A stretch of 64,000 nt of DNA, from contig NZ_WOSV01000001.1 of NCBI RefSeq assembly GCF_011516655.1, positions 186,001-250,000 on the forward strand, written 5' to 3'. Positions 1 to 64,000 of this stretch are shown here, in pieces; position 1 is the first letter of the stretch; every line of letters starts with the position of its first letter. Under the pieces are notes generated by a model that worked only from the letters and a program-made list of their open reading frames with translations, did not search any database and was not told the origin of the DNA. The stretch comes from Acetobacter thailandicus (GTDB lineage Bacteria > Pseudomonadota > Alphaproteobacteria > Acetobacterales > Acetobacteraceae). The position numbers were made by a program, and so were the translations under genes.

Positions 1-1
1 C

Positions 2-382
2 ATGACACGCATAGATAGCGTTGATCCGATTGTTTCGGCAGGTCTTGCAGATCAGATTGACGTAGACGGATCCGAAATTCTTGAGGGAATTTCCTTTCAT
101 TCCACACCTGGACATACGCCACATCACGCATCTCTTGTGCTGAAATCTGGTATGGAGCGTGCAATCTTTACGGGAGATGTCATGCATCACCCTATGCAAG
201 TGCGTGTTCCGGAGTGGAGTGCCGTTTTTGATGCAGATCCCCAGACAGCCATCGTATCGCGCAAATGGGCTTTGAATTACGCTATTGAACACGATGCGAC
301 AGTATTCACATCACATTTCCCGATGACATCTGTTGGCAGAGTTATGACAAGTGACCAAAACATGAGCTGGTCCTTCCTTTAG
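2..382 (+). CDS. MBL-fold metallo-hydrolase, C-terminal part (cut by window edge)
   Basis: The visible 126 residues are the C-terminal half of a metallo-beta-lactamase-fold hydrolase. A TPGHTPHH motif (about residues 35-42), a FTGDVMHH motif (about 56-63) and a late SHFPM motif match the third His, bridging Asp and last His of the two-metal site in this superfamily. The first metal motif, HxHxDH, is absent, so the gene should begin to the left of the window; the ATG at base 2 is probably internal. Substrate cannot be told from this fragment. Lactonase-like and organophosphate-hydrolase-like enzymes share this layout, so only the superfamily call is safe. Confidence 0.75.
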   Translation: MTRIDSVDPIVSAGLADQIDVDGSEILEGISFHSTPGHTPHHASLVLKSGMERAIFTGDVMHHPMQVRVPEWSAVFDADPQTAIVSRKWALNYAIEHDATVFTSHFPMTSVGRVMTSDQNMSWSFL

Positions 383-676
383 AGCCACCATTACGCTGGC
401 ATGTTACGTCATCCAATAAGTCTTTACGAAGAGGGCATAACTGAAGATGCCGCTTGACCACTACTGCTGACGTCAGCACAATCATCCGTGCCTAAAAAGA
501 CAGCGATGCAGGTATGGTGACAACCTGCGGTCTCTTTGGAGACAGTCACGCCTGAGCAGGTAAACCTGCTCCTGACCATGGCCGGGCACGACGAGGATTG
601 GCCTCGTCTGTGGTCGGTCGTCGTTGTCCATGTTGCGACCGGCTCGTGTCCGTCTCACCAACGGAAAGGCACAGCT

Positions 677-1096
677 ATGAAGCTAAACCACATCAACCTC
701 TACAGCCACGATACTGAAGCTGATCGCGCAATGTTCGAACAATATTTCGGCCTGCGAACTCTCGTTGTGCGTGGAACCAAAATGGCCATCATGCAGGATG
801 ATGACGGGCTGGTACTAATCGTCAATCATTTCGCCAAAAAACTCGAAGACTTCAGTTACCCCAGGCAACCCGACATCATGCACATTGGTTTCATACAAAA
901 GTCTCACGAAGACGTCGATGCTCTGTATAAGCGTCTCAGTGCGGATGGCTGGGAGGTGCATGCTCCATGCGACACACATGGTGCATGGTCCTTCTACTTT
1001 CGAGCAAAGGGCGGCTACTTCATCGAAGTAACGACATTGACGCCGTTTCGACCCAGAGAAGCGTATCAGGGAAATCCACAATCATACCCGGCATGA
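677..1096 (+). CDS. VOC-family (glyoxalase/bleomycin-resistance-like) protein
   Basis: A 139-residue protein of one vicinal-oxygen-chelate module pair. It opens MKLNHINLYSHD, has a middle stretch with MHIGFIQKSHEDVDALYKRL and closes with a FYFRAKGGYFIEV strand, where the Glu is the usual last metal ligand. I place the start at the ATG at 677 because a GGAAAGG ribosome site lies just upstream and the family fold begins there; an in-frame start at 536 would add 47 unrelated residues. The family includes lyases, dioxygenases and antibiotic-binding proteins, and the substrate cannot be inferred. The gene stands alone in a low-density accessory stretch. Confidence 0.75.
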   Translation: MKLNHINLYSHDTEADRAMFEQYFGLRTLVVRGTKMAIMQDDDGLVLIVNHFAKKLEDFSYPRQPDIMHIGFIQKSHEDVDALYKRLSADGWEVHAPCDTHGAWSFYFRAKGGYFIEVTTLTPFRPREAYQGNPQSYPA

Positions 1097-1221
1097 GGAG
1101 TGCAGTATCAGTGCTAAGGGGTTGTGAAGAGCACTCATATGTTCAAGATGATTTCAATCAATTCCTTCATCTCGAACTTAGGTATTAGATAAAAATATCA
1201 GGGCGCCTGAGGAAAACAGGC

Positions 1222-1292
1222 TGACCTTCATTGGCAAGCTCGTTGAGTCATAATCTCTCGCTGACTTCAGAAGATTAATGCGTCCTGCCCCT
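1222..1292 (-). mobile_element. Decayed end of the IS5-family element found at 53.2-54.1 kb
   Basis: This stretch resembles the transposase-start end of the intact element at 53206-54059. Both contain AATCTCTCGCT, then a TTCA-rich spacer, ATTAA and GTCCTG, with the start-codon region to the left in the same orientation. Similarity is interrupted by many substitutions and no coding potential remains. I read it as an old remnant; an alignment would settle its exact limits. Confidence 0.5.
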
Positions 1293-1309
1293 GGTATTAC
1301 AGTCGCATT

Positions 1310-2101
1310 TTACACCTGACCGCCATGCTCAAAATAACGAGCCGGTGTTTTACCGAGCGCTTTTTTAAACATCTGAATAAATGCCGTAACCGATTCATAA
1401 CCTAATGCTTCAGAAACCTTCTGAACGGCAACTCCTTTAGCAAGCTCTCGTAACGCTATAATCAGCTGAAGCTGCTGACGCCAGCGGCCGAAGGTCAGTC
1501 CGGTCTCCTGTACAATCAGTCGCGCGAGAGAGCGTTCGCTCAAAGCAACACGCTCGGCCCAGATTGCCATTGTTGCTCTGTCAGCAGGGTTACTGGTGAG
1601 CGCTTTTGCTATTTCCCTTACTTTCGGATGATCAGAAACGGGCAGGTTCAGCCGCTCCTCTGGCATAAGGGTCAGTTCATCAAGCAGCACTCTGACAAGT
1701 CGAGCTGTGTGACTATTAGCGCTGTAGTCAGAGGAAAGACCTGCAAGATGAAGAATCATCTCACGTACAATAGCTGATATTCCCAAAGTGCAGCAATAAT
1801 CAGGTAAAGCAGCAGCACCGGGTTCAACAAATAAAAAAGCAAGGTGAGCATTATCTGTTGCACGATTGCTGTGTACCACCCCGCCAGGCACCCATACACC
1901 ACAATTGGGAGGTACGATCCAAATACCATTGGCAGCTGTAAAAGTTACCGCACCATGTAACGCAAGAATAAGCTGCCCCTTACGGTGCGTATGTGCCGGA
2001 GCATCAAGTTCATAACGCGTAAACTCCAGACTGAGCGCGATGGCTGGCTGGTAAGATGTATCGGGATCAAAATCTTCAGGAGCAATCTGAGAGGGCAACA
2101 T
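1310..2101 (-). CDS. AraC-family transcriptional regulator with cupin sensor domain
   Basis: A 263-residue regulator. Residues about 20-110 form a cupin-like sensor (PAHTHRKGQLILALHGAVTF, then WVPGGVVHSN). The C-terminal 100 residues carry two helix-turn-helix motifs, the second reading VSEALGYESVTAFIQMFKKALGKTPARYF, the classical AraC signature. It is divergent from the MFS gene at 2225 across a 123-bp AT-rich gap, so it most likely controls that transporter and itself. AraC members with this cupin/HTH order often regulate adjacent exporters. The effector is unknown. Confidence 0.9.
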   Translation of the reverse strand: MLPSQIAPEDFDPDTSYQPAIALSLEFTRYELDAPAHTHRKGQLILALHGAVTFTAANGIWIVPPNCGVWVPGGVVHSNRATDNAHLAFLFVEPGAAALPDYCCTLGISAIVREMILHLAGLSSDYSANSHTARLVRVLLDELTLMPEERLNLPVSDHPKVREIAKALTSNPADRATMAIWAERVALSERSLARLIVQETGLTFGRWRQQLQLIIALRELAKGVAVQKVSEALGYESVTAFIQMFKKALGKTPARYFEHGGQV

Positions 2102-2224
2102 CGTTATTCTGTTATTTTTGGCAGGATAAAATGATTATCAGTCATTATATCGCAATTCATATAAGCGAAAAATAGCTATAACAGTGAAAGAGCCCTACGG
2201 CACCTACACTGGAACAGATTTTTT

Positions 2225-3412
2225 ATGAAGAAAAATTTCTCATCATTCATGGTATCGCGACCAGTGCTTCTTATCACCGGTATTTTGCTTATTGCCACCA
2301 GTCTGCGCGCGCCCGTTACAGGAATTGCGCCTTTACTCACGATGATCCATAAAACTTTCGCACTGACCACCTTCGCAACTGGCACACTAACAACCCTGCC
2401 ACTGCTGGCTTTTGCTTTTGCATCACCCTTTTGCGTGTTGCTGGCAAGGCATTATGGTCTTGAACGCAGCCTGATGCTGGGCCTGGTGCTTATTACATCT
2501 GGTATTTTTATAAGATCATCCGGAACAGTCTCGATGCTATTTGCCGGTTCAGCTGTTATCGGGCTGGGTATTGCTATTGCTAATGTTCTTCTGCCTGCAT
2601 TGCTGAAACGAGATTTTCCCAAAAATATTACAACGTTAACCGCTGTCTATGCTTTTGTTTCTGGCGTAGCGGCAGCTGTATTTTCAGGTTGCGTTGTACC
2701 TCTTGCCACTCTGCCCTCTTCAAACTGGATGCGTGCCTTAGAGCTTTTTGCCATTCTGCCTTTACTGACAATTGCTGTCTGGCTACCGCAACTACGTAAC
2801 CATACTCAGCCAGTTGCCGAAACTGCTTCTCCACAGACGTTTCACACGAAAATATGGCAATCTTCTCTGGCATGGTATGTCACGCTATTTCTGGGTCTTA
2901 ACTCACTGATTTATTATACAGTCATTACCTGGCTGCCCAATATTCTGACCGCAGCAGGCTATTCACTTCAGGAAGCGGGATCTCTTCATGGACTAACGCA
3001 GCTAGCCACGGCCATTCCGGGTCTGGTGCTTGTACCCACACTACACCGCTTTAAAAACCATAAAGTCATGGCAGCCGGGACGACCATCATTACAGGCATT
3101 GCTTTACTGGGACTACTTTGCTGGCCGCATCACGCGACTATCTGGACAACGCTTTTTGGTTTTGGCACCGGAGCAAGCTTTATTATGGCTTTATCTTTTA
3201 TTAGTCTCAGAGCTGGTACTGTACGCCAGGCAAGCGCTTTATCCGGGATGGCACAAACCATTGGCTACACCATTGCCGCAGCGGCGCCACCACTTGTTGG
3301 TGCACTGCATGATACATCCGGCAGCTGGTCTGCCCCTATCGCCCTGTGTATTACAACCTGCGGCATTATGGCAGTATGTGGATATGCAGCGGGTAGTTCG
3401 CGCCAGCTATAA
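2225..3412 (+). CDS. MFS transporter, CynX/NimT-like
   Basis: A 395-residue inner-membrane protein with about twelve hydrophobic segments. The N-terminal segment LLITGILLIATSLRAPVTGIAPLL, with its SLRAPVT motif, is characteristic of the CynX/NimT (cyanate/2-nitroimidazole-type) branch of the major facilitator superfamily. It is divergent from the AraC-type regulator at 1310-2101, a common exporter/regulator pairing. The start is the ATG at 2225; a GGAACAG stretch lies about 10 bases upstream. The transported compound cannot be deduced. Confidence 0.85.
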   Translation: MKKNFSSFMVSRPVLLITGILLIATSLRAPVTGIAPLLTMIHKTFALTTFATGTLTTLPLLAFAFASPFCVLLARHYGLERSLMLGLVLITSGIFIRSSGTVSMLFAGSAVIGLGIAIANVLLPALLKRDFPKNITTLTAVYAFVSGVAAAVFSGCVVPLATLPSSNWMRALELFAILPLLTIAVWLPQLRNHTQPVAETASPQTFHTKIWQSSLAWYVTLFLGLNSLIYYTVITWLPNILTAAGYSLQEAGSLHGLTQLATAIPGLVLVPTLHRFKNHKVMAAGTTIITGIALLGLLCWPHHATIWTTLFGFGTGASFIMALSFISLRAGTVRQASALSGMAQTIGYTIAAAAPPLVGALHDTSGSWSAPIALCITTCGIMAVCGYAAGSSRQL

Positions 3413-3812
3413 CCATATTATTTACCCTCATATCTGACCAGAGACGACAAAACATGGCAGGCAGAATTCGGCCCGCTGTCTGAAGCCATTCAGCGGGCAA
3501 CACAGTGTGCAGAAAGCTCGTGAAAAAAGACTAGGAGCGCTGCACTTCAACACCCGCTGCAATGCACACCATAGCCTTCACAGGTTTCATGCTGAAAAAC
3601 GTAATACGACTGCTCATACAAAGTAAATAACACCCTCCAGGAGGAGAGTGCCGCGATGACAACATGGCCTTATTGTACGACAGGACTGTAGCCAGCACAC
3701 GACTGGTGCTTGGTTGTTCATGTTTCCTGCATATGCGATCCTCCCTCGAATTTTATCTTGGAGCATCTTCCGGCTCAGCCCGGAGGACTCCTGATTCCAG
3801 AAGGACAGTCTC
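3413..3812. other. 400-bp stretch with no convincing gene
   Basis: After the MFS stop codon the same frame reads on for about 35 codons ending ...EAIQRATQCAESS, which could be the tail of a lost gene, but nothing recognisable is present. A strong ribosome-site-like run (AGGAGGAGAG near 3640) precedes only a very short open frame. I see no RNA gene or repeat here. Confidence 0.5.
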
Positions 3813-4361
3813 GTGGATCTCAGCCAGAAAATTGCAGATTACGGCGCTGATGCCGTACGTTTTTACGCCAGAATGGCAAAACTTGATTACGATAATGAAG
3901 TCCGGGAAGAATTTGTAAGCTCATGGATAGCGAGGAAGCTGTTCGAGAACGATGGACTAACTGTTCACGTCGAGCGGGAATACACCAGGATAATACGAGA
4001 TCTTAAGAACGAAGTGACCTCGACAGATATTTCCAGTATGGGAGGCTGGCGCGCAGATATTGCCATTTACGGCCCTGACGGTTCCCCCCTGTCGATCATC
4101 GAAGTCAAGATCTGCGATGAAGGCGACCGTGGTGGCACGGCAGTATTGAGAGACCGTGAAAAAATCAACGTGCTCAGTAAGCGGGTAAAGATTGATACCT
4201 ATCTTGCTATCCTGCTCACGGACATTAATGACACAAACAAATGCGCTGATCGTCGTCAGTGTCTGGAGAAGAAGCTGCCCGGAAGCTTCACGGGCGACAG
4301 TGGAGCAATTCGTGCACTGAACGGGGAGTGGGAATGGCAATTTTTGGCCGGAAAGTGGTGA
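3813..4361 (+). CDS. Hypothetical protein with PD-(D/E)xK nuclease-like core
   Basis: A 182-residue protein beginning at GTG with AAGGA six to seven bases upstream. Residues 79-99 show the order W-R-A-D82-I-A-I ... I-I-E97-V-K99, the D...ExK spacing of the PD-(D/E)xK nuclease superfamily, and E54 or E56 could be the helix-borne acidic residue. The family covers restriction enzymes, repair nucleases and inactive relatives. No methyltransferase or partner gene is adjacent. It sits between IS scraps and a tRNA-Val fragment, consistent with acquired DNA. Function is unproven; the nuclease call rests only on motif spacing. Confidence 0.55.
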   Translation: MDLSQKIADYGADAVRFYARMAKLDYDNEVREEFVSSWIARKLFENDGLTVHVEREYTRIIRDLKNEVTSTDISSMGGWRADIAIYGPDGSPLSIIEVKICDEGDRGGTAVLRDREKINVLSKRVKIDTYLAILLTDINDTNKCADRRQCLEKKLPGSFTGDSGAIRALNGEWEWQFLAGKW

Positions 4362-4484
4362 AATCTTTCACCTTCCCTTCCTTCTCTGTTTTCAGGGCAG
4401 GGGGTATGATCCTGAGATCGTAGAACGCAGCCCTTTTATCTTCGGGTGCCTTACATGGTTAAACCACGAGAGGCTCTTTGTTGC

Positions 4485-4625
4485 AGAGAGAGTGGTTATG
4501 ATTCACAGGCCTACCGATGAAGGATGAGCCTGTGAGTGACGTATTTTTGCTTTCTGAACACCAGATGGAGCAGATTTAGCCGTTTTTCCCTCTGGTGTAA
4601 TGCTTGAGTGAAGCTGTGTATAACT
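4485..4625 (+). mobile_element. IS5-family remnant: transposase N-terminus only
   Basis: From the ATG at 4517 the frame reads MKDEPVSDVFLLSEHQMEQI, then a TAG at 4577-4579, then PFFPLV. The intact transposase at 53.6-54.0 kb begins MEDEPVSDVFLLSESQMKRI followed by EPFFPLA. The upstream GATTCACAGGC..ACCGATG is also shared. Homology stops right after the PFFPL codons and is followed by TAATGCTTGAGTGAAGC. A second remnant near 55.6 kb has the same breakpoint and a very similar following sequence, so both may descend from one internally deleted copy. Confidence 0.75.
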
Positions 4626-4710
4626 TCGGTATCTGTGCCAGATCCGTGCCGCTTTATGCGGATGATAATTTTATATAATATAATAAAATCAAATATTTAT
4701 ATAAAATAAT

Positions 4711-4762
4711 AACTACCTTGACATGGTAGGGGTCGTAGGTTCAATCCCTGCTGCGCCCACCA
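4711..4762 (+). tRNA. 3' half of tRNA-Val(GAC); probable island attachment scar
   Basis: The sequence holds an anticodon stem ACTACC, loop TTGACAT (anticodon GAC at 4720-4722), the pairing strand GGTAGG, a T-arm GTAGG-TTCAATC-CCTGC (one T-G pair) and an acceptor strand ending GCGCCCACCA. The 5' half (acceptor, D-arm) is missing and replaced by AT-rich DNA, so this cannot make a tRNA. Integrases of islands and phages commonly recombine in tRNA 3' halves and leave such a copy at the distal end. By that logic the island would lie to the left of 4711 and a complete tRNA-Val(GAC) beyond the window; this is inference. Confidence 0.8.
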
Positions 4763-5631
4763 TTCCTGTCGCAGAAAACTGGGTATTTTTAAGACATTCC
4801 CCAAAAATTTATTACCAATACTAACCTAAATTCATTCATGGCTATTTGGTATCATATGAAATGACTGACTGATGACGCCATGTTTGGTTCTGCCTTTGCA
4901 AAAACAAGAACCGGATCATGCAGAGATTCCGCCTTCCCGGCGACTTTCAGTTTTGTATCTCAGTGTTGTCTGCCGTGTTGTCTGCCGTTCGTAATTTCTT
5001 TATTCCATCCGCGAAAATATCATCCTCTCTCAGCAAACATATCCATCGTCTTGAGGCATTCGTCCAACACAACAGCACGAGCCCTCTTTCAGCCCGATAC
5101 TTCCCCGCTCCGCGGCTTCCTCAACTCTTAAGACTTAATAAGAAAGAACCCTTCCGCTTTAAAATTATGCGTCTTTACACAGAGATTAAGGCCGGGCATT
5201 TATAGAACCTTGAGTAGTAAATCATAGTAACTACTATAAGGGTAAATCCAAAACCTGAATGGCTAGTGCCATGTTATTGTCGAGGCTATCACGTATTCAG
5301 TTTCTTAGTATCAAACCGACTTTACAGCCTGCAAACAAAAACCAGGAATAGAGCCTTTTTTATCGGGACTTGAAAATTAATATTTTCTCACATTAGATTA
5401 CGAAGTAATTATAAAGAATATCAGAAGGCGGGCTATTAAATCTCATCTGGTTATTCTTCTATGACCCGCGAAACGTATATTATGGGCGCATATACATCAT
5501 TACCACTTTGATCATTATGAAGCTGCACACAGGAGTGTGTTTTTATATTTTTAAACTTAATGAAGCAAAAACTCAGCACATACCACACTCAATAAACAGG
5601 GGCGGCGCGTGACCACCCCTGACAAATATGC

Positions 5632-6363
5632 TCAGGCTTCTAAACCACCATCCACTGGCAGGGCTGCACCCGTAATATAACCGGCTTTAGGGCTGGCCAG
5701 GTAAGACACCATGTCAGCAATGTCCTGCACCGTGCCATAGCTGCCGGTTGCTGTAAAACTGCTAATCAGCCTGGCAGACTCACCTGTAGCTGGGTTCAGA
5801 TCTGTGTCAATCGGGCCCGGCTCAACCACATTAGCTGTAATACCGCGTGGCCCGAGGTCACGGGCAACACCCTGTGCAAAACCACGCAGCGCAGCTTTTG
5901 TCGCCGCATAAAGTGAAACACCAGGGAAAGGCGCACGCGCACCAAAAGCAGAGCCAATGTAAATAAGGCGACTGCCTTTTGTCATGTGCTTCACAGCTTC
6001 TGATGTTTCAACCATCACACTGCGCACATTCAGGTTAAGCACCTGCTCAATCTGCTCAACGCTCATTTCATCAATCGGGCCATAAGGATAAATACCGGCA
6101 TTACACACCAGCACATCAAGACGACCAAAGATTTTCACTGTCTCAGCAATAACGTGCTTATTGCCGGCTACTGAGCCACCATCAGCCTGGACAGGAACAA
6201 TTTTACGGCCCGTAGATTTCAGCTGTTCAACTGTCTCCAGCGCAGCTTTTTCATTGCGGGCATATGAAAAAGCGACATCATACCCATCTCTGGCCAGCTG
6301 CCCGACAATGGCTGCGCCAATACCACGACTACCACCAGTCACCAGGGCTACGCGTGTTGTCAT
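5632..6363 (-). CDS. SDR-family NAD(P)-dependent oxidoreductase
   Basis: A 243-residue classical short-chain dehydrogenase/reductase. The cofactor loop TGGSRGIG (about residues 9-16), the NAG motif (VCNAGIY), the catalytic Ser in YIGSAFG and the YAATK active site are all present, and it ends with the usual GYITGAALPVDGG loop. I take the ATG at 6363, preceded by AAGGAG with a 7-base spacer, over the in-frame GTG at 6369, which would overlap that site. It lies about 20 bases downstream of argC on the same strand and is probably co-transcribed with it. The substrate is unknown; the fold resembles 3-oxoacyl reductases. Confidence 0.88.
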   Translation of the reverse strand: MTTRVALVTGGSRGIGAAIVGQLARDGYDVAFSYARNEKAALETVEQLKSTGRKIVPVQADGGSVAGNKHVIAETVKIFGRLDVLVCNAGIYPYGPIDEMSVEQIEQVLNLNVRSVMVETSEAVKHMTKGSRLIYIGSAFGARAPFPGVSLYAATKAALRGFAQGVARDLGPRGITANVVEPGPIDTDLNPATGESARLISSFTATGSYGTVQDIADMVSYLASPKAGYITGAALPVDGGLEA

Positions 6364-6384
6364 CTTCACTCTCCTTCGAAACGA

Positions 6385-7296
6385 TTACAGGCCAAGCATC
6401 AAAGCAATATTCTGCAAAGCAGCACCCGATGCACCTTTACCAAGATTATCCAGACGTGCCGTCAGCACAGCCTGCCGGCTATGCGTGCTGCCATGCACAC
6501 GCAGCTCCATGCCGTCATTGCCCGCCAGTGCGGAAGCCGACAAAGAGCCCTCAGCCGGCAAAACCTTAATTTTATCCTGTCCGGCATAATGAGCCATCAG
6601 AGCTGAGTGCAGATCTTCAGTTGTCACATGGCCTTTAAGGTCATCAAGATGCAGCGGCACTGACACAATCATGCCACGTGGAAAATGCCCAACTGACGGT
6701 ACAAACACAGGGCGGCGCTTCAGCCCTGCATGAAGGTGAATTTCTGGCACATGCTTATGCTCAAGCCCCAGACCATACAGTTCAAAAGCCGGGCCGCCCT
6801 CCTGCTCATGCGCCTCAATCATGGCCCGGCCACCGCCTGAATACCCGCTGACAGCATTAATACTGACAGGATAATGAGCATCCAGCACACCAGCATCAAT
6901 CAGCGGGCGCAGCAGAGCAATCGCTCCGGTTGGGTAACAGCCGGGATTTGAGACACGCTGTGCCGAGGCAATTTTCTGTGTCTGACCTGGCGTCAGTTCA
7001 GGCAGACCATAAACCCAGTCAGACGCTGTACGAAAAGCAGAACTGGCATCAAGCAGACGTGGTGCACCTGCACCCTCCTCTGCCATCATCTCCGCAGCTT
7101 CGCGTGAGGCTGCATCAGGCAGACACAACACAACCAGCTCTGCCGCCAGCATCGCCTCCTTGCGGGCTGCCGGATCTTTACGATGTGCCGGGTCTATCGT
7201 GTGCAGCTGCACAGGCAGGTCCACAAGGCGCTGTCTGATCTCAAGGCCTGTTGTGCCAGCTTCACCATCAATAAAAATAACCGGATTCTGCGTCAT
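6385..7296 (-). CDS. argC: N-acetyl-gamma-glutamyl-phosphate reductase (short form)
   Basis: Catalyses NADPH reduction of N-acetylglutamyl phosphate to the semialdehyde in arginine synthesis (cytosol). At 303 residues it is the shorter type-2 ArgC. Visible marks are the N-terminal nucleotide-binding start FIDGEAGTTGLEI, the catalytic Cys120 in VSNPGCYPTGA and the downstream HKHVPEI His-containing motif. It is followed closely by the SDR gene on the same strand. No other arginine gene is adjacent. Confidence 0.95.
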   Translation of the reverse strand: MTQNPVIFIDGEAGTTGLEIRQRLVDLPVQLHTIDPAHRKDPAARKEAMLAAELVVLCLPDAASREAAEMMAEEGAGAPRLLDASSAFRTASDWVYGLPELTPGQTQKIASAQRVSNPGCYPTGAIALLRPLIDAGVLDAHYPVSINAVSGYSGGGRAMIEAHEQEGGPAFELYGLGLEHKHVPEIHLHAGLKRRPVFVPSVGHFPRGMIVSVPLHLDDLKGHVTTEDLHSALMAHYAGQDKIKVLPAEGSLSASALAGNDGMELRVHGSTHSRQAVLTARLDNLGKGASGAALQNIALMLGL

Positions 7297-7521
7297 GCCG
7301 TATGTCTCTGTGAGGTGTGTCGAAAAAAAACCCTCATACTCTGCTCAGCATCAGGATCGTTGTCTTGTCGGCAGACTATTCGTCATGCATCTTCCTGGCA
7401 TTATAGGGTGTGACGCTCCGCAGATGAAGAGGGCAACGGAAATAAGAGCCATCTGCACAATGCAAAGGGCTACAGCCCTCGGGAGCTTGCACAAAGTATC
7501 ATGAGAGGAAAGGCACTCTTT

Positions 7522-8394
7522 ATGGCGTCAGAACACTTACCTGCCTCTGCCAGCGAAGCGGAGCAGACTGCTGCACAGGAAATAACACGTCTGGCAGCGT
7601 TAATGGCACGACTGCGTGACCCGCAGGGCGGCTGCCCATGGGACCTGGAACAAACCCCCCTGACCATTGCCCCCTATGCTATTGAAGAAGCCTATGAGGT
7701 ACTCGATGCCGTTGAACGGCAGGACTGGCCTGCCTTTGCTGATGAACTGGGAGACCTTTTGCTTCAGGTGGTCTATCAGTCCCGCCTGGCAGAAGAAGCT
7801 GGTCTGTTCTCGCTGGCCACAGTAGCCCGCTCTGTCACTGAGAAAATGATCAGACGCCACCCTCATGTCTCCTTCAGTCGTGATGTACTGGGAAAGGAAG
7901 CTTTTGAGGAAACCGATACAAAACACAGAGCTGACACTGACCTGCCTGCTCAATGGGAGAGTCTCAAAGAGCTGGAACGACAGAAGCAGGGCGTGTCATC
8001 CGGTGCGCTGGCAGGTGTGCCGCCGGCTCTGCCTGCTTTACTGCGCGCCTCAAAAATTGCAGGGCGGGCCGCACGCGTCGGGTTTGACTGGCCGGATGTC
8101 GGAGGTGTTGTCGCCAAGGTTCATGAAGAAATGGATGAATTTTCGGTTGAAATGGCAGCCGGTGACAAAGATCGTATGCAGGATGAGCTGGGAGATGTGC
8201 TGTTCTCTCTGGCCAGCCTGGCCCGCCGCCTGAAGCTCGACCCTGAAGCCTGCCTGCGCCAGGCCTGCGATAAGTTCACCCGTCGTTTTGAAGCCGTTGA
8301 AGCCAGGCTCTCAGCCCGGGGGCTGTCTATGCAGGACAGGCCGGTTGAGGAACTGGATGAGCACTGGCAGGCTGTAAAAAAAGAACAGGGCTGA
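7522..8394 (+). CDS. mazG: Nucleoside triphosphate pyrophosphohydrolase MazG
   Basis: Hydrolyses (d)NTPs to NMP and pyrophosphate, a house-cleaning enzyme. The 290-residue product has two MazG modules: the first with CPWDLEQT, EEAYEV and DELGDLLLQVVY, the second with KVHEEMDEF and DELGDVLFSLASL. These acidic residues bind magnesium. The start is placed at the ATG at 7522 because GGAAAGG lies 8 bases upstream; the ATG at 7501 would place that site inside the gene. It is divergent from argC across about 225 bp. Confidence 0.93.
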   Translation: MASEHLPASASEAEQTAAQEITRLAALMARLRDPQGGCPWDLEQTPLTIAPYAIEEAYEVLDAVERQDWPAFADELGDLLLQVVYQSRLAEEAGLFSLATVARSVTEKMIRRHPHVSFSRDVLGKEAFEETDTKHRADTDLPAQWESLKELERQKQGVSSGALAGVPPALPALLRASKIAGRAARVGFDWPDVGGVVAKVHEEMDEFSVEMAAGDKDRMQDELGDVLFSLASLARRLKLDPEACLRQACDKFTRRFEAVEARLSARGLSMQDRPVEELDEHWQAVKKEQG

Positions 8395-8402
8395 CACACA
8401 AA

Positions 8403-9638
8403 TTATATATCTGTGCGCACCTCTGACTGACCGCTTCTTTTAAGCAGCAGCAGCGCAAAGAGAAAGACTGCTATACCACCGAGAGAGAGTAACGCCCCTC
8501 CCTGCCCCAGCGCACCATAACCAAAGTGCCTGGCCAGCAGGAAACTGCCCATTGAGGCACCAAGTGCATTCGCGATGTTAAAAGCGGAGTGGTTAAGCGA
8601 TGCGGCCAGTGTCTGGGCATCTCCTGCAAAATCCATCAGACGGGTCTGCAAAGCAGGTCCCAGCCCGTTCACAAACACCGCAATGGCCAGCATATCCACC
8701 AGCAAAGCAAACTGGTTATGCAACACAAACGGAAACATCACCATAGCCACGGCACTACCGGAAAGAGACAATAAAGCTGCAAAATTAATACTGCGGTCAG
8801 CCAGCCATGCCCCAAAATTTGTGCCGCTCAGCATAGCAACACCCCAGGCGACCATAAAGCCCATCACTTCCCACTCTGGCACGTGTGTCACCTCAACCAG
8901 AACCGTTGTCAGATAGGTGTAAATACCAAACATGCCTCCAAACCCGATCGCCGCTGTCAGCAGGGTCAGCATAACCTGCACATTACGCATCACGGCAATT
9001 TCACGCAGTGGAGAATTTTTCCGGTTTGGCCAGTCAGCAGGAATACAAAACCACACGCCGGCAAATATACATAAACCCAGCAGGCCTATTACCAGATATG
9101 AAACCCGCCAGCTGGCATGATTAGCCGTAAATGTTGCCAGCGGAGCCCCAATAAGCGTTGAAATCGCAATACCTGACAATACCTGCCCTACGGCCTGACC
9201 GCGCTTTTTACGCTCTGCCATAGAAGCGGCAACCAGAGCCGAAATACCAAAAATAGCACCATGAGGCAGACCGGTAACAAAACGTGCAGCCATGACAGCC
9301 GAAGGCGATGAAAGAGACACGCACAGAATGTTACCAAACGCAAACAGCAAGAACAGCAAAAGCAGCAGTTCCCTGCGCGACAGGCGCGCGCCAAGAATGG
9401 TGATCAGCGGAGCACCAATGACAACCCCTATTGCATAAGCCGTGATTGCATACCCGGCTGATGATGCAGAAAGTCTGAGGGATTCGGCAAATTCCGGCAG
9501 CATGCCCATAATGGCAAACTCACCTGTGCCGACAACAAAAGTGCCTGCCGTCAAAATCAGCATAGCCACTAATCTGCCATGAGGGGCCTCAACAGGAGGC
9601 ATAGCACTACTGATGGGCGGTATCGGTTCTGAGGACAT
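8403..9638 (-). CDS. MFS transporter, AraJ/YdhP-like exporter
   Basis: A 411-residue protein with twelve predicted membrane segments. The first helix motif TFVVGTGEFAIMGMLPEFAESL is diagnostic of the DHA1 drug/sugar-exporter branch that includes AraJ and YdhP, and the loop GARLSRRELLLL corresponds to the MFS motif between helices 2 and 3. It converges with mazG, stops lying only about 10 bp apart. The substrate is unknown; arabinose-like sugars or drugs are family options. Confidence 0.85.
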   Translation of the reverse strand: MSSEPIPPISSAMPPVEAPHGRLVAMLILTAGTFVVGTGEFAIMGMLPEFAESLRLSASSAGYAITAYAIGVVIGAPLITILGARLSRRELLLLLFLLFAFGNILCVSLSSPSAVMAARFVTGLPHGAIFGISALVAASMAERKKRGQAVGQVLSGIAISTLIGAPLATFTANHASWRVSYLVIGLLGLCIFAGVWFCIPADWPNRKNSPLREIAVMRNVQVMLTLLTAAIGFGGMFGIYTYLTTVLVEVTHVPEWEVMGFMVAWGVAMLSGTNFGAWLADRSINFAALLSLSGSAVAMVMFPFVLHNQFALLVDMLAIAVFVNGLGPALQTRLMDFAGDAQTLAASLNHSAFNIANALGASMGSFLLARHFGYGALGQGGALLSLGGIAVFLFALLLLKRSGQSEVRTDI

Positions 9639-9756
9639 AAACAGAGCTCTGATGACATAAAAAGAAGCGGCAGCTCAAAATATATTGCTACCCGCCACAA
9701 AGAAGGGCTGTGTGCCTATCATCTTTTTCGTCACCATTCGAGTCTGAGACGTAACG

Positions 9757-9790
9757 AAAAATGCCCGGCCACAACAGACCGGGCATTTTT
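9757..9790 (-). terminator. Rho-independent terminator of htpG
   Basis: A GC-rich hairpin with arms ATGCCCGG and CCGGGCAT around a 10-base loop, flanked by five As on one side and five Ts on the other. It lies about 30 bp after the htpG stop codon on the minus strand and could also act in the opposite direction. Confidence 0.85.
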
Positions 9791-9818
9791 ACAACATTTT
9801 TCCTGACAATTAAAAAAC

Positions 9819-11681
9819 TTAGACTGCTTTTTTAGCAAGATAACCCACCAGACGACGAGAAAAAGCATTCACGTCTTTAGGAGGTTCACCGTTCTGGATG
9901 CTTGCAACATCAAGCAAGATCAGTGCCAGCTCATCAACCGACTGACCCGCCTTAGCCATATCTGCCAGATGATGCACTACAGGATGTGCTGGATTCAGCT
10001 CAAGAATCGGTGTCACGCCGGGCATACTCTGATTGCTGCGCTGCATCAGTTTTTGCAGCTGCAGGTCAGGTCCTCCTTCAGGGGCTGTCAGCACCATCGC
10101 GCTGTCAACCAGACGGTTCGTCGCTCTGACATCTGAAACCGCTTCACCCAGAGATGCCTTGAGAGCCGGAATAAGGGCTTCCATTTCAGCTTTCTCAGCA
10201 TCACTCTCAGCTGATGCACCAAACTTCTCAAGGTCACTCTGCCCCTGCGCCACATTACGCAGCGTTTTTCCTTCATAAGAGGACAAACGATCAGGCCAGA
10301 ATGAATCTACAGCATCAGAAAGCAGCAGAACCTCAATACCACGCGCCTTGAAACCCTCGATCTGAGGTGAGGTCTCAAGAGAGGCTGCACTATCACCTGT
10401 CAGATAATAAATTGCTTCCTGCTCAGGCTTCATGCGACTGATATAGTCATCAAACGAGGTCAGCCCCTCAACAGCACTGGAACGGAAACGACACAGTGCT
10501 GCAACTTCATTACGATGCACCGGGTCATCCCACATGCCTTCTTTCAGAACCGGACCGAAGTTCTCCCAGAAAGAGGCATAAGACTCGCTGTCTTTCGCGC
10601 GGGTTTTCAGCTCAGACATAACTTTGCCTGTGACTGCTTTACGAATACGGACCAGAACAGGTGTTGCCTGCAGCATCTCACGTGAGACATTGAGAGGCAG
10701 GTCTTCTGTGTCAACCACACCCTGCACGAAGCGCAGCCAGGGCGGAAGAATCTCTGCTTCATCCGTAATAAACATACGGCGCACATGCAGTTTCACGCGG
10801 CTTTCGCGGGTCTGTTCTGCAAATTCAAAGGGGCGGCTGCCTGGCACAAACAACAATGCTGAAAATTCAATTGTACCTTCAGCACGCCAGTGCAGGGTGT
10901 CCCACGGTGTGTCGAAATTATGCGTTGTATGGCGGTAAAAATCGTTCAGCTGTTCCTCAGTAATCTCGCTGCGTGGCTTCAGCCACAGCGCGGTTCCTTC
11001 GTTCGCTGCTTCTTCTTTCCCTTCACGCATAATGGTCACAGGCCATGAAATGTGATCAGACCATTTTTTAATTATGCTCTGCAACCGCCATGGATCAAGA
11101 AACTCGTCCGCATCCTCTTTAATATGGAGCGTAATATCTGTGCCGGGCTTATCTCGCGTAGCAGGAGAGAGCGTATATGCGCCCTTACCTTCTGAGGTCC
11201 AGCGCCATGCCTCGTCAGAGCCGGCACGGCGTGACACAACATCAACCTTATCTGCCACCATAAAGGCTGCATAAAAGCCAACACCAAACTGACCAATCAG
11301 ACTTGGGCGATCTTCTGGTTTTGCATTAGACAACTGGGCACCAAAAGCGCGTGTGCCAGAACGGGCAATAGTGCCAAGGTTGGCAACCAGCTCGTCGCGG
11401 GTCATACCGGTGCCATCATCGCTGATAGTCAGCGAGCGGGCCTCTTTCTCAGGGTTAATGCGAATACCTGCGCCGTCTGGCAGGGAAAGAGCACCATCTG
11501 TCAGAGCTTCAAAGCGACGCCGGTCAGTGGCATCAGCCGCGTTAGCGACCAGTTCGCGCAGAAAAATCTCACGCTCTGAATAAAGTGAGTGAACAACGAG
11601 GTCGAGCAGGCGCCCTACTTCTGCGCTAAATTCCCGTGTTTCGGTTCCTGCTGCGCTGCTGGCTGCATCTGTCATAATCAT
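9819..11681 (-). CDS. htpG: Molecular chaperone HtpG (Hsp90)
   Basis: Cytosolic ATP-dependent chaperone, 620 residues from the chosen start, typical for bacterial HtpG. The N-terminal GHKL ATPase is clear: [18 protein letters not shown], then [13 protein letters not shown], then the [15 protein letters not shown] lid/motif III, followed by middle and C-terminal dimerisation domains. The open frame extends further upstream, but a GGAG precedes ATGs at 11681 and 11675 and homology begins with [12 protein letters not shown]. The added upstream residues are basic and unlike the family. A clear terminator follows the gene. Confidence 0.96.
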
Positions 11682-11926
11682 AGATCTCCGCGTTTTGCGT
11701 CCTGTATGCATCACAAGCACAAAAGCCCCTGCCCGCAGGCCAGAAGCTTTCACCTTCTGCATCACAGGCAGAGATGAGGAGAGAAAAGAGAGTTTTCAAT
11801 ATGCCTGTTTCATGTTTCTCTGACTTTATTCTCTTTTAGCCTGCTCTGCCTTTATATGAGGCCAGCCAGGGCAAAGAGTAGCACGCAAAAACAGAGTAGA
11901 TCAGCCCACACATTAAAGGCCCGAAC

Positions 11927-12805
11927 ATGCTGCAACATCTCAAAGCTCTGGTGCACAAATGGTTTCGAAAGGCGACGGGCCGTAATCCTTCTGCCGCAGG
12001 CAACCCTCCACTGGCCGTTTTTACAATGGCTTATAATGAGCATGATATGCTGCCCCTGTGGGCACAACATTACATCCGTCAGGTCGGGGCAGGACACGTC
12101 TATATTCTTGACCACGGAAGCGATCATTTACCGCCTCTGCCCGGATGCAGTGTTATAACACTCAAACGGGATGAACTGGATGAAATTGAACGCACAAAAA
12201 TCGTTGAAAATTTTCAGCAAAAACTTCTTCAAAACTATCGCTTTGTCCTGTTCACTGACTGCGACGAATTTCTGATTGCCCGGCCTCAACAGTACCTCTC
12301 TTTGCGCGATTATGCACAAAACTGCCCTTACAAAACGGTACAGTGCGTTGGTGTTGATATTATACAACAGGAGGCGGATATGCCACCTGTCCGGTGGCAT
12401 CAGCCAGTCCTGCACCAGCGCCCTTATGGCGCCATACGCCCGTGGTCATGTAAGCCCTTACTGTCATCTGTACCTTTATCCTGGCAACCAGGTTTTCACA
12501 CATGCGATCAGCCTGCGACACTCGACACCTGTCTTTGGATGATACATTTAAAATATGCTGATCAAAAAAGAACATTGCAGAGATTATCTCTGACACGATC
12601 TCTGCAATGGAGCCAGCAGGCAATCCGACTCAGGCACGGAGACTCTCACCGCATCAGCGATGAGCAACTTATTGATTTTTTCAATATTTTTCAAAAAAAT
12701 AAATCTGAAAAAAACCTGGATAAACTTGACCTCAGAAATATTATACAGTCCGGCCAGGAAAGCAGCCTTTACCGCATTCCCCATGAATTTATAAATTCAC
12801 TATAA
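11927..12805 (+). CDS. Glycosyltransferase family 2-like protein
   Basis: A 292-residue protein. After a short basic lead it has LAVFTMAYNEHDMLPLWAQHY, the nucleotide-binding opening strand of the GT-A fold, and D111-C-D113 in LFTDCDEFLI, a DxD-like metal/nucleotide-sugar motif. It resembles the group of bacterial GT2/GT92-like proteins annotated as 'glycosyl transferase family 2'. The C-terminus is rich in lysine, asparagine and isoleucine and more AT-rich than its neighbours. No polysaccharide cluster is adjacent, so the acceptor is unknown. Confidence 0.75.
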   Translation: MLQHLKALVHKWFRKATGRNPSAAGNPPLAVFTMAYNEHDMLPLWAQHYIRQVGAGHVYILDHGSDHLPPLPGCSVITLKRDELDEIERTKIVENFQQKLLQNYRFVLFTDCDEFLIARPQQYLSLRDYAQNCPYKTVQCVGVDIIQQEADMPPVRWHQPVLHQRPYGAIRPWSCKPLLSSVPLSWQPGFHTCDQPATLDTCLWMIHLKYADQKRTLQRLSLTRSLQWSQQAIRLRHGDSHRISDEQLIDFFNIFQKNKSEKNLDKLDLRNIIQSGQESSLYRIPHEFINSL

Positions 12806-12808
12806 AAA

Positions 12809-13726
12809 TTATCCGATATTATCTATCTTTTTTGCTACTTTATATACCGTCTCTCTCAGCCAGCTATGCACGGGGTCATTATCCCGTCGGGGGTGCCACG
12901 CCTGAAACGCATCAACATAGGGCAGCGCAAAAGGATAATCAAAAGTCGCCAGTCCCGTTTCTGCTACCGGGACATGATTAATAACCATATCGGGTAGTGT
13001 TACAATCAGATCAGTATAACGGATGCTATCAACCATCGCTTTGTAATTTGGCACAACAAGAACAATGCGTCGCATTAAGCCATATTGCTCCTGCAATATT
13101 TTATCTATCGGGCCGCGGGCACGCCCTCTGCGCGACACACTGATATGATCATAATGTGTCAGGCTTTCAGGTGTAATGCCTTCCTTAAAAATGGGATGAT
13201 CCTTACGCACAAGCGCCTTCATCATATTATGAAAAAGTGTCTGACGTCTTATCTCTGATTTGAGCATATCTGTAGCTCCGATATAGAGATCTACAGAATC
13301 CTTACGCAAGGCAAGGTCGGCCTCATCATCAAATTCAGGAGCAAAAACCAGCTCGCAGTTCGGGCAGTCACGCCGCAGGGCTTCAAGCAAAGGCAGCGCC
13401 AGGACAGAAATCACCACATCATTCGCCCGAATAACAAATTTAGGCGACATAAGATGAAGGTTATCAAGCACACGGGTTTCAACCAGTGTATCTGCAGCTC
13501 TTACAACCTCCTGCACCCGGTTTAAAATACCCAGAGCAAAGGCGGAGGCAATCAGATGGCGTCCGCAGGGCACCAGAAGGGGATCACCGAACACAACACG
13601 CAACTTAGCCAGGTGACGGCTCATAGCCGGTTCACTGACGTTCATACGCTGCGCTGCCACAGAAACACTCTGTTCTTCTATCAGAACCTGAAGGAAGCGC
13701 AGCAAATCAAGATCATATCCTCGCAT
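12809..13726 (-). CDS. LysR-family transcriptional regulator
   Basis: A 305-residue LysR regulator. The N-terminal winged HTH is plain (LRFLQVLIEEQSVSVAAQRM, then VSEPAMSRHLAKLR), followed by a type-2 periplasmic-binding-like effector domain. It is divergent from the efflux operon starting at 13881 and probably regulates it; a T-N11-A palindrome lies in the shared gap. The effector is unknown. Confidence 0.9.
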   Translation of the reverse strand: MRGYDLDLLRFLQVLIEEQSVSVAAQRMNVSEPAMSRHLAKLRVVFGDPLLVPCGRHLIASAFALGILNRVQEVVRAADTLVETRVLDNLHLMSPKFVIRANDVVISVLALPLLEALRRDCPNCELVFAPEFDDEADLALRKDSVDLYIGATDMLKSEIRRQTLFHNMMKALVRKDHPIFKEGITPESLTHYDHISVSRRGRARGPIDKILQEQYGLMRRIVLVVPNYKAMVDSIRYTDLIVTLPDMVINHVPVAETGLATFDYPFALPYVDAFQAWHPRRDNDPVHSWLRETVYKVAKKIDNIG

Positions 13727-13771
13727 GCCGGCACCTTATCATTACACCTAACGAAAATGAAATTTATAATC

Positions 13772-13788
13772 ATTCCGGAAAGTGGAAT
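13772..13788. promoter_or_regulatory. Candidate LysR box between regulator and efflux operon
   Basis: ATTCC-N7-GGAAT forms an interrupted palindrome whose inner T and A are 11 bases apart, the T-N11-A form that LysR proteins prefer. It lies about 45 bp upstream of the regulator start and about 95 bp upstream of the MFS start. Confidence 0.5.
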
Positions 13789-13880
13789 CCTGAAATAATC
13801 AGAATGAGGGTTTTCTTCATTTAAGTTCCAGTGATTATTCCACCATCTCTCTTCAGACCACCGGAAGCCGGAAAATCACT

Positions 13881-15530
13881 ATGGACGCAGCTACAACACA
13901 TATCAGTCCTGCCCCTGAGGCTGCTGCGCCTGTTATCCATGCGGCCCCTCCTGTGCCCTCCTACATCCCGCCTTTTGGGCTGCGTACTGTTATCGGGTGC
14001 CTGGGGGTACTGATGGCAGTACATATCGTAGGGTTTAACGAACACGTCACACAAATCGGCCTGGCAGATATCAGGGGAGCCATGCACATAGGCCACGACG
14101 AGGGCACATGGTTTATCACTATATACGAAGCCTTTAATATTGCCTCTATGGCCTTCACCCCATGGTTTTATGCAACTTTTTCTATTTATCGTTTTGCCAT
14201 TTTCATGACGGCGATTGCCGCTTTACTGGGCATCCCGGCCCCGTTTATGCCTGATGTCACCTCGCTGTGCGTGCTGCGTGCTTTTCAGGGGCTGGCATCA
14301 GGTTGTCTGCCCCCCATTCTCATGACGGTCATGCTCAAATACCTGCCACCTCAGATCAGAGTATTCGGCATTGGTGGCTATGCCATGAGCGCAACATTTG
14401 GCCCCAACCTGGGTCTGCCTCTTGAGGCATTCTGGTTTGAGCATGTTGGCTGGCACTGGCTGTACTGGGAGGTTATTCCTATGTCTGCCGTCGCTGTTGC
14501 AATGATGGCTTATGGCCTGCCCCGTGACCCTGTGCATCTGGAACGCTTTGAAAAATTCAACTGGCTTGGTGTGTTAACCGGCCTGCCTTCCATCTGTGCG
14601 CTGGTCACAGTGTTGTATCAGGGTGATCGGCTTGACTGGTTTCGTTCCCCGCTGATTATCAACCTGACATTCTGGGGTATGGCTGCTTTTATTGTTTTCG
14701 TTATTAACGAAGCCTATCACCCCAGCCCTTTCTTTAAGGTGCAGTACTGGAAATCCCGCAATATTCAGTCTGCTCTGCTGTCGCTGATCGGTATCCTTGC
14801 TATTTGTAGTCTCCTCTCAGAAATACCGGCGACATACCTTGAAGAAATAAGAGGCTACAGACCTATTCAGACTGCCCCGATTTCTCTGGTTGTGGCTCTG
14901 CCACAGCTGATTATGCTGCCTCTGATTGCCGCCATCTGCAACAGTCGCAAAGTAGACTGCCGCTATATTCTGGCAGGCGGCATGCTGTGCTTAGCCGCAG
15001 CATCATGGCTGGGTACCTGGCTGACACCTGACTGGGTGCGTGACAATTTCTACATTATCCAGATCCTGCAGGTCTTTGGTCAGCCTATGACTGTCATCGC
15101 TACACTGATGCTGGCAGCACTAACCCTGGGGCCGGCAGATGGTCCTTACATTTCGGGTATGGTGAACATGCTTAAAGGGCTGGCTAATGCCGTGGCTTTT
15201 GCCATTTTCTCAGTCATGACACGTCGTCGCGAGCAATATCACTCTGCCATGCTGCTCGACCATCACGGGAATAATGGCCTGGCTTTGCAGGGTATGGGCA
15301 ACCCGATTGGTCAGCAGCTTTCAAATACATCGCCCGATGCAGGGCATGTCACCCACAATACACTGGAGGTTTTTCATACCTTCATCCACGAGCAGGCACT
15401 CGTGCTCGGACTGGCAGATATTTACTATGTCCTTATCTGGGTCTGCCTGTTCTTTGCTGCGCTTAATCTCATCCTGCCGCGCCGCATTTACCCGCCCAGC
15501 GCCCCTGCTGCGACGGCCCCTGCACACTAA
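13881..15530 (+). CDS. DHA2-family MFS efflux transporter (EmrB-like)
   Basis: A 549-residue inner-membrane protein with about fourteen hydrophobic segments, as expected for the DHA2 drug:proton antiporters. After a proline-rich N-terminus it shows IRGAMHIGHDEGTWFITIYEAFNIASM and LRAFQGLASGCLPPILMT, typical of the EmrB group. It is the first gene of an operon with the membrane fusion protein (15549) and the outer membrane factor (16612), making a tripartite exporter. GGAAAA lies upstream of the ATG. Control by the divergent LysR regulator is likely. The exported compound is unknown. Confidence 0.9.
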   Translation: MDAATTHISPAPEAAAPVIHAAPPVPSYIPPFGLRTVIGCLGVLMAVHIVGFNEHVTQIGLADIRGAMHIGHDEGTWFITIYEAFNIASMAFTPWFYATFSIYRFAIFMTAIAALLGIPAPFMPDVTSLCVLRAFQGLASGCLPPILMTVMLKYLPPQIRVFGIGGYAMSATFGPNLGLPLEAFWFEHVGWHWLYWEVIPMSAVAVAMMAYGLPRDPVHLERFEKFNWLGVLTGLPSICALVTVLYQGDRLDWFRSPLIINLTFWGMAAFIVFVINEAYHPSPFFKVQYWKSRNIQSALLSLIGILAICSLLSEIPATYLEEIRGYRPIQTAPISLVVALPQLIMLPLIAAICNSRKVDCRYILAGGMLCLAAASWLGTWLTPDWVRDNFYIIQILQVFGQPMTVIATLMLAALTLGPADGPYISGMVNMLKGLANAVAFAIFSVMTRRREQYHSAMLLDHHGNNGLALQGMGNPIGQQLSNTSPDAGHVTHNTLEVFHTFIHEQALVLGLADIYYVLIWVCLFFAALNLILPRRIYPPSAPAATAPAH

Positions 15531-15548
15531 CTTTTGCGGAACAGACAC

Positions 15549-16625
15549 ATGCTTTATAAAAAACCTCTGCTTTATGCTGGTGGTGCGGCAATCGTGCTCA
15601 CTGCCGCCGCCTGGGGCGGTGCCCGCCTGGTAACGGGCAATGGCGTTGACCAGTATACAAATGATGCCTACATCACTGCCGATTTTACGGCCGTTGCCCC
15701 TAAAGTCGCAGGGCGTATTGACCGCGTTCTGGCTGAAGACAACGAAGCCGTTAAAGTTGGCCAGGAACTCGCTCATATTGAAGATGATGACTACCGGGCA
15801 GCTCTTGAGGCAGCGCAGGGCCGCCTGAAAGCCGCTCAGGGTTCTGTTGATAACCTTAACGCTGAGCTGACACAGCAGGATTCTATCATCGCTCAGGCAA
15901 AAGCTGCCGTTCAGGCTGATGAAGCGACTTTGCTGTTTACACGCCAGAATATGACACGGTACCGCACCCTTTCATCAGGTGGTGCAGGTACAACTGAGCA
16001 AAAACAGGCTGCTGAAGCCCATGAAAAAGAAGCTGAAGCCACCCTGCTGCGCGACCAGGCTGCCACGACCAGTGCTATCAGCCAGATTGACGTTTTAAAA
16101 GCACGCCGCACACAGGCTGAGGGGGAGCTGCTTCAGGCGCAGGGAGACGCGCATCAGGCTGAGCTGAATCTGTCCTACTGCACCATCCCGGCTCCTGTTT
16201 CAGGCATTGTGGGTGAGCGTGGCGTACGTGTAGGGGCATATGTGCACCCGGGCACTGCAATTCTTGCCATTGTACCCACAGATAAAGCCTATGTTCTGGC
16301 AGATTTTCAGGAAACACAGCTTACTCACGTGCAAACGGGGCAAAGTGCAACAATATGGGTTGATACCTTCCCTGGCCATCCGCTCAAGGCACATGTTGAC
16401 TCCCTTGCCCCGGCAACCGGCGTCGCCTTCGCGCCTATTCAGCCCGACAACGCCACCGGCAACTTTACAAAAGTTGTGCAGCGTATTCCGGTAAAGCTGA
16501 CATTTGACGATGGCCAGCCCCTCGCCTCCAAAGTGCGCGTAGGTATGTCAGTCGAAGTCAGCATTGATACTGCTTCCACCCCTTCAGGTCCTCATGCCGG
16601 TGATGCTCGCTATGTCTGGCACTGA
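15549..16625 (+). CDS. HlyD/EmrA-type membrane fusion protein
   Basis: A 358-residue periplasmic adaptor anchored by one N-terminal membrane segment (LLYAGGAAIVLTAAAWGGARL). It has YTNDAYITADFTAVAPKVAGRI (lipoyl half), a long alpha-helical hairpin about residues 75-195 rich in Ala and Gln, the second lipoyl half ending in APVSGIVGERGVRVGAYV, and a beta-barrel. I start it at the ATG at 15549 with GGAAC upstream; a TTG 15 bases earlier is possible. It lies 18 bp after the MFS gene and overlaps the next gene, so translation is probably coupled. Confidence 0.92.
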   Translation: MLYKKPLLYAGGAAIVLTAAAWGGARLVTGNGVDQYTNDAYITADFTAVAPKVAGRIDRVLAEDNEAVKVGQELAHIEDDDYRAALEAAQGRLKAAQGSVDNLNAELTQQDSIIAQAKAAVQADEATLLFTRQNMTRYRTLSSGGAGTTEQKQAAEAHEKEAEATLLRDQAATTSAISQIDVLKARRTQAEGELLQAQGDAHQAELNLSYCTIPAPVSGIVGERGVRVGAYVHPGTAILAIVPTDKAYVLADFQETQLTHVQTGQSATIWVDTFPGHPLKAHVDSLAPATGVAFAPIQPDNATGNFTKVVQRIPVKLTFDDGQPLASKVRVGMSVEVSIDTASTPSGPHAGDARYVWH

Positions 16626-18174
16626 TTTTTCTCATGCACAGCGCAGTGTGCGTCTGCCACTGCGTTATGCCCTGGCCTCTGTCTGTCTGGCAGCTTTAAG
16701 CGCCTGCACAGTTGGCCCTGACTATCACAAAACAGCTATTAAAACGACGAACGCATGGCACCAGAGTGTTACTCCGCAAAACAGCCATCCCGTCACAGCA
16801 TCTGCTGACCCGCAATGGTGGAAAGAGTTTAACGACCCTACCCTGACAGCACTGGAGCAGGAGGTTGCCAGCGCTAACCTTGACCTGCAGGTTGCGTCTC
16901 TGCGACTGCAGCAGAGTGAAGCTGAACGCAAAATTGCGAGTGCGGCACAAATGCCCCATCTCGGTGCAAATGCGTCTTATGCCCGTGAGCGCGCCAGTAG
17001 CAATGGTATTCTTGGTCTGCTGGGAAAAATGGAGCAATCCACTCCTGGTGACATCGCCAGCGGAGCCCAGGGCTTTGGCCCCGCAGCACTGCCCGGCAGC
17101 GTTGGCAACCCCTCATTCAATCTGCCGCAATATGGTATGAATGCCTCGTGGGAAGTCGATCTGTGGGGACATGTACGCCGACAGGTCGAGGCAGCAACAG
17201 CAGCCCTGCACGCAAGCGAAGATATGCGGCGTGACGTGATCGTCTCGCTGATGGCGGAAACGGCACAAAATTACATAGACCTGCGCGGCGTACAGGCGCA
17301 GATGGCTATTCTTGACCATAATATCAATATTGCCCGCAACAGCGTGAAACTCACGAACATGCGGTTTGCACAGGGTGCTGCAACCAGGCTGGATGTCGCA
17401 GATTCAACCGGGCAGCTCCGTGGATTTGAAGCCCGGCGTGCTCCGCTTGAACGCCTGCAGGTGCATCTGCTCAACGCACTAAGCTTTCTGGTCGCACGCG
17501 AACCAGGCACTCTGAACGAACGCCTTGGCAAAGCCGGGCCAATTCCGCCTGTTCCTGCAAACCTGCCTGTGGGCCTCCCCTCTCAGCTGGCAGAAAGACG
17601 CCCTGACATTCGTATGGCAGAAGAACGCCTGCATGTTGCTACCGCCAGCGTTGGCGTAGCCGTCGCTGACTTCTTCCCCCGCATCACGCTGTCAGGCAGC
17701 CTTGATATACAGGCTCTGCAATTTAGCGGCCTGGGGTCATGGGCTTCACGTCAGTATGGGTTTGGGCCAACGGCAACTTTCCCGATTTTTGAGGGTGGAC
17801 GCCTGCTGGGTCAGTACAGACTACGTAAAGCACAGCAAAGAGAAGCTGCTATTATGCTGCACCGCACCGTGCTGAAAGCATGGGAAGAAGTGGATAATGC
17901 CATGGCTGACCTTGCCACAGCGCAGTCTGAACGGGACAGGCTACGCGAAGCAGTAGCCCAGAACGAAATTGCCGTTGAAACAGCTCAGGCACAGTATAAA
18001 GCTGGTTCTTCAGACTTTCTGTCTGTGCTGACGGTGCAAAATCAGCTTCTGGCCTCACAGGCCCGCTTTGTTGAAGCCACCACCGAAATTTCACGCTCAG
18101 TCACCCGGCTCTACCGTACCCTTGGCGGTGGATGGGAAAATGCTTTTCCTGTCACCCGGTCTTCACACAGCTAG
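16612..18174 (+). CDS. NodT-family outer membrane factor lipoprotein
   Basis: TolC-like outer membrane channel of the tripartite exporter, about 520 residues. A lipobox LSAC follows a hydrophobic signal segment, then CTVGPDYHKT, typical of NodT/OprM proteins, and two repeats of the long-helix OEP domain follow. Late motifs include LAERRPDIRMAEERL and FPIFEGGRLLGQYRLRKAQ. The frame is open from 16564; ATGs at 16594 and 16612 are both usable and both overlap the fusion-protein gene. I favour 16612 for signal-peptide length, but this is uncertain. Confidence 0.9.
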   Translation: MSGTDFSHAQRSVRLPLRYALASVCLAALSACTVGPDYHKTAIKTTNAWHQSVTPQNSHPVTASADPQWWKEFNDPTLTALEQEVASANLDLQVASLRLQQSEAERKIASAAQMPHLGANASYARERASSNGILGLLGKMEQSTPGDIASGAQGFGPAALPGSVGNPSFNLPQYGMNASWEVDLWGHVRRQVEAATAALHASEDMRRDVIVSLMAETAQNYIDLRGVQAQMAILDHNINIARNSVKLTNMRFAQGAATRLDVADSTGQLRGFEARRAPLERLQVHLLNALSFLVAREPGTLNERLGKAGPIPPVPANLPVGLPSQLAERRPDIRMAEERLHVATASVGVAVADFFPRITLSGSLDIQALQFSGLGSWASRQYGFGPTATFPIFEGGRLLGQYRLRKAQQREAAIMLHRTVLKAWEEVDNAMADLATAQSERDRLREAVAQNEIAVETAQAQYKAGSSDFLSVLTVQNQLLASQARFVEATTEISRSVTRLYRTLGGGWENAFPVTRSSHS

Positions 18175-18193
18175 GTAAAAAGGATCATACCTC

Positions 18194-18934
18194 ATGTTAA
18201 AAGTCAGGCGTGCAGAAACACTTGGTCAGGTCACAGATGGAGAAGCACACCTGCACTGTCACTTCGCATTCGGAGCGTATAACGACCCGGCACATATGCA
18301 CAATGGCCGGTTACGGGTAGTAAACCAGGTCAGCCTGCCTGCTCAGGCACAGTATGTGGCGGGCCCCGAGAAAAATGTTGATATTGTAACCTGGGTTACG
18401 CAAGGCTCAGTTACAACACAGTGCGAGCACTTTCACGCTGAGACAATCAACAAGGGTGATATACAGGTGTTGTGTACTGCTACCGGGTGCACCGGCCTGA
18501 GCTGGAAGGCTGGTGCAGAAGCAGCACAGCTCCTGCAGTTCTGGTTTTTGCCTGACTGTAAAGGCGGCATCCCCATGCAGGAAATCCGGAATACCAGCGG
18601 ATATCCTGACACAACAGGGTTTCGTATTATTGCCTCCGGTTTTCCCGATGACGATCCCGAAGAAGAAGAAACGATCAGAGATGGTGCACCAGCAGCCCTA
18701 CTGGGCAGCGGGCGCCTTTTGCACACCACTCTCAGCGCCAGTGAGGGGGCCCGCTACCAGACCACACCAGGGCGCTCGCTCTTTCTGCTCGTTGTCAGCG
18801 GGACTGTCACACTTGAAGGTACCACACTTGATGCTGGTGACAGTGCCGCCATTTCTGAGCAGCAGGAGCTCCTCATCATAGCACAGAGCGATGCCTCCGT
18901 GCTGCTTGCCGACACAGCATACGACGCTTCTTAA
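18194..18934 (+). CDS. Pirin-like cupin protein lacking the usual metal ligands
   Basis: A 246-residue bicupin. HCHFAFGAYNDPAHMHNGRLRVVNQ matches the pirin opening strand (HFSFA.Y..P....G.LRV.N). However, the segment that normally supplies two His ligands (HxH before MEI.TYV) reads VAGPEKNVDIVTWV, and the later region that normally has the His and Glu (GI.HSE.N) reads CTGLSWKAGA. The metal site therefore seems lost, and the C-terminal cupin is also divergent. It follows the efflux operon by 20 bp on the same strand and may be its last gene. Its stop codon interleaves with that of the convergent phosphatase gene. Confidence 0.75.
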   Translation: MLKVRRAETLGQVTDGEAHLHCHFAFGAYNDPAHMHNGRLRVVNQVSLPAQAQYVAGPEKNVDIVTWVTQGSVTTQCEHFHAETINKGDIQVLCTATGCTGLSWKAGAEAAQLLQFWFLPDCKGGIPMQEIRNTSGYPDTTGFRIIASGFPDDDPEEEETIRDGAPAALLGSGRLLHTTLSASEGARYQTTPGRSLFLLVVSGTVTLEGTTLDAGDSAAISEQQELLIIAQSDASVLLADTAYDAS

Positions 18935-20235
18935 CCGGCGTGCGCGATATGACGGGCCAGAACCTCTGGTGTACAAACGGTCTCAGCCTGGCAGAGCCTG
19001 CTCTGCAGCACCTGAGGCTGACCATGATCTGCCCTGTCTGCGACCGGTAAAGTTTCACGCAGCTGCTTCAGGCTCTGATGGAAAATAACGAATTTAACCT
19101 GATTTTTTCCATCTGGCATCTGCCAGAGTTCAAACCCCAGAACAGTGTCTGGTGCTGTTGGGTCAGGCTGATCTTTAAATGACCAGTCAAGGCCAAATAG
19201 AGCTGACAGCATATCAAGTGTGGTATCATGCCCCGCAAAAACAACAACTTTTGCATCCTGCGGGAAAACTGCCTCAGCAGGTGACGACGGCACTTTATTA
19301 TCGAGCAGAGCAAGAATGGCTGAAACCAGAAACTGACCACGACGCGCAGCCAGGGCCGGCATACGCCTTATAGTTTCACTCTGATAATTATGAGCTGGCA
19401 ACACTATATTGAGCAAAGCAATCTGACTATCATCAGATGATGAGGCCGGCAGGCTGACCGTTGCAGGCAAACCCTGTGCGTATTCTAACAGCAGATTTTC
19501 AGAAACTGTTGCTGAAAGTGCCAGACCACCAGAAGCGTGAGGAGCACCTTTTTTCCAGGTCAGGCGTGCAGGAGCTGTAAAACATATAGCTGGCGTATGC
19601 CCGCACCCTTCAGGATCAAAGAGCTTTTGCAGCGTCTCCTCAGCCTCTCTGACATCCCGGGGTAAAGCACCAGCCTCATCATGACGGTAAACTGCCTGTA
19701 AAATGGCAGAAATATTATGCTGATCAGCATAAGCATGACCGCTGGCCAGGGCATTAAACAACGGATCTTTCTGACCCGGAGCCAGAGAATGTGCCTGGGA
19801 AACACATCCGCCGCTCATACTCTGTGCAAGAATATCTCCTGTTTGACGCGTACGGGTATCCGCCGCATCAGCCCAGACAAAAAGTGATGATGTGTGCGGG
19901 CATACCTGTTTTTCTGCCCCACCCAAACCAGAAAACGGGGCATAATAATGCCTGATAAAATCACCCATCAGGTGCAGGTCTGCCCGGCCATGGTCCGTCA
20001 GCTGCCCCGGAGGCACAGGCCAGGGGCTCCATGAACGACCGGTTTTTACGTTAAGCGTCTCAATTTTTTGTGTCGGGCTGCGAATACCATGGCGGGCCAC
20101 CAGTACAACACGCTTAAGAACCGCTCCGGAAGGCGGCGCACTCTGCTCACTGGCAGCAGCGGACGACACTGATAAAACAGAAAAAAGGGCAGCACACAGA
20201 GCGCCCTGTGAAATACGAGAGAAAAAAGCAGACAA
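18931..20235 (-). CDS. Histidine-type acid phosphatase (phytase/glucose-1-phosphatase-like)
   Basis: A periplasmic phosphomonoesterase of the branch-2 histidine phosphatase superfamily, 434 residues. A signal peptide (residues 1-29, ending SSAAAS) precedes VVLVARHGIRSPT, whose R48-H49-G-x-R-x-P is the catalytic motif; the proton-donor His-Asp appears late in VFAGHDTTLDML. The start is TTG at 20235 with GAAGG upstream. It follows the CorC-like gene by two bases, so the pair is an operon. Phytate or sugar phosphates are possible substrates. Confidence 0.9.
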   Translation of the reverse strand: MSAFFSRISQGALCAALFSVLSVSSAAASEQSAPPSGAVLKRVVLVARHGIRSPTQKIETLNVKTGRSWSPWPVPPGQLTDHGRADLHLMGDFIRHYYAPFSGLGGAEKQVCPHTSSLFVWADAADTRTRQTGDILAQSMSGGCVSQAHSLAPGQKDPLFNALASGHAYADQHNISAILQAVYRHDEAGALPRDVREAEETLQKLFDPEGCGHTPAICFTAPARLTWKKGAPHASGGLALSATVSENLLLEYAQGLPATVSLPASSSDDSQIALLNIVLPAHNYQSETIRRMPALAARRGQFLVSAILALLDNKVPSSPAEAVFPQDAKVVVFAGHDTTLDMLSALFGLDWSFKDQPDPTAPDTVLGFELWQMPDGKNQVKFVIFHQSLKQLRETLPVADRADHGQPQVLQSRLCQAETVCTPEVLARHIAHAG

Positions 20236-20237
20236 AT

Positions 20238-21614
20238 TCAGCCCTTCGGAAGTGCCCGGGCAGCCTTCTCGCTCAGGCGTGTCACAAGCAACTGGTTAAT
20301 ACGAAACCCTTCAACATCGACAACTTCAAAACGATAGCCAGCCTGGTCCACTCTGTCCGTCTTGCGTGCCATGCGCCGCAGACGGTGCATAACAAACCCG
20401 CCTATCGTATCAAACTGTGTGCTGTCGGGCAGATCTGCCAGATGGAGCTCACGCATGACATCACCAATCGGGGCAGCTCCGTCAATCAGCCACGAGGTTT
20501 CATCACGACGCACGATGGCCTGCTCGTCAAACGGGTTCGCCAGACCGTCCATCAAAGCACCCATAATATCTTTAAACGTGATAAGCCCGACAACCAAACC
20601 ATATTCATTCACGACCAGAGAAAAACCGACACCATGCGTATCAAACTGCGCAAGCGTGTCCCACAAATTCAGGGTTTCAGGAACAGAGAGGACATCACGG
20701 CGCATTCTGAAGATCGGATCAGCCGGTATTGTCTCCCCCGGAACCGGAGGGATTGTCGGGTCAACAACTGAGGCCAGAACATCCTCCGAACGGATAGAAC
20801 CGACAACCTTATCAAGCCCGCCATTACATAGCGGGTATCGCGAATAAGGCTTTGCTCTTACTTTTTCATGGTTACTACGGGCAGTGTCCTGCGTATCGAG
20901 AAAAACAATCTCATCGCGCGGGGTCATTGCTGATGTCACGGAGCGATCCTGCAAACCCAGCACATTTTCAATCATCTGATGTTCCTGCTCAAGCAGAACA
21001 CCCGAAGCCGTACCAGCGGCTAAAATAGCGCGTAAATCTTCAGGTGTGACAGGTTCAACAGCAGAAGCTGCCGGAATTTTAAGAGCACGCAAAACCGCAT
21101 CAGAAATTTTAGAAAAAATCCAGACAACCGGATAAAGAACACGCAGGGCAAATTTAGGAAACCAGCCTATGCTCAAAGCAACTTTATCAGGAGCATTCAT
21201 TGCCACACGTTTTGGCAGCAGGTCAGCAAACAGAACAAAAACACCAGTAACAAAAATAAAACTGGCAGCAGAACCAAGCTTTTCAGCAAGCCCTGGCCCG
21301 ACACCCCAGTATGTCAGCAAAGCGCCAAAGGGCGGAGACAGCATTTCTGAGCTGACAATCCCCCCCAGAATACCAACACCATTAAGACATATCTGCAGGA
21401 CCGTCATGACCTGTCCGCTATTGCGGCGCAAAGCAAGAAAAGCCTGAGCCCGATGATCACCTGCCTCAGCACGCGAGCGCAGCCTGACCTCACGCGCAGC
21501 AGCGAACGAAATCTCAGACAGAGAAATCAGAATACTAACTGCAATAAGAAGAAAAAGGGTCAGAAGCCCCAGTAAAAAAAGGATCAAAGGAATGCTCTGG
21601 ATAAGATAATGCAC
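20238..21614 (-). CDS. CNNM/CorC-HlyC-type membrane protein with CBS pair
   Basis: A 458-residue protein. Residues about 1-190 form the DUF21/CNNM membrane domain (SLSEISFAAAREVRLRSRAEAGD, several hydrophobic helices). A CBS pair follows (MTPRDEIVFLD... and FDTHGVGFSLVVNEYGLVVGLITFKDI), then a CorC_HlyC C-terminal domain with FDTIGGFVMHRL. Such proteins are linked to magnesium or cobalt efflux, and 'hemolysin' is a historical label. The start is a GTG. It is the first gene of the operon with the acid phosphatase. Confidence 0.9.
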   Translation of the reverse strand: MHYLIQSIPLILFLLGLLTLFLLIAVSILISLSEISFAAAREVRLRSRAEAGDHRAQAFLALRRNSGQVMTVLQICLNGVGILGGIVSSEMLSPPFGALLTYWGVGPGLAEKLGSAASFIFVTGVFVLFADLLPKRVAMNAPDKVALSIGWFPKFALRVLYPVVWIFSKISDAVLRALKIPAASAVEPVTPEDLRAILAAGTASGVLLEQEHQMIENVLGLQDRSVTSAMTPRDEIVFLDTQDTARSNHEKVRAKPYSRYPLCNGGLDKVVGSIRSEDVLASVVDPTIPPVPGETIPADPIFRMRRDVLSVPETLNLWDTLAQFDTHGVGFSLVVNEYGLVVGLITFKDIMGALMDGLANPFDEQAIVRRDETSWLIDGAAPIGDVMRELHLADLPDSTQFDTIGGFVMHRLRRMARKTDRVDQAGYRFEVVDVEGFRINQLLVTRLSEKAARALPKG

Positions 21615-22102
21615 GAAGTGCTTCGCGGCTGACTATACCCTTTATAACCTGTAATGCCTAGGCTTATGACCTGTGAGACAAATGAGTTGTTAAGCAGTCA
21701 GGCATCATGTTTTTAATATACGAAGCATGTTACGAAACAAAATTACACAGGATATAAACCATAAATGATAAAAAAAATATAACAAAATAAAACGATTTAA
21801 AATATAAAATTAATAATAACCTCTTTTAATTTATAAAAATTAAAATAAATATATAAATATTAAGCCATAAATAAAAATATAAACTTCATAATTTATAATT
21901 ATATTATTTTTTTTGATTATTTTAAAAAAAAATACCAAAAAAAAAACACAATATAAGAAATTGTTATTTTTTATAACAGGTTGCACTGTTTTCTTTTTTG
22001 CTTATGGCTAATAAGCATGGTTTTATGCAATAGTCTAAGAATTAGTTCAGTCACCAGCTGTCATACCAAAGGGATGGCAGTCACAAAACCAGAGAGTCGT
22101 CT
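21615..22102. other. 488-bp AT-rich intergenic region
   Basis: The stretch about 21700-21990 is almost entirely A and T with long runs, in sharp contrast to the flanking genes. No open frame, tRNA or repeat unit is visible. It lies between two divergent genes (20238-21614 minus, 22103 plus), so it must hold both promoters. Confidence 0.7.
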
Positions 22103-22519
22103 ATGAAGCTGAAACAACTCCCTCTCCTCATGGCCCCTGTTCTGATGCTGGCCGCCTGTGCGCAGACGCCCATGGGACCAACAGTGATGGTACTGCCAGG
22201 CAAAGATAAGTCTTATGCAGAATTTGCTCAGGAGCAGTCCTTCTGCAAATCGCAGGCAAACTCTGCTGTAAGCGGGCAGGCTGAAAACCAGAACCATCGC
22301 GCCCTGTTAGGTGGCCTTGCCACAACCGCACTGGGTGCTGGCCTTGGTGCTGCTATTGGCGGCGGCTCAGGTGCTGCTATTGGTGCTGGTGCAGGCGCAC
22401 TGGGTGGCGGCCTTGGTGGAAGCATGTACACCAACAACCAGCAAGGCGGCATTCAGACCCAGTACAACAATGCCTATGCACAATGCATGGTTGCCTATCA
22501 CAACGTACTCGGCCAGTAA
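22103..22519 (+). CDS. Glycine-zipper lipoprotein
   Basis: A 138-residue envelope protein. The signal peptide ends in the lipobox LAAC (Cys19), so the protein is probably lipid-anchored. Residues about 68-112 are an extended glycine zipper (alternating Gly/Ala: LGAGLGAAIGGGSGAAIGAG...), the YMGG/Rick_17kDa type of transmembrane or oligomerising segment. The tail is Gln/Asn/Tyr-rich. A role in the envelope is likely; the exact function is unknown. Confidence 0.8.
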   Translation: MKLKQLPLLMAPVLMLAACAQTPMGPTVMVLPGKDKSYAEFAQEQSFCKSQANSAVSGQAENQNHRALLGGLATTALGAGLGAAIGGGSGAAIGAGAGALGGGLGGSMYTNNQQGGIQTQYNNAYAQCMVAYHNVLGQ

Positions 22520-22531
22520 GTCGTCAGTATA

Positions 22532-22558
22532 ACAGAGCAGGTACAAAACCTGCTCTGT
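22532..22558 (+). terminator. Hairpin after the glycine-zipper lipoprotein gene
   Basis: A perfect 10-bp stem (ACAGAGCAGG / CCTGCTCTGT) with a 7-base loop, 12 bp after the stop codon. The following T run is weak, so it may be an attenuating hairpin or 3' stabiliser as much as a terminator. Confidence 0.55.
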
Positions 22559-22597
22559 CTCTCCCGGTAATTCCGGCCGGGAAAGGCTCTTTACCCC

Positions 22598-23215
22598 ATG
22601 CCCCCCTCCTCTTCTGTTGCAGCTGTTATTCTGGCAGGTGGCCATGGAACCCGCATGGGCGGGTGTGAAAAGCCCCTGCTATCCCTACAGGGCACACCAG
22701 TACTCTCCGTCATTCTCAGGGCGTTACAATGCTCTCTACCTGCAAGCTCCATAGCACTCAGCACTAACAGCCCGGCCTCGCTATATACCGCATGGAAGTT
22801 ACCTTTGCTGCGGGATGATACAACAGATACCGGCCCTCTGAGCGGACTTCTGGCAGGACTAAAATGGGCGAGACAATCAGGCGCTGATACATTAGTGACA
22901 ATACCGGGTGATACACCCTTTATTCCTGACACATTAACCTCTGACCTCACTCCCGCTCCGGCGGTGGCTATATCTGATGGCCAGCGGCATCACCTGGTTG
23001 CTTCATGGCCCGTAAGCTGTGTTGAAAATTTACAAAACTGGCTTTCAGACAAAGAGAATAAACATAAACGCCGCGTGCGCCTGTTTGCAGATACCCTCGG
23101 CATGAAAGAGATTTCTTTCTCTGCTTCACCTTATGATCCATTTTTTAACATCAATACACCCGATGATTATGCAACAGCATGCCAGATTATGCAGAGTATA
23201 AAAAATGATTTCTAA
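22598..23215 (+). CDS. mobA: Molybdenum cofactor guanylyltransferase
   Basis: Transfers GMP from GTP to molybdopterin to form the bis-MGD cofactor of formate dehydrogenases and related enzymes. The 205-residue product opens AAVILAGGHGTRMGGCEKPLL, the nucleotide-binding signature of the MobA nucleotidyltransferases, and has IPGDTPFIP with the metal-binding Asp. It overlaps fdhD by 11 bases, which supports a shared role in formate dehydrogenase maturation. Confidence 0.93.
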   Translation: MPPSSSVAAVILAGGHGTRMGGCEKPLLSLQGTPVLSVILRALQCSLPASSIALSTNSPASLYTAWKLPLLRDDTTDTGPLSGLLAGLKWARQSGADTLVTIPGDTPFIPDTLTSDLTPAPAVAISDGQRHHLVASWPVSCVENLQNWLSDKENKHKRRVRLFADTLGMKEISFSASPYDPFFNINTPDDYATACQIMQSIKNDF

Positions 23216-24014
23216 ATCACTTATTTTTTCATGGGATACAAAAAAAATTACAGGTCATGGCGTTTCAGAGCAATCTTTAAAACTGGCAGATGAAACACCC
23301 GTCACTTTTATTATCAACAGCATTTCTTATGCAACAATGATGATAACATCTGAAAATATTGAAGATTATAGTTACGGTTTTTTAAAAACAGAACGCCTTG
23401 TTTCCTCGCCGGATCATATTCGCTCGCTAACCATAGATACAACAGAAAATGGCATAACAGTTAACGTGCTTATAAAAGGAAGTGATTTTAAAAAAATCCT
23501 TCAATCACAAAGAAACATGACAGGACGCACCGGTTGTGGCGTTTGCGGCACGCAGGATCTTGAAACACTGCACTCGAACCTTCCTTCCGTTGCACAAAAA
23601 CCACCTGTAACGCAGGCTGCTCTGCTTAAAGCACTTAATGAGCTCCCTCACCTGCAAATATTAAACAAAGCTGTGCATATGGTTCATGGTGCCGCCAGAT
23701 GCAGCGTAAATGGTGATATCCTTGCCTTACGCGAAGATATTGGCAGACACAACGCACTGGATAAGCTGATTGGAGATGGTTTAAGAAATAATATTGATTT
23801 TTCAGAAGGGTTTTGCCTTATTACAAGCCGCTGCTCATATGAAATGGCACAAAAAGCCATTATTGCCGGCTTTACAACACTGGTTGCCATCTCTGCACCA
23901 ACTGTGCGTGCACTACACCTGGCACAACAGGCTGGCCTGACACTCATCGGGCTTGCCCGACCAGAAAGCCAGTTTATCTTTACACAGCCTGAGGCTACTC
24001 ACCCACCAGCTTAA
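23205..24014 (+). CDS. fdhD: Formate dehydrogenase accessory sulfurtransferase
   Basis: Transfers sulfur from a cysteine desulfurase to the molybdenum cofactor of formate dehydrogenase. In 269 residues it shows GRTGCGVCG with the sulfur-carrying C111-x-x-C114 pair, and VHGAARC...EDIGRHNALDKLIG, a conserved FdhD block. It is translationally coupled to mobA. No formate dehydrogenase structural gene is in the window. The gene is more AT-rich than mobA. Its stop overlaps that of the convergent porin gene by about 4 bp. Confidence 0.94.
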   Translation: MISKSLIFSWDTKKITGHGVSEQSLKLADETPVTFIINSISYATMMITSENIEDYSYGFLKTERLVSSPDHIRSLTIDTTENGITVNVLIKGSDFKKILQSQRNMTGRTGCGVCGTQDLETLHSNLPSVAQKPPVTQAALLKALNELPHLQILNKAVHMVHGAARCSVNGDILALREDIGRHNALDKLIGDGLRNNIDFSEGFCLITSRCSYEMAQKAIIAGFTTLVAISAPTVRALHLAQQAGLTLIGLARPESQFIFTQPEATHPPA

Positions 24015-25669
24015 AATGCAGCCTGAAGGCGCGTCACAACAGAATTCCCATTACGACCGGATATATTATAAGGCAGCTGATTTCGTGTCACAATAAAATG
24101 GTTATAATCAAGCATAACCCTGAAGTGACGATTAGGGTACCAATTCACACCACCAGCCCATACTGTTTGCTTTCCCCCTCTTATACCAGCCGATAAATCA
24201 TTAAGATCTGCGACACTATATCGCCCTGACACCTCAAGCGCGCCCCACTGACCATGCTGAGGATCAAAATCTGCCTCAACACCAGGAGCAGAAAAAGCTC
24301 CCTGCCTGATGTCATAAGCACGCGGCTTACCCAGTATAGTATAAGTTGCTTCACCATAGTACCCATCAAAATTAACGACAGGCAGACCACGCTCGCTGCG
24401 CTGTACACCAATATGATAGTACTCCCCTATCATAATCAGTCGTCGCCAGCGCAGGCCAAGCTCCGGGCCTGCCGCCCAGACAGGCCCTGTATTACTAACC
24501 GTAGCAGAAATAAGCTTTGTACCTGTCAGACCTGCCTCTGTCGCCTCTCCCGGAGAGTAACGTCGGCCGGCAGAGTTTTGTGTCGTTTTAAATGCACTCA
24601 GTGCTGAAATTCCAACATGTATATCGACATTTTTTGAGATATAAGGACGGCCGGCTACACGCAGGGTTGCACCAGTCTGGCTGTCAGAAACTGTAGAATC
24701 GTTCCCTCTGGTTCCATAACTCTGACCCGTAAAATATCCTGCTATCCACCAGCGTTTTTCATAATGCAAAGCTCCCGCACTAAAGCGGGAATCTCCTGCA
24801 GCTATGTTACGCACAATATTAGTAATGCCCGGCCGCTCAAGCATCTGAAAATTGTTGGAACTTTGTGAATCATAAAATGTGACGCGTGGCTGAAAATAGC
24901 CAACTGTTACATAAGTATGAGAAAAACCTGTATAATTGATATTTGCTTCATATAAACTAACTTTTCCGTCTGAACTGCTTGACCCCCAGTCGGGAGTGAC
25001 ATTCGCTATCCAGTTTTTATATCGAAAAGAAACCGGCAGCCTGAGACGACGTAAATTTTGTGTCAGTCCAGGAAAATTTCCCTTCGTTTCACCAGGGCGC
25101 GGAGACATACCAAAAAAACCACCAATATCTTCATGCAGGGCAAGCCCCACTGAAAAAGCATAAGCGGCATCAGCAGAAGCAATAGTAAACCGCCCACGAG
25201 GAAAACCTATAATCATGCCTCCCACGCGTACGTTTTCATCTTTCTGTGTAGCCCAGTGAAAATGCTTCCACGACTCAACAACACCACGGTCAGAAGGCGG
25301 TGTACCAATTTCAGATAAACGCAGAATATTATACTGTGAGGCACTATCAGAAAATTTTATTGCAGGGTCAGATGGGCCAGACACGACATGACGCACTTTT
25401 TGCTCAGACAACTCAGTAGCCGGGAGCAGAGCAGCAGGTGCCGCTATTTTTTTCTGATTATTACGATTAGTCCGGGCTTCACTTTTTGCCAGGCGCACTT
25501 TGAGCGATGAGATCTGCCCCATCAGCTCACGTCGCATAGCAACCATCTCACGTCTTAACTCCTGTATCTCAGCAGCATCAGAAGATGCAGCCAGAGCCGC
25601 TGACGCATTACCTGTTGCCAGACATGAGAACAAAAAAAAGCCTGAAGAAAATACTGTGCGGCGCATCAA
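24011..25669 (-). CDS. OprO/OprP-like (phosphate-selective type) porin
   Basis: A 552-residue outer membrane protein. A signal peptide (about residues 1-27) is followed by a coiled-coil segment (AEIQELRREMVAMRRELMGQIS...) typical of trimeric porins that contact peptidoglycan, then a beta-barrel rich in alternating aromatic strands, ending in phenylalanine (RLQAAF). The barrel resembles the OprO/P family. It lies directly downstream of pstS, which supports a phosphate role, though a strong terminator after pstS suggests separate transcription. No clear Pho box is seen in its own upstream gap. Confidence 0.8.
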   Translation of the reverse strand: MMRRTVFSSGFFLFSCLATGNASAALAASSDAAEIQELRREMVAMRRELMGQISSLKVRLAKSEARTNRNNQKKIAAPAALLPATELSEQKVRHVVSGPSDPAIKFSDSASQYNILRLSEIGTPPSDRGVVESWKHFHWATQKDENVRVGGMIIGFPRGRFTIASADAAYAFSVGLALHEDIGGFFGMSPRPGETKGNFPGLTQNLRRLRLPVSFRYKNWIANVTPDWGSSSSDGKVSLYEANINYTGFSHTYVTVGYFQPRVTFYDSQSSNNFQMLERPGITNIVRNIAAGDSRFSAGALHYEKRWWIAGYFTGQSYGTRGNDSTVSDSQTGATLRVAGRPYISKNVDIHVGISALSAFKTTQNSAGRRYSPGEATEAGLTGTKLISATVSNTGPVWAAGPELGLRWRRLIMIGEYYHIGVQRSERGLPVVNFDGYYGEATYTILGKPRAYDIRQGAFSAPGVEADFDPQHGQWGALEVSGRYSVADLNDLSAGIRGGKQTVWAGGVNWYPNRHFRVMLDYNHFIVTRNQLPYNISGRNGNSVVTRLQAAF

Positions 25670-25761
25670 ACACCATTATAATTACAAAATCACCTCTTCT
25701 TTCGATTATAAATGAAATTTATTTTATTTATATATAATTTTGGTAACTTTAATATAAAAAT

Positions 25762-25783
25762 GGCTCGCCTTTGCAGGCGAGCC
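25762..25783 (-). terminator. Terminator after pstS
   Basis: A perfect 8-bp stem (GGCTCGCC / GGCGAGCC) with a 6-base loop, followed on the minus strand by a T-rich tract. It sits about 30 bp beyond the pstS stop. Confidence 0.88.
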
Positions 25784-25812
25784 ACACAGTCTCATGCAAT
25801 CTTAAGTTTAAC

Positions 25813-26829
25813 TTACTTCCATGAAGACAAAATAGATGTTTTTACAGCCGGTGGCAAAGTTACATAGTCCAGCCCGGTAGCAAGGCTATCGCCTTTTTCA
25901 AAACCCCAGGTGAAAAATTTCTTCACAGCTTTACTACGTGCTGCATCAGCCGGAGCAAGCGGCACCAGAACATACGTTGCAGAAACAATCGGCCAGGCAC
26001 CTTGTCCGGGAGTGTCAAGCAGATCAACCGCGAAATGATCAGCATGCTGCCAGTCTGCTGAAGAGGCTGCCTGAGCAAAGCTCTTCTGGCTGGCTTCTAC
26101 ATTTTCACCGGCATGATTACGCAGCAATACGGTCGTCAGGTTATTTCTGCTGGCGTAAGCAAACTCAACATACCCGATTGCGCCTTCTGTGTTATGCACC
26201 GTAGCCGCAACCCCGTCATTACCGCGTGCGCCCAGACCACCAGGCCATGAGATTGACGTCGCTGCCCCCTGATTTTCTTTCCAGCTGGCAGATGACCGTG
26301 CGAGGTAAGACGTAAAAACAAACGTTGTTCCTGAACCATCAGCACGGTGAATGGGAGCAATAGCCATGTCAGGCAGCTTCAGACCTGGATTCAAAGCTGC
26401 AATTTTCGGATCATTCCAGTCCGTAATCTCACCGGCATAAATACCGGCAAGCACCGGTCCACTCAGCTTAAGGGTCGCTGTTTTAACGCCAGGCACATTG
26501 ATAACAGGAACAATGCCACCCATTACGGTAGGAAACTGAAACAAATGTGCTGAAGCAATTTTGGCCGGAGCAAGCGGAGCATCAGATGCGCCAAAATCAA
26601 CCGTACCAGCCATAACCTGATTTTGCCCGGCACTTGAGCCAACGCTCTGATAATTAACACTCAGTCCTGTTGCGCTGGCAGCGGCATCACCCCATGCCTG
26701 ATAGATAGGAGCAGCAAAGCTTGAGCCCGCACCGGTAATGCTCTCGGCCAGCGCCGTACCAGAGCATAAACTACCGGCAAGACCGGCTGCTGCCATCACT
26801 GCAAAACATGACCGTAATGAAAAACGCAT
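25813..26829 (-). CDS. pstS: Phosphate ABC transporter substrate-binding protein
   Basis: Periplasmic high-affinity phosphate-binding protein, 338 residues. A signal peptide (ending about GTALAES) precedes ITGAGSSFAAPIYQAW, the phosphate-loop start. SVGSSAGQNQVMAGTVDFGASDAPL and HRADGSGTTFVFTSYL supply further ligand loops. The transport subunits pstCAB and phoU are not adjacent; they should be elsewhere. A Pho box lies about 100 bp upstream at the phoR stop codon. Confidence 0.95.
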   Translation of the reverse strand: MRFSLRSCFAVMAAAGLAGSLCSGTALAESITGAGSSFAAPIYQAWGDAAASATGLSVNYQSVGSSAGQNQVMAGTVDFGASDAPLAPAKIASAHLFQFPTVMGGIVPVINVPGVKTATLKLSGPVLAGIYAGEITDWNDPKIAALNPGLKLPDMAIAPIHRADGSGTTFVFTSYLARSSASWKENQGAATSISWPGGLGARGNDGVAATVHNTEGAIGYVEFAYASRNNLTTVLLRNHAGENVEASQKSFAQAASSADWQHADHFAVDLLDTPGQGAWPIVSATYVLVPLAPADAARSKAVKKFFTWGFEKGDSLATGLDYVTLPPAVKTSILSSWK

Positions 26830-26925
26830 CTATCTACTACCTTCTGAGTATCAGCTTTTAACCAGAGCCATAACACTCTTTATTTTAGCCTGCTGCTGCA
26901 AAGACTATCATAATCTGCTCTTAAG

Positions 26926-26946
26926 TTGCATGACTGTTTCATGACA
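26926..26946 (-). promoter_or_regulatory. Pho box upstream of pstS
   Basis: On the minus strand, GTGTCAT-GAAA-CAGTCAT-GCAA gives two 7-mers close to CTGTCAT separated by 4 bases, the tandem 11-bp layout bound by PhoB. It overlaps the stop codon of phoR (26939-26941). A 13-bp core, CTGTTTCATGACA on the plus strand, is identical to that at 29076. Confidence 0.75.
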
Positions 26947-28201
26947 CATGAGCAGGTAACCAGATCAGGCAATCCGTGCCCTGACCAACAACACTCTCGA
27001 TCCTGAAGCGCCCGCCATGACGGGCTATAATATGCTGCACGATCGCAAGCCCGAGACCACTCCCCTGCACGACGGCAGATGTCCTGGGCACACGATAAAA
27101 CCTCTCTGTCAGACGCGGGAGATGGCGGGCAGCTATACCCGGACCATTATCTGACACCCTGATTTCCACACCGGAATGTCCCGGCCACCCTTTACCAGGC
27201 TCTGCATCCCTGCAGGTCACTGTAATTTCAGGTTTATGGTCCCGCGGCAAATCAGAATCCTGTGTGGCATATTTCAGCGCATTTTCAACCAGGTTCATCA
27301 GCACCTGCACCATCTGATCAGTATCACCGGCAACAGACTGTACTGACAGGTCAGACACTACAACATGCAGTTTTGTTTTTTGCCGGCGACACAGCACCGA
27401 AGCCTCACGCTCGAGCTTACGACACAACTCCTCCAGGACAATCTGCCCCCGAGGACGCTGATGCTCAAGCATCTGCACCTTTGAAAGATAAAGCAACCCA
27501 TCGAGCAGACGCTGCATGCGCTGCCCCTGCTCTGCCATAATGGACAAAAACTCTTTCTGCGCATCAGGATCGCCCGCAGCAGGCCCCTGAAGGGTCTCTA
27601 TAAACCCAAGCAATGCAGCAAGCGGTGTACGAAGCTCATGACTGGCATAAGCCACAAAGTCCGCATGCTGACGCTCTGCCATTTCCATTTTTGTTACGTC
27701 GTGCAAAACAACAAAAGTCAGAGCAATATCGCGTGCAAAGCGCTTTTTTCGGTTCTGATCAACGGCGAGAAAATAAGGCGAAAAAACATGCCGCTGAAAC
27801 AACGCTCTGACAACACGTCGCACAGGTACGTCCTGAACAATCAGAGCCTCTTCCGGCGCCGCATTTCTGGCAGCGTCTTTTTCCTTCAGTCTGTCGAGGC
27901 TGCTCTGGAAAGCAGGATGACGCTCTATCGCATTCAGCCCGCCTGAGAACTCTGCCTCAGCATAGGGCGATGTATGCACTATACGACGTTCAGAATCGAG
28001 AACGACCATCGCCACCGGCAGGGCAGCCGCAATCGGCTCAATAACAGCCAGCAACCTTGACTGCGACATTGGCCGCAAAAAGCGGTCAGATTTCGCACCG
28101 GCCCGATGACGGGAGCGCAACATAAGGGCCGTTACGATACCAGTGATACTGCTCCCGGTGACAACACCTCCCGCAGCGTACAGCAAAGCAGCAGAAAGCA
28201 T
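26939..28201 (-). CDS. phoR: Phosphate-regulon sensor histidine kinase
   Basis: Inner-membrane sensor kinase, 420 residues. One N-terminal membrane segment (about 5-28), then a PAS-like region (about 50-165), HisKA with H188 in YASHELRTPLAALLGF, and HATPase_c with NLVENALKYA, VSDNGPGI and GSGLGLAIVQHI. It lies 28 bp downstream of phoB and is adjacent to pstS, which supports the PhoR assignment over other kinases. Confidence 0.93.
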   Translation of the reverse strand: MLSAALLYAAGGVVTGSSITGIVTALMLRSRHRAGAKSDRFLRPMSQSRLLAVIEPIAAALPVAMVVLDSERRIVHTSPYAEAEFSGGLNAIERHPAFQSSLDRLKEKDAARNAAPEEALIVQDVPVRRVVRALFQRHVFSPYFLAVDQNRKKRFARDIALTFVVLHDVTKMEMAERQHADFVAYASHELRTPLAALLGFIETLQGPAAGDPDAQKEFLSIMAEQGQRMQRLLDGLLYLSKVQMLEHQRPRGQIVLEELCRKLEREASVLCRRQKTKLHVVVSDLSVQSVAGDTDQMVQVLMNLVENALKYATQDSDLPRDHKPEITVTCRDAEPGKGWPGHSGVEIRVSDNGPGIAARHLPRLTERFYRVPRTSAVVQGSGLGLAIVQHIIARHGGRFRIESVVGQGTDCLIWLPAHVS

Positions 28202-28229
28202 CTGTCACCCTTTTGTCAGAAGCACATTC

Positions 28230-28925
28230 TCAGGCAAACGGAAGATCAAGGGAATAGCCCCGGGCTCTTACCGTTCTGATCAGGTCCTGTTCACTCTCAT
28301 CATCATTGAGAATCCGCCGCAGACGCCGGATGTGCACATCAACTGTACGAAGCTCTACACAGGAGCTGCGTTCCCACGCGTGCTCCAGCAGTTCCTCACG
28401 CGAGAACACCTGCCCGGGATGCATCATCAGGAACTCAAGGAGACGATATTCCGTTGGTCCGAGAGACAGTTTACGCCCGTTACGCTCAGCCTTATGCTCG
28501 ACCCGGTCAATGACCATATTTTCAAAGCGCAGCGTTTTGTCTGGCGGTGGCAAACGACGCAGCAGGGCCTTAACACGCGCCAGCAGGGCCTCCATACCAA
28601 AAGGCTTAATAAGATAGTCATCAGCACCCGTATCAAGACCACAAACACTATCTGTGTCCTCACCGCGTGCGCTCAGCATAATAATTGGTAAGGATCGGGT
28701 TTTAGCCTGACCGCGTACACGGCGGCACACTTCAATCCCTGAAACACCAGGTAACATCCAGTCAAGTAAAACCAGATCAGGCAAACGTGCAGCAATATAA
28801 TCAAGTGCTGCCTGACCGTCTGCTACAACGTGCACCTCATAACCCTGCTTATCAAGATTGTATGATACGAGGCGAGACAGCGCCGGATCATCTTCCACAA
28901 CCAGAATATGTGTTTTATGCGTCAT
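28230..28925 (-). CDS. phoB: Phosphate-regulon response regulator
   Basis: OmpR-type response regulator, 231 residues. The receiver domain has the acidic pair in VVEDDPAL and phospho-acceptor D55 in LVLLDWMLPG; the C-terminal winged helix ends RTVDVHIRRLRRIL...RTVRARGYSL. Together with phoR and pstS it forms the phosphate-starvation block. A Pho box about 150 bp upstream suggests autoregulation. Confidence 0.93.
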   Translation of the reverse strand: MTHKTHILVVEDDPALSRLVSYNLDKQGYEVHVVADGQAALDYIAARLPDLVLLDWMLPGVSGIEVCRRVRGQAKTRSLPIIMLSARGEDTDSVCGLDTGADDYLIKPFGMEALLARVKALLRRLPPPDKTLRFENMVIDRVEHKAERNGRKLSLGPTEYRLLEFLMMHPGQVFSREELLEHAWERSSCVELRTVDVHIRRLRRILNDDESEQDLIRTVRARGYSLDLPFA

Positions 28926-29075
28926 AACCTGCTCAACTGCTATTTGGGCGGATCATACGCGTTTATGTCAGGCAAACACAACTCTGGCATGAATAAGTAC
29001 AAAATTTCATAAAACCAGAGAGAAACATCATAACATATTGATAAATATGTATAATATTTCTACTTCCCTCCTTTA

Positions 29076-29100
29076 CTGTTTCATGACAGTTTTATGAAAA
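29076..29100 (-). promoter_or_regulatory. Pho box upstream of phoB
   Basis: On the minus strand TTTTCAT-AAAA-CTGTCAT-GAAA-CAG gives two to three direct repeats with an 11-base period, matching the PhoB recognition layout. It lies in the phoB promoter region and shares a 13-bp core with the box in front of pstS. Confidence 0.78.
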
Positions 29101-29155
29101 ACATCCGCAGGCTACCTCTCTGCCATGCATAAAACATGACAGAGAGAAGTCAGCA

Positions 29156-30769
29156 TCAGGCACCACAGCAAATAACAAGGTTGTCGTTGTTGGCATCATA
29201 CAGCAGATAAGGCCCTGCAGCGAGCACCTGCACTGCAAGCATAGCAACAGAATTTGCTTTACGCTCACCCAGAGAAAGGCAGGCGTTACCTGTTGTCCAC
29301 CGGCAATTCACCTCCTTACGTGTATCCCAGCCTTTAAGCTCACCACTCTGCAAATGTTCGTCGATAACACGCGTATCATTAAGCTGAAACAAACGAATGT
29401 CACCAACGAGAACACCAAGGGAACGACGATCATCAACAAACGCACCAATGGCATCACTTGGACGACTGGCACGCGATACCATACGCACATCTGTAACATC
29501 CGGCGGAATCATAAAGACATGGTATCCGTTAGCCTCGCGCACTTTGCGAAGTGTTGCGCCACATTCTGAAACAAGATGGAAAGCAGAATCATCTGTCGTA
29601 ATATGCTGAAGCGGCCTGGAGACACCAATCCCCTCCCGAACAGCCCGTTGCTCAATAGCACGAAAAATAGGCTCAACATGCTCACGCGTCGTTGTCAGTG
29701 GCGCTGCTGCATCTTCATCCCAGCTTCTGACGTCACCCCGCTCCATTGTCAGAAGGTTACCATACTGAGCAAACAATGAACGGTTACCGGTATCAAGATA
29801 GCTTTCCGTCAGCATACCATTCGCCCAGATAACAGAATGAGACTCAGTTTCGATGTGATAATAGGTATAGCCCGTCAGAGAGTGGTCGTAGAATACTGAA
29901 CGGCCATTAACGAGCATCCGAACCGGTACAAAATTCCCGTCAAAGAACATGCAGTGTTCACCCGTCACCAGCAGATCTTTATACGGCACACCCGGCGCAA
30001 TAGCATCCTTAAGCACCCTTACCGGATAGCCCGCAAGATCTTCTGCCAGACCGGGACGGACAAGCATATCTTTCTGCCCGGCCCAGGTAATTTTGCTTGT
30101 GCAGATTTTACCGGTCTCATGTTCAAAAACATTAACGATGTCACCGGGCCTGAGTTCTTCAACTGCACGATCACCCTCGGGTGTCGCGATCATAGAACCC
30201 GCAAGAAAGCAGACCTCAAGCAACAAATAACCATTAGCTGAGTTTGAACTTAAAGAAACACCGGAAGCTTCAATGCCAGTAATATTCAGAACAAAACTTG
30301 TTCCATTCTGAAGTGACAGCTGAATCTGATCAGCAGACGGAAAGCTCATTGCAACAATATCTGACTGCAACACGCCGGCAATTTCAATACGATCTGAATC
30401 TCCTGAACCATGGCCATTAAAGCCCGATATGACAGTCGAAGCAGTACCGCCACTGGCCAGCCCTGAAATAATCAGCCCGCTGTTATTGCTCCCATCCATA
30501 TAGACTGTCCCGCCACCATCAGGCCAGATGAAAAGCTTTCCACCCTCATAAACTGTATTGACCCCTGAAAGAACAGACCCGCTATCCATGACAACAATGC
30601 CACCACTACTAACGGATGCATCTCCGAGAGTGCTGCCTGACTGCATAATAACCTTAATACCGTAACTAACCGGCGCATTCAGAAACTTACTTTGGTCACC
30701 ATAAGTCATCGTAACCGGATCACTGCCGTCTGCCGGATTTTTTTTATCATCATTATTATAGCTTGACAT
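29156..30769 (-). CDS. Hint-domain surface-type protein with N-terminal repeat region
   Basis: About 537 residues. The N-terminal part (about 30-180) has loosely repeated Gly/Ser/Val strands (SGSTLGDASVSSGGIVVMDSGS...), resembling AIDA-type beta-helix repeats. A Hint (hedgehog/intein) domain begins at C187 in VCFLAGSMIATPEGDRAVEELRPGDIV and includes a TGEH motif for the catalytic Thr/His, followed by an extended C-terminal region. In acetic acid bacteria such proteins are frequent, often exported, and of unknown role. No signal peptide is obvious. I take the ATG at 30769; GGAAG precedes it closely, and a GTG 9 bases earlier is possible. Confidence 0.8.
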   Translation of the reverse strand: MSSYNNDDKKNPADGSDPVTMTYGDQSKFLNAPVSYGIKVIMQSGSTLGDASVSSGGIVVMDSGSVLSGVNTVYEGGKLFIWPDGGGTVYMDGSNNSGLIISGLASGGTASTVISGFNGHGSGDSDRIEIAGVLQSDIVAMSFPSADQIQLSLQNGTSFVLNITGIEASGVSLSSNSANGYLLLEVCFLAGSMIATPEGDRAVEELRPGDIVNVFEHETGKICTSKITWAGQKDMLVRPGLAEDLAGYPVRVLKDAIAPGVPYKDLLVTGEHCMFFDGNFVPVRMLVNGRSVFYDHSLTGYTYYHIETESHSVIWANGMLTESYLDTGNRSLFAQYGNLLTMERGDVRSWDEDAAAPLTTTREHVEPIFRAIEQRAVREGIGVSRPLQHITTDDSAFHLVSECGATLRKVREANGYHVFMIPPDVTDVRMVSRASRPSDAIGAFVDDRRSLGVLVGDIRLFQLNDTRVIDEHLQSGELKGWDTRKEVNCRWTTGNACLSLGERKANSVAMLAVQVLAAGPYLLYDANNDNLVICCGA

Positions 30770-31231
30770 AACTTCCACACCACAACTGCCAGGAAAACCA
30801 GAATTATTTCCATTATTCCATTTAATGAAATTAAAGTTAATATGTTTTTTGTTTATATGTCAAAGTTTATACTTATTAATAAAATATATATTAATTTGTT
30901 ATAAGAAAACATTTTTATATATTTATTAACAAACACATTAATTTTAAATAGTTTTAATAAATAATGAAATTTAATATAATGTTAATACATTTATTTACAA
31001 AAAGTTATTGTTATTTAAAAATAAATTCAGTAAATACAAAAACTTAAAATGAATTATGGCAATTAAGATTATAAAAAATAATATATAACGTTTCTATCGT
31101 GAAAACTATAAAGATAAAAAATTAATTATTAATAAATATAATAAAAGTTATAAATAAATACATAAAAAAAACCGGTACATAATGCACCGGATTTTTTTAG
31201 TCATCAAAAATCTCTGCTGCAGAAATTCTTT
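30770..31231. other. AT-rich intergenic region of about 460 bp
   Basis: From about 30800 to 31165 the sequence is nearly all A and T, with no open frame or repeat unit. It must carry the promoter for the Hint gene and ends in the purA terminator. Nothing else is recognisable. Confidence 0.7.
31172..31199 (-). terminator. Terminator of purA
   Basis: A short stem CCGGT-A-C / G-C-ACCGG around an AT loop, followed on the minus strand by seven Ts. It lies about 35 bp after the purA stop. Confidence 0.8.
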
Positions 31232-32521
31232 TTAGCCCTCGAACGGGTCACGTACCAGAATGGTATCATCACGATCAGGGCTGGTTGAAAGCAATGTAAC
31301 CGGCGCCCCGACCAGCTCTTCTATACGGCGCACATATTTAATAGCCTGAGCAGGCAGATCAGCCCAGCTACGGGCACCCCGGGTCGTTTCTTTCCAGCCT
31401 TCAATCTTTTCAAAAACCGGCTTTACGCGCGCCTGTGCACCAGGAGCTGAAGGAAAACGATCAATCTGCTGACCATCAAGCTCATAGCCTGTACAAATGG
31501 CAATTTCATCCAGCCCGTCAAGCACATCAAGTTTTGTCAGGGCCAGACCGTTAACGCCACCAACCCGCACTGCATGGCGCACGAGAACAGCATCAAACCA
31601 GCCACAACGACGCGGACGCCCCGTCACCGTACCAAACTCATGACCACGCTCGCCAAGCTTACGGCCAGTGTCATCAAACAGCTCTGAAGGGAAAGGCCCT
31701 TCACCCACGCGCGTGCAGTACGCTTTAGCAATACCCAGAACAAAACCAGCAGCAGCAGGCCCCATACCTGAACCCGTACCTGCATTAGACGCCACAGTGT
31801 TTGAGCTGGTCACAAACGGGTAGGTGCCATGGTCAACATCAAGCATCACAGCCTGTGCACCCTCAAACAGAATCCGACTACCAGAACGACGGGCATCATC
31901 GAGAATATCCCATACAGGCGCCATATAAGGCAGCACCTTCGGAGCAATGTCTGTCAGAAACGCCAGAAGTTCCTCTTTACTGAAAGTCTCTGCATTCAGC
32001 CCTTTGAGAAGAGTGTTATGATGCAGCAGCAGCTCATCAAGCTTCCAGTCCAGTGTTTCCGGTTCGGCGAGATCGCACAGGCGAATAGCACGGCGGGCGA
32101 CCTTATCTTCATAAGCCGGACCAATACCGCGACCGGTTGTGCCAATTTTACGCTCACCACGAGCAGCCTCACGCGCACGATCCAGCGCACCATGGACAGG
32201 CAGAATCAAAGGCACATTTTCAGCGATTTTGAGAGTCTCAGGCGTAACCTTCAGCCCCTGTTCCTGGATACGGCCAATCTCAGACAGCAGGGCCTGCGGG
32301 TCAACGACCACACCATTGCCGATGATACCCAGCTTACCGTTTACAACACCTGAAGGCAGCAGAGACAGCTTATAAACCTGGTTACCGACAACCAGCGTAT
32401 GCCCTGCGTTATGACCACCCTGAAAACGCACAACAACGTCAGCGCGGCTGGCCAGCCAGTCAACGATCTTGCCTTTACCTTCATCGCCCCACTGCGACCC
32501 GATTACAGTGACATTAGACAT
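31232..32521 (-). CDS. purA: Adenylosuccinate synthetase
   Basis: Joins IMP and aspartate with GTP in the first committed step to AMP; cytosolic homodimer. The 429-residue length is standard. Signatures are [12 protein letters not shown] at the N-terminus, GHNAGHT with the catalytic His, and [14 protein letters not shown]. It lies 72 bp downstream of hisZ on the same strand. Confidence 0.97.
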
Positions 32522-32593
32522 AACACTCTGCTCCTGGAAAAAACCTGCCTGTCATCGTCATCGGCAAACATGAACGATGAAGAAAAATAAACT

Positions 32594-33751
32594 TCAAACC
32601 AGCTCGATGCAGCTCGCATCGAGAAGAATATGACTACACCCAAGGCGCCGGGCCTCAGCATAATAAACAGCCTCACCCTCTGCCGGAGCACACAGGCTGT
32701 TAATTGCAGCAACGCCGCGCCCGCGCAGGGCATCTGCGACATCTGTGCTGGCACCCGGGGCAACATACACGCGCTGCATCACCGGCATATTAGGCACAAG
32801 GCGAAACAACACATCAGGACGAAACGTCAGGCCACAGGCCGGCTCGTCATCATTACACAGATAACGCCCGCCACGCCCCAGCTCTTCAGAGCAGCCCTGT
32901 GCAAACACCGTAACACATACGCCGGTATGGTATTTCCAGCCTCTGAACTCAACCGGATCAATCGTCAGGCGCAGGTCAGGTGACTGAGCCTTAATAGCCG
33001 CAACAACTTCTGTCAGACGCTGCAGCGCAGCGCGCGCGCGCGCAGGCAAAGATACCCGGGCCAGCAAAGGCAACACTCTGTCAGCCGGGCCTGCAGCCTG
33101 CAGAAGGGCTGTCAGGATCTCTGACAACCTGCCTCCCAGAGCAGACACCGCAGCGGCGTCTTTACGGTCAAGTGCGCGCATAAGAGCCGGACGCTCCGCC
33201 TCTGGCACCGCTGCCTCTTCAAGCAATGCGGGAATCAGGGACGGCATAGTCAGGTCAAAGGACACGCCGGGAATGTCGAGCTGCTGAAGAGCTTCAGCTG
33301 CAACGCAGATCACCTCAGCATCAGCCTGGGGGCTGTCAGGGCCGATCAACTCTATGCCAGCCTGCATGATCTGGCGGCCACTCTCATCAGCTGCTGATGG
33401 CAGCACAACAACGCATGACCCGGCATAAGACAGACGCAGGGGGCGCGGAAGACGCTGCAGACGAGTCGCAGCCATACGCGCAATCTGCGGTGTAATGTCA
33501 GGGCGCAGCACCATCATCCGCCGGGTCTCAGGGTCCATCACGCGAAAACTCTGATCCGCCAGGGAGAGACCTGATCCACTGAGAAGCGTTTCTTCAAACT
33601 CCATCAGAGGCGGGCGCACATGGTCATAACCATATGACGCAAACACGCGCACAAGAGCTGCAACGCCCTCAGCCTCGGTCCGTGCCTCGGGAGGGAGCAG
33701 ATCAACAAAACCGGTCGGCAACAAAGCCGGGCTATATGGGTCTTCCGTCAT
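32594..33751 (-). CDS. hisZ: ATP phosphoribosyltransferase regulatory subunit
   Basis: A class-II-tRNA-synthetase-like paralogue that activates the short form of HisG in histidine synthesis. In 385 residues it shows GFVDLLPPEARTEAE at the N-terminus and motif 2-like LRPDITPQIARMAATRL, then a C-terminal GRGGRY motif. I start at the ATG at 33751 with GAGG upstream; the frame is open further left but without homology. HisG itself is not in the window. Confidence 0.92.
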   Translation of the reverse strand: MTEDPYSPALLPTGFVDLLPPEARTEAEGVAALVRVFASYGYDHVRPPLMEFEETLLSGSGLSLADQSFRVMDPETRRMMVLRPDITPQIARMAATRLQRLPRPLRLSYAGSCVVVLPSAADESGRQIMQAGIELIGPDSPQADAEVICVAAEALQQLDIPGVSFDLTMPSLIPALLEEAAVPEAERPALMRALDRKDAAAVSALGGRLSEILTALLQAAGPADRVLPLLARVSLPARARAALQRLTEVVAAIKAQSPDLRLTIDPVEFRGWKYHTGVCVTVFAQGCSEELGRGGRYLCNDDEPACGLTFRPDVLFRLVPNMPVMQRVYVAPGASTDVADALRGRGVAAINSLCAPAEGEAVYYAEARRLGCSHILLDASCIELV

Positions 33752-33824
33752 AAGGGCCTCTATACATTGCCTGTGACACCCGTCATACCCGCAGGCACTC
33801 ACTTTTCATACACTCAACAGTTAA

Positions 33825-35303
33825 TTATGCCTCACCTGGCAGGGTTTCCCACCCGGGACCAATCACTGTAAGAATTCTCCGCTCCACGCCATCTTTGCGC
33901 AACACAATGATATTGCGGTCTTCAAGCCACTCGAGCACACGCCGTGCGCGCCCCTGTGACACCGTACCATAAACCCTGGCAATTTCTGCATCAGCCGGAC
34001 AAGGCTGCCGGGCAATAGCCGCACGTGCAAGACACAGAAACACGGACTGAACATCCTCAGGTAAAGCCTGAGCCAGAGACTGAGCCTCCTGCCATTCAGG
34101 CGTGACACTCATATCCTCGCTTACACCGCTCCGTGCCGTAGCCAGTGCACGGTTAAACCTCTTAAGGTCAAGCGCGTTGCGTCCAAGGCCCGCTATACGG
34201 CAGCGCACCAGAAAGTCCTGATACAACACAGGAGCAGGCCGAAACGTGTTCTCTGCACTCTCAAGCATTTCACGCAGCACGGCCATCATACGGGCTTCCC
34301 GCTCCTGCTGACTCTCAGGCGTTTCTTCCTGCTCAGGCTCTGTGCGGGCCGCAGCCTGCTGCTGAGCCTCACCATGCGCGGCAAGACTTGAAAGCAGATC
34401 GGGTGGCGGGGCAGCGGCAATTTTCGCGGGCCGGGAAGCCACCTCAAACGTAGTAAGAGGAGCAAGAATCAGGTCATGCACCGGTGCTGATGGCGGCTCA
34501 AACGGTGCCAGAACAGGCCCGGCAGAACGACTTTCTGTTTCAACTGCACCGATTCTGACAGAAACAGGGCGACGACACAAAGCCGGACCCAGTGCAACAA
34601 ATGTGCCTCGTGCAAGGTCACGGAAAGCCTCAGCCTGCCGGCGCTCCATCCCCAGAAGGTCAGCAGCACGGGCCATATCAATATCAAGAAACGTACGGCC
34701 CATCAGAAAATTAGAAGCCTCAGCCGCAACGTTTTTTGCAAGCTTGGCCAGACGCTGGGTCGCGATAACTCCAGCCAGCCCTCTTTTACGACCACGGCAC
34801 ATCAGGTTGGTCATCGCCCCGAGCGAAGCTCTGCGCGCCTCATCTGATACCTCGCCCGCTGCGGCAGGCGCGAAAAGCTGAGCCTCATCAACCACAACAA
34901 GCACAGGGTACCAGTATTCACGCGGCACCTCGAACATCCCGCCCAGAAAAGCTGCAGCCCATTTCATCTGCTGGTCTGCATCAAGCCCTTCCAGATTCAG
35001 GACGACAGAAGCACGATGCAGGCGCATACGCTCACCAGCAGCGTGCAGCTCCATCTCTGAATACTCAGCACCATCAATAACCAGGTGACCAAATTTCTCC
35101 GCCAGGCTTACGAAATCACCTTCAGGATCAATAATCGCCTGCTGCACGAGACGCGCCGACTGTTCAAGCAACCGCCTGAGCAGATGTGACTTACCTGAAC
35201 CCGAATTGCCCTGCACCAGAAGACGGGTCGCAAGCAGCTCCCCCAGATCCATCTGTGCCGGACCACCGCCGGGTACATCGCCGATTGTAATCATATTGCT
35301 CAT
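33825..35303 (-). CDS. HerA/DUF87-type ATPase
   Basis: About 492 residues. Walker A GNSGSGKS at residues 32-39, Walker B VLVVVDEAQLF, and MCRGRKRGLAGVIATQR (sensor/arginine-finger region) identify an FtsK-HerA superfamily NTPase of the DUF87 type. The C-terminal third is Gln/Glu-rich and then resembles a winged helix. It starts 23 bp after the flavoprotein gene and may be co-transcribed. HerA relatives work in DNA end processing or translocation; no NurA-like partner is next to it, so the role is open. Confidence 0.8.
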   Translation of the reverse strand: MSNMITIGDVPGGGPAQMDLGELLATRLLVQGNSGSGKSHLLRRLLEQSARLVQQAIIDPEGDFVSLAEKFGHLVIDGAEYSEMELHAAGERMRLHRASVVLNLEGLDADQQMKWAAAFLGGMFEVPREYWYPVLVVVDEAQLFAPAAAGEVSDEARRASLGAMTNLMCRGRKRGLAGVIATQRLAKLAKNVAAEASNFLMGRTFLDIDMARAADLLGMERRQAEAFRDLARGTFVALGPALCRRPVSVRIGAVETESRSAGPVLAPFEPPSAPVHDLILAPLTTFEVASRPAKIAAAPPPDLLSSLAAHGEAQQQAAARTEPEQEETPESQQEREARMMAVLREMLESAENTFRPAPVLYQDFLVRCRIAGLGRNALDLKRFNRALATARSGVSEDMSVTPEWQEAQSLAQALPEDVQSVFLCLARAAIARQPCPADAEIARVYGTVSQGRARRVLEWLEDRNIIVLRKDGVERRILTVIGPGWETLPGEA

Positions 35304-35325
35304 GAAAGAGCAGATACCGTCAGGA

Positions 35326-36585
35326 TCATGGTTGCTGCAACCACTCCAGCACACCTTTTGCAGCTGCACGCCCTGTTGCGAGGCAGGCATGCAACAGATA
35401 GCCGCCTGTCGGGGCCTCCCAGTCGAGCATTTCACCTGCGACAAAAACCCCGGGACGGGCTGTCAGCATAAAATGTTCATCACACGCGGTATGCATCACA
35501 CCACCCGCAGTCGAAATAGCCCTGTCGCGTGATTCTGTGCCGACCAGACGCACCGGCACAGCTTTAAGACGTGCGGCAAGCTCTTTTGATGTCGCAGGTA
35601 CATCACCAGTCTCGCGCAGTAATGCGCCGGCCAGCGGAGGCAGGCGCAATGCCTTGCGCAAACGATTGGAAAGACTCTCACGCTGGCGCACGACTGAAAG
35701 GCGGGCAGTCAGGTCCGCCTCACTCATCCCGGGCCTGAGATCAAGCATCAGCGTAGCAAAGCCATCGCGCTGTATGGCCTGACGCAACGGTGCTGAAAGC
35801 GCATACAGCGCCCCCCCTTCGAGGCCCGTCGCGGTTACCACGATCTCACCCTGCACGGTACGTCCATCAAAGGTCAGGGCAACAGGCTTAAGCGGCGCGC
35901 CCGCAAAACGCTCACGAATCACCTCAGACCAGGCAACCTGAAAGCCGCAGTTAGAGGGCACCAGCGGCGCAACCGACACACCCTGCCCTGCCAGAACAGG
36001 TGCCCACGCACCATCACTGCCAAGGCGTGGCCAGCTTGCCCCGCCTGTAGCCAGCACAACAGCATCAAACTGAAAAGGAGAAGCAAGCTCTGGTGACAAA
36101 GAATATCCGGGACGCGCAGAGCTGAAAACCGGCTGCCCCTGAGCATCCCAGCCTTCCCACCTTGTGAGCGTATGCAGCTGCACACCCTGCGCACGCAGGC
36201 GGCCAAGCCATGCCCGTAATAAAGGGGATGCCTTCATCATCTCAGGGAAAATACGCCCTGAAGACCCTGTAAAACTCCTGATACCCAGCCCCTGCATCCA
36301 CTGAGTGATATCTTCAGTAGTCCATGCAGCAAGCGCAGGTGCCAGCCAGGGAGCAGCCTCTGCATAGCGCGTCAGAAACACATCTTTTGCTTCGGAATGG
36401 CTGATATTTAACCCGCCACGGCCCGCCATAAGCAACTTACGCCCCGGGCTTGGCATCTGCTCTACAATATGAACCTGACACCCCGCCGCAGACAAATACT
36501 CCGCCGCAGCCAGGCCGGCAGGACCACTGCCAGCCACACACACACGAGCTGCCTTTGTACCTGCGTTTTCTTCTGAAACAGACAC
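35326..36585 (-). CDS. HI0933/BaiN-like FAD-dependent oxidoreductase
   Basis: A 419-residue flavoprotein. The dinucleotide fold VAGSGPAGLAAAEYL opens the protein and MPSPGRKLLMAGRGGLNISHSE is the HI0933-family signature. VLATGGASWPRLGSDG and a C-terminal FVAGEMLDWEAPTGGYLLHAC complete the FAD site. The start is GTG, 5 bp after the trpA stop, so it seems to be transcribed with trpBA. Its natural substrate is unknown. Confidence 0.88.
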   Translation of the reverse strand: MSVSEENAGTKAARVCVAGSGPAGLAAAEYLSAAGCQVHIVEQMPSPGRKLLMAGRGGLNISHSEAKDVFLTRYAEAAPWLAPALAAWTTEDITQWMQGLGIRSFTGSSGRIFPEMMKASPLLRAWLGRLRAQGVQLHTLTRWEGWDAQGQPVFSSARPGYSLSPELASPFQFDAVVLATGGASWPRLGSDGAWAPVLAGQGVSVAPLVPSNCGFQVAWSEVIRERFAGAPLKPVALTFDGRTVQGEIVVTATGLEGGALYALSAPLRQAIQRDGFATLMLDLRPGMSEADLTARLSVVRQRESLSNRLRKALRLPPLAGALLRETGDVPATSKELAARLKAVPVRLVGTESRDRAISTAGGVMHTACDEHFMLTARPGVFVAGEMLDWEAPTGGYLLHACLATGRAAAKGVLEWLQQP

Positions 36586-36590
36586 CCGGC

Positions 36591-37421
36591 TCAGCCTGCG
36601 CTACCAGCTGCCCGCACAGCAGCGGCCAGCTCTCTGATCTGCTGTAAAACACGCGGCAATGTCTGCTCTGTCGCCCTGCCTTCTGCATCAAGAGTATCTG
36701 CCAGCGTTGCCAGCAGCGCTGATGCAACAACTGCTCCGTCAGCAATGCTGGCAGCAGTTGCGGCCTGCTCTGGCGAGCGAATACCAAAACCAATAGCAAC
36801 CGGCAGTTTTGTTGCCGCACGCAGGCGCGGCAGCACCTCACGCAGGTCAGCAGCACTTGCGGTACGCGTACCGGTTATGCCCGTAATACTGACATAATAA
36901 ACAAAGCCTGATGCATGAGAGAGCACATAGCGCAGACGTTCATCTGACGTGGTCGGTGCAACCAGACGAATAATATCAAGACCGGAAGCATCAGTATGGG
37001 GTTCAATAACGTCAGCTTCTTCAGGTGGCAGATCAACAATAATCAGACCATCAACACCCGCGTTAGCCGCATCCTTACAAAAACGTTCATAGCCGTACGT
37101 TTCAATCGGATTGAGGTAACCCATCAGGATAACCGGCGTGTCCTGATCTTCTTCTCTGAACTGCGCCACCATTTTCAGCACGCCGGTCATTGTTGAACCG
37201 GCCTTAAGGCCCCGCAATGCTGCCTGCTGAATAACCGGCCCGTCAGCAGAAGGGTCAGAGAATGGCACACCAATCTCAATCAGGTCGGCACCGGCAGCCG
37301 GCATCGCCTTAAGCAATGCCAGTGCTGTATCATAATCAGGGTCAAATGCCTCAAGATAAGGAATGAGCGCACCACGCCCCTGAGTGGCGAGAGAAGCGAA
37401 GCGGGCGGCAATACGGCTCAC
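36591..37421 (-). CDS. trpA: Tryptophan synthase alpha subunit
   Basis: Cleaves indole-3-glycerol phosphate and channels indole to TrpB. The 276-residue TIM barrel has [30 protein letters not shown] (catalytic Glu) and DLPPEEAD (catalytic Asp). The GTG start overlaps the trpB stop by 4 bases (GTGA), indicating coupled translation. Confidence 0.96.
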
Positions 37422-38644
37422 AGTTTTACTCCCAGATAATCAGCAACAGTAAAGATGTCTTTATCACCCCGGCCAGAAATATTGACGACCAGAAGGGTAT
37501 CTGCAGAGAGTGTCGGAGCCATTCGGGCCGCACAGGCAATCGCATGCGCTGACTCAAGAGCCGGAATAATACCCTCAGTGCGGGTACAGAGCTGAAACGC
37601 GTCGAGTGCCTCCTGATCGGTAGCACCTACATATTCAGCACGACCAATGTCATGCAGCCATGAATGCTCAGGCCCGACACCGGGATAGTCAAGCCCGGCA
37701 CTGATCGAATGTGCCTCGGTGATCTGACCATCTGAATCCTGCATCAGATATGTACGGTTCCCGTGCAGGATGCCAGGACGCCCACGCTCAATAGAGGCTG
37801 CTGTCTTGCCACTGTCGAGTCCGTGCCCGGCGGCCTCAACGCCAATCAGCCGCACAGATGCATCATCAAGGAACGGATGAAAAATACCCATCGCGTTGGA
37901 ACCACCACCAATAGCGGCAACGATCAGATCAGGCAGACGCCCTTCGGCAGCCATAATCTGCTCTTTGGTTTCATCGCCAATAACACTCTGAAAATCACGC
38001 ACCATCGCCGGGTAGGGATGCGGTCCGGCCACCGTACCAACGAGAAAATACGTGTCCGCTACATTTGCCACCCAGTCGCGCATCGCTTCATTCATAGCGT
38101 CTTTCAGTGTGCCGGCACCGGCTGTAACAGGCACCACCTCAGCGCCGAGCAGACGCATACGAAATACATTAGGCTGCTGACGCTCAACATCGGTCGCCCC
38201 CATGTAAATCACGCATTTCATGCCAAAAAGCGCGCAGACTGTGGCCGTTGCCACCCCATGCTGACCGGCACCGGTTTCAGCGACAATACGCTTACGCCCC
38301 ATGCGACGGGCCAGCAAAATCTGCCCCATAACGTTATTAAGCTTGTGCGAGCCTGTATGATTCAGCTCTTCACGCTTCATATAAATTTTTGCGCCACCCA
38401 GCTCTTCAGTCATGCGGCGGGCAAACCACAACGGACTGGGACGACCGACGTAATCCTTCAGATAATAAGCCAGCTCTTTATGAAACTCAGGGTCAGCTTT
38501 CGCAGTATTATAGGCCTGGTCCAGCTCAAGCAGCAGTGGCATCAGGGTTTCAGCCACATAACGTCCGCCATGCCACCCACCAAAGTGCCCGCGTTCATCA
38601 GGGCCCTGCCGGAGGGAGTTCGTCTGTGCTGCATCTGCTATCAT
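37418..38644 (-). CDS. trpB: Tryptophan synthase beta subunit
   Basis: PLP enzyme that condenses indole with serine. In 408 residues it shows [18 protein letters not shown] at the start, the PLP lysine in [13 protein letters not shown], and the GGGSNAMG phosphate loop. It is divergent from rho across about 400 bp and heads an operon with trpA, the flavoprotein and perhaps the HerA-like gene. No trpF is next to it. Confidence 0.97.
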
Positions 38645-39047
38645 CTGGATTCTGCCATCTACTGTCTGTGCATGCTGCTCACGAAGCCATAAAACTCCGG
38701 GAGCAGGTTCTCTGGCTTACCAGATTCTGCTGGTATTTGCACAGAGGCCTGCAGACTGTTTCAGCATGAAGTGAGGTCACTTCATGAGAATACATATAAT
38801 TTCAGGCAAAACAGTTCTTGCGGATGATTGACAGCGTTTAGCGATAGCTCTACATAGTTCAGTCAGTTACTGGCTGACTTCACCTGCCCAGTACTCTCCC
38901 CGTCCTTTTATAGTCAGGATCTTCCTGCGTCGGTTTTTGCAGAGTATCTGCATCACTGGTGTTTTAAATACCCTGCCCGTCACAGGATCTTTATTACGAT
39001 CCCGGCTTCCCTTTTCTGCTCACCTTGCCAACTCAGGGCATCTTTAT
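38645..39047. other. 403-bp divergent intergenic region between trpB and rho
   Basis: Contains the 22-bp palindrome listed separately and further small hairpins (ACCAG..CTGGT near 38718). The rho frame is open from 38937, but the added residues are not family-like. I see no tryptophan-rich leader peptide upstream of trpB. Confidence 0.55.
38765..38786. promoter_or_regulatory. Perfect 22-bp palindrome, candidate operator
   Basis: CATGAAGTGA, then GG, then TCACTTCATG: two exact 10-base inverted arms around a 2-base centre. It lies about 120 bp upstream of trpB and about 260 bp upstream of rho. The lack of a T run and the tiny loop argue for a protein-binding site, not a terminator. The binding protein is unknown. 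Confidence 0.6.
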
Positions 39048-40343
39048 ATGCAGCTTGCAGAACTCAAGGCCAAATCTCCGGCCGATCTTCTGGCATGTGC
39101 CGAAGACCTTAATATCGAAAATGCCTCCTCTCTGCGCAAACAGGATATGATGTTTGCCATCCTCAAAGCTCTGGCCGATAACGACCAGGCAATTTATGGC
39201 GATGGTACACTTGAAATCCTGCATGACGGATTTGGCTATCTTCGCTCTCCGGAATCGAACTACCTGCCAGGACCGGATGATATTTATATCTCCCCTCTGC
39301 AGGTACGACGCTTTGGTCTGCGCACAGGCGATACAGTTGAAGGCCAGATTCGCGCACCACGTGATGGCGAACGCTACTTCTCACTGCTCAAAATCAACAG
39401 CATTAACTACGAGCCTCCCGAGGCCGTTCGCCACCGTATCAACTTCGACAACCTGACACCGCTCTACCCTGAGCGTCGCCTGCAGATGGAAGTTGAAAAC
39501 CAGGCTCCTGCTGTCAGCGAAACCAGGGGTAAAAAAGGCAAAAGCACGCAGGATTTTACTCCGCGCGTCATTGACCTGGTAACGCCCATTGGTATGGGCC
39601 AGCGTGCGCTGATTGTTGCACCACCCCGTACCGGTAAAACCGTCATGCTGCAAAGCATTGCGGCATCAATCTCAGCAAATCATCCTGATGTCTTCCTGAT
39701 CGTTCTGCTGATTGATGAACGCCCTGAAGAGGTCACCGACATGGCCCGCTCTGTACGGGGCGAAGTGATTTCTTCTACCTTTGATGAACCAGCACACCGC
39801 CACGTGCAGGTGACAGAAATGGTGCTGGAAAAAGCCAAACGCCTGGTTGAGCATAAGCGTGATGTTGTTATTCTGCTCGACTCAATCACGCGTCTGGCCC
39901 GCGCTTACAACACTGTTGTGCCATCATCAGGTAAAGTGCTGACAGGTGGTGTGGATGCTAACGCCCTGCAGCGCCCCAAACGCTTCTTTGGTGCCGCCCG
40001 TAATATCGAAGAAGGCGGTTCACTGACCATTATCGCCACCGCTCTGATTGATACCGGCAGCCGTATGGACGAAGTGATTTTTGAAGAGTTCAAAGGCACA
40101 GGTAACTCTGAACTGGTACTTGATCGTAAGCTGGCGGATAAACGTACGTTCCCCGCAATCGACATTACCAAAAGCGGCACCCGTAAAGAAGAACTCCTTG
40201 TTGACCGCGCCACCCTCTCTAAAATGTGGGTTCTGCGTCGCATCCTGGCCCCTATGGGCACGATGGATGCCATGGACTTCCTGCTTGATAAGCTCAAATA
40301 CAGCAAATCAAACAATGACTTCTTTGAAGCCATGAACAACTGA
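39048..40343 (+). CDS. rho: Transcription termination factor Rho
   Basis: Hexameric RNA-dependent ATPase that ends transcription. 431 residues from [19 protein letters not shown]. The RNA-binding cold-shock domain ([22 protein letters not shown], about 62-82) is followed by Walker A in [12 protein letters not shown] (about 190-201), [14 protein letters not shown] and the Q-loop/R-loop region. I chose the ATG at 39048 since family homology begins there; the frame is open 37 codons further left. Confidence 0.96.
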
Positions 40344-40370
40344 CGGCTTTACAGCTCTGAGGTTACAAAA

Positions 40371-40400
40371 AACAGGAGGCCTGGGGCCTCCTGTTTTTTT
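40371..40400. terminator. Terminator after rho
   Basis: ACAGGAGGC / GCCTCCTGT stem with a small loop, flanked by As on the left and seven Ts on the right. It lies about 30 bp after the rho stop and 10 bp before the convergent tusA-like gene, so it may serve both. Confidence 0.88.
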
Positions 40401-40408
40401 ATAAACGG

Positions 40409-40630
40409 TTATCCGCCAGCTTTCTGAATACGCAGCACAACCACATCTCCTGCCTCACTGTGCTCATCTAAAACCTGATGACCAAGCTGCCGCACAGAAC
40501 GAGTGACATTAGTATAAGTCTCCCCTGTTTTAAGACGCACCTGCAAATGTCCCCCCGGCGCCAGAGCGTCGAGTGCAAGGCGGGTTCTTACAAATGTCAT
40601 GGGGCATTTTTCCCCGGTAATATCGAGCAT
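40409..40630 (-). CDS. TusA-family sulfurtransferase-like protein
   Basis: A 73-residue protein of the TusA/YedF/SirA family. The sulfur-carrying Cys is in GEKCPMTFVRTRLALD near the N-terminus, where the usual CPxP is CPMT. The family carries sulfur for thio-modified tRNA or other cofactors. No tus partners are nearby; it stands alone between rho and fur. Confidence 0.85.
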   Translation of the reverse strand: MLDITGEKCPMTFVRTRLALDALAPGGHLQVRLKTGETYTNVTRSVRQLGHQVLDEHSEAGDVVVLRIQKAGG

Positions 40631-40812
40631 TATATCCTCTGCGGTTATAAGTCAGGAAGGCGATTTGCTGCCATCCTGGCGAACTGCCACACATCAGACC
40701 ACTTAAATTTTACGCAGCAAAACATGTGGAAAAGGTAAAATTGGACAAACACCGCCAAATTCGGCTACCTGATGAAGAATAACGCAGGTGATCACAAACA
40801 GGATTTTTACCT

Positions 40813-41298
40813 TTGAAAGCGCAACCGGCAGAAGAGTCACGTATCGCACAGCTCTGTATTGAACGCGGCCTGAAAATGACAGGGCAACGCCGGGTTATAG
40901 CACGCGTATTATCGGACGCAGATGACCACCCTGATGTCGAAGAGCTTTATCGTCGTGCATCTGTACTCGATTCACGCATTTCAGTTGCTACTGTTTATCG
41001 TACCGTTCGTCTTCTTGAGGAAAAAGGTATTCTTGAACGTCGTGACTTTGGTGGCGGTCGTGCACGCTATGAAGCAACCGAATCAGGACGGCATCACTAT
41101 CATCTGATTGATGTTGATAACGGGAAGGTTATTGAGTTCGAAGACCCTGCCCATGAAGAATTTATGCGGCGCGTGGCTGAGCGTCTTGGGTTTGAGTTCG
41201 TTTCTATGAGACTGGAACTCTTTGGTAAAAAGCTCAGAAGCCCGGCCAGCACTGATAAAACAACCCGGCATGACAGGGAGAAGGAAAAACACTCATGA
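40813..41298 (+). CDS. fur: Fur-family metalloregulator
   Basis: A 161-residue DNA-binding metal sensor. The winged helix includes MTGQRRVIARVL, HPDVEELYRRA and VATVYRTVRLLEEKGIL, the Fur signature. The dimerisation domain has HHYHLIDVDNGKVIEFED, where the classical CxxC zinc motif is replaced by DxxN. Many alphaproteobacterial Fur/Mur proteins also lack structural zinc, so iron or manganese sensing is possible. The start is a TTG with AGGA upstream. Its stop overlaps the next gene by 4 bases. Confidence 0.88.
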   Translation: MKAQPAEESRIAQLCIERGLKMTGQRRVIARVLSDADDHPDVEELYRRASVLDSRISVATVYRTVRLLEEKGILERRDFGGGRARYEATESGRHHYHLIDVDNGKVIEFEDPAHEEFMRRVAERLGFEFVSMRLELFGKKLRSPASTDKTTRHDREKEKHS

Positions 41299-42155
41299 GT
41301 TCAGTTCTCAGACCTGGCAATACCTCTCTCTCCACTCTCGAACTGGAGCGCAATGGCTTTCCTGAGCTGCGCGGGGGCAACCTCAGCGTGCGTCTTGCCA
41401 CGACAGATGCTGAACGTGATGCAGCTCATGCGCTGCGCTATAAAGTTTTTTACGAAGAAATGGGCGCAAGCCCCGATGCCGAAACCTTACGGCTGAAGCG
41501 CGACATTGATAAATTTGATGCCGTGGCAGACCACCTTCTGGTCATTGATAATGATATCGCTTCTGACGCACGCGGAGTTGTTGGCACCTATCGCCTGGTG
41601 CAAAGCGAGGCTGCCGCTAGAATTGGTCATTTTTACTCCTCGAGTGAATATAATATCTCCAAACTAACCGACTTCCCGGGGCGCTTGCTCGAAGTTGGCC
41701 GCTCGTGCGTTGATAAAAACTATCGGGGGCGGGCAGCCATGCAGCTCTTATGGCGCGGCATTGCCTCCTATATTTTCCTTTACCGAATCGATATTTTGTT
41801 TGGATGCGCCAGCCTGCCGGGCACCAACCCTGACAATATCAGCAATGAACTAACCTATCTTTACCACAACCATCTGGCCCCTCCTGCCCTGCGCGTTGAG
41901 GCCTTATCTGAACGCAAGGTCGAAATGCTGCGTGCAGACCCACAAGCACTAAACTACCGTGCCTGCCTTGCCGGCCTGCCACCTCTTATCAAAGGATATC
42001 TGAGACTTGGCGCGTATGTGGGAGATGGTGCGGTGATTGATCCGCAGTTTAACACGACGGATATTGCAATCATCGTCAAAACAGAACTTATGGCTGATAA
42101 ATATTACAGACATTATGAGCGCCGTCTGCGTGATGCCCTGGATGAAAGAGAATAA
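41295..42155 (+). CDS. OlsB-like L-ornithine N-alpha-acyltransferase
   Basis: A 286-residue GNAT-like protein. LRYKVFYEEMGASPDAETLRLKRDIDKFD and LLEVGRSCVDKNYRGRAAMQLLWRGIA match the OlsB family, which transfers a 3-hydroxyacyl chain from ACP to ornithine to make lyso-ornithine lipid. No olsA-like O-acyltransferase is adjacent. The ATG overlaps the fur stop (ATGA), so expression is probably coupled to the metalloregulator. Confidence 0.85.
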   Translation: MSSVLRPGNTSLSTLELERNGFPELRGGNLSVRLATTDAERDAAHALRYKVFYEEMGASPDAETLRLKRDIDKFDAVADHLLVIDNDIASDARGVVGTYRLVQSEAAARIGHFYSSSEYNISKLTDFPGRLLEVGRSCVDKNYRGRAAMQLLWRGIASYIFLYRIDILFGCASLPGTNPDNISNELTYLYHNHLAPPALRVEALSERKVEMLRADPQALNYRACLAGLPPLIKGYLRLGAYVGDGAVIDPQFNTTDIAIIVKTELMADKYYRHYERRLRDALDERE

Positions 42156-42196
42156 ACTCTGATACGACCAGCCAGGCCAGCGCACATGATACTCCG

Positions 42197-43828
42197 ATGA
42201 AGTATTTTGCCTTTTTGCGCAAACTTCGCCTCCGACATCTTATTCCCCGACATACGGGCATAATGCTGAGTGCCGGTGCCCTCTCTGCACTGGCCTTACC
42301 GCCGGTGCACTGTCTTTTTGTACTACTCCTGACTTTCCCTCTCCTGGCCCGCACAATCGACAAAAGCTCTGACTGGAAACGAGCAGCCTGGGCAGGGGCA
42401 ATGTTCGGATTTGGGTTTTACGCCACAAGTCTTTACTGGCTGGTCAACGCGGTAATGATCCGCGCAGCCGATTTCTGGTGGTTTGTGCCCTTTCCCTCTC
42501 TGGGGTGCGCTCTCATTCTCGCTCCGGTTACAGCCGCACCAGCTGCTTTGTGCCGGTTAATCAGACCAGGCCCGCTACGCATGGTCGCTCTGGCCGCAGG
42601 CTGGACACTATGCGACATGGGGCGTGTTTTTATCTTTAGCGGCTTTCCCTGGAACCCCCTGGGCAGTGCACTGGCTGTGCCCGGCAGCGCAGGGGATATA
42701 CTGATACAACCTGCCGCATGGATGGGTGTGGACGGCATGACATTTGTCATCGTTCTTCTCAGCCTGTTCTGCGGTGCCGCTTTGCAGGATGGCTGGCGGC
42801 AGCGCCACAACAAAAGCATTTTGCTGCAACAGGCAAAAACCAGATACCGAACTTTACTCGCTGGCAGTCTGTTTATCATAACCTGGGTAAGCGCCGGCTT
42901 TCTCAGACTTCATACTGTGCACCCTCAGGGAGTAAACGGTCCGATAGCCGTTATTGTACAGGGCAATATTCCCGAATCAGAAAAAGTGGAAAATCTGAGC
43001 CCCCAGAGTATTTTTGAACGCTACCTGACACTAACCCGTCAGGGTGTGCAGCAAGCACTGATGCAGCAGAAATCAGACCCTGGCGCGACAAAAGATCCGG
43101 TAGTTTTTTTATGGCCTGAAACATCATTCCCTGGCTACACCCTGCTACAGGACAGTCCCCGTGCCCGTCAGATTATTATGGCCTGGGCAGAGGGTGCTCA
43201 GGCAGGCCTGATCGGTGCGCTGCGCGAAGACCAAAACGGGCAGTACCGCAACTCAGTCATGGCCCTGTCACCTGATGGAGCTATTGAAGCAACCTACGAT
43301 AAGGCAAAACTTGTACCTTTTGGTGAGTACCAGCCCGCCTTTATCCCTCTTCAGATTGTGCCCGGTGGCGGTATAGCTCCCGGCCCTGGGCCACAAACCT
43401 GGCACCTGGACAATGTTCCTGCCACAGGTCCTCTCATTTGCTATGAAGTCATTTTCTCAGGTGATGTTGTTAACCAGCATGATCGCCCCCGCTGGCTGGC
43501 GAACGTGACGAACGATGCCTGGTTTGGCAACAGTGCCGGCCCGCGTCAGCACCTCTCCTCCGTCAGGCTACGCGCCACCGAAGAAGGTCTGCCTGTTGCC
43601 CGCGCTGCCAATACAGGAATTTCTATAGCCTATGATGGCTATGGCCGTGAAATAAAACACCTGGGATGGGATAAGACCGGTTTTCTGGTTGTTAATATTC
43701 CGCCAGCACTTCCTTCAACACTTTTTTCAAAAGCAGGAAGAATTTCATATTTTTCATTGATTTTATTGATTTTCATTAGCTGTTTAATTATTTCTAAAAT
43801 AGATAATAAAAATAAACATCTTAACTAA
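42197..43828 (+). CDS. lnt: Apolipoprotein N-acyltransferase
   Basis: Adds the third acyl chain to lipoproteins at the inner membrane. In 543 residues it has about six N-terminal membrane helices, a nitrilase-like periplasmic domain and a final helix. The catalytic triad is visible: Glu in WPETSFPG, Lys in YDKAKLVPFGEYQP and Cys in CYEVIFSGD. The last membrane helix is followed by a lysine/asparagine-rich tail. It lies about 40 bp after the OlsB-like gene on the same strand. Confidence 0.95.
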   Translation: MKYFAFLRKLRLRHLIPRHTGIMLSAGALSALALPPVHCLFVLLLTFPLLARTIDKSSDWKRAAWAGAMFGFGFYATSLYWLVNAVMIRAADFWWFVPFPSLGCALILAPVTAAPAALCRLIRPGPLRMVALAAGWTLCDMGRVFIFSGFPWNPLGSALAVPGSAGDILIQPAAWMGVDGMTFVIVLLSLFCGAALQDGWRQRHNKSILLQQAKTRYRTLLAGSLFIITWVSAGFLRLHTVHPQGVNGPIAVIVQGNIPESEKVENLSPQSIFERYLTLTRQGVQQALMQQKSDPGATKDPVVFLWPETSFPGYTLLQDSPRARQIIMAWAEGAQAGLIGALREDQNGQYRNSVMALSPDGAIEATYDKAKLVPFGEYQPAFIPLQIVPGGGIAPGPGPQTWHLDNVPATGPLICYEVIFSGDVVNQHDRPRWLANVTNDAWFGNSAGPRQHLSSVRLRATEEGLPVARAANTGISIAYDGYGREIKHLGWDKTGFLVVNIPPALPSTLFSKAGRISYFSLILLIFISCLIISKIDNKNKHLN

Positions 43829-43906
43829 TTTATTACCAAAATATTTTTTATATGCCATTAGATAAATAATAATATATTTTATCTAATCTAAGCACTGGGT
43901 ATAATT

Positions 43907-44395
43907 GTGACAAATTCTAAAAAAGCTCCCTGCGTTCAGGACGAAGTACGTTCTACTGTCTCTCGTGCAACTTCTACCGATGCACATGTTGGTAAACGTA
44001 TTCGCCTGCGTCGTACATTACTTGGGTTCTCACAGGAAAAACTCGGTGAGCTTATAGGCATTACATTTCAGCAAATTCAAAAATATGAGCGAGGCACCAA
44101 CCGCGTCGGTGCCTCACGCCTCTATGACATTGCCAGAGCACTGGAAGTCCCGATTACTTTCTTCTTTGAAGACCTTACCCCACCTCAACATGCAACATCT
44201 TCAGCCCGGACATTTGGCTTTAGTGAGACACGATCACCTTTTCACAGAGAATATGCCAATGCTTCACCGAACAGAGGGGCTCCGGACCTTTTATCAAGCA
44301 AAGAAACGACTGATCTTATCAGGGCTTACTACAGTATTACGGATATAAAAGTTCGAAAAAACGTTCTCGAACTTATCCGCTCAATGAACAACTAA
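43907..44395 (+). CDS. XRE-family helix-turn-helix regulator
   Basis: A 162-residue protein with a Cro/CI-type HTH at about residues 28-82: IRLRRTLLGFSQEKLGELIGITFQQIQKYERGTNRVGASRLYDIARAL. The C-terminal part is short, ending in a helical segment (LIRAYYSITDIKVRKNVLELIRSM) found in alphaproteobacterial regulators of this size. The start is GTG. It lies about 80 bp downstream of lnt and is probably transcribed separately. Targets are unknown. Confidence 0.88.
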   Translation: MTNSKKAPCVQDEVRSTVSRATSTDAHVGKRIRLRRTLLGFSQEKLGELIGITFQQIQKYERGTNRVGASRLYDIARALEVPITFFFEDLTPPQHATSSARTFGFSETRSPFHREYANASPNRGAPDLLSSKETTDLIRAYYSITDIKVRKNVLELIRSMNN

Positions 44396-44409
44396 CCGAC
44401 ATAAAAAAA

Positions 44410-44433
44410 GCGGGGCACATTATTATGCCCCGC
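44410..44433 (-). terminator. Terminator of the DUF2076 gene
   Basis: An 8-bp stem GCGGGGCA / TGCCCCGC with an 8-base AT loop, followed on the minus strand by seven Ts. It lies between convergent genes; only the minus side has a T run. Confidence 0.85.
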
Positions 44434-44460
44434 CATAATCTTCAGCCTCAGAAGCACAGA

Positions 44461-45261
44461 TCAGAAAGAACTGTCACCCCAGTCACCGCCACCAAAATCA
44501 TCACCACCGCCGGCATCCCAGCCGCCATCATCCGCCGGGCCGACATCAAAATTCGAATCGGCTGCTGTACCAGCACCAGCAAACGGGTCAGAATTATCTC
44601 CGTAGTAGTTATTGATAGTCTCGCTTTGTGGCATACCTGCACCAAACCCGGCACCACCCGCATCATGATGACCACTAAACAAACTGGTCAGAGCATTAGC
44701 CGCCAGCATACCACCAGCCACACCGGTTGCCGTTGTCAGGGCTGAACCAAGAAAACCTGTACCACTGCGCTGGAACATGCCAGGCTGCATACCATAAGGC
44801 ATCTGCTGATACTGCGGGGGGGCAGCCTGATATTGTGGCGCGCCCCCAGCCGGGCGGCTGCCACCCCAGCCCGGAGGCGGAGCCCCCTGTGGCTGCTGCT
44901 GTTGCTGAGCACCACGGCCACCGCCGAACAAGCCCCCCAGGAAACCACCACCTGATGATGGCTGCGATGACTGCTGCTGCGCCTGCTGTAAAGCCTGCTG
45001 GGCCTGCTGAAGCTGAAACTGAAGCTGCTGAATACGATTTTGCGCCTGAACCAGAGCCGCTTCCTGCACAACTGCCATCTGCGTGATGCGATAACGGGCT
45101 TCAGGATATTGCTGAAACTGCTGCCCGATAAACTGGTCTGCCTCAGGGTCAATAGCAGGCAGGGCGGGCTGTGTGTTTGGCACACTGCCAAAACCACCCT
45201 GCCCCTGGCCGCCTACCCGCGCGACAAATTTCGAAATCAGATCGCGTTCTTCGTTGTTCAT
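44461..45261 (-). CDS. DUF2076 family protein
   Basis: A 266-residue low-complexity protein. It starts MNNEERDLISKFVARVGG, the DUF2076 opening. A coiled, Gln-rich helix (about 73-108) is followed by Gly/Pro/Gln-rich stretches with GGGFLGGLFGGGRGAQ, a hydrophobic SALTTATGVAGGMLAANAL segment and an acidic Gly/Asp-rich tail. This domain order is seen in uncharacterised proteobacterial proteins thought to associate with the periplasm or membrane. No function is assigned. Confidence 0.85.
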   Translation of the reverse strand: MNNEERDLISKFVARVGGQGQGGFGSVPNTQPALPAIDPEADQFIGQQFQQYPEARYRITQMAVVQEAALVQAQNRIQQLQFQLQQAQQALQQAQQQSSQPSSGGGFLGGLFGGGRGAQQQQQPQGAPPPGWGGSRPAGGAPQYQAAPPQYQQMPYGMQPGMFQRSGTGFLGSALTTATGVAGGMLAANALTSLFSGHHDAGGAGFGAGMPQSETINNYYGDNSDPFAGAGTAADSNFDVGPADDGGWDAGGGDDFGGGDWGDSSF

Positions 45262-45537
45262 TGCCTGCCTTCCTGCTTCTGATTACTTCGCCTGGCCCGA
45301 AGCGCCGTTACCTGACGCTTCATCTACTGCTTCTCCAGACGGTAAACATACTTTCTGACCAAGATGTGGCGTACCACCCGAGCTCTTACAAGAAGTAACA
45401 CACACACCAGACAAGTTAATTTCCTGCCCTTCCTGTCAGGTCCATACCGCTGTATGGTGCAGCGCATATGCACAGGGGTTCTGCTTCTGCTGCTTTTTTC
45501 TGTTCTGACCTTATTTATTGCGGAGTTTCAGTCTGAT

Positions 45538-46422
45538 ATGGACCCGGTGTCTTCCCGGCCAGCTGAGCGGCCACTTTCTTTTCAGGATCTCATCCTGACT
45601 CTTCACCAGTTCTGGTCTCAGCAGGGATGCGCCATACTCCAGCCTTATGACCAGGAAATTGGTGCCGGCACACTCTCCCCGCACACGACTCTGCGGGCAT
45701 TAGGCAACACACCATGGAAAGCAGCTTATGTGCAGCCATGCCGCCGCCCTTCTGACGGCCGCTATGGTGAAAACCCAAACCGGCTTCAGCATTACTACCA
45801 GTACCAGGTGCTGCTCAAACCCACACCTGAAGAAAGCCAGAAACTGCTGCTCGACAGCTACCGCGCTATTGGTATTGACCCGGACCTGCACGACATCCGC
45901 TTTGTTGAGGATGACTGGGAAAATCCGACCATCGGGGCATGGGGTCTGGGCTGGGAAGTCTGGTGTGACGGAATGGAAGTCACGCAATTCACTTATTTTC
46001 AGCAGGTCGGCGGTATTCCGGTTACGGTCCCCTCAACTGAACTGACATATGGCCTTGAGCGTCTGGCTATGTATGTGCAGGGTATCGAGAACGTCTATGA
46101 CCTCGATTATAACGGCACAGGCCTGACCTATGGCGATGTATTTTTGCGTGCTGAACGCGATTATTCACGTCACAATTTCGAGCTGGCTGATACTGACCTG
46201 CTTTTTCTTCACTTCGCTAATGCAGAAAAAGAAAGCGCAGCCCTGGCTGAAGCCGGCGTGGCCCAGCCTGCCTATGACCAGTGCCTGAAAGCCAGTCACC
46301 TGTTTAACCTGCTCGATGCACGCGGTGTTATCAGCGTAAGCGAGCGTGCCTCTTACATTGGTCGCGTAAGAACTCTGGCAAAACTCTGCTGTGAAACATG
46401 GCTGGCCGGAGAGGATAAATAA
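45538..46422 (+). CDS. glyQ: Glycine-tRNA ligase alpha subunit
   Basis: Catalytic subunit of the bacterial (alpha-beta)2 GlyRS. The 294 residues include [33 protein letters not shown] (class II motif 1 region), [17 protein letters not shown] and QQVGG...[14 protein letters not shown] (motif 3). The frame is open 58 codons upstream, but those residues are hydrophobic and not family-like, so the ATG at 45538 is preferred. Followed by glyS after 2 bp. Confidence 0.96.
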
Positions 46423-46424
46423 TT

Positions 46425-48485
46425 ATGCCTGAATTACTGACAGAACTGTTTTCTGAAGAAATTCCAGCCCGTATGCAGGGGCAGGCCGGCGAAGCCTTTC
46501 ACCGCCTGATGAGCGATATGCTCGCTCCGCTCACACCACAGGACATAAAAATCTTCACCGGCCCGCGCCGTATTGCCCTGAGCTGCCAGATTAACACTCA
46601 GGTTCCTGGCCGGGTTATCTCCGAACGTGGCCCGCGCGAAACAGCACCGGGAAAAGCCCTCGAGGGCTTCACCCGCAAACATGGTGTCACCAAAGACCAG
46701 CTGACCCTGCAAAATGGTTTCTGGGTGCTTGAGCGCAACGAACCCCCGGTTGATGCTGCCACTCATATTGCAGCACAGCTACCCGACCTGTTGCGCCGCT
46801 TCCCCTGGCCACGCTCGATGCGCTGGGGCTCTGGCAGCAGCTTTACCTGGATCCGCCCTCTGCGCCGCCTGCTTTGCGTATTTGATGGCAAAGTCGTACC
46901 CTTCTCTCTGGCACAGGACAATGACAACGGTCATCACCTGAGCAGTGATGCCATTACCGAAGGCCACCGCTTTATGGCCCCGGGCCCGGTAAGCGTCAGC
47001 AACACGGCAGAATGGCTTGATGCGCTGCGCAGCCGCTTTGTTATTCCTGAAGCCTCTGAGCGCCGCACACTCATCAGTGAAGGGCTTGAGCGCCTCGCCA
47101 CTGAAAAAAACCTGACCCTGGTGCCTGATGCCGGTCTGGTCGATGAAGTCTCAGGCCTGGTGGAATGGCCGGTGCCTTTTCTGGGGCAGATCGACGACCA
47201 GTTTATGAACCTGCCCGCTGAGGTGATGCAGGTGTCAATGCGCATCAACCAGCGCTATTTCGCCCTGAGAGGCACTGACGGCAAAGCCGCTCCCTGGTTT
47301 GGCTTTATTGCTAACATTGCCCCCACCGATGATGGCTCACTGGTAGTTGCCGGTAATGAGCGCGTCCTGCGGGCCCGCTTTGCCGATGCGCGTCATTTCT
47401 GGGATCTGGACCGCAGGAAAACCCTCGCAAGCCGACTGCCTGCACTGGATAACATTACCTTCCACGCAAAGCTTGGTTCACAGGGTGAACGCACACAGCG
47501 TATGATGCGTCTGGCCGGGCTGATTGCTGACATGACCGGGGCAGACAAATCTGCCGCCATACGTGCCGCAGAGCTGAGCAAAACAGACCTGACAACGGGC
47601 ATGGTTGGCGAGTTCCCCGAACTTCAGGGCATTATGGGGGGGTATTATGCTCGCCATGACGGCGAAAATGATGCTGTCGCCCAGGCCATAACCGAGCAGT
47701 ATCAGCCACGTGGCCCAGGCGACGATGTACCGACAGCACCAGTGTCTGTTGTTGCTGGCCTGGCAGATCGTTTTGACATGCTGACGGCCTTTTTTGCAGC
47801 TGGCGAAAAACCATCAGGCTCGGGCGATCCGTTTGGTCTGCGTCGTGCAGCGCTGGGCATTATCCGCCTGATTCGTGAAAACGGGCTGCGTCTCGACCTG
47901 GTGAAGATCTTCACCCTCGCCGCTGAAGCCCTGCCCGCTGATCTGCAAAATGCACCTGACCTCGATTTGCTGCCGCAATTTATTGCTGAGCGTCTGCGCG
48001 TACAGCTACGCTCTGAAGGGGCACGTTACGACTGCCTGGCGGCGATTTCGACCGGTAACACCGACACGGATATTGTGCGCCTTCTGATGCGTGCACAAGC
48101 CCTGCAGGACATGCTGGAAACAGAAGATGGTAAAAACCTGCTGGCTGCCACACGTCGCGCTGCCAATATTCTGCGCATTGAAAACAAAAAAGACGGTCCG
48201 CACGAAAAAACACCGCAGACCACGCTTTATGCTCAGGCTGAAGAACGCGCACTGGCAGACGCACTGGATAAAGTTGAACCCGCAGTTGAGGCTGCCTTTG
48301 CCAGGGAACATTTTGCCGATGCGATGAAAGAAGCAGCCAGCCTGCGTGGCCCGCTCGACAGTTTCTTTGAAGAGGTCACGGTCAACGCACCTGAACCAGA
48401 CTTAAGGCTGAACCGCCTTTATCTACTGGCACGTCTGGAGCGTATGATGCGTCTTATTGCTGACTTCAGTCAGATCGAAGGGTAG
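46425..48485 (+). CDS. glyS: Glycine-tRNA ligase beta subunit
   Basis: Beta subunit of the tetrameric GlyRS, involved in tRNA binding and an HD-like domain. The 686 residues begin MPELLTELFSEEIPARMQ, the family opening, include WPRSMRWG and MRINQRYFAL, and end with an anticodon-binding-like helical domain. The gene is 2 bp from glyQ, one transcription unit. Confidence 0.96.
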   Translation: MPELLTELFSEEIPARMQGQAGEAFHRLMSDMLAPLTPQDIKIFTGPRRIALSCQINTQVPGRVISERGPRETAPGKALEGFTRKHGVTKDQLTLQNGFWVLERNEPPVDAATHIAAQLPDLLRRFPWPRSMRWGSGSSFTWIRPLRRLLCVFDGKVVPFSLAQDNDNGHHLSSDAITEGHRFMAPGPVSVSNTAEWLDALRSRFVIPEASERRTLISEGLERLATEKNLTLVPDAGLVDEVSGLVEWPVPFLGQIDDQFMNLPAEVMQVSMRINQRYFALRGTDGKAAPWFGFIANIAPTDDGSLVVAGNERVLRARFADARHFWDLDRRKTLASRLPALDNITFHAKLGSQGERTQRMMRLAGLIADMTGADKSAAIRAAELSKTDLTTGMVGEFPELQGIMGGYYARHDGENDAVAQAITEQYQPRGPGDDVPTAPVSVVAGLADRFDMLTAFFAAGEKPSGSGDPFGLRRAALGIIRLIRENGLRLDLVKIFTLAAEALPADLQNAPDLDLLPQFIAERLRVQLRSEGARYDCLAAISTGNTDTDIVRLLMRAQALQDMLETEDGKNLLAATRRAANILRIENKKDGPHEKTPQTTLYAQAEERALADALDKVEPAVEAAFAREHFADAMKEAASLRGPLDSFFEEVTVNAPEPDLRLNRLYLLARLERMMRLIADFSQIEG

Positions 48486-48495
48486 CTCCTTCACG

Positions 48496-48529
48496 ATGCT
48501 GGCCTGTTACACACGTAACAGGCCAGCAT
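48496..48529. terminator. Long perfect hairpin between glyS and the OprB-like gene
   Basis: A 15-bp perfect inverted repeat (ATGCTGGCCTGTTAC and its complement) around a 4-base ACAC loop, centred between two convergent stop codons. No long T run follows on either side, so bidirectional termination is likely but efficiency is uncertain. Confidence 0.7.
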
Positions 48530-48538
48530 AACGCCACA

Positions 48539-50167
48539 TTATAAGGTGGCCATAACTTTCAGACCCAATAACGCTGCATCGGGAATTCTGGATGTTTCGC
48601 CCGGGCGAAACATATATTCAAACACAGGCTGAGCTACGAGACCCGGTATAACCGGAATACCGTAATAGACCTCAAGTGTTGCAGTATGGGTCTGCGGGCC
48701 ATTTACAAAAGCTCCCATAGACATACCCGCATCACGACGCAGTCTCTGCCCTTCTGACAATCTGTTACTCAGTTTATAGTAAGAATACATCACACCAAAG
48801 CGATCAAATGGCCGGTAAGGAATAATACCGAGCAAAGATGCACCCACATAAACCTGGTCAGAAAACACCGAAACGCTGGGTGTATTATGAATATACCCGG
48901 CCATCAGATAGCCACCGGCCATCTGATGATTACCCTGTTTACGGTAAATCATCTGATCAGCTTCAATATAAAACGTATCGCGCGGCCTCGGTTTTAACAC
49001 TTTCATACTGTTACGCAGCGCAGGTGGAAGAGTGCCAATCAGATCAGCATAAGGGCTGGTGTCGTGCGCAAAGCCAACCTTATAATGGCCGGGTAGTTTT
49101 CTGCGCCCAAAAAACGGCTGCCAGGTCAGCTCGACTGGCAGCATAACGCCCGTACCGTGCTCTGCCCCCCAGGCCCAGCCACTGGGATTCTCCGCAAGAG
49201 GAGAAGACTGATACACGCCGGTAATCAGCACCAGGTCACGCGCTGGCCTGACACGAACAGTGCCACCCCAGGTCGCTTTTGGGTAAACACTCCAGCCCTG
49301 TTGTGACTTAATACCAACAGGGGCAGAGCACTGAATAATAAAGGTGCACAGCAACACAGATGTTGCATAAGTATGCGTAAGCGTTATACGGCCGGCGTGA
49401 ACATTCACCCGATTATGAAAAAACGTTTTCTCAAGATACATATCGGCCAGATGCGCGGCAACACTGCCTGAAAGACTATACACCTCAGACAGCAAAATAC
49501 GATGTTCGCCGACATAGTCATAAGAAACCTGACGGCCTGCCCGCTCAAGCATAACGGCATTAAAATACCAGCCACTCAGGTCAAGCAGCTTACCCAAATC
49601 AAGCCGGGTAATCAGCGTAATTTCATGTGCATAATCCATACCACGGCGCACCCCGCCGGCAACATTGGCTATTCCCTCCCCTTTATAAGAAAGCTGGAGA
49701 GAGATGCCTTTATTCTCAAGCCATTTTCGTGGCCCATCGAGCTGTGGCACAAGATGACCAAAAGTCTGTGCCGGCACATAATATCCCGCCGAGACATCAC
49801 TGACACGCAACGCATCGACTGAGCTGTTCAGAAGTGCCGAAATACTCTCAGTCTTAAACAGGCTTTCAAGCGTTGGCGATGTCACCTGCACAGATGTGAC
49901 TTTAGCCTTATTTGCAGGTGAGTGTCCCGGATCAACACGAGCCTGCTCAGTTAACGGCTGCGCAATATGTGAAGAAGCAGGAGTATCCTGGGCACAGGCT
50001 GGGTACGCTGCCACACAACACACTGCACTCACGACAAACCACACCAGACAACACCTGCCTCTGATAACAACAGTCCGGGCTGATATAATGAGGAACGATA
50101 CGACGAAACAAAGCAACAGGCGCAGCCCCTCGGGAACCGCGACCGTAAGGTGCAGGTTATAAGTCAT
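48539..50167 (-). CDS. OprB-like carbohydrate-selective porin
   Basis: An outer membrane barrel of 542 residues. The mature part includes WLENKGISLQLSYKGEGIANVAGGVRRG, GVYQSSPLAENP and a C-terminal GIPVIPGLVAQPVFEYMFRPG, matching the OprB family of sugar porins. Two hydrophobic stretches precede it (about 14-32 and 37-57), the second ending AYPACAQ as a plausible signal cleavage site; the true start may therefore be downstream, but no ATG or GTG is available there. The polyol-type permease gene lies upstream on the same strand, which fits a sugar/polyol uptake role. Confidence 0.82.
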   Translation of the reverse strand: MTYNLHLTVAVPEGLRLLLCFVVSFLIISARTVVIRGRCCLVWFVVSAVCCVAAYPACAQDTPASSHIAQPLTEQARVDPGHSPANKAKVTSVQVTSPTLESLFKTESISALLNSSVDALRVSDVSAGYYVPAQTFGHLVPQLDGPRKWLENKGISLQLSYKGEGIANVAGGVRRGMDYAHEITLITRLDLGKLLDLSGWYFNAVMLERAGRQVSYDYVGEHRILLSEVYSLSGSVAAHLADMYLEKTFFHNRVNVHAGRITLTHTYATSVLLCTFIIQCSAPVGIKSQQGWSVYPKATWGGTVRVRPARDLVLITGVYQSSPLAENPSGWAWGAEHGTGVMLPVELTWQPFFGRRKLPGHYKVGFAHDTSPYADLIGTLPPALRNSMKVLKPRPRDTFYIEADQMIYRKQGNHQMAGGYLMAGYIHNTPSVSVFSDQVYVGASLLGIIPYRPFDRFGVMYSYYKLSNRLSEGQRLRRDAGMSMGAFVNGPQTHTATLEVYYGIPVIPGLVAQPVFEYMFRPGETSRIPDAALLGLKVMATL

Positions 50168-50309
50168 AAGAAAGATCCGTCTGCTTTATAGATTTTTTAT
50201 TTTTGAGTCAGAACGAAAAAATCTTTTATTATAATTCAAAGCATTAGGCCAGTCACAAGAGCGTATTCCGGTTTCAAAAATACAAACTGCTCCTGAGGTC
50301 ATAAAAAAA

Positions 50310-50337
50310 GGCCGCCTCTCCTGCTGGAGAAACGGCC
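50310..50337 (-). terminator. Terminator of the polyol permease gene
   Basis: A two-tier hairpin: outer GGCCG / CGGCC and inner TCTCC / GGAGA around TGCT, followed on the minus strand by seven Ts. It lies about 60 bp beyond the permease stop. Confidence 0.8.
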
Positions 50338-50396
50338 GTAAAAAACGTCTGCTCTGAAAGCGCACAGGGAAGCACCCTGGCGCTCAGATGAGGTTT

Positions 50397-51725
50397 TTAG
50401 TGCGAAAGCACCATATCTGCATTTTCGCTCTCTTTGCGATTACGCGCTTCGAGCATTTGCGTATGGCGGTGCGCTTCAGGAGAAATGCTAAGGCACAGTG
50501 TCAGCACTGCTGCAATGAAATACAGACCAACAAAAGTCCAGATCACACCTTCAAGACCCATGCCAAACGTTGCTTCACATATAGCCACGACTGCAGGACC
50601 GAACCATGTGCTGGCACCAGCACCCAGACCCAGAATAGACAGAGCGGCAGCTTTCTCTTTCGGGCAGATCAGCGGCATCAGGCCAGACATCGGGACGAAC
50701 GCAGCAACCGTACCGCCATAGATAAAGCCTGCCAGCATAGCCAGCGGGAAGTTACCCGGATACCAGATGGGAACATAGTAAAACATCGGAATGGTAAGGC
50801 AGCAGCCCAGACCGCCACCAACAGCCACAACGAAGCGATGCCCCAGACGGTCAGCGATCATACCAGCAACAAGGTTGAAAAGGATGTTGCCCAGGAAGAT
50901 CACAGACAAAAGGTCAAGCCACTGCCCCTGTGAGAAATGGAGTTCATCAACAAAGAAGGCCGGCATAATAGCCAGAAACGCATATTCTGAAGACGTGTTA
51001 ATAGTACGGATAACACCAGCAACAAGCGTTTTTGGCTCACGCCACATGATGCTGATTGAGCCAAAGAAAATAGCTTTTTTATCAGCATGTGCCGGTGCCA
51101 GACGTTTGCTGCCTGTTGGCTCACGCACAAAGAGCAGAGCAACCAGACCACCCAGAATAACCAGCCCGAGAGAACACCAGAATGTTGCCAGCTCACCAAT
51201 CGCAGGGATGGTATAGCGCGCAAACTGCGAACCAAGAGTAGGCAGACCGGCAGAGAACGAGAACCAGAACCAGCCGGCAGCCGAACCCAGCATACGTGCG
51301 GGCGTTGCAGCAGCGATCCAGACCAGGAAGCCATAAGCAAACAACGGATAAGCAAAACCACGCAGCGTATAAAACAGCAGCGTCATAGTCAGATTATCAG
51401 GACCAAGGCCAAATGTAAGGAAACCGACCTCCAGCACAGCCCACAGCAGCAAACCAGCCCACATTGTGCGGCGTGGCCCGAACAGGTCAGATAATGGCCC
51501 TGACAACCAGGCAGAGATCATAACAGTCACACCATAGGTGGTGAACATCAGGTTCACATCACCCTGGGTATGACCATGGTGGAGCATATATGTATCAAGA
51601 TACCCTGCTTCTACACCGTCACCGACCATAAAAAGCAGCAGGCCCACAAAGCCAAAGAAAAGAGGCTGAGGAATACCGAGAAGGCCAGCAAGCCCGCGCC
51701 GCTGACCGGAGGACGTCTCTGACAA
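50397..51725 (-). CDS. MFS transporter, RbtT/DalT-like polyol permease
   Basis: A 442-residue inner-membrane protein with twelve hydrophobic segments. GDGVEAGYLDTYMLHHGHTQGDVNLMFTTYGVTVMISAWLSGPLSDLFGPRR and RGFAYPLFAYGFLVWI match the polyol permease branch (ribitol, arabitol). The start is TTG at 51725, well supported by AGGGAGA with a 7-base spacer. Acetic acid bacteria oxidise polyols, so a polyol substrate is plausible but unproven. The OprB-like gene downstream has its own space and a terminator intervenes. Confidence 0.83.
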   Translation of the reverse strand: MSETSSGQRRGLAGLLGIPQPLFFGFVGLLLFMVGDGVEAGYLDTYMLHHGHTQGDVNLMFTTYGVTVMISAWLSGPLSDLFGPRRTMWAGLLLWAVLEVGFLTFGLGPDNLTMTLLFYTLRGFAYPLFAYGFLVWIAAATPARMLGSAAGWFWFSFSAGLPTLGSQFARYTIPAIGELATFWCSLGLVILGGLVALLFVREPTGSKRLAPAHADKKAIFFGSISIMWREPKTLVAGVIRTINTSSEYAFLAIMPAFFVDELHFSQGQWLDLLSVIFLGNILFNLVAGMIADRLGHRFVVAVGGGLGCCLTIPMFYYVPIWYPGNFPLAMLAGFIYGGTVAAFVPMSGLMPLICPKEKAAALSILGLGAGASTWFGPAVVAICEATFGMGLEGVIWTFVGLYFIAAVLTLCLSISPEAHRHTQMLEARNRKESENADMVLSH

Positions 51726-52440
51726 GACACAATCTCCCTAACATCTGGACAGCAGCCCACAGAGCATAAAAAACCCTGAAAAAACGGGATAAGGACTGCG
51801 TCATGCATGATCCCTACGAGAGCGCTTGGGATCATTTGGACAGGCGCGCGAACGAGGCTTCGCACGCAACGAAAATATAGACATATATAAGGTGATGCCT
51901 GACACAGTACTACCAGAGAATTGCCATATTTTCAACCGTATATTTTTTCATTTTGTCAATATTGATTTACAAATAAAAATAAAATATTCAGATCATATTC
52001 TCATATTTTACTTTTATTTTAAAAAAACATACAAAATAATTCATAAGAAAAATCAAATTTTTTCAGAAAATGTTATTTTTTTATAAAGATATATTTATTT
52101 TGTTTTTTTTATTATTTTATAAGAGGGTATCTTTTGCCCTCCTTTCAACCGGCTGTATCCCGCAGTATTCTGCGCTTTTAAAATAATCAGGCTAACAAAA
52201 ATCTGCCTGCCGCTTTTTACCTGCAGCCAAACACATAAAGCATTTTCATTTTAAAACAGAAAAGTGACAGAATACCTGATTCTGCATGCTCTATTAAAAA
52301 CAGAGTCCCGCCTGAATTACAGCACATATACTGACCGTATTTTATAGTTTCTGCAGACGTAATTATAAAATTATCTGCATGGCTTTTTCCTGGACCAGTT
52401 TTCTCAGTCTGTATCCGATCAAAACTTTAAGGGAAAAGGT

Positions 52441-52504
52441 ATGTCCGCAATCCACATCGCAGCAAGCTTCATCTTCTATATCAAAAGAATGAGTCCTGAG
52501 CCTA
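52441..52504 (+). mobile_element. 3' end fragment of the IS5-family element
   Basis: The sequence matches the transposase-stop end of the element at 53206-54059 in opposite orientation: MSAIHIAASFIFY followed by the terminal repeat GTCCTGAGCCTAG. Only about 64 bp remain. The terminal repeat directly abuts the MITE-like element beginning at 52505. Confidence 0.8.
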
Positions 52505-52649
52505 GCACTACAGTTGCAATTCGCTTTGTTCTCTAATTGTTCATGATTCCAATGCGTTCCGGACGGCTCGAATTTCAGGCAGTCTACGTCGAGACAGCCC
52601 CTGAATTCTTCATCTTTCCGACCCGGAAAACGAATTGCAACTGTAGTGC
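52505..52649. mobile_element. MITE-like element, 145 bp, with 19-bp perfect terminal inverted repeats
   Basis: The left end GCACTACAGTTGCAATTCG (52505-52523) recurs in exact inverted form at 52631-52649. With one mismatch (CCTRG) the repeat may extend a few bases outward on each side. The interior has no coding capacity. This is the structure of a non-autonomous miniature element; its parent transposase is not in the window. Confidence 0.65.
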
Positions 52650-52690
52650 CAGGGACAGATTGCAAAGGTAAAGCTTACCGCCGAATAAAT

Positions 52691-53197
52691 TTAAGATTCT
52701 AGGGAAACAGACCATTCATTTCTATAACTTATGATATCAGCAACACTTTCCCAAAAATCTTTCACTTTCAAAACGTCAGAAGAATCGGGTTTTTGCAATA
52801 TAGATATAAGATGATCAATTTTAGCTATGTATTTCTCAGTTTTTTTCTTTTCCTCTGGATTAAGAGTTATCTCCATTTCTCTCGCTTTTTGGGCCTGATC
52901 TACCAGATTTGCATAAAGTTTATCCTTTGCGTCTTTTATTGATGAGTGACCTTGAGTAATTGCCTCAATGTAAAACCCAACCAATGCATCCAAACTATTG
53001 GCCGATTGTATAAACGTACTTACCTGTTTGTCACGCTTATCTTGGCCATCATCGTACCATTTAAAAAAACGATCAGTCCCTACTGATATACCAAGCGAAA
53101 GAACCGCTGAGATTGCTAGAAAACCAACGGTGTTAGGTATTCTATCATTCTTGCAGAAATTTTTAATTCCTTGAATCATTTTGCGGCCTCTTAACAT
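52691..53197 (-). CDS. Hypothetical membrane-anchored protein
   Basis: A 168-residue protein, not recognised. One membrane helix lies near the N-terminus (about residues 24-44, TVGFLAISAVLSLGISVGTDRFF), followed by a lysine/glutamate-rich, mostly helical domain with likely coiled-coil character (KDKLYANLVDQAQKAREMEITLNPEEKKKTEKYIAKIDHLI). The gene is AT-rich. Before the IS at 53206 inserted, its start overlapped the end of the upstream frameshifted gene, so the two were probably an operon. Function unknown. Confidence 0.6.
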   Translation of the reverse strand: MLRGRKMIQGIKNFCKNDRIPNTVGFLAISAVLSLGISVGTDRFFKWYDDGQDKRDKQVSTFIQSANSLDALVGFYIEAITQGHSSIKDAKDKLYANLVDQAQKAREMEITLNPEEKKKTEKYIAKIDHLISILQKPDSSDVLKVKDFWESVADIISYRNEWSVSLES

Positions 53198-53218
53198 GGG
53201 GACTGCTAGGCTCAGGAC

Positions 53219-53596
53219 TCATTCTTTGAGATAGAAGATGAAGCTTGCAGCGATGTGGATTGCGGACATGAAGGTATGAGCGCAGCGGTCGTATCGTGTT
53301 GCCACACGTCGCCAGTCTTTGAGCTTTGCGAACATGTTTTCGATCAGGTGACGCTTTTTATACAGATGCCAGTCGTAAGGTGGCTTTGATTTCCGGTTCT
53401 TTTTCGGCGGAATACAGGCTGTGATAGTGCGTTCTGCAAGCCATAACCTGATCCTGTTGCTGTCATAGCCCCTGTCCCCGATGATTTCTTCTGTCTTGTC
53501 GGGGAGATCTGCCAGCAGCACGTCTGCACCTTTGAAGTCACTGACCTGTCCTGCAGTCAGATGCAGGCGGACAGGCCGCCCCTGATCATCGCACAT
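53219..53596 (-). CDS. IS5-family transposase, C-terminal frame (orfB)
   Basis: The 125-residue reading MCDDQGRPVRLHLTAGQVSDFKGADVLLADLP...GDRGYDSNRIR...IENMFAKLKDWRRVATRYDR carries the DDE catalytic domain. The Asp-containing GDRGYDS and the final Glu in HLIENMFAKLKDWRR are the second and third catalytic acids. It lacks its own good start; homology to single-frame relatives continues upstream in this frame (RTKGGLNSKLHA), so it is most likely made as a fusion with orfA by -1 frameshifting. Confidence 0.9.
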   Translation of the reverse strand: MCDDQGRPVRLHLTAGQVSDFKGADVLLADLPDKTEEIIGDRGYDSNRIRLWLAERTITACIPPKKNRKSKPPYDWHLYKKRHLIENMFAKLKDWRRVATRYDRCAHTFMSAIHIAASFIFYLKE

Positions 53597-53613
53597 GGCA
53601 TGCAGTTTTGAAT

Positions 53614-53997
53614 TCAGACCGCCTTTTGTGCGTCCGGTATGGCGGGGAAAAGCCCTTTTTTAAGCAGAGAGGCTGCCGTTCTGTGCGCTTTAAGGTGCGT
53701 CGCATCGATCATCAGGCGTTTTGAACGGCCCCCCTGTTCTGCCAGGGCTGTAAAGATCCTGTCAAAGACACCCAGGCGGCTCCACCGGATGAAGCGATTA
53801 TATAAAGTCTTGTGCGGGCCATACGCTTTGGGAGCATCTTTCCACTGAAGCCCGTTGCGGATCACATAAACGATCCCGCTCAGAACACGCCGGTCATCCA
53901 CGCGGGGCACGCCGTGCGCCAGAGGAAAAAACGGCTCAATCCGCTTCATCTGGCTCTCAGACAGTAAAAATACGTCACTCACAGGCTCATCCTCCAT
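53614..53997 (-). CDS. IS5-family transposase, N-terminal frame (orfA)
   Basis: The 127-residue product has the DUF4096-type DNA-binding start (SESQMKRIEPFFPLAHGVPRVDDRRVLSGIVYVIRNGLQWKDAP) and the first catalytic Asp in LMIDATHLKAHRTAASLLKKG. Frames switch by -1 near a T-TTC-CCC heptamer at 53644-53650, which has the X-XXY-YYZ slippery form. Confidence 0.9.
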   Translation of the reverse strand: MEDEPVSDVFLLSESQMKRIEPFFPLAHGVPRVDDRRVLSGIVYVIRNGLQWKDAPKAYGPHKTLYNRFIRWSRLGVFDRIFTALAEQGGRSKRLMIDATHLKAHRTAASLLKKGLFPAIPDAQKAV

Positions 53998-54059
53998 CGG
54001 TAAGCCTGTGAATCACAATCTCTCGCTCAGTTCAATAAATTAACAGGTCCTGAGCCTAG

Positions 54060-55287
54060 TCATTTTAGTGTTATTTTTCAGAATTTTAGCCTTCTCACAT
54101 GCGTCCTTCCAAACAGGAAAATTCATTCGGTTGATTGCTTTTTGTACCCCAACATTAACATGGACTAAGCAGGGATCGTCCTCAATTTTCTGAGGCTGCA
54201 AATTAGCCGAGTTTTGAACAGTCACATTTCCCGGAGTAGGCTGAGCATTTGCCTCCGCAGTCCAAAGCAAGGAGATAATCGCAGCGACAACAAAAGGAAC
54301 GGGGATGCCTGCTTTTAGTTCCAAAAACCCGGGGGAATGAATAGAACAAGAAATAGATGCTTCATAATCAGCTGGCAGAAAAAAAAAGCCAACTCTAAAA
54401 ATGTGTCATTATTTTGTGTAGAATCGTCATCTGCATCTAGCAATAACTTAGAAATCGCACGCGTTAATGCGTTAAAATATAAATTATCATTAGTCGTGAA
54501 ATCTTGAGATTTAGTATAAAATCTTGAGCAAAATTCATTCTCTGTATAGTATGTTTTGTATACCTCATCAAATACTCTTTTATATTCTTCTTTTTCTAAA
54601 AGAGACATCGGATTTGGAAGCCTTAATTTTTCAGTAAGAGTTTTAGGCAAACTCCCTTCATCAATAGGTGGATACCATTTAACTGGTCTGGCCAATAACG
54701 GTTCATCGCCATATCTATCCATCTTGATTTCCACTTTGAAATCAACATCTCTTAAAAATTCACCAACATGAACTTTTCTCTTTCCATACTTATCAGGAAC
54801 TATCACAAGGTCTCCGGCTTTTGCCTCTTTGAACAAAGCATTAACGGAACCAATATCGCTTCCTGATATTTTAGAAGCAACCTCTTTATATTCATTTATA
54901 TTTTTACTAGGATCTTTTATACTAAATATTCTAACAGCAGGGTCAGTTAGGTTAACTAGATATTCTTCCGGAATATTTTCACTTTTTTACCATTTTCTAT
55001 TTGTAAAATATTTGGATCTGTCTTTACTGCATATTGAGCGCGGGAACGATCCAATTTGCGCATTATACGAAACCATTCTTGATGGGTACGCGCCATCGCA
55101 ATTCGTTCTCGTAACTGAGGAATAGGACCCTTTCCTGATGTTTCTAAGGGTAATTCTAATGCTGGCAAATCTAAATGTTTTCTAAAAAAGTAGGCAATGC
55201 AATGTAAGATTTTCCGGGGAACAACCTCCAAATCTTAACTGCTTCTGGGACAAATTTTGCATTTAAATCAATAACATATTTACTCAT
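54060..55287 (-). pseudogene. Frameshifted hypothetical gene, possibly EVE-like domain plus membrane segment
   Basis: From the ATG at 55287 the frame reads MSKYVIDLNAKFVPEAVKIW and stops at TAG after about 38 codons. Homogeneous coding sequence then continues in the -1 frame (LDLPALELPLETSGKG... to about 54970), shifts -1 again (ENIPEEYLVNLTDPAVRIF...GDLVIVPDKYGKRKVHVGEF...), and probably a third time near 54385 to give LPADYEASIS...LELKAGIPVPFVVAAIISLLW, a membrane segment. Each switch sits at a run of six As or Ts (or nine Ts), so missing bases, real or from sequencing, are the likely cause. The rebuilt product would be over 400 residues. The GDLVIVP/VGEF block resembles EVE-like N-terminal domains of some defence or nuclease proteins; this is tentative. 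The last codons are cut by the IS. Confidence 0.6.
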
Positions 55288-55352
55288 AAGGATAACTCTA
55301 TCTGATAAATTTTCTATCGAATGCTATAAATATTTTTACACGTCAAATATTA

Positions 55353-55585
55353 CGGCGTGTCGTCAGTTAAGCAGAATGATGATTGAGGCGAACTGAACGG
55401 CTGCGAGGAGCGTTGATTTCATCTTGTCGTAGCGCGTTGCAATAGCGCGGAACTGTTTGAGTTTATTAAAGAACCGCTCGACAAGGTTACACCCCCTGTG
55501 AAGAGCGAAGCTGGTTTCCTGTCGTGTATTTCTGTTGCATTCAGGCGGGATAACCGGGGTAATCCCGCGCCATGTCAGTTTGTCG
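55353..55585 (-). mobile_element. C-terminal fragment of a second IS5-type transposase
   Basis: Read on the minus strand the sequence gives ...RQETSFALHRGCNLVERFFNKLKQFRAIATRYDKM then KSTLLAAVQFASIIILLN and a TGA at 55363-55365. NLVERFFNKLKQFRAIATRYDK is the third-catalytic-Glu region of IS427-type transposases, different in sequence from the intact element at 53.2 kb. The N-terminal two thirds are missing. A possible terminal repeat (GGCGTGTCGTCAGTTAA) follows the stop. Confidence 0.75.
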
Positions 55586-55680
55586 ATGAGCCTGTAAGTG
55601 ATGTATTTTTACTGTCTGAACGTCAGATGGAGCGAATTGAGCCGTTTTTTCCTCTGGCGTAATGCTGAGGGTGAGTGAAG
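55586..55680 (+). mobile_element. Transposase N-terminal remnant, sibling of the one at 4.5 kb
   Basis: DEPVSDVFLLSERQMERI then EPFFPLA and TAA match the first residues of the orfA at 53.6-54.0 kb. As in the copy at 4517, homology to the IS ends immediately after the PFFPL codons and continues into TAATGCTGAGGGTGAGTGAAGC. The shared breakpoint suggests a common deleted ancestor. Confidence 0.75.
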
Positions 55681-55783
55681 CATCAGGAGTGAAAAACTTT
55701 TGTCGGTTTTGTAAAATGTAAAACCCGAACTGTAAAACCATCTTTAAAAACGTGAGAAAACTGCCGTTTTTACATCAAAGGTA

Positions 55784-56089
55784 TGTCCGCGGCGGGATTC
55801 GAACCCACGGCCCCAGGATTCATACCACTTCGGTTTTCACCGCCACCTGCAGCGCAGATGTTCGTGGTCTGGACTGTCCCTTTGCCCTGGGTATGGCTAC
55901 CTTTAGGCACCGCCCATCCAGTCTCTACACCTTCCGCTCTCCATACAGAGAACGGCTTGGCTCGGGATTGGCACGGTCGTAGCAGACCGGAGCGTTCCCC
56001 GAATTTGAGCGGATACACCATGCAGTTTCCCGACATGGCGCCCAATTGCATTAGGAATCCTGTGCTCTATCCTGCTGAGCTACGCGGAC
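55784..56089 (-). tRNA. tRNA-Arg(CCU), interrupted by a group I intron
   Basis: Read on the minus strand, the 5' exon (56089-56053) gives acceptor GTCCGCG, TA, D-stem GCTC/GAGC and anticodon stem CAGGA plus loop TTCCT. The 3' exon (55820-55784) gives AA, stem TCCTG, variable GGGCC, T-arm GTGGG-TTCGAAT-CCCGC, acceptor CGCGGAC and discriminator A. Joining the exons makes a standard cloverleaf with anticodon CCU. CCA is not encoded. The 3' end faces the accessory zone at 52-55.8 kb, a usual orientation for island integration. Confidence 0.95.
55821..56052 (-). ncRNA. Group I intron (IC3-like), 232 nt, no ORF
   Basis: The intron lies in the anticodon loop immediately after base 36. Its 5' exon ends in U and its last base is G, as group I chemistry requires. 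The exon end CCU with intron AAU pairs to AUUGGG across a GCA loop, a 6-bp P1 with the U-G pair exactly at the splice site and a 3-base guide GGG. P2 (GCCATG / CATGGT), the AAATTCGGGG element, GTGCCAATCCCGAGCC, AGAGACTGGATGG and GACAGTCCAGACC follow in the order of the conserved P, Q, R and S elements; P7 is GACTG (55919-55923) with CAGTC (55872-55876). Group I introns in tRNA-Arg(CCU) are known from Agrobacterium. No homing endonuclease is encoded. Confidence 0.92.
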
Positions 56090-56157
56090 ATACTAGCCCT
56101 CTTTTATACTGCAACACTCACACAGAGCAAGTGCAGAAATTGAAGAGAAACAACACC

Positions 56158-58710
56158 TCAGAATGTAATATCCCCACGCAGATAGTAAAAGCCACCATTA
56201 ATACCAAGCTGAGATGTGCTCATATAATACTGCGGCACACCCAGGTAACGATTACCGTCAGGAACACGGCGCGGCATGACATTAAAGAGGTTGTTTCCAC
56301 CAATCGTCAAAGCCAGATGCGGCGTTGCACGATAGGTAACTTCCATATTCGTAATAAACTTTGGTGTGTTCTGAAACTGTTTGTACACAGTATTCGACAG
56401 CGAGTTTGTGTACCCTGCACCACCATAATACGTAACCTGCGACGTAACCTGCCCATAACGTATTTCATGCAGGCCGACCGTCCATTTACCGCTGGTCAGG
56501 CGTCCGCCGAAAATAATCTTACTTCTGGGATAAGCTGTGGTCATATACGCTACACTCTGCGCATTAAGCAAAGGCAGGCTATTAGCCCCCATTGTCTGAT
56601 GCGAAAGGCGGGTACGGTTAAGATTCATCGCCACATCCCAGTCAATACGACCAATGTCACCAAGACGGGTCATATACGTCGCTGTCAGGTCAAGGCCCTG
56701 CGTGCGGGTGCTTGCAACGTTTGCAAACCAGTTGGCAGAAATAGAATGCTCAGACCATGAATGATAATCTGACGGCAGGGTAAAACCATTCATCTGCAAT
56801 GCGCTGGCAGCCTGCGCCCCATACACCTGGCCGCCTGGCATGATCTGATCGCGCAGATTGATCTGATACACATCCACCGTCACATGCAGCCTGCGTACAG
56901 GCTCAAGCAAAATACCAGCGCTGATATTTGTTGAACGCTCAGGTTTCAGCTGGCTGGCACCATTAGCCAGAGCCCCAGGTGAGCTTGATGCAATCAGACC
57001 ACGTGCCGCAGTCGGAGAAACGGGCAGTGAGCTATAGTGCATCTGCGCCAGGGTAGGCGCATGAAAACCATTAGAAATTGTTGCTCTGAAGGACAGACGT
57101 GACGATACATCATAGCGCATGGCAACTTTACCCGTCTGGGTATCACCCACATCAGTGTAATGTTCATAACGCCCGGCAAGATCGACCTGCCAGTGCTTTG
57201 TAAGGTGGGTAGAAATATCAAGGTAACCAGCCACAACATCACGACTGTAATTGCCGGCATTACCCTTATTGGTGCCAGAAAGTGCATCTGACCCGCTGCC
57301 TGCTGTTGAATCAGGCGAGCCGGTGCCAATCGAATAACTCTCATAACGATAGGCCGTGCCAGCCGCTACGTTAACGGAATGTGGCCAGCCAGAGAAACGA
57401 AACTGACGCGAAATATCGAAGCTACTGCTCCACTGAGAGTCATTAAAACCCTGAACCTGATTAAACTTCGTGGGGGTGCGCCCCTCTGTTTTCTCAAGGT
57501 AGGTATTAGCTGAATTTTTCAGTCCGATATTATCGTAATCGCGCCCGTAAACGGTTGAGAGATCCCAGTTCCAGCCATAAAAAACGCCTTTAACGCCGGC
57601 TGTCAGCCCGAAGTCATTTTCATCAAGCGTTTCAAGGGGTGAATATCCCCATGGATAAATAGCCTGATACCCCGGATACCCGCTGAGCGATGAAGGCAGG
57701 CGGTAATTCTGATATGATTCAGCGTGCCTGTGCGCATAGGTCGCTGTAGCATACGCCTGTATGGTGTCCGTAATATTATAACCGGCATTTACCGCTATAC
57801 TGCCACGGGTCTGCTCTGGCTGACCAAGCACATGATTGATCTTACGACCAACACGGGCATCCGGGGCACTGCGATATGTATGATCTGTATGAAAATAATC
57901 ACCGCTCAGATGCACGAAGCCCCGCGAACCGAGCTTCATGCCGCCATCCATATAAACGCCTTGCTGAAACCCGTCACCCGCAGCCGTAATGCCGGTTATA
58001 GACTGCGCGTGAAAACCATGATCCTGTTTTTTGAGAATGATATTCACCACACCGGCTACAGCATCTGACCCATACTGTGCTGAAGCACCGTCACGCAGCA
58101 CCTCGACATGATCAATCGCCGCCATGGGAATCATATCAATGTCGACCGGGGTTGAGCCTTGCTGTGGCCCCGGATTAGCATAAATATTAGCCGTTGTGTG
58201 GCGGCGCTTACCATCAACCAGCACCAGCGTCTCATTTGGGTTTAACCCGCGCAGACTGATCGAATCTGTCAGTGCACCCGTATCAAACCCTGCTGTAGGC
58301 ACAGTCAGTGACGGAAGAAGCTGTGCCAGAGCATCACGCAAAGTCGGCTGCCCCGTCTGACTCAGCTGTTTAGCTGTTACCACATCGATGGGTGATAAAC
58401 TCTGGCGGGCTTTGCGCCCTGTTTCACGGGTGCCAGTAACAATAACACTCTCTTCGCTCGTGCTTTCTGTTTCAGCCTGATACGGCGCTGCCACTGAAGC
58501 AGATTTGACTGTTACACCCTTAACAGGCGGATGTGATGTTTTCTTTTTTACAGTGTGTGCCGCACCTGCCGCAGCATGCCTGACATTGACAGACTGCGCC
58601 TGTGCAAAACCTGCCTCAGAACAAAAAACAAGCGCCAGAGAAGCAAGACTAAAATGCACTTTCTTATTTTGTACTAATTTAGTTTTACCATAAAAATCAA
58701 TGTTTCTCAT
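56158..58710 (-). CDS. TonB-dependent outer membrane receptor
   Basis: An 850-residue receptor. A signal peptide (to about FAQAQ, residue 40) is followed by a basic linker, a TonB-box-like ESVIVTG, the plug domain (PTLRDALAQLLPSLTVPTAGF, LRGLNPNETLVLVDGKRRH, VEVLRDGASAQYGSDAVAGVVNIILKK) and a 22-strand barrel ending in F. The plug with LVDGKRRHTTA resembles receptors of the iron/vitamin/sugar class found in Sphingomonas and acetic acid bacteria. The substrate is unknown. The frame is open 49 codons upstream; the ATG at 58710 gives a normal signal peptide. Confidence 0.92.
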   Translation of the reverse strand: MRNIDFYGKTKLVQNKKVHFSLASLALVFCSEAGFAQAQSVNVRHAAAGAAHTVKKKTSHPPVKGVTVKSASVAAPYQAETESTSEESVIVTGTRETGRKARQSLSPIDVVTAKQLSQTGQPTLRDALAQLLPSLTVPTAGFDTGALTDSISLRGLNPNETLVLVDGKRRHTTANIYANPGPQQGSTPVDIDMIPMAAIDHVEVLRDGASAQYGSDAVAGVVNIILKKQDHGFHAQSITGITAAGDGFQQGVYMDGGMKLGSRGFVHLSGDYFHTDHTYRSAPDARVGRKINHVLGQPEQTRGSIAVNAGYNITDTIQAYATATYAHRHAESYQNYRLPSSLSGYPGYQAIYPWGYSPLETLDENDFGLTAGVKGVFYGWNWDLSTVYGRDYDNIGLKNSANTYLEKTEGRTPTKFNQVQGFNDSQWSSSFDISRQFRFSGWPHSVNVAAGTAYRYESYSIGTGSPDSTAGSGSDALSGTNKGNAGNYSRDVVAGYLDISTHLTKHWQVDLAGRYEHYTDVGDTQTGKVAMRYDVSSRLSFRATISNGFHAPTLAQMHYSSLPVSPTAARGLIASSSPGALANGASQLKPERSTNISAGILLEPVRRLHVTVDVYQINLRDQIMPGGQVYGAQAASALQMNGFTLPSDYHSWSEHSISANWFANVASTRTQGLDLTATYMTRLGDIGRIDWDVAMNLNRTRLSHQTMGANSLPLLNAQSVAYMTTAYPRSKIIFGGRLTSGKWTVGLHEIRYGQVTSQVTYYGGAGYTNSLSNTVYKQFQNTPKFITNMEVTYRATPHLALTIGGNNLFNVMPRRVPDGNRYLGVPQYYMSTSQLGINGGFYYLRGDITF

Positions 58711-58888
58711 ATGAACGCCCAATAAAAACAGCCAACACATGTGAAATAATGACAGATATCGTTCAAAAAAGAACGCATGGTTTTTGTACAACATGCATGT
58801 TTCGTCACACTGTTGTACGAATAACGCAATCGTACAATCGTTACGATACCAATACAATCTATTTTTTAGCTAAAAAAGACCCGTGTTC

Positions 58889-59905
58889 TCAGCGACGTCT
58901 GGCGGCCTGAGCCGCCCTCGCGGCCAGTGTAGCGACATAACGCTTACACAGCAGCTGGTCAGGTGCTCCGGTCTGCTTACAGGCAAGTTCAAGAGCCTGC
59001 GTCTCTCTCAAAGCCTCAGCCAGAGCTGGCAATGACCAGACATCAAGCGAACGGTTGAAGTCAGCAGTACGTTTAAAAAATACCGGCGGGCGCAGCAGCT
59101 TTAATGCATCAGCCCGGTTTGCACCCTCTCTGATTGCCGCCTGTACACGCTGCAGACGATGTAGATGACTTAAAAAAGCCCTTGCCAGAGAAACACAGTT
59201 TGTCCCCTCAGCCAGAGCCCGCTCTGTCGCAAGGTCGGCTTCTGCACGCCGTCCTGTTGTCGCAGCAAAAGCAGCATCCTCAGCCGATACGCTGGCTGCA
59301 TCACCAATACAGGCCTGAATATCATGCAGGGTAAGCTTACCTGTATCAGCTGCATAAAGCGCGAGTTTTTCAACTTCGCTGCGTGCCGCTACACGGTCAG
59401 CACTCAACTGCCCTGTCAGCCAGTGCAGGGCATCACGGTCAATGTTGATTTTATGCTGCGCCAGAATACGCGTAATAGTTGCCTCAAGCGAACGCCCCTC
59501 CTCAGGGTAACAGCCAAGGCTCGCACAGTCAGGGTGCTTTTCAATAAGAGCTCTGAGACGCGAACGTGAAGGCAGGCCTGGTGCCTCCAGAACAACCAGC
59601 GTGTCAGTTTTCATCTCAAGCAGGGCCGTCACAGCCTTCAGTAACGTGTCACCGGCTTCACGCACGCGAACAACCCGCCGTCCCCCCATAAGAGAGAGCG
59701 CAGCAGCCTCTTCCTCCAGCCTGTCATGCACAGATTTATCAAGCACAGCAACCAGAAACGGATCATCAACACTACCGGCAACCTGGCGTGTGGCATTCTG
59801 CGCATGTTCATAAATCATACCGGTATCTTCACCGTGCAGCAAAATCACACGCCATGCGCCTGGATTTTGCGTAACACGGGAGAGAGAACGTGCATCAATC
59901 TTCAA
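58889..59905 (-). CDS. holA: DNA polymerase III delta subunit
   Basis: Clamp-loader subunit, 338 residues. VILLHGEDTGMIYEHAQNATRQVAG opens the AAA-like domain; the middle contains LLEMKTDTLVVLEAPGLPSRSRLRALIEK and the C-terminal helical domain ends with LLCKRYVATLAARAAQAARRR. The start is a TTG with GGAAAG upstream. It is the third gene of leuS-lptE-holA, an order typical of alphaproteobacteria. Confidence 0.92.
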   Translation of the reverse strand: MKIDARSLSRVTQNPGAWRVILLHGEDTGMIYEHAQNATRQVAGSVDDPFLVAVLDKSVHDRLEEEAAALSLMGGRRVVRVREAGDTLLKAVTALLEMKTDTLVVLEAPGLPSRSRLRALIEKHPDCASLGCYPEEGRSLEATITRILAQHKINIDRDALHWLTGQLSADRVAARSEVEKLALYAADTGKLTLHDIQACIGDAASVSAEDAAFAATTGRRAEADLATERALAEGTNCVSLARAFLSHLHRLQRVQAAIREGANRADALKLLRPPVFFKRTADFNRSLDVWSLPALAEALRETQALELACKQTGAPDQLLCKRYVATLAARAAQAARRR

Positions 59906-59948
59906 ACTGAACGTCTTTCCGGTACAATAACACTCTCAGATATCATAG

Positions 59949-60638
59949 TTACTGGCTGTTGCCATTGGTTGGTGAACGCCCTGTTGCCATGTTCGGGATA
60001 GCATCAGCACCTGCCTCCTCCTGCGGGTCGCCCTGATCCGAATTATTAGGCATTGTATTGACCAGAGGATAATAGGTTTTTGGTCCCTGCTGAGAAGCAC
60101 CCTGAGCAGGCTTTGTCTGCGTACGAAACCATATTGCAACCTGCTGGGTAATCTGATCACCCAGAGCCTGCGCTACGCGTCCCAGGGCTGTTTCATTATT
60201 CATGGTCTGAGCAAAATACTGCTCATAAACAGTGGTATAACCATCGAGTGATGTCGCATCACCCTGAGCCAGCAAAACCGGATGCTCAGCAACCGTCATA
60301 AGCTGCCAGTGCGCATGCGCGTTGATACGCGTGCGCCCTGAGGTATTATCCGCATGGATATCAATCGCCTCCTCTCCGAAATATGGCGAAACATACAGCG
60401 TATAACCATCAGGGGCCTCAGGGCCGGCTCCTGCCATATTCTGCTGCAGGGCCAGACGAAGCTGCTGACCCGTACGCTCAGGAATATTCGCAACGTAAAC
60501 ACGCTTCAGCTCAGCGCTGACATCTGCCGCCCCTTTCTGGCTTTGCTCCCCATACAACGGCTGAAAACCACACCCGTTAAGGGAAAAAGTCATGCCGGAC
60601 AGAGCCAGCGCGGAGCAAAAGAGACGGAGATTACGCAT
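59949..60638 (-). CDS. lptE: LptE-like LPS-assembly lipoprotein
   Basis: A 229-residue outer membrane lipoprotein that would act with LptD to insert lipopolysaccharide. The lipobox LNGC (Cys23) is followed by GFQPLYG, the LptE/RlpB start. The middle is a two-layer alpha/beta domain; a glutamine/proline-rich tail of about 50 residues extends past the usual length. The start overlaps the leuS stop by one base (TAATG). Confidence 0.88.
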   Translation of the reverse strand: MRNLRLFCSALALSGMTFSLNGCGFQPLYGEQSQKGAADVSAELKRVYVANIPERTGQQLRLALQQNMAGAGPEAPDGYTLYVSPYFGEEAIDIHADNTSGRTRINAHAHWQLMTVAEHPVLLAQGDATSLDGYTTVYEQYFAQTMNNETALGRVAQALGDQITQQVAIWFRTQTKPAQGASQQGPKTYYPLVNTMPNNSDQGDPQEEAGADAIPNMATGRSPTNGNSQ

Positions 60639-63277
60639 TAGCCTGCCGTTACAAAATTGACGATACGATTAGGAACATGCACCCGCTTAACAATACGCTT
60701 GCCCTCAAGCAGACGAGCCACATTAGGCTCTGCTTCAGCACGGGCAATCACATCATCTTTATTTTCATCAGGAGCAGCCTCAATCGTGCCACGCAGTTTG
60801 CCCATAATCTGCACGGCAATAGTCACCTGCTTTGCTGTCAGCAGCTCCGGGTCGGCTTCCGGCCAGGGCTGAGTTGCCACAACCGGACTGCCAGGCTCAA
60901 GCTGAGCAAACATTTCTTCTGCAAGATGCGGCATCATAGGTGCAGACAGGAAACACAGCACACGAGCAGCTTCGCGACGGGCATAGACCATACCAGGCAT
61001 ATCAGCGGCTTTTTCAGCATCAGCCAGAGCTGACGTCAGCTCATGAATACGCGCCACAGCGACGTTAATCACGAATCCTTCAAGCGCTTCTGTTACCGCC
61101 GCAACCGTACGGTGTGTCACACGGCGCAGATCATCAGCCTGTGCAGCAATTTCAGCCGGAATATCAGCCTGTACCGGAACAGTCTGCGCCACTGTGCTGA
61201 CAATGCGGAAAAGACGCTGAGCAAAGCGTGCAGCCCCGGCCACACCGGCTTCAGTCCATTCCATATCCCGCTCAGGCGGGCTGTCAGACAGCACAAACCA
61301 GCGTGCCGTATCTGCCCCAAAGCGCTCAATAATGGCTGAAGGAGCCACGGTATTACGCTTTGATTTTGACATCTTCTCAACACGGCCAACCGTTACAGGC
61401 TCACCGGTCTCGCGTTTCACTGCACCCTGCCCTGTGATCTCAACCTCTTCAGGATAGAGCCAGTGACCTGAAGCATCCTTATAACTTGCATGACTGACCA
61501 TGCCCTGAGTGAACAGCCCTGCAAAAGGTTCGCTCAGATTCAGATGCCCTGTTTCTTTCATGGCACGCGTAAAGAAGCGGGCATAAAGCAGATGCAGAAT
61601 AGCATGCTCAATGCCACCAATATACTGATCAACTGCCAGCCAGCCATCTGCTGCACTGCGCACAGTCGGGGCCTCAGCATGAGGGGCTGTAAAGCGGGCA
61701 AAATACCACGAACTGTCTACAAATGTATCGAACGTATCCGTCTCGCGCGTGGCAGGGCTACCGCAGTGCGGGCAGTCAACATGCTTCCATGTCGGGTGAT
61801 GATCCAGCGGGTTGCCAGGCTTATCAAAGGAGACATCCTCAGGCAGTCTGACCGGCAGCTGAGCATCTGGCACAGGTACAGCACCACAGCTTTCACAATG
61901 AATAACAGGTATAGGGCAGCCCCAGTAACGCTGACGGGAGATACCCCAGTCGCGCAGGCGCCAGTTCACCACACCTTTACCAACGCCCATACCTTCAAGG
62001 CGGGCTATCGCTTCACGGCGGGCATCCTGTGTGCTCAGCCCGTCAAGAAAGCCTGAATTAATCATTGTGCCATCGCCGGTAAAGGCATGAGCCGCAATAC
62101 TAAAATCAGCCTGGTCTTTACCTGCTGGCAGCACAACGGGCACAACAGGCAGGTTATATTTATGAGCAAAGTCAAGGTCGCGCTGATCGCCTGACGGACA
62201 GCCAAACAACGCACCGGTGCCATAATCGGTCAGTACAAAGTTGGCGATCCAGACCGGAAAATCTTTATCCAGAAACGGGTGTTTAACCCGCAGACCCGTA
62301 TCAATACCGCGTTTTTCAGCTGTTTCAACAGCTTCTGCTGATGTCCCAAGGCTATGACATTCGGCAATAAAGGCCGCAGCATCCGTATTACTCTGTGCCA
62401 CCCATGTGGCCAGCGGATGATCGGGCGCAATCGCAAGGAAAGACATCCCAAACAATGTGTCAGGCCGGGTTGTGAATACCTCAACTGCATTCAGGTTGGT
62501 GTCGAGACCGGCAGGAGGCGCATGCAAAGCAAACGTCACACGCGCGCCCTCCGAACGACCAATCCAGCGCTCCTGCATAGTGCGCACACGCTCAGGCCAG
62601 CGATCAAGAGTTTGCAGCTCGCTAAGCAGGTCATCGGCAAAATCAGTAATTTTAAGGAACCACTGTGACAGCTGTTTTTTCTCAACAGGAGCACCTGAAC
62701 GCCAGCCCTTGCCATCAACCACCTGCTCATTTGCCAGAACAGTCTGATCAATCGGGTCCCAGTTCACCCAGCTTTCGCGACGGTCAACCAGGCCAGCTTT
62801 CATAAAATCAAGAAACAGCTTCTGCTGCTTCCCGTAATATTCAGGCAGGCAGGTCGCAATTTCCCGGTCCCAGTTCAGCGAAAAGCCAAGACGCTGAAGA
62901 GTCGTGCGCATAGTCGCAATATTTTTCAGCGTCCATTCCTGCGGGTGTACACCGCGCTCACGCGCTGCATTTTCAGCCGGCAGACCAAAAGCATCCCAGC
63001 CCATAGGGTGCAAAACAGCATATCCTCTGGCGCGTTTATAGCGTGCCACCACATCGCCAAGAGCGTAATTGCGCACATGCCCCATATGGAGCTGCCCTGA
63101 CGGATAAGGAAACATCTCCAGAACATAATATTTAGGTTTATCGGCCGGAGGGGTATCCGGCACGCTGAAAACATCACCGCTGTTCCAGACCTGTTGCCAG
63201 TGTGGTTCAACCGTTTCAAAATTATAGGAGATGGCAGAAGAAGCCTGAAGGTCAGATTTGCTGGCGGACTGTGTCAT
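60638..63277 (-). CDS. leuS: Leucine-tRNA ligase
   Basis: Class I synthetase, 879 residues, with editing domain. The HIGH motif appears as HMGH in [24 protein letters not shown] in [15 protein letters not shown], and the editing threonine-rich [19 protein letters not shown] is present. [10 protein letters not shown] and [11 protein letters not shown] form the zinc-binding knuckle of this family. It lies just after the DUF3576 gene and is coupled to lptE. Confidence 0.97.
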
Positions 63278-63325
63278 GGAACTCGTACAGATTATCAGAG
63301 AAAGAAAAGAGAACGACCTGAGCCG

Positions 63326-63871
63326 TTAGTTATCGTTATTACCGTTATTTGCGCGCAGTTTACGGGCACGCGCGAGAATACGCGCAGCAATATCTGACGC
63401 TGTATTGCCGGCAGCAGGTGTATCAACCCACTGACCATCCTGCTTAATCTGTCGGAAAACTGACAAACGCAGCGCATCAGAGCGAAGGCGGCGATCAAGA
63501 ATAAACGCCGTAATTTTAAAACGCTCATCCTGAGTTGCAGGCGGCGTGTACCAGTCTGTCAGAATAAGACCACCCTGTGCATCGGCCGTAGCAATAGGCA
63601 TGAAAGAGAGCGTATCAAGTGAGGCGCGCCACAGATACGCATTCACACCGCCTGCCCTGAGCGTATCTTCCCCCCCCGATGCACCACGGTCTTCCATCGC
63701 TAGGTGACTGCGTGGTGACGCAAGGTCACTGGCATTTTTAGGTGAATCTGAGCAGGCCGGCAATGTAGCCAGAGCCAGAAAAGAGGATGCGAGCACCCAT
63801 GATGAGGCTCTGCGCGGGCTCAGAAAAGCACGACCTGAAACAAGTGAACTGGGCATGAGACGACGGGGCAT
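63326..63871 (-). CDS. DUF3576 lipoprotein
   Basis: A 181-residue protein with a long signal peptide ending in the lipobox LPAC, then GGVNAYLWRASLDTLSFMPIATADAQGGLILTDWY and a final basic helix, the DUF3576 pattern. In alphaproteobacteria it is usually just upstream of leuS, as here (about 50 bp). The start is the ATG at 63871; AAGGAG lies about 14 bases upstream, so the exact start is uncertain. Function unknown. Confidence 0.9.
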   Translation of the reverse strand: MPRRLMPSSLVSGRAFLSPRRASSWVLASSFLALATLPACSDSPKNASDLASPRSHLAMEDRGASGGEDTLRAGGVNAYLWRASLDTLSFMPIATADAQGGLILTDWYTPPATQDERFKITAFILDRRLRSDALRLSVFRQIKQDGQWVDTPAAGNTASDIAARILARARKLRANNGNNDN

Positions 63872-64000
63872 TGTGTTAATACGGCTCCTTCGGCGCGAGG
63901 CGTCGATAGTTCAGGGCCTGCCCTGTAAAATGAAGCAGGCACCGGTTTATGATCACAAGCATAGGCTCATAATGCCTTTCTTACCGTGTCGGAGCAGTCC

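Follow-up and report, generated by a model that had tools for sequence, protein, structure and literature searches.

In the genome of Acetobacter thailandicus, a single tRNA-Arg(CCU) gene was found, and it is interrupted by an insert that, with a probability of about 0.96, is an IC3-like group I intron without an open reading frame (ORF), placed immediately after the anticodon. The gene occupies positions 56089 to 55784 (306 nt, minus strand) of the window, as we call the whole stretch of 64,000 nucleotides that was analyzed, and all features of the gene described below are read on that minus strand. The identification is based on the two exons, a full-length match to the Rfam group I model, and the conservation of the intron helices in 66 distinct sequences.

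Anatomy of the split gene and group I features

The 64-kb window was searched for tRNAs with ARAGORN. With default settings, zero tRNAs were called; when introns were allowed, a tRNA-Arg(cct) with a 232-nt intron was returned at this locus. The 5' exon (37 nt, 56089–56053) runs from the 5' strand of the acceptor stem to anticodon nucleotide U36 and thus ends in CCU, the intron (232 nt, 56052–55821) ends in G, and the 3' exon (37 nt, 55820–55784) runs from tRNA position 37 to the discriminator A73, with the CCA end not encoded. By reading of the sequence, the insertion site is in the anticodon loop, directly 3' of the anticodon. When the exons were joined, the resulting 74 nt (77 nt with CCA added) formed a cloverleaf that was scored as tRNA-Arg(cct), and the same scoring gave no tRNA score for the gene with the intron left in. 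The split tRNA-Arg(CCU) gene is confirmed. An earlier note on this DNA had given these coordinates, the 232-nt length and the 5' U / 3' G boundaries, had expected a normal tRNA once the insert is removed, and had proposed an intron-allowing tRNA scan as a check; the exon and insert positions, the joined-exon score and the ARAGORN result all agree with it.

Two listed ORFs of at least 90 amino acids overlap the insert. Neither matched a Pfam family, and no maturase or endonuclease gene was recognized in them, so an intron-encoded mobility gene was rejected for the pair searched and the earlier description of the intron as ORF-less stands in that sense. An additional ORF of 76 amino acids (55752–55982, plus strand) lies outside the Pfam-searched pair. 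A scan for promoters and terminators yielded one promoter-like site, on the opposite strand, and zero terminators, neither count exceeding that in shuffled sequence. Elsewhere in the window, an IS4/5-type transposase is encoded in two reading frames (53219–53997), and a 75-nt inverted copy of the start of this transposase, 91% complementary, is located at 55585–55659, just past the 3' end of the tRNA gene.

To assign the insert to a family, 3001 bases were searched against Rfam. The only match up to an E-value of 1 was to RF00028, the group I intron model, at 55851–56062 (38.1 bits, E = 1.7e-7), and it spanned model positions 1–253 of 253. The covariance-model search that the earlier note had suggested thus gave a full-length match, but one that falls short of the RF00028 gathering cut-off of 50 bits; a search of the whole window against Rfam at gathering thresholds returned no match. 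Within the host genome, RF00028 matches once. The score below gathering is the one point in favor of the insert being something other than a group I intron, either an insertion of unrelated origin or a tRNA intron spliced by proteins, a reading we regard as scarcely credible in view of the full-length model match, the ordered P1–P10 elements, the U/G boundary and the covariation described below. Moreover, in the portion of PMC4033280 that concerns them, tRNA introns of the protein-spliced kind are ascribed to archaea and eukaryotes and not to bacteria.

The insert carries the boundary features of a group I intron, as the U at the end of the 5' exon pairs with a guide G and the last intron nucleotide is a G. 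GAAA loops on P2 and P9 that dock into P8 and P5 are a criterion for subgroup IC3, and GAAA loops are present in the sequence of both P2 and P9 of the window intron. The strands of P4 are separated by 31 nt and there is no P5abc extension; P5(a–d) is described as absent from IC3 introns in the relevant part of PMC11835236. The missing P5abc supports an IC3-like label, as would the GAAA loops if they dock in this way into P8 and P5, and the group I call and IC3-like class that had been proposed earlier are borne out by the RF00028 match, the lack of a P5abc-sized extension and the helix counts.

Conserved helices and proposed splicing

Homologues were sought in genomes of the genus and the family and in titled genome records. 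They were recognized through a family search, a DNA match or an exact core pattern, and the set is therefore biased toward close kin. This resulted in 177 candidate contexts. If an insert was located between TTCCT and a matching GAA-plus-stem junction, the context was retained as a tRNA-Arg(CCU) intron, a strict rule that was satisfied in 70 cases; many of the remaining 107 contexts are introns in other tRNAs. After one intron (L055, 314 nt with an odd 5' end) and three exact duplicates were dropped, 66 sequences, including that of the window, were aligned with MAFFT without structural information, the helices were drawn on the window intron, and paired cells were counted over all 66. The 5' exon ends in CCU and the intron in G in all 70 introns, both of which the search rule demands. 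TGGG, which the rule does not demand, is found within the first 22 nt of 68 of the 70.

The P3–P8 core with its guanosine site in P7 is present. The P3 strands (56012–56007 and 55915–55910) are paired in 396/396 cells, with two-sided changes in 3/6 pairs, and the P7 strands, GACUG (55923–55919; the guanosine site by homology) and CAGUC (55876–55872), are paired in 330/330 cells with no two-sided change, in agreement with the ordered core and pairing P7 noted earlier. In the P4–P5 domain (56003–55961), P4 (56003–55998 with 55966–55961) is paired in 368/396 cells with no two-sided change, distal P5 in 239/264 with two-sided changes in 4/4 pairs, and lower P5 in 145/198 (73%). P6 is paired in 198/198 cells with no two-sided change and P6a in 404/506 with two-sided changes in 8/8 pairs (P6/P6a, 55961–55929); G55961 contributes to the counts of P4 as well as P6, its two pairs being mutually exclusive. 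P8 and its distal hairpin (55909–55883) are paired in 292/330 and 245/264 cells, with two-sided changes in 4/5 and 4/4 pairs, respectively.

Outside the core, the P2 hairpin (56039–56017, GAAA loop at 56029–56026) is paired in 391/396 cells with two-sided changes in 5/6 pairs. P9 (55868–55824) contains two inner hairpins, the second of which is closed by GAAA at 55838–55835; P9, P9a and P9b are paired in 316/330, 414/444 and 259/264 cells, with two-sided changes in 2/5, 6/7 and 4/4 pairs. P1 is formed by the anticodon CCU (56055–56053), whose last base, U56053, belongs to the U-G pair at the splice site, and the internal guide GGG (56043–56041). This pairing is kept in 161/163 cells with no two-sided change, consistent with the three-base guide recognized previously. 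The AUU just 5' of the guide (56046–56044) is the P10 partner of AAU in the 3' exon (55820–55818; 193/198 cells paired, no two-sided change) and can alternatively serve as the 3' side of a P1 extension, which is paired in 127/180 cells (71%).

Because no two-sided change was seen in P1, P4, P6, P7 or P10, these helices carry no covariation. As a control, the 3' partner of each helix was slid by one base, upon which pairing dropped sharply in most helices (P2 to 89/396 and P9b to 67/264) and less in P1 (120/163), the P1 extension (107/180) and distal P8 (168/264). Conservation of the helices in 66 distinct sequences, with compensatory changes in many of them, makes the match to RF00028 more than chance, and chance inverted repeats were rejected as the origin of the helices.

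In the splicing pathway that we propose, the precursor would fold such that the intron GGG (56043–56041) pairs with the anticodon CCU as P1, with the U-G pair at the cut. A guanosine held in P7 would then cut after the exon U, and the freed U would attack after the terminal G of the intron (55821), aided by the P10 pairing of AUU with AAU. Joining of the exons would release the 74-nt tRNA body, to which CCA would be added. We infer guanosine-initiated self-splicing from the anatomy and from a homologue that is known to splice; the splicing chemistry, activity in the strain and CCA addition are likewise drawn from homologues and general knowledge. That homologue is BbgpI, in the tRNA-Arg(CCU) of Bartonella bacilliformis, which according to an excerpt of PMC7717549 self-splices in vitro and splices in vivo. 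We consider the intron of the window very probably functional.

Relatives, distribution and inheritance

The locus is ordinary, an additional member of a known family that has already been reported from acetic acid bacteria. A sporadic family of tRNA-Arg(CCU) introns in alpha-purple bacteria is attributed to Paquin 1999 in the consulted part of PMC7717549, and Table 1 of PMC4596401 records one tRNA-Arg split by a group I-homologous sequence in the genomes of five of six acetic acid bacteria, including Acetobacter pasteurianus. The latter inserts resemble the window intron in the amino acid of the tRNA, in occurring once per genome and, by inference, in bacterial family; the table footnote that records them gives neither structure nor anticodon. 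With these five genomes and a full-length match in 48 of 49 genus genomes, the earlier view that such an intron is notable in an acetic acid bacterium does not hold.

Host gene, site and sequence kinship place the window intron in the alphaproteobacterial tRNA-Arg(CCU) family. Identity over aligned positions was computed for 10 chosen homologues out of 70; it was 72–77% for the nine named ones and 83% for the tenth, which comes from a genome of the genus. As the values for Agrobacterium tumefaciens (73%), Bartonella sp. (74%) and Gluconobacter (74%) are so close, identity alone does not place the window intron nearer its own family. The introns of Agrobacterium and Bartonella share with it the host tRNA, the site after CCU and the compact architecture, whereas the peripheral hairpins differ both in sequence and in size, the 70 introns ranging from 215 to 314 nt. 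Splicing is shown for BbgpI, whereas the window intron is known from sequence, and the 74% figure for Bartonella sp. refers to a homologue other than BbgpI. The Azoarcus-type intron, a group IC3 intron in tRNA-Ile(CAU), is likewise inserted in the anticodon loop but differs in host tRNA and guide.

A tree was built from 52 core sequences, 11 of 63 rows having been dropped as they were not caught by the core expression. The five nearest rows to the window intron are all tRNA-Arg(CCU) introns, four from the genus and one from the family, and an intron from an Acetobacter metagenome-assembled genome (MAG) falls into the same six-row set (support 96/93); one genus intron (L099, from G117) is placed in another part of the tree. 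The rows with Arg(CCU) introns, 27 in all, do not form one clade, and a single clade was not rejected by the AU test (p = 0.21). The searched core word is shared by betaproteobacterial introns, whose host is printed by ARAGORN as Met(cat) and read here as tRNA-Ile(CAU), and these introns lie beyond a supported branch (95/99). The core word was also found in at least 117 stretches of genome records (L103–L219), which include Planctomycetota, Patescibacteria, Chloroflexi, Actinomycetota and a Methanosarcinaceae MAG; introns of such a type are thus common across several phyla. Among the matches listed, ARAGORN hosts, unchecked individually, were Ser, Phe, Thr, Asn, Arg(UCU), Leu, Met(cat) and Arg(CCU), and 20 of 118 had no ARAGORN host call. 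No host tRNA was called by ARAGORN in the Methanosarcinaceae stretch.

The exception among the 49 genus genomes is G187, in which the match covers positions 276–299 of the 306-nt query. All 30 genus loci that were fetched, including that of the window's genome, were called as Arg(cct) with an intron by ARAGORN; the remaining 18 of the 48 were judged from match coordinates. A partial second copy of the gene's 3' portion is present in G152 (C1:1816988–1817095, L256, query 204–306) and in G174 (C1:2229869–2229913, L257, query 262–306), such as might remain after an integrating element had used the gene. In a census of the family by exact patterns, the interrupted type of 3' junction was matched in at least 104 of 299 genomes and the uninterrupted type in at least 68, with zero genomes in both lists. 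The exact patterns miss carriers, as two of eight sampled genus members (G030 and G154) have the full-length gene and no pattern match. An Rfam search of 150 family genomes gave a match in 39, of which 7 were above the cut-off, and this search undercounts because two intron carriers of the genus (G030 and G117) were missed.

Intron and rpoB trees were compared for 27 of 28 genomes, G136 being dropped because its rpoB is in two pieces. These pieces (L247 and L248; 715 and 723 amino acids) overlap, perhaps through a frameshift or an assembly error. Of the 24 splits in the intron tree, 9 recur in the rpoB tree, against a mean of 0.18 and a maximum of 3 after shuffling, and the other 15 do not; intron and rpoB distances are correlated (Spearman 0.52; 0 of 2000 permutations equally high). 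In the intron tree, three rows from other genera join three genus rows (95/97), the branches with good support require the genus label to change at least twice, and a single genus clade was not rejected by the AU test (p = 0.30 with seven rows, 0.42 with six). The simplest reading of these trees is that the intron has been inherited mainly with the host lineage in the genus; transfers between lineages, perhaps several into the genus, may also have contributed.

AGG decoding and introns in other tRNAs

The genome, a draft of 45 contigs, contains 47 other tRNA matches, among which tRNA-Arg(UCU), tRNA-Arg(ACG) and tRNA-Arg(CCG) are present. None of the 47 is a second CCU gene; an intact tRNA-Arg(CCU) elsewhere in the draft was thereby rejected, and the split gene is the only cognate AGG decoder found. 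A tRNA-Arg(UCU) could read AGG via wobble, and AGG accounts for 15 of 6813 codons in 15 window genes, 8 of which contain it. The earlier statement that a decoder of AGG depends on the intron therefore holds for the cognate CCU decoder, but since tRNA-Arg(UCU) is present, AGG decoding overall need not rest on the intron alone. The presence of tRNA-Arg(UCU) and the rarity of AGG would also fit a decayed intron that no longer splices, leaving a dead tRNA-Arg(CCU) gene and tRNA-Arg(UCU) as the sole reader of AGG, as would the 127 of 299 family genomes that match neither exact CCU pattern, which may be pattern misses. Decay is nevertheless very improbable, as the exons and the core are intact, compensatory change keeps several helices, and 36 of the 70 homologues carry the most frequent 5' exon, the figure for the most frequent 3' exon being likewise 36. 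A functional, splicing intron is the reading that we retain.

Related introns are located in other tRNAs as well. In six of the 49 genus genomes (L263–L268), tRNA-Lys(UUU) is split after CUUU by a related group I intron, 210 or 217 nt long, and one further tRNA-Lys(UUU) intron was found in another genus of the family (L060); the joined exons scored as tRNA-Lys(ttt) in all seven. By exact pattern, an uninterrupted Lys(UUU) gene was matched in 41 genus genomes. The six with the intron, which include two genomes of 68 and 86% completeness, are absent from these 41, and the interrupted gene may therefore be their only Lys(UUU). G117 and G187 match neither the interrupted nor the uninterrupted Lys(UUU) pattern. 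Judged by title, the publications found on group I introns and tRNA-Lys concern nearly exclusively organelles or eukaryotes, with one on a cyanobacterium, Arthrospira. Other group I introns in the family have Asn(GUU), Thr(GGU) twice and Leu(UAA) as ARAGORN hosts (L044, L050, L061 and L069), and that in L072 was called as Ile(gat) and read by eye as Leu(UAA). The labels SeC(tca), His(atg) and Ile(gat) that ARAGORN gave to related loci were rejected as artefacts of misplaced splice sites: the junction rule assigns the three His(atg) rows to the Arg(CCU) introns, the SeC(tca) row is Lys(UUU) after splicing, and the Ile(gat) row is the Leu(UAA) of L072. Many different intron sites in tRNA genes thus seem to occur within one bacterial family.

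The retention of the intron in 48 of 49 genus genomes without a recognized mobility gene, together with the related introns in other tRNAs of the family, among them what looks like the sole tRNA-Lys(UUU) of six sister species, is the ground for a further reading, in which the intron would be maintained and not merely tolerated, and splicing of such tRNAs could control translation, for example in response to guanosine or magnesium supply. We consider this regulatory role very unlikely.

The value of the locus is mainly one of annotation. The default tRNA finder and the Rfam gathering threshold are both silent here, so that the tRNA-Arg(CCU) gene can be overlooked and the decoder wrongly taken as absent. 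A nearly universal ORF-less intron within the genus, against its mixed presence in the family, also lends itself to the study of how introns of this kind are retained, and if the interrupted gene is the sole Lys(UUU) copy, an essential tRNA may hang on splicing in six genomes of the genus.
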